A DNA stretch of 26,326 bases. Origin: a virus. The stretch spans positions 1-26,326 of the IMG/VR virus record IMGVR_UViG_3300025543_000170; one strand, written 5' to 3'. Made by a program: the position numbers and the translations under genes. This document shows, one piece after another, positions 1 through 26,326 of this stretch; the stretch's first letter is position 1; each line of letters opens with the position of its first letter. The notes under the pieces are model-generated. The model had not been told where the DNA came from. It worked only from the letters and a program-made list of their open reading frames with translations, and ran no database searches.

Positions 1-104
1 AATGGCCTACTCGCAAGATGCGGGCGCAGCCTGAGAAAGTCGTGCCTGCCAAGCCTGAGACTGTCATGCGCCAGAAAACATTAACGCTAAAGGAGATTGA
101 CTGA
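1..104 (+). CDS. C-terminal end of an unknown plus-strand protein (partial)
   Basis: An open frame enters from the left edge and reads codons from base 3 to a TGA at 102-104. It gives about 33 residues, basic and proline-containing, ending TLTLKEID. It is too short to recognise. I believe it is coding because its stop overlaps the start of the next plus-strand gene in a TGATG arrangement and because the ribosome binding site of that gene (AGGAG, 91-95 region) lies within its last codons, as in a typical phage operon. It probably belongs to the early or replication module, which is transcribed towards the late genes. Confidence 0.55.
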   Translation, partial: WPTRKMRAQPEKVVPAKPETVMRQKTLTLKEID

Positions 105-319
105 TGCCGCCAAAGCGCCAAGAAAGCTCGTGGAAGCCGGTTGTTAACGCGGTGGCCGCTTACCACCATTACAACGGCTTCGGCCCTACAGTGGACGAAA
201 TAGCCTACGCAATAGGCAGATCTAGAACTGCCGTCAGGTTTCAGCTAGACAAGCTGATCGAGGATGGCATCTTAACGCACACGCCCGGCAAGATCAGAAC
301 GATCAGGGTAGTTGAGTAG
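104..319 (+). CDS. Small LexA-like winged helix-turn-helix DNA-binding protein
   Basis: The 71-residue product resembles the N-terminal DNA-binding domain of LexA. After a basic N-terminus comes a helix (about 11-22), then the motif PTVDEIAYAIGRSRTAVRFQL (about 28-48), which is the helix-turn-helix, and a wing ending GKIRTIRVVE. The LexA cleavage and dimerisation domain is absent, so it cannot be a self-cleaving repressor; it would act as a simple DNA binder, perhaps a phage transcription regulator. An AGGAG site about 9 bases upstream supports the ATG. It is the last gene of the plus-strand operon and is followed directly by a hairpin terminator. The fold assignment is good; its role in an early/late switch is inference. 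Confidence 0.8.
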   Translation: MPPKRQESSWKPVVNAVAAYHHYNGFGPTVDEIAYAIGRSRTAVRFQLDKLIEDGILTHTPGKIRTIRVVE

Positions 320-321
320 AT

Positions 322-348
322 AAGGGGGCGAAAGCCCCTTTATTTTTT
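322..348 (+). terminator. Rho-independent terminator at the convergent junction
   Basis: An 8-bp stem (322-329 with 334-341, one G-U pair) closes a GAAA tetraloop at 330-333, and the right arm is followed by a run of six T at 343-348. This is a good terminator for plus-strand transcripts ending the LexA-like gene. The same hairpin overlaps the stop codon of the minus-strand holin gene at 340-342; read in that direction it lacks a strong U tract, so it should stop late transcripts only weakly. Seen directly; activity inferred. Confidence 0.8.
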
Positions 349-705
349 AGTGCGCTGCTGGATGCTTTCAATTGTGCCAGCCCCAAAATAGAAACCAAGG
401 ATCACAAGCATAGCGTAATTTATTGTGAACTGTTCCATCACTTTTGTTACTGCGTCTGCGTCACCCCGGCCAGTGATTGTCATAACAAGCACCAGCACAT
501 AGCTGCCCAAGAACGTAGCCCCAAACATCAAGGCGAGGTAACGCTGGGCAATTTTAAATGGTGCATAAGCGCCCATTAAGTCAATCTTGGCTTTACTCTT
601 CGCCGCAATTTCTTCTTCTGTGCTGGTGTGCATATCATCAATGAGCTTCATGCCCTGACTGATAACACTATCTGATCCTAGTATTTTTCCTAATACAGCT
701 AACAT
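340..705 (-). CDS. Holin, GTA_holin_3TM-like family
   Basis: A 121-residue membrane protein. It has a short N-terminal segment with IDDMHTSTEEE (about 22-32), a transmembrane segment near 58-77 (LMFGATFLGSYVLVLVM), and a second one near 94-110 containing LVILGFYFGAG, followed by a charged tail ending QQRTKK. The GFYFG motif and the layout resemble the holin family of alphaproteobacterial phages and gene transfer agents (holin of 3TMs). Such proteins form lesions in the inner membrane that release the endolysin. I place the start at the ATG of 705-703: it forms a TGATG overlap with the upstream stop and lies 7 bases from an AGGAG site; the GTG at 708 is too close to that site. Last gene of the late region. 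Confidence 0.7.
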   Translation of the reverse strand: MLAVLGKILGSDSVISQGMKLIDDMHTSTEEEIAAKSKAKIDLMGAYAPFKIAQRYLALMFGATFLGSYVLVLVMTITGRGDADAVTKVMEQFTINYAMLVILGFYFGAGTIESIQQRTKK

Positions 706-917
706 CACTCAACTCCTAACATTCTGGATAGGCCGAAAACTTCCATCAACATAAATGTAAAAAACAAAAGCAGCACACCCCCGGCAATAAGTTTGCCGCT
801 AAAATTTGTTGAGCCTATTTTGATAGCCACAAATTCGTTGCCTAAAATCCTCAGCACAAGCTCAAAACTATTTTCGCCTATCTTGGCTTGGATTGGTTTT
901 TTGTTTTCTTCACCCAT
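705..917 (-). CDS. Small single-pass membrane protein of the lysis cassette
   Basis: A 70-residue protein with a soluble N-terminal part (about 1-40) and one strong transmembrane segment (about 42-62, IAGGVLLLFFTFMLMEVFGL). It lies between the lysozyme gene (8-base overlap) and the holin gene (TGATG overlap), so a role in lysis, as antiholin or accessory holin, is likely but is inferred from position. I do not recognise a named family. The last codons (ATG TTA GGA GTT GAG TGA) contain the AGGAG ribosome binding site of the following holin gene. Confidence 0.75.
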   Translation of the reverse strand: MGEENKKPIQAKIGENSFELVLRILGNEFVAIKIGSTNFSGKLIAGGVLLLFFTFMLMEVFGLSRMLGVE

Positions 918-1359
918 CAGCCAGCGCCCGCATACGTTTGACCAGTCTCTCTGAGCGATTGGGGAGTTGACGCGCCCATTTACTGTCGAGCATCTCTAAT
1001 GCAGCCCCAGCCCAATCACGCGCATCGACACAACGCTTCTTGCCCTTAAATTTTTTCATAGTCGGCAGACCCATATTAAACATCATGTTGGCAATGATGC
1101 GCTGCGCCTCTTCTGGTAGCTCGCTGAAATCTTGATAGAGCCGGTGACAATCCTCGCGCACGATGGCAATGTCCAGATCGAATAGCTGCTTCATCCGGCG
1201 TTCTGTAATTGTGTAGCCCAGTGGCTTGCCGTGTTCTGCATCACCCTCAATGATGCGATGCCCCACGCCGACAGTCAAATACCCACTCGTGCATTTATAC
1301 ACGTCTAGCCGCATACCCTCATCAGCGATTAGCTCTTCGCGTAGCTTTTCAATATCCAT
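910..1359 (-). CDS. Endolysin, T4-type lysozyme (GH24 muramidase)
   Basis: 149 residues, close to the usual length of single-domain phage lysozymes. The GH24 catalytic pattern is visible: E14 in DEGMRLDVYK, C23 at the place of the T4 aspartate, and T29 in GYLTVGVGH, i.e. the E-8aa-C-5aa-T form of this family. A helical C-terminal lobe follows, including the motif IIANMMFNMG (about 88-97). It cleaves the glycan backbone of peptidoglycan. There is no signal peptide or signal-anchor helix, so release through a holin is expected; a holin candidate lies two genes downstream. Start overlaps the upstream stop as TAATG. Confidence 0.93.
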   Translation of the reverse strand: MDIEKLREELIADEGMRLDVYKCTSGYLTVGVGHRIIEGDAEHGKPLGYTITERRMKQLFDLDIAIVREDCHRLYQDFSELPEEAQRIIANMMFNMGLPTMKKFKGKKRCVDARDWAGAALEMLDSKWARQLPNRSERLVKRMRALADG

Positions 1360-1790
1360 TACAGCCTCATTTCTTTAGCCAGCGCGACAGCTTTGAGCCA
1401 GCTTTCTTCTTCAGCATCGCGAGTAAACGCATCGACCTGCAACCGCTTACTGTACTGCTGTATCTGACTGACGTGGAAGAATAAGCAGCTTCTATGTTCC
1501 TTGCCACACAGCACCAGTATGTCATAATCTGCCCACTCCTTTGTGTTACGCGGTAAATACTTCTGCGAACAGCCAGACCCAAGCTGAAAATGATAAGCCG
1601 GATTTCGCTTACCTTTAGCAAGTATAAGGCTCGCAGTCTTAACTTGTATCCTAAGCACCGTGTTATCAGTCTTTGAAATAGCCACGCCATCTATTTTATC
1701 CTGTGCTGCTTGTGCATACGCCCACCCAGTCATGCCCAATATTACCCCGGCAGCAAAATGCTCACCGGCTAGTCCAATCGTGGTACTCAT
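1359..1790 (-). CDS. PD-(D/E)XK-like nuclease
   Basis: 143 residues. The N-terminal half has the pattern of the PD-(D/E)XK nuclease superfamily, as seen in resolvase-like and group-I-intron-associated endonuclease families: GLAGEHFAAG with E10 on the first helix, a conserved aspartate D34 in KIDGVA, then a strand LRIQVKTAS with Q49 and K51 in place of the usual (D/E)XK, a known variation in the form QVKT. A Y-x-D-I-L-V-L strand follows (about 89-95). Expected activity is metal-dependent DNA cleavage. It overlaps its upstream neighbour by ATGA and the lysozyme by TAATG, so it is expressed late. Its role could be resolving or trimming DNA during packaging, or degrading foreign DNA; this is not decided by the sequence. 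Confidence 0.65.
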   Translation of the reverse strand: MSTTIGLAGEHFAAGVILGMTGWAYAQAAQDKIDGVAISKTDNTVLRIQVKTASLILAKGKRNPAYHFQLGSGCSQKYLPRNTKEWADYDILVLCGKEHRSCLFFHVSQIQQYSKRLQVDAFTRDAEEESWLKAVALAKEMRL

Positions 1791-2293
1791 GTAAGGCCGA
1801 TAGCCCCGGCTGTTGATACCATAACTGCTACAAACAATCCTACCACAACAACCACCAGCGCAAAAACAGCTAGGCCGATCTTCATGTTTTCGATTGCTTC
1901 ATCGTGCGCGATGGCGGCAGCCTTGGCAGCAGCTAGTCTAGCCTCTCGCTGTTCGCGCAACGCCTTGTTATGATGGTTGATGATTTCCTGCCACGTTGAT
2001 GGTTGGTCGGCTGGCTTCGGCCAACGCATGTTGATCATCGTGGCGATCTGCTGCATCTCTTCGTTGAGGCGCTTCGCCTCTAATACAGCGTCAATTGAAC
2101 CCTTAAAGCTAACATCACTAACCCCGGCCTGCTTGTTGCGTTCCTCGTTTAGTTTTTTCTGCGCCGAGAACAACGTGCCAATCTGCTCCGACAAATCAGC
2201 CACTGATTGCACATCGTTCACTCGTGCTTTGATGAATGCTATCGCATTTGACGCAGCAGATACCGCCATCAGCGCCGTGCTTATCGGTTCCAT
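1787..2293 (-). CDS. Helical protein with C-terminal membrane anchor
   Basis: 168 residues from the ATG at 2293. The N-terminus (MEPISTALMAVSAASNAIAF) is weakly hydrophobic, the middle is strongly helical and probably coiled (about 30-130, rich in A, E, K, R, Q), and a single long hydrophobic helix (about 138-163, FALVVVVVGLFVAVMVS) ends the protein. Similar proteins of unknown function are common in marine phage late regions. I chose this start because it makes a TAATG overlap with the upstream gene and has an AAGGA about 12 bases upstream; an in-frame ATG at 2332 lacks a ribosome binding site and would overlap the upstream gene by 40 bases. Lying in the lysis cassette, it may act on the envelope (inference). 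Confidence 0.75.
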   Translation of the reverse strand: MEPISTALMAVSAASNAIAFIKARVNDVQSVADLSEQIGTLFSAQKKLNEERNKQAGVSDVSFKGSIDAVLEAKRLNEEMQQIATMINMRWPKPADQPSTWQEIINHHNKALREQREARLAAAKAAAIAHDEAIENMKIGLAVFALVVVVVGLFVAVMVSTAGAIGLT

Positions 2294-2496
2294 TATGACA
2301 GCATTCCTTTTTTCAAAGATTGGCATCGCCATTTTTTAGGCATCAGGCCGTGCGTCATTTCGCCAACGTCACGACCCATTTCCATAGCCCGGCGTTCACA
2401 GGCAGCGCGGGTATCGTATGGGCCACGAGTGTCGTGGAACTCGATACAATCGGCAGGGGTCGCTATCGCGCAAGCTATGACGATTGCCTTAAACAT
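2293..2496 (-). CDS. Small conserved four-cysteine protein
   Basis: 67 residues with a short hydrophobic N-terminus (MFKAIVIACAIA) and four cysteines at 9, 17, 33 and 58. The motif IEFHDTRGPYDTRAACERRA (18-37) and the late WRC (56-58) look like a small protein family I associate with marine phage lysis regions, without known function. The cysteine pattern would suit disulfides in the periplasm, but the hydrophobic start is too short to call a signal peptide with certainty. It starts within the end of the upstream membrane-protein gene and ends in a TAATG overlap. Confidence 0.7.
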   Translation of the reverse strand: MFKAIVIACAIATPADCIEFHDTRGPYDTRAACERRAMEMGRDVGEMTHGLMPKKWRCQSLKKGMLS

Positions 2497-2662
2497 TTCC
2501 TCGTAAGATCACGCTCAACAGCAGCAGGATTGTAGTGCCAGCAGTGCCTATCATAATATGTTCGATGCGCTTGATACGCAGGATGGTTTCACGCCAGCGT
2601 TCAGCACACACTGCCTCATGCGTGTCGATCTGGGCTTGCACTGATGAGGCTGTAGGTTTCAT
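2489..2662 (-). CDS. Small XhlA-like membrane protein (57 aa)
   Basis: A short gene translated here from the sequence: ATG at 2662-2660, TAA at 2491-2489, 57 residues. An amphipathic helical part (VQAQIDTHEAVCAERWRE, then ILRIKRIEH) is followed by one transmembrane segment (about 36-53, IMIGTAGTTILLLLSVIL) and a short RGNV tail. This coiled-helix-then-membrane layout resembles XhlA-type haemolysin or holin accessory proteins. The start makes a TGATG overlap with the upstream fibre gene, and the stop overlaps the next start by 8 bases, so the frame fits exactly between its neighbours. Function as a holin or antiholin is inference. Confidence 0.75.
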   Translation of the reverse strand: MKPTASSVQAQIDTHEAVCAERWRETILRIKRIEHIMIGTAGTTILLLLSVILRGNV

Positions 2663-3141
2663 CAGCCAGCGATTTCCATCAGAGTTAGCGTCATTGGAAA
2701 ACTGTCGGTTCCAACCTTTGAACTAGAAGTATTACTTACCGCAAACTGCATTTGATAAGTGGTTGAAGATGTTGTTGCCGGAGAGTCTAAATACTGGTTA
2801 CTAATTCTGCCGTGCATACCACCAGCACCAACGTAATTTTCAAATGGACGAAGATGATTATTATAATACAATCTAGTAGTTCCATTGCGAATAGGTGCTA
2901 TTGTTATACCAAAGCCACTACTCATGTAGTAATTTATAGACCACCAAACTAAGATTTTGGAAGTTGTAGAAACAGGCGTAATATCCAAAGTTAGTCCAGT
3001 AATATTTTCAAAAGTTTCAGCCGCCGAAATGCCTTGTTCACCTGTTTGTACAGTGTTTAAAACCTTAAGCACACTACCACTAGGCAAACCAGCAGATGTG
3101 ACTGCGGTGAGAGACTGATTGTTTAACTTTATAAGTGCCAT
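2662..3141 (-). CDS. Putative distal tail fibre / receptor-binding protein
   Basis: 159 residues, starting MALIKLNNQSLTAVTSAGLP, an N-terminal motif frequent in marine phage fibre and tip proteins. The remainder is predicted beta-rich (alternating hydrophobics, many S, T, N, G), with no enzymatic motif. It resembles small trimeric beta-sandwich tips that sit at the end of a fibre. It is the last of a row of seven fibre-region genes and is AT-rich compared with the capsid region, which suits a fast-exchanging host-range module. Exact role is inferred from context. Confidence 0.65.
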   Translation of the reverse strand: MALIKLNNQSLTAVTSAGLPSGSVLKVLNTVQTGEQGISAAETFENITGLTLDITPVSTTSKILVWWSINYYMSSGFGITIAPIRNGTTRLYYNNHLRPFENYVGAGGMHGRISNQYLDSPATTSSTTYQMQFAVSNTSSSKVGTDSFPMTLTLMEIAG

Positions 3142-3150
3142 ATCTGTCTC

Positions 3151-4041
3151 CTATGCCTCGTCTGTTTCGTAAGTTATATCAAACTGCATCTCTGAATCGT
3201 GCGCACGTGGAGTAGGGTCAAACGGATGGTCTATGGTTGCTTCTCCAACTGAGCCATTAGTTGTTGAATATCTAAATTTTACATACCTTTTATCAGGGGT
3301 TGCGAAACCCATCAAAGACATTTTCTCCCACCCCTGCGCTGCAAAATGAAAATATACAGTGCTAGTCTCAGGGAAATAAGTTGATACGTTTTTAACTTTA
3401 AAAGGCAAACCATAAATACTAAGCGATTGACCACCCGCAGAACCATTAGCATAGGAAGCTGCTGAATAATCTAATCGCAAATTAAAATTAGCATGAACTA
3501 AATTCCCTATCCTAATATAAGTACCTGCTTGCGTTAAATATGAACCCGACCCAAAAGCATCAGTTTCGTATGCCGTAGTAACATTAGCAGTGCTCCAATG
3601 CGGAACAAATGTACCAGTGCGATAAAACGCATTGCTGCTAAGATCAGTCATCTTAAATGTGGATGCTGTTGTTTCTAAGTTCGTAGGAGCTATTGTTGCT
3701 GCTAGCTTTGCAGATGTAACAGCATTGTTACCAATCTTAGCAGTAGTAATAGCACCATCAGTAACGCTGCCCACACCCAGCACATCACCAAGAGCCACAA
3801 CAAAGTCTATGCTGTCGCTGCTTGTTAGTGCGCTGTCAAAGATGAGGTTGCTGCCGCTCACTTGGAAGCTATCTTGGCAAGCCTGAATGACACCATTGAG
3901 TGAAACCAGTAGCTGATTGGCAGTCTCTGGATAATATGCTGCGCCACCTAGCGTCAAAGCGTAGGTTGCTGTTGCAGAGGCGGTCAGGGCATCAAGCTTG
4001 TGGAAGCCACCTGAGATTGGAGCTTTGCCGACATAGGGCAT
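3151..4041 (-). CDS. Tail fibre protein with adaptor-like N-terminus
   Basis: 296 residues. The N-terminal part (about 1-90: MPYVGKAPISGG, later LLVSLNGVIQACQDSFQVSG) is the fibre domain common in marine phages, with the pattern of a virion-attachment or shaft domain. A linker with VTDGAITTAKI and AVTSAKLA (about 92-115) follows; this kind of repeat occurs also in the S74-bearing fibre at 5290-6417. The C-terminal 150 residues are beta-rich and not recognised; they may be the receptor-binding head. It overlaps the upstream small gene by one base (TAATG). Confidence 0.75.
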   Translation of the reverse strand: MPYVGKAPISGGFHKLDALTASATATYALTLGGAAYYPETANQLLVSLNGVIQACQDSFQVSGSNLIFDSALTSSDSIDFVVALGDVLGVGSVTDGAITTAKIGNNAVTSAKLAATIAPTNLETTASTFKMTDLSSNAFYRTGTFVPHWSTANVTTAYETDAFGSGSYLTQAGTYIRIGNLVHANFNLRLDYSAASYANGSAGGQSLSIYGLPFKVKNVSTYFPETSTVYFHFAAQGWEKMSLMGFATPDKRYVKFRYSTTNGSVGEATIDHPFDPTPRAHDSEMQFDITYETDEA

Positions 4042-4247
4042 TAGTCAGCCTCCTCTATTGTAAAGTCATCATCAGCATCATTGTGTCTAGCTAAAAGATG
4101 GTCATATTTTTCATTGCCGACATTAGCAGGGATAATTGATTGACTGCCATCTGCGTTTACTGCAATTACTGTAGTATTAACCAGTGAGTCGCCATTCATA
4201 TCCGTACCGCTAACATATTGTGCTGACGTAAAATTAAAATTAATCAT
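4041..4247 (-). CDS. Small fibre-associated protein (68 aa)
   Basis: 68 residues, starting MINFNFTSAQYVSGTDMNGD and ending in an acidic tail (DADDDFTIEEAD). It sits between two fibre genes with almost no spacing. Short acidic proteins of this kind accompany fibre genes in marine phages, and a role as a fibre-assembly chaperone is possible, but I recognise no defined family and see no diagnostic motif. Coding is supported by the exact fit between neighbours. Confidence 0.65.
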   Translation of the reverse strand: MINFNFTSAQYVSGTDMNGDSLVNTTVIAVNADGSQSIIPANVGNEKYDHLLARHNDADDDFTIEEAD

Positions 4248-4249
4248 TT

Positions 4250-5290
4250 TTATAACTCCGCACTAACTGAAGCAACCGCATCACCATTGCTTCCACCAGA
4301 CTTTATAAATATCATTTGAGAACCTTTATAAAGAGTAAATCCATTTACCCCTATGCCTGTAGCTGTTGGAGATGGAACAGTGTAACTGTTAAAACTGTCG
4401 ATAGATGAAGGTGCTGCTCTTTTTTCTACTTTAAACCCAACATCAAGCCATTGGTTGGCGGCATTGCCGTTAAGTGAAACTGACATAAAAGAATAACCAT
4501 CGCCACCACTTGAAACTGCGTGACCTAGCAATTCAAAATACCGCTGACACCTAGCCAACTCATCGCCATAGCTGCGGTGTTCAAACGGCGTGGCCTGTTC
4601 GCCTACTTCTAGCTGGATGCCGGTGATGTACCAAGTTGCAGAGCCTGTGGCAATTAACTGAACACTGCTAGAGGCAGTATGATAATTAGCACCAGCCCAA
4701 GCATCGGCAGGACCTTGAAAGCTTGTGCCAGAACCTAAATCCAACATAAGTTTTAAGCCTGTGACATCTGTTGTTAGCCAAGTACCTGATGTGTCTAATT
4801 GGAATGTCTTTGTGATTTTTTCCCAAGTGTTAGCTGTAGAAATATTATATTGGAAAGGGTAACTACGGGTAGCCGCCCCGTTTTCCAAACTCGCACCGTG
4901 ATTTCCAGTCAAGCTACTTTTTACCCAAAAACTAAGAGTAACTTTAACAGCATCGCTTGTGCCTAACATAAGGTGTGCTACATTCTGACCTTCAATTCTA
5001 TATTGAATGACATAGTAATCTGAAGCCGCAATACTGCTGTCTGCTGTATCTACAGTAGCTTTCAAGCTGTTTTTGAAGCCTTGACCAGAAGGTGTGTCTG
5101 TTTCTTGACTAAGAGTAAAAGCACCGCCACCTGTAATGCTTGTCAAATATCTGTCAACAGACACATAACTAGCATTAGCCGCACTCGCACTCGTACCCCG
5201 CTGTGCCACCTGCATCGCACCATTGATGATGAGGTTTCTTGCACCAGCAAACTGGGATTGTCCGGCTGGTAATATTTTAGATAAAGCCAT
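4250..5290 (-). CDS. Tail fibre / carbohydrate-binding-like structural protein
   Basis: 346 residues. The N-terminal motif ARNLIINGAMQVAQRGTS (about 17-34) and the line GVNGFTLYKGS near the end are typical of a phage structural family that carries a beta-sandwich (jelly-roll, carbohydrate-binding-like) domain. The middle contains VTLSFWVKSS and TWEKITKTFQLD, followed by ITGIQLEVGEQATPFEHRSYG and ELARCQRYFELLG (about 222-254), all standard parts of this family. It probably binds surface polysaccharide of the host or forms part of the fibre. Its start overlaps the stop of the S74 fibre gene (TAATG). Confidence 0.8.
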   Translation of the reverse strand: MALSKILPAGQSQFAGARNLIINGAMQVAQRGTSASAANASYVSVDRYLTSITGGGAFTLSQETDTPSGQGFKNSLKATVDTADSSIAASDYYVIQYRIEGQNVAHLMLGTSDAVKVTLSFWVKSSLTGNHGASLENGAATRSYPFQYNISTANTWEKITKTFQLDTSGTWLTTDVTGLKLMLDLGSGTSFQGPADAWAGANYHTASSSVQLIATGSATWYITGIQLEVGEQATPFEHRSYGDELARCQRYFELLGHAVSSGGDGYSFMSVSLNGNAANQWLDVGFKVEKRAAPSSIDSFNSYTVPSPTATGIGVNGFTLYKGSQMIFIKSGGSNGDAVASVSAEL

Positions 5291-6417
5291 TAGCTTGCCT
5301 CCAGTGCCGTAATTCGGGCTTCTAACGCTGTGATTGTTTCTTGCTGCTCTTGGAGAGCCTTAATTAATATCGGAACAAACACGCTGTACTTAACCGACTT
5401 TGTAGTTTCACCAGTTTCTTCACCTTCATTATTGGTGTCTGGTGATTCCTTAATCATATTTGGAAATATTTGTTCTAACTCTTGAGCGACTACGCCAATT
5501 TGTTTATCTGTTGTGCCAATCAAATTATAGTTACGAACTTGTACTTTCATTAAATCTGCAAGTTTTGGAGTTGTATCAACAATGTTTTCTTTTAGTTTTA
5601 CATCTGAAAGTGCGCCATAAGAGTTGTTACTGTTTTCACAGTCTCCGTCACCCCGAACAATTAAGCTTTTAAGAGTAGAGGTTCCTAAAAAACGCGCAAG
5701 TACGTCACTTGCTGTTTTAGCAGCGTTAAGAACAGTAAAAGTAGCCCAATCAGCGTCAGTGCCGATGCCCACGTTGCCGTTGCTGCTGATACGCATTTTT
5801 TCACTAAAACCAGTTGCGTCTTTTGCTGTAGCGGTAGCAAACTTGAAGCCTGTGTTAGAATACAAACTGGTGGGGTCTGATGCTGTCGCACCAGTAAACA
5901 TAACTGCAAAATTAGACCCACCATCCAATGCTAGACTAGCACCTGATGAACCACCGTCTATATTAAGGGTTTTCTGTAACCCGCTTGGGCTTACAGTGCC
6001 AATGCCCACGTTGCCGCTGCTGCTGTCAACTTTGAGAGTGCTAGTGTCAACAGTAAGGTCGCCAGCAATGTCGATGTTGGTATCTAGCTTTGCGCTAGTA
6101 ACAGAACCATCAATAATCTTGGCTGTGCTTACAGACGCATCCGGCGTTACTGTCGTTTGCAAAGCCAGTGAGTTGTAGACCACATAGATGTCGTCTGTCG
6201 CTACAACAGAGCCAGTAAGCGTTACTGTTACGCCATCAGCACCAATAGAATATGCTGTTGTAGGCTCTTGCCTCACGTTATTGATAAAAAGTGAAATGCC
6301 TTCTGCGCTTGCGACAGCGTGTGTCAGCGTCAGGCTAGTGCCAGTAATATTAGTAAAGTCTTGTTTGGCAGGTACTTGGCTAAAGCCTTGCGTCTGTTGA
6401 TTGCCTATGTAAGCCAT
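5290..6417 (-). CDS. Tail fibre with C-terminal S74 intramolecular chaperone
   Basis: 375 residues. An N-terminal fibre domain (1-90, MAYIGNQQTQGFSQVPAK) is related in layout to that of the protein at 3151-4041. It is followed by ASVSTAKIIDGSVTSAKLD (94-112), beta-helix-like repeats marked by GNVGIGT (about 135-141 and 214-220), and an S74 peptidase domain from about 269 (ALSDVKLKENIVD, then KQIGVVAQELEQIFPN, then a terminal coiled coil IKALQEQQETITALEARI). This domain trimerises and folds the fibre and then cuts itself off; the expected cut lies just before S271. Role: receptor-binding fibre maturation. Good confidence in domain, moderate in exact cut site. Confidence 0.9.
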   Translation of the reverse strand: MAYIGNQQTQGFSQVPAKQDFTNITGTSLTLTHAVASAEGISLFINNVRQEPTTAYSIGADGVTVTLTGSVVATDDIYVVYNSLALQTTVTPDASVSTAKIIDGSVTSAKLDTNIDIAGDLTVDTSTLKVDSSSGNVGIGTVSPSGLQKTLNIDGGSSGASLALDGGSNFAVMFTGATASDPTSLYSNTGFKFATATAKDATGFSEKMRISSNGNVGIGTDADWATFTVLNAAKTASDVLARFLGTSTLKSLIVRGDGDCENSNNSYGALSDVKLKENIVDTTPKLADLMKVQVRNYNLIGTTDKQIGVVAQELEQIFPNMIKESPDTNNEGEETGETTKSVKYSVFVPILIKALQEQQETITALEARITALEAS

Positions 6418-6428
6418 CAGTTAATTCC

Positions 6429-6773
6429 TTATGTTACCGGAGTGCTAATTGCATCAACTACAGACACCCAAACATCTGCGGAAGCAGCCGTGTCTGACTT
6501 TACATAAAGCCTGTCACCAGACTTAACGACAACTTTTGCTCCACCATCCAAGATCTGAAGCGCACCGCCAGCAGCAATGGGTGCGCCTAAAACCAGATGG
6601 ATGTCGTTAGTGCCATCGTTAATATAACAGTCAACGGTGATAGCGTTAGTCGTTACATTGGCAATGTGAATACCTACAATCGTATCCACACTATCAAAGT
6701 TCGCCCCATCAGGTATGTCAGCAGCGACAGTGCCTACTGCGTTTAATGTATATCTATGAAAATTCTGTGCCAT
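6429..6773 (-). CDS. Small beta-rich virion protein of the fibre module
   Basis: 114 residues, starting MAQNFHRYTLNAVGTVAADI and with beta-strand patterns throughout (VGIHIANVTTNAITVDCYIND, VVVKSGDRLYVKSD). It looks like a compact beta-sandwich structural protein that is often present near fibre genes in marine phages. It could be a fibre base, collar or head-decoration element. No catalytic motif is seen. Separate gene with short gaps to both neighbours. Confidence 0.7.
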   Translation of the reverse strand: MAQNFHRYTLNAVGTVAADIPDGANFDSVDTIVGIHIANVTTNAITVDCYINDGTNDIHLVLGAPIAAGGALQILDGGAKVVVKSGDRLYVKSDTAASADVWVSVVDAISTPVT

Positions 6774-6782
6774 TATTAACTC

Positions 6783-8156
6783 CTATAAGGCAATCGCCAT
6801 TGCAATGCTAAAGCCATTAGTGGCAAAACTTGTGGTGTCTGCCGCTGCATTATTCCAGTTAGTGCCATCATAAACTCTAAGAATGTTGTTACTGCTGTCA
6901 AAATACAAATCACCAGCATCTACTGTGCCAGCATTACCTGTTGGTGCAGCACTTGTTTGATATGTTTCTGCGGCAGCATCATTAGTAAACGCTCCATAAT
7001 ACACATCACGCTGCGTCTGTGTTTCGTTCTTAGCCTGATTTGCCCAATACTTAGCTGAGTATTCAGCAGTACCACCAGAACCAGTAACAGCAGTGTCACG
7101 ATCAAAACCTGTGCCGCCACCTATAGACCACTGCTTAGCAGAGCCAGTGTTCATACCTGTGTTGCCGCCAGTACCAATAGAATACTCTTTGGCTGAAAAT
7201 TCTGTGCCATCGCAAGTGTTTGTTGTATCTGTTGCCCACTCTTTTGCAGAGCCACGACCAGAACTATCAGTTACACCAGTACCACCAATGGCATAGGCTT
7301 TACTGCTATAGTCTGTGGTTGTGCCATCGTTAATAACGCCATCTGTTTTAACAGCCCAATCGTCAGCAAAAGCCGCAGTAAGCGCACTAGCTGCCGCAGC
7401 CGTAGCACTACTAGCCGCTGCTGTTGCACTATTACCAGCATTGGTTTCAGCGGTTGAAACTCCCGAAAGATCCAAGACCAAATCATAGTAAGCACTATTT
7501 GCGTTGGTGGTAAGTGGCACAGCGCCGGATGATGTGTGTGCAAAATTAACGCGATAGATATTGGAATTGCTAGTATCAACGACCTGATCACCAATAACAT
7601 AAGCAGTACCAGCAGCCCAGTTTCCTTTCCAAGCCCCAACATCACTTGATGCGGATGGGTTGCCGTTAATGTCAAACGCCAAGAACTTACCAGCCCGGTC
7701 AGTTTTAGATGGCAATGTCATATCAACAACGCCGCCATCCTCGACTAGCGCCGGGTCAAACGCCGGGGCGCGTAGGCCGCGTTTGTTTTCTTCAGCCACC
7801 TGCTGGTCAAAGATCGTCAGCGCGTCTAGCTGCTCATTGAGACTAGATGCCAACAAGTCACCGGCTGTTACAAAGTCTGTGGTGCGCTCAATATCTCTCG
7901 CCCCAACAATAACAATTTGATCTGATCCAGTTGGCGTTGATGGCACGTTGCCACCAGTCACAATGTTTACGCTGCCAGTACCGTTGGCGTTGATTGTCAC
8001 AGTAAAGTCTGTCGTCAGCGTCAGTTTGGTTGCATTGAAATAGGCAACGATATCGGTGTTAGCCAAGATCTCAAACGAAAACGCATACGGCCCCAGCCCG
8101 GCTGATCCGGTAAACACGACCCTGCGTGTAATTGCATTGATGTTATAGTCAGCCAT
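6783..8156 (-). CDS. Tail fibre with T7 gp17-like N-terminus, CBM-like module and repeats
   Basis: 457 residues. The N-terminal 170 residues (VVFTGSAGLGPYAFSFEIL, then IERTTDFVTAGDLLASSLNEQLD) match the virion-binding N-terminal domain of T7-type tail fibres. Residues about 175-215 (AWKGNWAAGTAYVIGDQVV, then IYRVN) resemble a chitin-binding-like CBM5/12 module. An alanine-rich stretch (238-263) and degenerate repeats of the form SAKxWA or SAKEYSIG (about 285-373) make a shaft, and a short beta module (GDLYFDSSNNILRVYDGTNW) comes near the end. This is probably the protein that joins the other fibre pieces to the tail. An AGG-type site (GAGG) lies 9 bases upstream of the ATG. Confidence 0.85.
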   Translation of the reverse strand: MADYNINAITRRVVFTGSAGLGPYAFSFEILANTDIVAYFNATKLTLTTDFTVTINANGTGSVNIVTGGNVPSTPTGSDQIVIVGARDIERTTDFVTAGDLLASSLNEQLDALTIFDQQVAEENKRGLRAPAFDPALVEDGGVVDMTLPSKTDRAGKFLAFDINGNPSASSDVGAWKGNWAAGTAYVIGDQVVDTSNSNIYRVNFAHTSSGAVPLTTNANSAYYDLVLDLSGVSTAETNAGNSATAAASSATAAAASALTAAFADDWAVKTDGVINDGTTTDYSSKAYAIGGTGVTDSSGRGSAKEWATDTTNTCDGTEFSAKEYSIGTGGNTGMNTGSAKQWSIGGGTGFDRDTAVTGSGGTAEYSAKYWANQAKNETQTQRDVYYGAFTNDAAAETYQTSAAPTGNAGTVDAGDLYFDSSNNILRVYDGTNWNNAAADTTSFATNGFSIAMAIAL

Positions 8157-8196
8157 TTTTGTGCCTCATATGATTGCCGTGATTATACATTATTTA

Positions 8197-11100
8197 TTAC
8201 CTGCCGTATAGATTGACCTTTTGTTGGTTTTTGGCAATGTCTGCCGCAGTGCCGGGGTAAAGAATAGGCGCGCCATCTTCTGTCTCTAGTGTGTAATCAA
8301 CAAGCCCGGTGTCTCTGTCTTTAATTGTTTTGCCAAACATAACCTCTCGCGCTCTAGAACGATAGTCAGATACCACAGTGTTAACATCATTTTGCAGTGA
8401 CCCTATCGCCGGGGCAATCCCAAGCAGGTCAGCGTCATTGAGACGCTGGTTTATAACGTCAACAATAGCCTCATCCATTGTCATCCCGGTGTCAGGGTCT
8501 GGGTCTTGTTGCAGCTTTAGATACATATTTTGCTGCTCTGCCGTCAGGCTAACGCCGTTGATTTTAAAGTTTGGATATGCAACGCCGTGATTGATTGCTG
8601 CTAAAATCTCAGACACCTCGTCACGTTTTCCCTTTTGCGTAGCCATAGGCCTCCAAGAATAATCTGCGCTATACTCAATAGGCTTGCCGCGCTCATCTAG
8701 CTTTGGTGGCAGTTTGTTTGCCTTTGTTGGAACACGGCTCATCATTTTATTATAAGCCTCAAAGAAACCGCGAACACCAAGCTGCGTTGCGTCAATACCC
8801 AACACATCGTCTGCCCACTCTACCTGCGCCTGATTTACTGCTGTGTTACTTGCAGCCGGGTCTAGTATGCGCTCAATCTTGCCGACAATTGCGCTGTTAG
8901 CTAAACCAACGACAGGTGTTCCCGCAATAGCCACGTTACCCACCTGACGCACATAAGCATCAAGCATAGCAACGAGCCGGTCGCCGCTGTCTGTCTGGCG
9001 CTGGTTGGCAATGCGCATTAGCTCGTTTACCGACTGCATCGCTGGCATATTAGTGGAATACTCAGACAGTGACGCAGACATTGCGTCAAACATAATACTA
9101 AGCTGCGTGTCGTCTGGGTCATAGGCACGATACTTGACAGCGTCAGCATAAGCAGCGCCAAGCAACAATGGTATTGTCACCGGCTCAAGCCTCTTTAATG
9201 ACATAAACGTGCTGCCCTCTAGGTTGCCGGTGCCGCGCTGAATTGTACCAGCGCCGAGGATTTTATTTACACGATCAATATTCTCATCCGACATTTCGTC
9301 ATTATTTAGGCGCAAGCTAAAGTCTTGCCAACCGATGCGCTTTAGGTTGTTTCTGTCCTCTGTATCTGCCGGGCCAGCGCCAGTGAGCCTGCCATTGTAA
9401 GCTAGATAGTAAGAGCCAAGCCCCATAGTGCCGCCGACAACAATACGGCTAATGGCTAGGTCGCGGTGCCTGCCGCCCTTTTCCCACTCGCTGTAAAAAC
9501 GTGGCGACATAAAGTTTAAGATAGGCACACGCGCCGCGCCCTCAATGGCAAGGTTTGTGACTGACTTACTAAACAACATGATCGGCTTAACTAGTGGGTT
9601 GTTCATAACCTTGAGCGCGCCGTGATACATACGGCCAAGGTTTGACTGGCGGTCAATGTCGGCCATTAATGTCGCTTGTTTTCTAAAGCTCTGAACACTA
9701 GCGTCAACCTCTGCCGGGCGCTCAGTCAAAAACCTGTTTACGGCCTCTTGTGAAACAGACAGAGCCTCATCTGCTGTACCGCCATCGGCCAGCTTCTTGT
9801 CATATATTTGCGCGCCGTAACGCCAAGCCTGCTCGTGCAATTCCATACGCTGCGCAATACCACCAAAGAACTGGTCACCTGCGCCAAGGGCGCGCATAGG
9901 GATTGAGTAAATCATCCCCAAGCTATCAAGCACTTTTCCAGCCAGCGTGTTCTTTAGCTCTGGCGTTCTAGCCACCTCTTTGCCAAGCAGCATCAAGGGC
10001 GTGTTGCTAAAATACGCAGATGATATAGGGTTACGCGCCGCGTCTTTTGTTGATCCTGTCTTTGCGCCTTGAGCCATTAAAGACCAGCCATCCATAATGC
10101 CGTTATAAAATGCAGATGTTCTGGCGTAAATGTCCTGACGGTAATACTCATCCGGGCTGTACTCTAGGCCTAGTGTTTTGGCGATGCGCTTTCTTACCTT
10201 GCCAATTGGAACAGCAACGGCGCGCTCTGGAACGTCAGCGATTAGCGTTCCAAAGTTAGCGGCACTGTTGAACAGATGCGTTTCCCAGTTTGTCAGGAAC
10301 GTAGACTGCGCCGCATAAATGATGCTGTCATATGTTTTGCGGATAATGCCAACCTCAAGGACTTTGTTCTTGGCGGCGCGGGTTTCTTGTTTCATGTAAT
10401 TATCAGCTAGGGCGCGCAATTGATCATCGCCGCCAGCGCCGTCAAGCACGGCGCGAATGTCTAGCGATGGCAGGTTGCGTTCACGCGCACCTTTAAACAC
10501 ATTCATGCTGCGAGCCACGTCACGCTTTGCGCCTTTTAACGTGCCAAGGATTACCTCATGCTGAGACAAAGCCTCGCGCAATTCAAACTTGCCCAAATCA
10601 GTTAAAAGGCCAGACGCAGCCTGCGTCATAAGCTCGTCAACCTTTTGTGCGCTAACATCATGCAACGCCTGCAATCCGGCAAGCTGTGTGGCTAACTGGT
10701 TGTTGCCAACCTTGCTTTGCATTGGTATGCCGCGAAACATTGCGTCTAGTGTTTTCTTGGGAACGCCAGACATAAAAGCGCGTCTATATAAGCTCTCAAC
10801 CGTTTGAGCTTGATAGTCAGGTTCAGTATCCCCGGCCACAGCCTTGGCTGTTGCTGCTAAACTATCGCTATCATAAAAGCGAGTATTGACTGGCCCGGCT
10901 TCAATGCCCGCTTCTAATTGAGCTTTGCTGGGCGATGGCACTGTGCGCGCACCACCCATAGCCTCTTGACGCTCGGCCATTACCTCTTCGACACGCTCTT
11001 CTGTTGATGGCTTTGGCTTTTTTATAGGCGGCACAATTTCCGGCTCTATTTTTGTTTTTGCTTCAACAGGCGGCTGGATGTCCATAACATCTGTGGCGGT

Positions 11101-11337
11101 GCCGTCTGGGTCGATAACGTCAACCGGCTTTGTTATTTCTTCTGTTACCTTGTAATCAGGGTCAATACGCGCACCGCGCTTTGTTAGAGGCTTGATAATT
11201 TCCCCAGCGGCTTGACGGCCTAATGACCGGGCAAAACCAGCAGGCTGGATGCTGTCATCAGTCAGGTCGGCATCCGGCTCCTGCTTGGAAAGCTGGTCGA
11301 GCTTATCTTCTAAATCTCTTGGGCCGCGTATTGCCAT
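8197..11337 (-). CDS. Large internal virion / DNA-ejection protein
   Basis: 1046 residues. The N-terminal 130 residues are acidic, proline-rich and low in complexity; the rest is mostly helical, with hydrophobic stretches near 665-680 (VVGGTMGLGSYYLAY). It takes the place of T7 gp16, the largest internal core protein that enters the host envelope during ejection. I see no transglycosylase motif, so it probably lacks murein hydrolase activity, unlike T7 gp16. It follows the 699-residue protein with a TAATG overlap. Assignment rests on size, composition and gene order; I recognise it as a type found in HMO-2011-like phages but cannot verify this. Confidence 0.75.
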   Translation of the reverse strand: MAIRGPRDLEDKLDQLSKQEPDADLTDDSIQPAGFARSLGRQAAGEIIKPLTKRGARIDPDYKVTEEITKPVDVIDPDGTATDVMDIQPPVEAKTKIEPEIVPPIKKPKPSTEERVEEVMAERQEAMGGARTVPSPSKAQLEAGIEAGPVNTRFYDSDSLAATAKAVAGDTEPDYQAQTVESLYRRAFMSGVPKKTLDAMFRGIPMQSKVGNNQLATQLAGLQALHDVSAQKVDELMTQAASGLLTDLGKFELREALSQHEVILGTLKGAKRDVARSMNVFKGARERNLPSLDIRAVLDGAGGDDQLRALADNYMKQETRAAKNKVLEVGIIRKTYDSIIYAAQSTFLTNWETHLFNSAANFGTLIADVPERAVAVPIGKVRKRIAKTLGLEYSPDEYYRQDIYARTSAFYNGIMDGWSLMAQGAKTGSTKDAARNPISSAYFSNTPLMLLGKEVARTPELKNTLAGKVLDSLGMIYSIPMRALGAGDQFFGGIAQRMELHEQAWRYGAQIYDKKLADGGTADEALSVSQEAVNRFLTERPAEVDASVQSFRKQATLMADIDRQSNLGRMYHGALKVMNNPLVKPIMLFSKSVTNLAIEGAARVPILNFMSPRFYSEWEKGGRHRDLAISRIVVGGTMGLGSYYLAYNGRLTGAGPADTEDRNNLKRIGWQDFSLRLNNDEMSDENIDRVNKILGAGTIQRGTGNLEGSTFMSLKRLEPVTIPLLLGAAYADAVKYRAYDPDDTQLSIMFDAMSASLSEYSTNMPAMQSVNELMRIANQRQTDSGDRLVAMLDAYVRQVGNVAIAGTPVVGLANSAIVGKIERILDPAASNTAVNQAQVEWADDVLGIDATQLGVRGFFEAYNKMMSRVPTKANKLPPKLDERGKPIEYSADYSWRPMATQKGKRDEVSEILAAINHGVAYPNFKINGVSLTAEQQNMYLKLQQDPDPDTGMTMDEAIVDVINQRLNDADLLGIAPAIGSLQNDVNTVVSDYRSRAREVMFGKTIKDRDTGLVDYTLETEDGAPILYPGTAADIAKNQQKVNLYGR

Positions 11338-13436
11338 TACATTTCCTCGTTAACTTCTTGTTGCATTGCCCCAGTGTCCAGCAGCGTCAAGCCACCAAGA
11401 GACAGCAATGGTATCGACCCTTTCATAAATTTCTTAAACACTTCGTCTTTAGACTGTCCTAGCATTTGAGACGTTACGTCCACGCGCTCATCAATTAACT
11501 CAACAATAGTTTTTGGCTCTGAGGCCAAGCCTGTTTTTTTGCCGTTGGCAAACCAGCTTAATGATTGCGCTTCGGCTGGTCTTACACCAATTTTTTCAGC
11601 CACCTTCTTATATATGTCTGAAAATATAGCATACTCAGTTTGAGTTGGCTCGCCGTTAATTTTTTGCGTTGCCAACGTGTCATTAATCATTGTGGCTGGG
11701 TCAAGGCTTGATGGGTCAGCTAGATACTGGGCGCGCATTTCTTTTGTTGCTTTAGCATTTTTGCCCCCAATAAACTCAATGGGTATAGACCCCGGCTCAA
11801 TTTCGTTCATTGCGTCAAAAACAGCACGAATTGCGTGTGTGTCGGCAGTAACGCCAGCCAGATTTCCACTTACATTTTCAGCAAAAGTCGCTGGCTTGGG
11901 GTTTGTGTTAAAATTTAAACCATCGACAGCAGCTTCATCAACCAGCTTTTTATGTATCCCACCGGGGTTAATCATCATTGGATAACCCTTTTCATTGACG
12001 CCCTCACCGCCGGGGCCAATCATTTCTGTCAAATCAACGCCGCGTTTTTGTTTGGCGGTTACCAATGAGGCATTACGCAGATTTTGTTCAGTCATTGTGC
12101 GTGGGCTAGTAGCCGCATAATTTAACGCAAATTTCTTTAGTTGTTGCCGCGCCTCTTCTTCTGGGATGCCCAGTTCCACGGCCTTATCAATTAAAGGGCC
12201 GGTATGATAAAAATATTGCACATTAGAGCCAACTAATGGCCGCGCTCTGTCAGCCAAAACATCAGAAATTTTATCTGACATTTCTATTACTTTTGCGCCT
12301 CTGTTATTTAGAGGCAGCTTCACGCCTTCTGGCGCTCGCGGAACAGGGGTATCGCTTTGCTCTGGCATATTTAATTCATAAGGGCTTTGGTTGTCTCCGG
12401 GCTTTGTCTCTAAATTAAAAATCACATTATCAGTTGATGGCTGAACTCTTTGCCCAACAGGCAATTTCATTTGTTCAGCCCTTAAATCAAGCACTGTTTT
12501 TAATTCGTCCTTGCCCCTAGCCAACTTGCCAGCCGCAGCTAACGCCGGGTCAATTACTTCCATAGGATCAGCGCCAGACATAACGCGGTCAGTAATAGGC
12601 CCGCGCTCTGCCATCCGCGCCTCGGCTGACTGCCCCGCTTGGCTTATTGCCTCACCAACAACAGGCCCAAGTTCACGCGCTAACATCTCGCCGCCCTTGA
12701 CTAAACCGCCGCCCATAGTGCCAGCAACGCCAGCAGTCAACGCAGTGCGCAGTGCGCCTGTTGCTGGGTCAATCTCTATCCCAGCTTTGCGCTCAACGCC
12801 CTGCGTTAGCTGGTCAGCAGCCCCAGCCTCAACGCCAGTATATACAGCGGCTGACGTGCCAGGGCGCTTTGCTATCTCAACTAATGCTTTTTTGATGCCA
12901 GTAGCCCCAGTCTTGCGAACCAAGAAACCAGCGCCTAATGTGCCAAAGCCAGTGTAAACGCTAGGGTCAGCAATCATACCGCGTATCATGCGAGCAGTGC
13001 CAGCTAGTGTAAAGTTAGGCAGTTGGTCATAACGATCCATAAGATAAACAAAAGACTTGGCTTGATCTTGTGAGCCGCTAGTCATTAAAGCTGCGGCCTG
13101 ACCAATGGTGCCGGGCGAGCTAATGCCACTTTCGCCGGGGATGCCAGCCGGGCCAGCAAAGTTATAATTAAACTCACCGATTGCATCTATGCCGTAGCGC
13201 GCCGCCATTTGATCGTCACCTTCAAACGGCTCACCCTCAAACAGCAAATGCACGTCACGCGCCGCTGCTGCAAACTGCGGATCAAGCAACAATTGCTTTT
13301 CAGTTACCTCTGGTGCCTCTGGCTGCACTGGGTCTGGCGGCGTATCCATTGATGGGATTTGCAGAACAGGCGGCGTGTCAACTATAACATTAGACGCAAA
13401 CCTATCATCAAACGCTCTTGCAAAATCATCGGTCAT
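11337..13436 (-). CDS. Internal virion protein
   Basis: 699 residues. The first 60 residues are acidic and proline-rich. Residues about 155-260 hold glycine- and alanine-rich hydrophobic stretches (FGTLGAGFLV, TAGVAGTMGGGLVKGG) which may enter membranes, and there is another hydrophobic patch close to the C-terminus (SIPLLSLGGLTLLD). No catalytic motif is seen. It lies between two other presumed ejection proteins, with 4-base (ATGA) and TAATG overlaps. Together these proteins probably form the internal core and the conduit through the cell envelope. Family name unknown. Confidence 0.72.
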   Translation of the reverse strand: MTDDFARAFDDRFASNVIVDTPPVLQIPSMDTPPDPVQPEAPEVTEKQLLLDPQFAAAARDVHLLFEGEPFEGDDQMAARYGIDAIGEFNYNFAGPAGIPGESGISSPGTIGQAAALMTSGSQDQAKSFVYLMDRYDQLPNFTLAGTARMIRGMIADPSVYTGFGTLGAGFLVRKTGATGIKKALVEIAKRPGTSAAVYTGVEAGAADQLTQGVERKAGIEIDPATGALRTALTAGVAGTMGGGLVKGGEMLARELGPVVGEAISQAGQSAEARMAERGPITDRVMSGADPMEVIDPALAAAGKLARGKDELKTVLDLRAEQMKLPVGQRVQPSTDNVIFNLETKPGDNQSPYELNMPEQSDTPVPRAPEGVKLPLNNRGAKVIEMSDKISDVLADRARPLVGSNVQYFYHTGPLIDKAVELGIPEEEARQQLKKFALNYAATSPRTMTEQNLRNASLVTAKQKRGVDLTEMIGPGGEGVNEKGYPMMINPGGIHKKLVDEAAVDGLNFNTNPKPATFAENVSGNLAGVTADTHAIRAVFDAMNEIEPGSIPIEFIGGKNAKATKEMRAQYLADPSSLDPATMINDTLATQKINGEPTQTEYAIFSDIYKKVAEKIGVRPAEAQSLSWFANGKKTGLASEPKTIVELIDERVDVTSQMLGQSKDEVFKKFMKGSIPLLSLGGLTLLDTGAMQQEVNEEM

Positions 13437-15202
13437 CGTAGAGCATCCCTTCTTTCAACAGCACGGTTCATAGTGCTAATTCTAGATCTTACCAAATCCA
13501 TTTGCGCAATCAATTTCCGGTCTTTCACACCTTTAGCGATTAAAGCGTCTCTTATGTCCTGTTCTGTTGTATCTTCGTCAATTAAAATATTAAGAGGTGT
13601 TTGCGCGCCTTCTGGCCCAAAGTCTCTAATAAAGTTAGTAACGGCAGCATTAACATCTTTTTGTTCATCACTGCGGCGATACTCTAGGTCAATTTCTTTT
13701 GCTATATCTAGTTTTGTTGGCATTAAAGTGACCCGCGTACTTTGCTCCCATTCTTGTATTCTTGCTGTGTATCTGTCGTCCAAAGTTCTTTCAAACTTAA
13801 AATATGCCTTGGATTGCTTTTGGCTTGCGTTTGACCCATCAACAATTTTAGCGTTACGCCGAATAATCCGATCAACGGCTGTCGCTTCTGCTTTTACGTC
13901 TGTTTGTAAAAACGGCACAATTGAATAATAGTCCTTTGCGCCAACGCCAAGGGCATTTGCTTGCTGTTCTAAATCATCCATTGTTTGTATTTCGTTGCCC
14001 AGCACTCTGCGCTTTAATTCAAACATGCCAGCAAAATTTGACTTTGGGTCTTTGCTGGGATCAAGCGCCTTGTCTAGCGATGTGATAGATGATTGCGTTA
14101 CAGCCTCTGGGTACAAAACGGCTAATGCCTGCAACTGATCAACCGCAGAGTTATACGCTGCGCCTTGGTAAGCGGTAGCCGCTAAGTCGGCCATTGTTGT
14201 TTGTATGCGCTGCACTTCTTTTTTAGCATTAGCAAGGCCAAGGTCTTTAGCAACCTTATTGTCAGCGATACGAGCATCGCGCTGTTTTCTAACTAAGTCG
14301 CGAACACCAGCTTTTTCTTTATCGTCAAGGACGCCATACAAGCTGGTGAACCTATCGCCAAAATCACCTTTTAAAGCGCGGCGCGTGTTTTTGCTTGATT
14401 GCCCGGCCCAGTCGGCTAGGACGTTTTGATATTGCTCAGTCACAATATCTCTAATTTTAGTACCGGCACTTTCTATAAACGCAGCATCACCAGTCTCAAT
14501 GATTGCGTTATTTGCAACTTTTAGCTGTGTAGCAATTGTTCCGGTCGTAACACCAATGTCGCCAGCGTGGTTTAACAAAACACGTTTTACAATATTAGGC
14601 AGCTTGTCAAGTTCTGCATTTGCCCGGTCTTTTGTAAGGGCTTGGGCTATTTTAAAACTATGCTCAAGGCCTGATTTATATGTGGCCGCAGATAGCGTGT
14701 TCGCAGTCGCGTTATACTTTAGCGCAGCCTCTGGGTCTACGCCCGCGATTATTTCGCTATGGCCGTTAATCATAGCAGTTAAATCATTGCGCATAGATTG
14801 CGGGTTAAAGTTGGGGTCGCCGCCCTCAATCATTGCATTATAGACAGCAAGCTTTGATGTTAGCTGCGTTTGCAACTCAGTCGATAACTGGGTTGCGGTG
14901 GCCGCAGTTGTTACTGCACCAAACACTGTGTCAGGGTCGCCGACAACTTCACTCATGTCTCTGCCATCAGCAAGGGCTTGCTCAATTTGTTCAGCAGTTA
15001 CTGGGTTCTCAAACGCATACTGCATCGCTTCGCGTTGTGTCTGGGCAACCTGTTTTTTGTACAAATAATCAGTCATGCTATTGAGGCCTTTAGTAACAGC
15101 ATCAATTGCGCGAGCCTTAGCAGCGCCTGTCGCAACAAAGTCAACAGTCGGCACTGACGGTATGCCTACACCTAAAGGTCTGTATTTTGGTAGCTCTGCC
15201 AT
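13433..15202 (-). CDS. Helical internal virion protein (T7 gp15-like by position)
   Basis: 589 residues, strongly helical, rich in A, K, D, Q and R, with no membrane segments. The N-terminus (MAELPKYRPLGVGIPSVP) is short and proline-containing, followed by long helices. Size and order after the gp14-like protein suit T7 gp15, which forms part of the ejected channel. The start makes a TAATG overlap with the upstream gene. No enzymatic motif is visible. Call rests on context. Confidence 0.72.
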   Translation of the reverse strand: MAELPKYRPLGVGIPSVPTVDFVATGAAKARAIDAVTKGLNSMTDYLYKKQVAQTQREAMQYAFENPVTAEQIEQALADGRDMSEVVGDPDTVFGAVTTAATATQLSTELQTQLTSKLAVYNAMIEGGDPNFNPQSMRNDLTAMINGHSEIIAGVDPEAALKYNATANTLSAATYKSGLEHSFKIAQALTKDRANAELDKLPNIVKRVLLNHAGDIGVTTGTIATQLKVANNAIIETGDAAFIESAGTKIRDIVTEQYQNVLADWAGQSSKNTRRALKGDFGDRFTSLYGVLDDKEKAGVRDLVRKQRDARIADNKVAKDLGLANAKKEVQRIQTTMADLAATAYQGAAYNSAVDQLQALAVLYPEAVTQSSITSLDKALDPSKDPKSNFAGMFELKRRVLGNEIQTMDDLEQQANALGVGAKDYYSIVPFLQTDVKAEATAVDRIIRRNAKIVDGSNASQKQSKAYFKFERTLDDRYTARIQEWEQSTRVTLMPTKLDIAKEIDLEYRRSDEQKDVNAAVTNFIRDFGPEGAQTPLNILIDEDTTEQDIRDALIAKGVKDRKLIAQMDLVRSRISTMNRAVERRDALR

Positions 15203-15735
15203 TACCCGCCGTATCCTCTAAAGCCTGCCCTTGACACCGTTGCTGACTGACCAGCTTGCAGCCCAGTGCTGCCGCCAGCGGGTGCGCCGCCCAGTGACAT
15301 ACCCATCATAGCGCCCTGCATTATTGTGCCAAATGCTTGCGCTCTTGATGCAGATATTGCTGACTTTGCTTGAGACATATATTGCATTGCCTGCGCTTCG
15401 CCAGTGCCAAAGGCAATCTGTTCGCCGTCACGGCTTATATAAAGTTCGTTTGCGCCTTTTTTCTCAGCATACAAAGCCAAAGCCTTGGCGCTGCCACTGA
15501 ATGGGTCAATCCCACCGGCTGCTGCTCTTGCGTTGATTGCTGCCTTTGTCGCTAAAATATTGTCCATAACGGCGGCACCTTGCTGCCTATACTTTAACGC
15601 CTCGCCGCGAGCCTGCACTTTTCTAAATGCTGCTTGCCTTGCCAGACCGCTAGCTTGCGCCTTGCCAGCTTTTAGTTGCTGGCTTGCGGTTAAAGCCGTC
15701 ATTCCGGCAATCAAAAATGGGATAGCCTGTGCCAT
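15202..15735 (-). CDS. Internal virion protein (T7 gp14-like)
   Basis: 177 residues. The N-terminal segment (IPFLIAGMTALTASQQLKAG) is hydrophobic, followed by a helix rich in A, K, Q and R, the motif INARAAAGGIDPFSGSAKAL (about 67-86), and a glycine-rich C-terminus (MGMSLGGAPAGGS). This layout is usual for the smallest internal core protein of T7-like phages, which inserts in the outer membrane during ejection. It lies one base after the tail tubular B gene, as expected from T7 gene order. Confidence 0.78.
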   Translation of the reverse strand: MAQAIPFLIAGMTALTASQQLKAGKAQASGLARQAAFRKVQARGEALKYRQQGAAVMDNILATKAAINARAAAGGIDPFSGSAKALALYAEKKGANELYISRDGEQIAFGTGEAQAMQYMSQAKSAISASRAQAFGTIMQGAMMGMSLGGAPAGGSTGLQAGQSATVSRAGFRGYGG

Positions 15736-15736
15736 A

Positions 15737-18091
15737 TTACTGTCCTACACTCACTTTATAATCAATGCCCAGCAGTGTCATTTTTAATGGCACTTCTTGG
15801 CCGATTGTTATTTGTCCATCATAAGTATAACCCAAAAGACCGTGCAATGTCTTGATGCCTGTGTACTCCGGCACTGCGCTGCCAAACACATTTGCGCCAA
15901 ACTGGCGAAACGCGATTAACTTATTGTCGATTGTAAGCGACTGTGTTTCAAACAACTCGGCGTTTACCTCAAAGATGCGCTTCTTAAAGCCCTTTATTGA
16001 GCCGCTGGGCAGGTTTGGTTCAACCGGCAGTGTCTTTACCTCTGGCGTAAAGTTAAGGCCAACCTCGTGGCTTGTAGACGCCGCAGTGGCAAAGGTAACG
16101 GTGAATGGGCTAATGCCCACAACTTGATCAGGCTCAACGATGCCATCGCGGATTACCTTAACGGTGTCGCCTTCTAGATGGCTCATGTCCACAGATGACG
16201 CCGCGCCGCCAACAACTGAACAATCAAGCAATGCGTTTGCATCAAATATTTCAACATAATATCTGTCAGTCGCAGAAACCGTAAAATCAACGTCAGTAAG
16301 TCTGACAGCATCGCTTGATGTGATTGTTAAATTGCTACCACCAGTAACCTTGCGAGTTATACTAACAACATTGGCCGCAGGGTTGGGCGCGTCATACCCA
16401 GCAACTGAGTTGATAGCTGTGGCTAAATTGTCTGCGACTTGATCGTTTGTAAGAGAGCCGCCAACTTGAAACTGCAAGTCATTAGCCGGGGTGCCGGTAA
16501 CAGCCGTAAATGTTGTTGACGTGCCAGCGTTGTCAGTCAAGACAACGGTTTCGCTGTTTGCAATATTTGCAGCGTCAGTCACAGTAATCGTAGCAGTGGC
16601 ATAAGGAGCAATAGTGCGCTTCACAACAGTGTATATGTCGTCAACGTCAACGCCAATATTTAAGAACTCTCCATCAGTTGTCCACTCTGACGGCGCAATA
16701 ACATTTTGGCTTCGCAGCAACGTGTAACAAGCAATGCTGCCATCTTCGCCATTTACCAGCATTAGCCGGTCACCCTCGTCAGTTGACGTGGCAACGCGCA
16801 CCGCCATTTCCTCTGGCGTCTTTAATAGATGCGATGACAGCAGCGAGATCTTAGCTGATGTGTACGCTTGCACTGCGTCACTAAAAATAAACTCTTGGAT
16901 AGCCTTGCCCTGCCTTTGAATAAACAAGGTTGAGCCGTCTACGTTTTGCAACCGAATGCCGGGTTTGCTGCCAAACGCAGTCTGCTGTTTGACGATTAGA
17001 TTACTAGGCGTGATGGGCGTGTCTAGTGTTTGCGGCACATAGAACTCAGCGCCGGTCGTAAAGATCTGCAAGTGACGACCAGAAAAGATATCAACAATTG
17101 CATTAAATGTGCCGGTGTCTAATGTTGCCTCAACCGCCGCATCATCAAGAGCCTCGCCAGGGTCAAAGTTAAAGAAGGTCGCAACCCTCGATCCAAAGAT
17201 AGTTGATGGCCGTTGTTTAGTTCCACCAAAATACAACCGGCCTTCGTGGAATGTTACGCTGCGTGGGTATCCCCGGCTAGACGACCACACCTCTTCATAG
17301 CCACTTTCAAACTCCCAGTCAGCGTCATCAATGTTACTGGTGTCAAACAAAGGCACCTCAGCAAAACATTCTAGCTTGGCCGCTGATACCCTACGCACAA
17401 TCCGCAATCGACCAAATGGCGTCACGTTTATATATTGCCCAATGTAGCTGGCGGCAGCACTGGTAAATATATTAGCGTCTGATCCGCTGTGCTTTGCTGT
17501 TAGTGTCAGGTTGCCAGATGCAGCAGACGGCTCTAGGTGGTCATGTGCCACACCAGTGTTATATGCGGTTCCGGCAGTTACACTTAAAGTAAAAGCATAC
17601 TTAGGCACAAAATCAAATGTGATTGTGCTGGCTGTCCAGTTTGTGTCGCCTGCGCCACGCACAATCTTTGTCGGCGGCAGGTCTGGATGCACTACAATAA
17701 CGGTGTCGGCAGACTGCACCCAATTCATCTCCGGCAAAATAGAGCTAGTCAAACTAGCCACAGCTAAAAAATCATCGCCGCTGCCGTTGATGTTTTTGAT
17801 TAACGCACCGTCTTTGAAAACGTACATCTTACTGGGTGTGAAAACCAACATATAGCTGTCGCTGACACTAAACTCAAACGACACCATTCGCACAGCGTTA
17901 GCCGCGCCGCTATCTAATTCTTCAACAAACTTAGTGCCATCACGCCGCTTGGCACCGCCCTGCGGCTGGATGCTTACATTACGCGCTGTTGATAGGCCAG
18001 ACTTATACTGACTGATGTCAGTACGCGACCGCAGCTTTGGATCTAGCTCGCCAGCGGTAAAATCATTCTGGATCTGGATGATGCGGCTCAT
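15737..18091 (-). CDS. Tail tubular protein B-like nozzle protein
   Basis: 784 residues, near the size of T7 gp12 (the nozzle of the short tail). The N-terminal motif FTAGELDPKLRSRTDISQYK (about 11-30) and NVSIQPQGGAKRRDGTKFV (38-56) are characteristic of this family, as are RSVTFHEGRLYFGGTKQRP (about 277-295) and DIFSGRHLQIFTTGAEFYV (334-352). At about 498-607 an extra domain (ITVTDAANIANSETVVLTDN and onwards) appears to interrupt the conserved line VVKRTI...RYYVEIFD, so the protein seems to carry an insertion. It lies one base after the tail tubular A gene, as in T7. Confidence 0.9.
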   Translation of the reverse strand: MSRIIQIQNDFTAGELDPKLRSRTDISQYKSGLSTARNVSIQPQGGAKRRDGTKFVEELDSGAANAVRMVSFEFSVSDSYMLVFTPSKMYVFKDGALIKNINGSGDDFLAVASLTSSILPEMNWVQSADTVIVVHPDLPPTKIVRGAGDTNWTASTITFDFVPKYAFTLSVTAGTAYNTGVAHDHLEPSAASGNLTLTAKHSGSDANIFTSAAASYIGQYINVTPFGRLRIVRRVSAAKLECFAEVPLFDTSNIDDADWEFESGYEEVWSSSRGYPRSVTFHEGRLYFGGTKQRPSTIFGSRVATFFNFDPGEALDDAAVEATLDTGTFNAIVDIFSGRHLQIFTTGAEFYVPQTLDTPITPSNLIVKQQTAFGSKPGIRLQNVDGSTLFIQRQGKAIQEFIFSDAVQAYTSAKISLLSSHLLKTPEEMAVRVATSTDEGDRLMLVNGEDGSIACYTLLRSQNVIAPSEWTTDGEFLNIGVDVDDIYTVVKRTIAPYATATITVTDAANIANSETVVLTDNAGTSTTFTAVTGTPANDLQFQVGGSLTNDQVADNLATAINSVAGYDAPNPAANVVSITRKVTGGSNLTITSSDAVRLTDVDFTVSATDRYYVEIFDANALLDCSVVGGAASSVDMSHLEGDTVKVIRDGIVEPDQVVGISPFTVTFATAASTSHEVGLNFTPEVKTLPVEPNLPSGSIKGFKKRIFEVNAELFETQSLTIDNKLIAFRQFGANVFGSAVPEYTGIKTLHGLLGYTYDGQITIGQEVPLKMTLLGIDYKVSVGQ

Positions 18092-18092
18092 G

Positions 18093-18707
18093 CTAGAACC
18101 TTATATCTGAAATCGGGAACTCTTGTATTTGCTGTGCCGGGCGGTCAGCGCCGTCAATGTTAATAGACACACGCACCAAACCACCGCGCATATTTTCAGA
18201 CGGTGACCCATAAGCCTTTGCGTGATAATAATCAGCCTTGGCTATCTGGTCGGTAACCGGCTCGGCAAACTCAGCGGCCAACGCCATCTTTAACAGACGC
18301 ACAAAATACGGCGGGAATATTGCTGGCTCTGGCCGGAACTGGTAGTCAATCCAAACTGTTTCGTAATTAGTGTAAAGGCCAAGATTATAAAGCTCAAAAT
18401 CGCGAACCGTATTTGAACCAACAGAGCTTGTGTTAAACACAGCCTTTGGGTTGCCCAGTATATCGCCGGGCAGCGCGTAGGCGTATTTCCATTCATTGAT
18501 TGGGGTGCTGGCAAGCTGCGCTAACTGCACTTTCTGCACAGACCAAGAATACGCATATTGCATTAACAGAGTATCGCGAACATCGTCATAGAGGCGATCA
18601 GCGACCTGCGCTTCATCGGTGCCGGTTGCAAATGATGATAAAGGCGCTGCGCCCAACATAATCAAAGCATCAGAACAGATTGATAGTTTGGTATCACCAG
18701 CCGCCAT
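18093..18707 (-). CDS. Tail tubular protein A-like head-tail adaptor
   Basis: 204 residues, similar in size to T7 gp11. The N-terminal line LSICSDALIMLGAAPLSSFA (about 7-26) and RDTLLMQYAYSWSVQKVQLA (about 44-63) match the usual pattern of this family, as does the later PPYFVRLLKMALAAEFAEPV. It forms the ring between the portal and the nozzle. A TGGAG site 7 bases from the ATG supports the start. A GC-rich hairpin lies in the gap upstream. Confidence 0.88.
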   Translation of the reverse strand: MAAGDTKLSICSDALIMLGAAPLSSFATGTDEAQVADRLYDDVRDTLLMQYAYSWSVQKVQLAQLASTPINEWKYAYALPGDILGNPKAVFNTSSVGSNTVRDFELYNLGLYTNYETVWIDYQFRPEPAIFPPYFVRLLKMALAAEFAEPVTDQIAKADYYHAKAYGSPSENMRGGLVRVSINIDGADRPAQQIQEFPISDIRF

Positions 18708-18731
18708 TGCGCTACTCCAGAATAGGGAAAG

Positions 18732-18751
18732 GGGGCCGGTTGCCCGGCCCC
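18732..18751 (-). terminator. GC-rich hairpin after the capsid/decoration genes, possible weak terminator
   Basis: A perfect 8-bp stem (GGGGCCGG with CCGGCCCC) with a GCAA loop of GNRA type lies in the 51-base gap between the putative decoration gene and tail tubular A. In the minus direction it is followed by CTTTCCC, not by a clean U run. It may stop a share of the transcripts, or protect or process RNA ends. Its place resembles the T7 terminator after gene 10. Structure seen; function inferred. Confidence 0.6.
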
Positions 18752-18758
18752 ACTTAAA

Positions 18759-19031
18759 TTAGTCTGCGTCACCCATTGCGATGGCGGTGCCATCGGTAAC
18801 GTCAACAACACCAGCCGAATTTGATGCAACCATAACAATTGACATTGTTGGGGTCGCGCTGTCGTGAACAAAGATGATGTCGCCAACTGCCACTGTGTCT
18901 GACAGTGTGTTGAAATAACCTTCGGTGTTCACAGCATCAATCGCGTCTGCTGATGTGTAGGTGTACATTGATGGTGCGTTGCCAGATTTAGCTGCACCGA
19001 TCACGTTCCAACCTGCTGAAGAGAAAGCCAT
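18759..19031 (-). CDS. Putative head decoration protein
   Basis: 90 residues, predicted beta-rich, with the motifs GWNVIGAAKSGNAPSMYTYT near the start and VGDIIFVHDSATPTMSIVMV in the middle. Proteins with this layout often follow the capsid gene in marine short-tailed phages and are thought to be capsid decoration or spike proteins; this is inferred here from position and size. A GGAG-type binding site lies in the 14-base gap to the capsid gene. Confidence 0.68.
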   Translation of the reverse strand: MAFSSAGWNVIGAAKSGNAPSMYTYTSADAIDAVNTEGYFNTLSDTVAVGDIIFVHDSATPTMSIVMVASNSAGVVDVTDGTAIAMGDAD

Positions 19032-19045
19032 TACTAATCTCCTTT

Positions 19046-19879
19046 CTATTCAGTCGCTGAGATTTTGACAATACCATCGTCATCAATGGCAACCGCACCA
19101 GCGGAGAACATTGAAGAAACGAGGAATGACGTTTTCTCAGGAACGTAGTTGATTTCAGACTTTTGGTTCATGCCAATGCCCATACCGATTGCATCGCGAT
19201 GGAACGCAAAGCAAGTGCGGGTTGATGGGATAGGCAGGCCACCTTCATCACGATCACCTAATGTGATAAATTTAAAGCCGAGGAAAGTGTCGATCTCGCC
19301 TGTTGAGAGAGCCTTCACAGTAGCAAAATCGCTGCTGGTGAGTTCTGTCTCATCAAGCAATGCTGACAAGCCGTTTGCGTGAATAATCATGCAGCGACCT
19401 TCTGCTGGCACGTTCTTCACATCCAGAGCCTTTTTAGCTGCAAGCAGCTTTGCAAGGTTCATGTTTGTGCCAGAACCACCAACAGTTGTTGCAACGGTTG
19501 ACGGTGAGGAAGCTGCATTGAGCGCGTCAATAACAAGCTGATCCATACGGCGACCGATAGCTGCGCCAACTACTTGCACCAATTCCCGGCGCTCGTCAAA
19601 GTTGACTTTTTGCTGGTTAAAAATGTCTGAATACTCAGCAGCAATGAAATCTGACATTGTTGCTGTGACTTGTGAGTAAGTCACGTTCAGAGGTGTAACG
19701 TCAGTTTGCGGTACGCGAACTGTTGCGGTTCCTTTCCCGATCTTCGGGAACTTCACCTGATTGCCTTCGACACTTGTTCTTTCGCGAGTAACGCCAGCCA
19801 AAGCACGAGATGCTTGATATGCCTGCTTCACTTCCGCATCGAACAACTGCACAAAAGCGTTGGAAATGCCTACAGCCAT
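19046..19879 (-). CDS. Major capsid protein (HK97-fold type)
   Basis: 277 residues, in the range of short-tailed-phage capsid proteins. Recognised from gene order (after portal and scaffold) and from features of the fold: an N-terminal helix (FVQLFDAEVKQAYQASRAL), a strand-rich part (VKFPKIGKGTATVRVPQTDV), the spine helix region (RRELVQVVGAAIGRRMDQLV, about 97-116), and a C-terminal ending VPEKTSFLVSSMFSAGAVAI. The ribosome binding site AAAGGAATAGGAAAATG is strong. A promoter, a structured leader and a terminator lie just upstream, which suggests high separate expression. Confidence 0.88.
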   Translation of the reverse strand: MAVGISNAFVQLFDAEVKQAYQASRALAGVTRERTSVEGNQVKFPKIGKGTATVRVPQTDVTPLNVTYSQVTATMSDFIAAEYSDIFNQQKVNFDERRELVQVVGAAIGRRMDQLVIDALNAASSPSTVATTVGGSGTNMNLAKLLAAKKALDVKNVPAEGRCMIIHANGLSALLDETELTSSDFATVKALSTGEIDTFLGFKFITLGDRDEGGLPIPSTRTCFAFHRDAIGMGIGMNQKSEINYVPEKTSFLVSSMFSAGAVAIDDDGIVKISATE

Positions 19880-19916
19880 TTTCCTATTCCTTTGTCAAAG
19901 TTAAAACACGATTAGC

Positions 19917-20004
19917 GCCTAGCAGGTATCCTTTCGGGCTGCGGCTTGGGCATACACGCTACGCCCCCAAGCGTTTGCGACAGGTCGAAAGACGATTGTC
20001 TGTC
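19917..20004 (-). promoter_or_regulatory. Structured 5' leader of the capsid mRNA
   Basis: Between the predicted transcription start (about 20005) and the capsid ATG lie about 126 untranslated bases with three possible hairpins: GACAG (20004-20000) with CTGTC (19983-19979); GCTTGGG (19972-19966) with CCCAAGC (19950-19944); and GCC-GCAG (19945-19939) with CTGC-GGC (19923-19917), with a CC/GG pair enclosing CGAAA inside. The second and third overlap by two bases and may compete. A hairpin at the very 5' end could stabilise the message. I match it to no known riboswitch. Confidence 0.5.
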
Positions 20005-20011
20005 AATAGGG

Positions 20012-20040
20012 ATTATATGTAAAAAAGAGAGAACTGTAAA
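20012..20040 (-). promoter_or_regulatory. Near-consensus sigma70 promoter for the capsid gene
   Basis: On the minus strand: -35 TTTACA (20040-20035), 17 bases, then -10 TATAAT (20017-20012), a perfect -10 and five of six at -35. The -35 box lies inside the loop and right arm of the scaffold terminator. The start point would be near 20005, giving a 126-base leader to the capsid gene. Host polymerase is the likely user. Sequence match is direct; activity is inferred. Confidence 0.75.
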
Positions 20041-20052
20041 CAGTTCCCTCTT
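20021..20052 (-). terminator. Rho-independent terminator after the scaffold gene
   Basis: A 12-bp stem (AAGAGGGAACTG with CAGTTCTCTCTT, one G-U pair) with a TTTA loop ends in a T run on the minus strand (20026-20021). It lies five bases after the stop codon of the scaffold gene. It should stop readthrough from the packaging-portal-scaffold operon into the capsid gene, and it overlaps the capsid promoter. Confidence 0.85.
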
Positions 20053-20057
20053 GACCT

Positions 20058-20834
20058 TTATGTTGGCGAGTATTCGTCACTGCCAAAAGCCTGCTCAAAC
20101 ATTTTCTCAACCTTTATTCTGTAGCTTGGATCTGTTTGATATTCTGGCTTTCCGACCATTGCCATCAACTCTTCTTTTGATGGCGCACCGGCCATAGGCG
20201 CAACGTCTACCGGGATAGCCTTGTCGCCGTAATAGCTGCGAACCTTTTGCAAAGCTCTCATGCCCTCGGCTGTACCACCCATAATCTTGAACTCTTCAAA
20301 GTCAGTCTCAGACCAAACGCCCTTGCGAACTAGGCTTGATGCCCAGTCAGACATTGACTTAATTATTGCGTCAGCATTGTTGCCCAGTTTTTCATATTCT
20401 TCTTTATATGAAATCTCGGCTTCTTGTGCCTCATCACCGGCCATAGAAATAAACTTACCAGCAAGCTCTTCAAACGCCGACTGGCTGATGCCGTTTTCTT
20501 TAGCCCAGTCTCTGTATACTGTGTAAAGCTCGTCATCCTCTGGAATGCCAGCCTCGGCAAATACGGCTTCATCGTATTCCTCTGGGGCTTTGTGCTTTCC
20601 TTGGCTAAACTTTTTCTGCAACTCAGAATAAGCCTTTGCCAAATCTTCGCCGGTATTAAACTTCTCGGGCAACCACTCAGGCTTTCCTTCTTCGGTTGCC
20701 GCCTCTGACGCTACTGCGTCACTAGATACAGTCTCGCCGTCAGGCTTAACGTGTGAGATTGCTTCTTCTGCTTGCTGCTGGTTATCGTCACTCTCAATTT
20801 GAGCATCGGCCAGCAGACCATCAGTTTCGTTCAT
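20058..20834 (-). CDS. Capsid assembly scaffold protein
   Basis: 258 residues, acidic at the N-terminus (ETDGLLADAQIESDDNQQQ), largely helical, with PEWLPEKFNTGEDLAKAYSE (about 52-71), a line common in scaffolds of T7-type phages. It ends in a helix (SYRIKVEKMFEQAFG) that may contact the capsid protein. It lies directly before the capsid gene, with the terminator in between, and overlaps the upstream gene by ATGA. Role: inner scaffold of the procapsid, lost before packaging. Confidence 0.87.
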   Translation of the reverse strand: MNETDGLLADAQIESDDNQQQAEEAISHVKPDGETVSSDAVASEAATEEGKPEWLPEKFNTGEDLAKAYSELQKKFSQGKHKAPEEYDEAVFAEAGIPEDDELYTVYRDWAKENGISQSAFEELAGKFISMAGDEAQEAEISYKEEYEKLGNNADAIIKSMSDWASSLVRKGVWSETDFEEFKIMGGTAEGMRALQKVRSYYGDKAIPVDVAPMAGAPSKEELMAMVGKPEYQTDPSYRIKVEKMFEQAFGSDEYSPT

Positions 20835-21100
20835 AGTGATCTCGCTCTTTTCATGCGCCGCTCAATTTCCCTGACCAGACTGTTCTGGCCTTCGCGAGCA
20901 TAGCCGTGGCTGGCTTCTTCGCCGGGATACCACGTTGGCTGCTCTATCGTCAGTGCGCGTAGATGAGTGAGCAGCTTTGCCCCATCGTCACTGGCGAATA
21001 CGCGCAAATAAAGACGATCAATGTCGTCCTTATCTACCTGCTGTTTTTCTGCAATCTTTGGATCTACAGAACGTAGACCATCCCAACCTTCTGGGTTCAT
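20831..21100 (-). CDS. Bbp19-like phage protein
   Basis: 89 residues with the pattern DIDRLYLRVFASDDGAKLL, LRALTIEQPTW, and EGQNSLVREIERRM (about 26-85), which resembles the small phage family called Bbp19. Function unknown; it regularly lies between portal and scaffold genes in short-tailed phages and may be a minor head protein or assembly factor. It is separated from the portal gene by two bases and overlaps the scaffold gene by ATGA. Confidence 0.75.
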   Translation of the reverse strand: MNPEGWDGLRSVDPKIAEKQQVDKDDIDRLYLRVFASDDGAKLLTHLRALTIEQPTWYPGEEASHGYAREGQNSLVREIERRMKRARSL

Positions 21101-21102
21101 TC

Positions 21103-22665
21103 TTATGCCCCTTCTGGCGGTGCCTCACCTTGTGGCATTTCACCGGCCTCTGCTTGCGCCGCCATTTGGGCGGCTTCCATTGCTTGCTGCATCATCATCT
21201 CGCGCTCTTCTGGAGACGTGCGCAACTCAGCCGGGATGCCCAGCTTATCAGCAACATAATCTGCAATGCTGCCTGTCTTTACAGCCATTTGGCCTTCTGG
21301 GCCAAGGGCTGACGACATTTGCACCCACTGCATAATTTTTTCAATGTCACCCATATTTTGCGCTTGTGCAATCGGGCTTACCGGCGTGACCTTGACCTCA
21401 AGGCCATTGACGCGCAGCGGCATCTCAATCAAACCGCGCTCATCCATTACATATAAGATCCGCGCAATCATTGGCACCATAGTTTCGGTAATCAAACGAC
21501 CGAAAGCGGAGCCAAGGTTCTGCGCCAGTTCTTTCATGCGTTCTGCAATCTCTGTCGCAGACCTTGCGCTCATATTGTCAGGCGGCAATGTGTCATCGAG
21601 CAGGATCTTCTTGACGTTCATACGCAGGTCATTGATGACAATCTGCGACACGTTAAAGTCGCCGGATCGTGGCATCTGACGCAGGCTCTCACCCTGTGGG
21701 CCACCATTACGCGCCACCGGGATAATCGCACCCGGCGCAATGCGGATTGCCTGCGGGTTTAAAACACCGTCATCAGCGGCAGTGTAAACACCGGCAATCG
21801 ACAAGCTGGCATTTTTAAGCAATAACTCTAGCGTTTTGTTTAGCGTCTTAATGTCTGGGATTGCAGTAACCAACGGCCCGCGACCATAGACCTCACCAGC
21901 TACTTTCATATAACGCGCCACGATCCAAGGGCTGGATTTCATGTAACGCTTCAATAGCTCGGCTTTGCCTTCCGGCCAAATGACGTGATAGCAAAACTCA
22001 CCCATCTCAGGCTCATACAGTGTCGCCTCGATAAGCTCGATTTCTTCGGTTGGCTTTTCGTCAATCATGCGCTGCATACGCTCTGGGATCTCGGCATCTT
22101 GCCAATGCTGGCTAATGGCTTCGCCCTTCATACGCATACGCCGGTAAACATTATCGACCTTGCCGTGTGCGCCCTCTTCAATGGCAACCAAATACTGCGG
22201 CACGGCAGTAAAGCGGATTGGGTTTAGTTCATCGCCGGGTTGGATCAGCATACAAGCCGTGCCAACTGCCAGATCTAGCAAGAACTCGCCCATAGCCAAA
22301 TCAAAGTTAGATTGACGCAGCACACTAAACATTGTGTCGCTGTACATATCCAACGCCATTTGCGCTTCGATGCGCCGCTCTTCTGGGATTTCTACCCCCG
22401 GCTCTAAGCGGCACCACGGTGCATAAGGTGGGAATAACCCCGATTGAATGCGGTTGGCAAATCGCTGTGTTGCATTGATAGCTGTGCTATCGAACACGCG
22501 AACCATTTTGTTTTGCCCCGGAGAGCCACCGCCCTCGTAATAGCCATCATACAGATTGCGCTGTGGCAAGCCGAACTCATAACAATCTTCGTAAATCTGC
22601 CGCCAATTGTCTTTGCGGCGCTGCGCAATATCGTGACGTTTTAGGATTTCCTCAACACTACGCAT
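21103..22665 (-). CDS. Portal protein (head-tail connector, T7 gp8-like)
   Basis: 520 residues from the ATG at 22665, near the usual size of T7-type connectors. Conserved lines include SVEEILKRHDIAQRRKDNWR, NATQRFANRIQSGLFPPYAPWCRL (split across about 58-81), TLYEPEMGEFCYHVIWPEGK, and SARSATEIAERMKELAQNLG with FGRLITETMVPMI near 390-420. The tail (PEEREMMMQQAMEAAQMAAQ) is glutamine- and alanine-rich. It forms the dodecameric ring through which DNA enters and leaves. I choose this start since it overlaps the upstream stop by 8 bases and has an AGG 10 bases upstream; an in-frame upstream start at 22725 would overlap the neighbour by 68 bases. Confidence 0.92.
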   Translation of the reverse strand: MRSVEEILKRHDIAQRRKDNWRQIYEDCYEFGLPQRNLYDGYYEGGGSPGQNKMVRVFDSTAINATQRFANRIQSGLFPPYAPWCRLEPGVEIPEERRIEAQMALDMYSDTMFSVLRQSNFDLAMGEFLLDLAVGTACMLIQPGDELNPIRFTAVPQYLVAIEEGAHGKVDNVYRRMRMKGEAISQHWQDAEIPERMQRMIDEKPTEEIELIEATLYEPEMGEFCYHVIWPEGKAELLKRYMKSSPWIVARYMKVAGEVYGRGPLVTAIPDIKTLNKTLELLLKNASLSIAGVYTAADDGVLNPQAIRIAPGAIIPVARNGGPQGESLRQMPRSGDFNVSQIVINDLRMNVKKILLDDTLPPDNMSARSATEIAERMKELAQNLGSAFGRLITETMVPMIARILYVMDERGLIEMPLRVNGLEVKVTPVSPIAQAQNMGDIEKIMQWVQMSSALGPEGQMAVKTGSIADYVADKLGIPAELRTSPEEREMMMQQAMEAAQMAAQAEAGEMPQGEAPPEGA

Positions 22666-22933
22666 TTTTCTTGTGCCTCTTCGCAAAGTTTCTGGCAGCT
22701 TGCTTTGACCTAAAGCCCCACGCACTCAACGCCTCTTTTAATCTGGTTGGCGATCCATCTGGTTTTGTCTCAGGGCCAGCCATACCGCCGAACCTGCCAG
22801 CAAAAGAAATACGGCGCGGCCCAGTGCCGGTTTTGACTGGACGTTTTAGGTTGCCGCCATCTTTAGCCTCGTGGTGCCTGCGACCGGCCTCGTTCAATCC
22901 ACCGCCCGGAGCCTGATGCGCCTTCTTAGTCAC
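22658..22933 (-). CDS. Small basic protein, DUF6321-like
   Basis: 91 residues, very basic and glycine-rich: HQAPGGGLNEAGRRHHEA, GNLKRPVKTG, SFAGRFGGMAGPETKPDGSP, then RLKEALSAWGFRSKQAARNF. The GGGLNEAGRR...NLKRPV...RISFAGRFGGM pattern resembles a phage domain that I recall as DUF6321, without known function. It starts at a GTG (22933-22931) with GAGG upstream and overlaps the previous small gene by 8 bases. Likely nucleic-acid or virion binding from its charge; this is inference. Confidence 0.75.
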   Translation of the reverse strand: MTKKAHQAPGGGLNEAGRRHHEAKDGGNLKRPVKTGTGPRRISFAGRFGGMAGPETKPDGSPTRLKEALSAWGFRSKQAARNFAKRHKKNA

Positions 22934-23087
22934 GCGCCGCCCTCATATTATCAACAAGGTTAGGGTATGGACGGCCAGCCTTTGCTGCGGCTCGCTGTGC
23001 CTTGCGCTTTTGTGCTGGGGTCAAACCCTTTGGCTTGCCCAAACCTTTTGGGCGCTTCTTATCCCAAACCTCTTTTTTCTTTTGCAT
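22926..23087 (-). CDS. Small basic protein (53 aa)
   Basis: A short gene found by translation: ATG at 23087-23085, TAA at 22928-22926, 53 residues. It is lysine- and arginine-rich in the first two thirds (KKRPKGLGKPKGLTPAQKRK) and ends with AGRPYPNLVDNMRAARD, a line I associate with small marine phage proteins. The start forms TAATG with the microprotein gene upstream and the end overlaps the GTG of the next gene. Function unknown; the gene order suggests a packaging or head role. Confidence 0.75.
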   Translation of the reverse strand: MQKKKEVWDKKRPKGLGKPKGLTPAQKRKAQRAAAKAGRPYPNLVDNMRAARD

Positions 23088-23125
23088 TACTTACCGTAAC
23101 CCTTACCTTTTTTCTTTGGCATCAT
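23087..23125 (-). CDS. Microprotein, 11-12 aa (MPKKKGKGYGK)
   Basis: Two successive ATG codons (23125 and 23122) open a frame of 11-12 residues, all K, G, P and Y after the methionines, ending at TAA 23089-23087, which overlaps the next ATG (TAATG). An AGGA lies 7 bases from the second ATG. It could be a real microprotein or mainly a device to pass ribosomes on to the next gene. Small K/G-rich proteins of this look occur in other marine phages, as far as I recall. Confidence 0.5.
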   Translation of the reverse strand: MMPKKKGKGYGK

Positions 23126-23126
23126 C

Positions 23127-23429
23127 TTATCCTAATGTTGTTTTGGTTTCTTCTTCTTGACCACCGCCGCCTAGACGACCAGCCATCATTAGACCACGGC
23201 GACCAGCCCGGCGGGCGCGCCTCTTGGCCGCCTCTGTACGTTCAGCCCTCGTAACTCTACGCTCAGACGCAAGAGCCGTGGCAGTGGCTTTTTTAGCTTT
23301 ATCTGTTGGATCACGGCCTGCTTCAAGCGCGGCACCAGCTTTAACTAATGGCTGCACTATTTTAGGAACTTTTTTTATAAGCCCCGCAGATGTTGCAACT
23401 TTAGTAAAAATTTTTCCTACTGAACCCAT
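23127..23429 (-). CDS. Small basic protein with shared GRR/TTLG C-terminus (copy 2)
   Basis: 100 residues. The N-terminal half is helical with weak hydrophobic patches (VGKIFTKVATSAGLIKKVPK), followed by a very basic helix (ERTEAAKRRARRAGRRGLMM) and a glycine-rich acidic end (GRLGGGGQEEETKTTLG). The last 30 residues parallel those of the protein encoded just upstream at 23434-23664: RRAR, then GRR, LM, GG and a final TTLG. They are likely paralogues in that part. It lies between the GNAT-fold gene and the portal; a minor head or packaging role is guessed from position. Confidence 0.72.
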   Translation of the reverse strand: MGSVGKIFTKVATSAGLIKKVPKIVQPLVKAGAALEAGRDPTDKAKKATATALASERRVTRAERTEAAKRRARRAGRRGLMMAGRLGGGGQEEETKTTLG

Positions 23430-23433
23430 AATA

Positions 23434-23664
23434 CTATCCTAACGTTGTTTCATCTTCGTCTGCTGTGCCGCCGCGAATAGACGCCATCAGCATACGCCGA
23501 CCGCCATACTGCCTAGCCCTGCGTTGCGCAGCAATCTTTCTGGCTTGACTTTCCTCTTGGGCTTCAATGCGTTTCTCTTGACGATCTTGTGCCTCGGTCA
23601 CTTCCGGGGCAACTGCCGCCGCTGTCGGCATTACTACCTTTGGAGACTTAAAAAGAAAACTCAT
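23434..23664 (-). CDS. Small helical protein with shared GRR/TTLG C-terminus (copy 1)
   Basis: 76 residues. After MSFLFKSPKVVMPTAAAV comes a charged helix (VTEAQDRQEKRIEAQEESQA, then KIAAQRRAR), then YGGRRMLMASIRGG and the end EDETTLG. The C-terminal third resembles that of the next gene product at 23127-23429. The start overlaps the upstream stop by ATGA. I recall similar small proteins next to portal genes in podoviruses, but no function is known to me. Confidence 0.75.
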   Translation of the reverse strand: MSFLFKSPKVVMPTAAAVAPEVTEAQDRQEKRIEAQEESQARKIAAQRRARQYGGRRMLMASIRGGTADEDETTLG

Positions 23665-24131
23665 TTGTAAATCCTTGAGAACATCATGTAATCAAAACCG
23701 CCCGGCCCATACTTGCGGAGCAGCCCTTCTGGTTGGAATTTTAACACCTTTGCCCACCGCATCGCAAGCTCGTTTTCTACATCAACCGTGATCTGTAATC
23801 TTTTTAATTTATGTTTTGTAGAAAACTTATCAAAGTATCTAATAGCTGCTCGCGTTACTGTTAAAGATATATTAGGAAGTTCAACAGATGTTATCATCCA
23901 AGCCTCTGCCACCCCCGGCCACAACACGTTGCAGCCAGCACAGCAAACAATTCGGCCTTTCCACATTGCTGTGATTGCGTCACCCTCGGCTTGAAACGCT
24001 TTGAGCATATCCTGATAATTAGGCACATACTGGAAAACCTTTTTATCATGCTCGCGCAAATCAGCCGCATAGGGGTGCGCCCAGTGAAACGGCACAATCC
24101 GAAACTTTTTGTTTGTCGTTATGTCAATCAA
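23661..24131 (-). CDS. GNAT-fold, T7 Gp13-like protein with TTG start
   Basis: 156 residues. It resembles the phage Gp13-like family (DUF2833 type) with a GNAT acyltransferase-like fold: FRIVPFHWAHPYAADLREHD at the start, GDAITAMWKGRIVCCAGCNV with WPGVAEAWMITS (about 50-81), then a helix RAAIRYFDKF and a strand LKRLQITVDVENELAMRWAK, LKFQPEGLLRKYGPGG. Acetyl-CoA binding is not certain, and the biochemical role of this family is not clear to me. No ATG is available near the N-terminus; TTG at 24131 overlaps the terminase stop as TTGA, the same geometry as ATGA elsewhere, and I take it as the start. Confidence 0.78.
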   Translation of the reverse strand: MIDITTNKKFRIVPFHWAHPYAADLREHDKKVFQYVPNYQDMLKAFQAEGDAITAMWKGRIVCCAGCNVLWPGVAEAWMITSVELPNISLTVTRAAIRYFDKFSTKHKLKRLQITVDVENELAMRWAKVLKFQPEGLLRKYGPGGFDYMMFSRIYK

Positions 24132-25681
24132 AATATATTAAAATCCATATTAGCAGTGGCCTGTTTAAACTGATTGCTAAACTGGCTGTTGCGCGTAATG
24201 TTCCGCACCTCGCCAGCCCCAAGCATCAAATAGCCAAATGCGTCACCAACGTGCGAGTGTTGGTTTTTATTTGCCACATCGCGGAACCGTTCCTGACCAG
24301 CGCCAACAGCCATACGTTTAAAGTGATAACCACCAGCCAGCGACTTGCGCGTTTTAACACAAGAGCGATTAACCAGCAGGCCGGGCTTGCCGTCAATCAG
24401 CCTATTCATTGGCATAGCACCAGCTTCACGCCGAACCATAAAATCGTTGGTGCTGGTTGGCCTAGCATGTAAGCCCATAGTTCGCAAATGCTCAAACGCC
24501 GTTACCTCAAATATCTCGTCACGTTTTACACCAGCCGGATCACCCCAGATCAACACGTCTGACTTTGGAAAGTGCTGCTGTATGTCAGCCAGCAGGTGAT
24601 GGCAAAACCGCTCCAGACCCATATCAAAGGCCACCAGTTCATGCACAACGTGCCACCGCCCATTCTGCATCTTCTGCCCAAAGACAGCCGCCGGCGTCAA
24701 ACCAAAGTCAAGCCCAATGTGAACCGGCCAACCTTCCTCGATATGCACGTCAGCCGACATCATACTATCAACGAACTCGTGCCAGACCGGCTTGCCATCC
24801 TGCACATAAACATACTTAGCCCCGGCATAACATTGTATCCAGTCAATGGTCTTGCCCGCTAACTGCTGCTCGTAATATCCGGGCGGCAAATTATTTACGT
24901 TCTCAGCCGCCGGGTTATTAATCCAATATTTATCAGCCGAGAATATAGCATCCTCGTGTTCTTTGGTTCCCTCAATAACTCCGCCGGGCTGCTTATAAAA
25001 CTTCCAAGGATACTTTCCGCGAATAGGATTTTTCTCAGCCAACTGATGCCACCAGTGGTCACTATCCATTGGGTTGGTACTCATCCACACGCCGCGCCAA
25101 GTGCAACCGCCATTCGCCCTAGTCGGGAAACGACCGACACGCGATGTCAAGCCATCAACCACCGCCTTTGGCAATTCCCTGGCCTCATCTATGAAGCCGC
25201 CGGTTAATTCTAAGGAAAGCAATTTACGAACATCACGCGGCTGATCCAACGCCAAGAAAATCACCTCACAATCAAGCCCAGCCGCGCCATCACGCGGCGG
25301 CAGCTTGATGTGATGTGTAATAGGCGGCGACCAGCGCATTGGCCCCCACACATTCTCAGGGAATAATTCCTGCCACGTCTTAATCGTGGTCGTGCGTAGT
25401 TCCGGGTAGCTGTTCCTGATAACTGCAAACCGAGTATATCTGATCCCATCTATCGGTGATGGTTCCTGCTTCACCGCCCGCAACATCACTTCCGCTAACG
25501 AACCGAATGTTTTGCCAGATCCTACTGGCCCCATTAGACCACGCACAAAGCTGTCGTCTTGCAAAAATTCCCATACGGTCGGACTTTCCGAAAAATCTAA
25601 ATTCAACCCCGCCAAAGCCTCAGTGGTTGGCTGCTTCCTGCGCCGGGGTGATCTGTCTGTTGCTGCTCTAGCTCGCGCCAT
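24128..25681 (-). CDS. terL: Terminase large subunit
   Basis: 517 residues from the ATG at 25681. ATPase domain: Walker A GPVGSGKT at 51-58, Walker B LTGGFIDEA at 159-167 (D165, E166), and a coupling-motif-like STNP at 201-204. Nuclease domain of RNase H fold: D325 in HIGLDFG, D381 in IWGDPAG, D480 in HVGDAFGY. It is the packaging motor that cuts and pumps DNA through the portal. An in-frame ATG at 25729 exists, but GAGG six bases from the ATG at 25681 and the overlap with the small upstream gene favour the shorter form. Downstream it overlaps the GNAT-fold gene by TTGA. Confidence 0.95.
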   Translation of the reverse strand: MARARAATDRSPRRRKQPTTEALAGLNLDFSESPTVWEFLQDDSFVRGLMGPVGSGKTFGSLAEVMLRAVKQEPSPIDGIRYTRFAVIRNSYPELRTTTIKTWQELFPENVWGPMRWSPPITHHIKLPPRDGAAGLDCEVIFLALDQPRDVRKLLSLELTGGFIDEARELPKAVVDGLTSRVGRFPTRANGGCTWRGVWMSTNPMDSDHWWHQLAEKNPIRGKYPWKFYKQPGGVIEGTKEHEDAIFSADKYWINNPAAENVNNLPPGYYEQQLAGKTIDWIQCYAGAKYVYVQDGKPVWHEFVDSMMSADVHIEEGWPVHIGLDFGLTPAAVFGQKMQNGRWHVVHELVAFDMGLERFCHHLLADIQQHFPKSDVLIWGDPAGVKRDEIFEVTAFEHLRTMGLHARPTSTNDFMVRREAGAMPMNRLIDGKPGLLVNRSCVKTRKSLAGGYHFKRMAVGAGQERFRDVANKNQHSHVGDAFGYLMLGAGEVRNITRNSQFSNQFKQATANMDFNIF

Positions 25682-25874
25682 CATAATCCTCTGGGTCAAA
25701 AATAATAGTAGTTTCTCCAGCATAATCATCGCTGGTTAATTCAAGCATAGGCCCGCTGCACACCGTGCAAACAATAGCCTCACCGCCATCATATACCCGG
25801 CCTCTCGTCAACTGATTACAATAGCCGCACAAAATATCGTTCTTAAAAAACCTGACGCTAATATAATCCTTCAT
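25668..25874 (-). CDS. Small zinc-ribbon protein
   Basis: 68 residues from the ATG at 25874, which has TAAGG 8 bases upstream; an earlier ATG at 25892 would overlap the terminase small subunit gene by 8 bases and is also possible. Two CxxC pairs, C16-x2-C19 (LCGYCNQL) and C36-x2-C39 (IVCTVCSG), can bind one zinc ion. The C-terminus is acidic (DDYAGETTIIFDPEDYDG). It lies between the terminase subunits' genes; a role in packaging or in transcription is possible but not shown. Confidence 0.72.
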   Translation of the reverse strand: MKDYISVRFFKNDILCGYCNQLTRGRVYDGGEAIVCTVCSGPMLELTSDDYAGETTIIFDPEDYDGAS

Positions 25875-25884
25875 GTCGATGACC

Positions 25885-26286
25885 TTACCCATCGTCACCA
25901 TCAATCTCGACAATCTTCGCAGTCGGCCCAGTGATGTTAATGCCAATCATGCTAGGCTTCTGATCATTCGCATTCGGCTCTAACAACCCGCGATGCTTCG
26001 CCAATAGCCGCAACGCCGACAACTTGTCGTGCATCTCAACCTCGATCTGATTGCCAAACTGATTGGGCGTGACCTTGACCTTCTTAACCGACCGCCGGGC
26101 GCGATCCGACAACTGATCGCTCGGCGTCAGCGTCACCCTGCCCATATCATCCCACTGAATAACGTCAGTCGCCTCACCAGCGCCAATGGCCTCTAGCTCT
26201 TGCACCACCGCTTCACGCCGAGCCTCATCGGATGAAGCCAGTGCTGCTCGCTGCTGCCTAATCGTTGGCGTTGTTTTGTCTGACAT
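25885..26286 (-). CDS. terS: Terminase small subunit, C-terminal type
   Basis: 133 residues from the ATG at 26286 with GGAG 8 bases upstream. The later part matches the central and C-terminal region of Terminase_2-type small subunits: QELEAIGAGEATDVIQWDD, RARRSVKKVKVTP, FGNQIEVEMHDKLSALRLLA, KHRGLLE (about 37-103). The usual N-terminal helix-turn-helix that binds the packaging site is not visible in this frame. The partial upstream gene may supply it. Role: DNA recognition and regulation of the large terminase subunit. Confidence 0.75.
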   Translation of the reverse strand: MSDKTTPTIRQQRAALASSDEARREAVVQELEAIGAGEATDVIQWDDMGRVTLTPSDQLSDRARRSVKKVKVTPNQFGNQIEVEMHDKLSALRLLAKHRGLLEPNANDQKPSMIGINITGPTAKIVEIDGDDG

Positions 26287-26326
26287 GCAAACACTCCGAT
26301 CCAGTTGCGGCATAGCCAGCTAGATC
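26279..26326 (-). CDS. C-terminal end of an upstream gene, possibly the HTH part of the small terminase (partial)
   Basis: From the right edge a minus-strand frame gives 15 residues, DLAGYAATGSECLHV, then TGA at 26281-26279. The stop overlaps the small terminase start by 8 bases, the usual geometry here. The AGYAATG line is like the turn in the helix-turn-helix of small terminase subunits (AGYxxxGA-type). Only the end is visible, so this is a weak call. Confidence 0.4.

Follow-up and report, generated by a model that had tools for sequence, protein, structure and literature searches.

In the T7-like phage LUZ100, the capsid gene has a local promoter and is followed by a terminator (PMC10134795). 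More generally, stem-loops at the 5' and 3' ends can stabilize bacterial mRNAs (PMC7509114). Structured leaders and capsid cassettes are already known as kinds, whereas the RNA family that we describe here looks new. A search of open-access journal papers turned up no account of this leader, and no Rfam 15 family reached its gathering score in the window. Permissive scans of the gap upstream of the capsid gene and of 12 divergent relatives gave no family either; the weak matches that they returned all fell far below the gathering scores and were rejected.

The window, by which we mean the whole stretch of 26,326 nucleotides (IMG/VR record IMGVR_UViG_3300025543_000170), belongs to a marine virus of bacteria, and all features under study lie on its minus strand (Table 1). 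A gap of 178 nt separates the end of the scaffold-like gene (20058) from the start of the capsid gene (19879). The first-pass annotation took it for the late region's sole long gap, which proved incorrect: another stretch of about 190 nt (22934-23126) is likewise devoid of minus-strand ORFs of at least 60 aa in the ORF list.

To place the gap among its relatives, IMG/VR was scanned with the capsid protein using five divergent queries, yielding about 330 upstream regions of which 198 are distinct leaders. Of the cultured relatives, Methylophilales phage MEP301 is the nearest, with a capsid that is 65% identical. Because the MEP301 genome encodes no RNA polymerase (PMC8024684), host-type promoters are expected. 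Two curiosities emerged among the public records. The locus-tag prefixes of Hodr (OQ414635) and Baldr (OQ414636) are swapped between the two entries. Dunaliella viridis virus SI2 is listed with an algal host, yet its capsid, 45% identical to that of the window phage, suggests a tailed phage, possibly one infecting an associated bacterium.

Table 1. Positions of genes, transcription signals and RNA elements around the capsid gene of the window
Feature	Position	Strand	Detail
Scaffold-like gene, 258 aa	20058..20834	-	PHROG 1052 head assembly, E 4e-9; upstream of the gap
Predicted intrinsic terminator stem-loop, 12 pairs, loop TTTA, then T-run TTTTTT	20025..20052	-	AAGAGGGAACTG-TTTA-CAGTTCTCTCTT; composite conserved in relatives
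-35 box TTTACA	20035..20040	-	Lies in the loop of the terminator and reaches into its 3' arm
-10 box TATAAT	20012..20017	-	17-bp spacer from the -35 box
Predicted transcript start (+1)	20005	-	Inferred from the -10 box
Hairpin P1	19979..20004	-	GACAG-ACAA-TCG[TCTTT]CGA-C-CTGTC; 4x1 internal loop ACAA/C; two-sided compensatory changes in both stems
Pseudoknot stem S1	19957..19973	-	CGCT (19973-19970) with AGCG (19960-19957); 98% of cells paired; two-sided changes in 3/4 pairs
Pseudoknot stem S2	19948..19966	-	GGGCG (19966-19962) with TGCCC (19952-19948), crosses S1; 98% of cells paired; two-sided changes in 5/5 pairs
Hairpin P4	19923..19941	-	CAG-C-CC[GAAA]GG-ATAC-CTG; near-invariant in the window's clade, outer stem varies between clades
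Shine-Dalgarno AAAGGA	19888..19893	-	Read from the sequence; capsid ATG 8 nt further on
Major capsid protein, 277 aa	19046..19879	-	PF19821, E 1.8e-73; PHROG 3437
Small gene after the capsid gene, 90 aa	18759..19031	-	PHROG 18004; function unassigned
GC hairpin	18732..18751	-	GGGGCCGG[GCAA]CCGGCCCC; strong, without a proper T-run; closes the capsid unit

A terminator fused to a promoter

The first-pass annotation proposed a 12-bp terminator sharing bases with a near-perfect promoter, and this was borne out. The stem contains G-C pairs (5 out of 12) and runs into a T-run, as expected of an intrinsic terminator, and with 12 pairs it is the longest among 21 terminator-like sites between positions 12000 and 26326. 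The promoter, TTTACA-17-TATAAT, is of the sigma70 type; it matches the consensus at 11 of 12 positions and is the best of 24 promoter-like matches in the same interval. The T-run of the terminator doubles as the 17-bp spacer of the promoter. A T7-like promoter for a phage RNA polymerase was also considered for this site and rejected, as the T7 consensus was not matched on inspection by eye.

Counts of such sites are close to chance in this interval (24 promoter-like sites versus 16.2 in shuffles, and 21 terminator-like sites versus 17.8), so the significance of the composite comes from its conservation. We scored a composite wherever a terminator hairpin had a -35 box in or beside its loop and a -10 box downstream. 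Among 120 leaders whose capsids are at least 82% identical, 44 carry it, compared with 0.2% of dinucleotide shuffles. Across all clades it was found in 48 leaders, and the spacer is 17 in 45 of these. Detection dropped to 4 of 69 in more distant leaders, which indicates that the composite is clade-specific and that insulation is not universal.

The terminator stems diverge widely among relatives (for instance, AAGAGGGAACTG/CAGTTCTCTCTT versus AATAGGCGGGG/CCCCGCCTATT) whereas the loop or its immediate flank retains a -35 box resembling TTTAC. Because the stems vary and the -35 box keeps its place, the terminator and promoter functions appear to be selected together. Such a fusion would be a compact natural insulator, retained as its stem diverges. 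The idea of a separate capsid transcription unit, put forward on first inspection, is supported. The further ideas of the first-pass annotation, that read-through and new initiation may interfere or be coupled and that capsid would be made far above portal and scaffold, are conjectural.

The placement of the promoter relative to the RNA is also conserved. In 102 of 141 leaders, hairpin P1 is immediately preceded by a -10 box that has an acceptable -35 box, versus 7.8% at shifted positions, and the gap between the -10 box and P1 has a median of 6 nt (most often the box lies 4-8 nt before the first pair). This placement puts the predicted transcript start within the 5' strand of P1. The earlier suggestion of a hairpin beginning almost at +1 agrees with this, P1 starting one position after the predicted start.

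At the other end of the unit, a strong GC hairpin lies between the small post-capsid gene and the tail tubular gene. Comparable GC hairpins with varied stem sequences were found in 184 of 208 relatives; of the control windows, which were taken within the capsid gene, 9 of 341 had one. Since most of those in relatives lack a T-run, the hairpin may stabilize or process the mRNA rather than terminate transcription.

A conserved leader RNA

Comparison of relatives defines the leader as an RNA family, which the first-pass annotation missed. Its members, spread over many phages, have a pseudoknot and an internal-loop motif that occurs twice in inverted orientation. The conserved RNA measures about 100 nt (about 200 distinct leaders) and comprises hairpin P1, an H-type pseudoknot spanning 19973-19948 and hairpin P4. 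A conserved AAG directly follows pseudoknot stem S2. Between clades, the outer stem of P4 varies (CAG/CTG, CGG/CCG, GCGA/TCGC), and P4 is often capped by a GNRA-type tetraloop. The 4x1 internal loop of P1, NNNA or NNNC facing a C, recurs in P4 turned by 180 degrees. P4 ends a median of 41 nt before the capsid ATG. Significant matches to the covariance model number one per contig, the window included, and invariably precede the capsid gene.

The first-pass annotation described a leader folding into up to three hairpins. A structured leader stands on comparative evidence; the hairpins drawn from the single sequence do not, and P1, the pseudoknot and P4 take their place. The window leader's own fold is no more stable than that of shuffled sequences (z = +0.57), so the claim of three hairpins has to rest on the comparison of relatives. 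The minimum-energy fold also gives hairpins that differ from the comparative ones, and we dropped single-sequence folding as evidence.

Covariation was assessed on several alignments. With 16 leaders aligned by MAFFT from sequence only, 97.7% of cells pair and two-sided changes occur in 11 of the 22 pairs; RNAalifold recovers P1, S2 and P4 unaided from this alignment. The values for 54 distinct rows aligned on the covariance model are 97.5% and 16 of 22, and pairing falls to 25-43% when the partners are slid as a control. Two further clades, named here after leader L075 and after MEP301, were aligned separately and follow the same plan (93.8% and 90.2% of cells paired, respectively), with an additional hairpin between P1 and the pseudoknot. 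The MEP301 clade received its own alignment (A5) because model R1 is too narrow for it (two weak matches there); its weaker spots are the outer stem of P4 (72%) and S1 (82%). Covarying pairs, including those of the pseudoknot, are found in three separately aligned clades.

We also applied a tree-aware null, using our own script written after the idea of R-scape rather than R-scape itself. In the main clade, only two pairs reached E < 0.05 over all column pairs. In alignment A4, the top six of about 4,300 column pairs are all base pairs of the structure (P1, S1 and S2). A simple descriptor requiring P1 followed by P4 matched 158 of 198 leaders versus 2.9% of shuffles. Compensatory changes thus exceed what shuffles, slides and phylogeny produce, as expected of a structured cis-acting RNA. 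The RNA family and its architecture are well supported. The first-pass annotation had stated that its proposal would fall if related phages had neither the -10 box nor compensatory changes in the stems; we found both in the relatives, so that the proposal was not refuted on this count.

Several other candidate features were rejected. A 13-codon ORF in the leader (MPKPQPERIPARR) keeps neither its start codon nor its frame in relatives. CsrA-type binding to GGA does not fit, as GGA is absent from the motif in many leaders (GGCUAACC, GGCAUACC). The window would allow the loops of P1 and P4 to pair with each other (CUUUCG/CGAAAG), but relatives do not keep this pairing. For a long CUUG...CAAG extension of S2, CUUG varies (L040, L062 and L033) and CAAG does not. 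We note that small annotated ORFs in HTVC010P (gp08) and Lederberg_17 overlap the predicted leader RNA and may be spurious calls.

Hairpins of this type extend to more distant phages. The strict P1 or P4 motif occurs in 20 of 36 distant leaders (mostly those of capsids of about 25-55% identity, of T7-like capsids and of MAG contigs), whereas about 1.2% of shuffles and none of 36 windows taken inside genes have it; the p-value computed for this count is too small because several of the 36 leaders are close kin. The carriers include HTVC010P, HTVC203P, Lederberg, Vibrio phage 1.182 and Yersinia phage YeP5, and both hairpins are present in L353, whose capsid identity is 29%. A P4-like hairpin precedes the T7-like capsid genes of cyanophages P-SSP7 (TTG-C-CCTC[CAAG]GAGG-ATAC-CAA) and P-SCSP1d and of roseophage CRP-403. 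When IMG/VR was scanned with exact patterns, 69 of 80 matches to P1 versions and 14 of 31 to P4 versions lay before homologous capsids, and many of the remaining ones lay before head genes, including those of T7-gp10-like or PHROG 267 capsids.

Unannotated genes of 306-357 aa are also among the genes that follow such matches. In six leaders (L463, L466, L470, L485, L486 and L493) the module occurs once or twice, with 16-24 nt between the closest copy and a gene of this kind, and several of these genes are preceded by a tandem hairpin pair. In L466 and L470 the gene lies directly upstream of a capsid gene of another family (PHROG 1357 and 9953). From their position, these are probable scaffold genes. 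Related capsid genes with P1- or P4-type leaders also lie on long bacterial MAG contigs (L344, a 186-kb Hyphomicrobiales contig, L352 and L353), which possibly carry prophages.

The chances seem to us evenly balanced that this previously unrecognized RNA module (a C opposite a four-base AUAA-like loop, in inverted or tandem pairs) represents a widespread form of head-gene control in tailed phages of very different bacteria (SAR11, OM43, cyanobacteria, roseobacters and gammaproteobacteria), and that some conserved partner recognizes it, for example the ribosome, a phage protein or the decay machinery. If the module serves the head genes of unrelated phages and hosts, it would point to a common post-transcriptional rule that governs how virion proteins are made and that genome annotation has overlooked.

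Proposed function and alternative explanations

On the reading that we lean towards, the gap opens a cassette dedicated to capsid expression, which would give a discrete, 5'-protected and abundant capsid mRNA. The terminator would halt read-through from portal and scaffold, so that nearly all capsid mRNA would start at +1 and carry the folded RNA at the 5' end. This compact 5' end and the 3' hairpin would shield the mRNA from 5'-end-dependent decay and favor translation, and the capsid mRNA would be long-lived as well as discrete and abundant. The cassette would be a functional parallel to T7 phi10-gene 10-Tphi and to its LUZ100 equivalent, here with a host-type promoter and a new RNA. Hundreds of capsid copies are needed per portal, and the question bears on marine podoviruses that depend on the host polymerase.

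In favor of the cassette are the conserved composite, the -10 box adjacent to P1, the covariation, the single pre-capsid copy per contig and the frequent 3' hairpin (184/208). Against it, the 3' hairpin mostly lacks a T-run and hence cannot be called a terminator with confidence. Accessibility of the Shine-Dalgarno site is no higher with the leader (0.45 versus 0.53 for shuffled leaders), and sequestration of that site by the leader is not clearly supported either. Two conserved internal-loop motifs and a pseudoknot exceed the needs of plain 5' protection, which suggests a specific partner.

The main rival is a protein-binding leader, in which the capsid, the scaffold or another phage protein would bind the two inverted motifs as a dimer and repress or activate capsid translation. 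The twofold inverted motif within a compact RNA fits such autogenous control, as do the strict linkage to capsid genes (with capsids down to about 30% identity) and the position of P4, a median of 41 nt from the start codon. However, the module also precedes probable scaffold genes and the T7-gp10-like capsid genes of other phages, so that a single conserved phage partner would need to be very widely shared; moreover, the Shine-Dalgarno site is not clearly sequestered and no candidate RNA-binding protein was identified. We consider control of this kind doubtful, though a serious competitor. Processive antitermination is less probable, and we think it unlikely. Here the nascent leader would bind RNA polymerase so that the long tail and lysis region is read, and promoter-proximal tandem hairpins with internal loops do head a long late region, much as HK022 put is a two-stem RNA that acts alone on the polymerase (PMC9378689). 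Yet the leader model has no match in HK022, and few strong minus-strand terminators lie downstream within the window. Late genes of T7-like phages are read by a single-subunit phage polymerase, and the occurrence of similar hairpins before the capsid genes of these phages, which use a different kind of polymerase, makes antitermination less likely.

The other explanations fit the data less well. A leader released by processing, to act as an RNA of its own in trans or within the virion (in packaging, for instance), is very improbable: the compact fold, strict conservation and head-gene linkage would suit such an RNA, but no terminator lies between the leader and the capsid ATG, and the RNA is always joined to the Shine-Dalgarno region, again at a median of 41 nt before the ATG. 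Slightly less probable still is a riboswitch or other ligand-sensing leader. The pseudoknot, the conserved internal loops and the 5' leader position resemble one, whereas an Rfam match is absent, the controlled gene encodes a virion protein rather than a metabolic one, and no expression platform is visible over the Shine-Dalgarno site. Independent chance signals around a non-functional leader would agree with a single-sequence fold no better than shuffles and with site counts near expectation; they are contradicted by the covariation and by all other comparative results, and we give this explanation almost no weight. The start, fold and position predicted for this conserved RNA are specific enough to be tested in the cultured relatives MEP301 (host OM43 FZCC2181) and HTVC010P (host HTCC1062).

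Comparison with described systems

The arrangement resembles T7 phi10-gene 10-Tphi in having a local promoter just before the capsid gene (here a predicted one), a hairpin at the 5' end of the transcript and the same gene order. Where T7 has Tphi, ahead of tail tubular gene A, the capsid unit here ends in a conserved strong hairpin that mostly lacks a T-run. The arrangement differs in that T7 uses a promoter for phage RNA polymerase, whereas the window has sigma70-type -35 and -10 boxes with a 17-bp spacer, and in that no terminator is annotated before phi10. The leaders of T7 genes 9 and 10 contain neither the P1 nor the P4 motif and do not match the leader model.

HK022 put also consists of promoter-proximal tandem hairpins with irregular internal loops on a phage transcript (PMC9378689); however, put belongs to early operons and has no link to capsid genes, and model R1, searched against the HK022 genome (in this direction only), had no match anywhere. 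The structured leaders and riboswitches of Rfam are alike in general kind, being conserved structured 5' leaders, here with an H-type pseudoknot, although no Rfam 15 family matches the window or the 12 divergent relatives. The stabilizing 5' stem-loops of the ompA type share with our leader a folded 5' RNA with the Shine-Dalgarno site downstream (PMC7509114), but they are plain stem-loops, whereas the leader of the window combines conserved internal-loop motifs with a pseudoknot.
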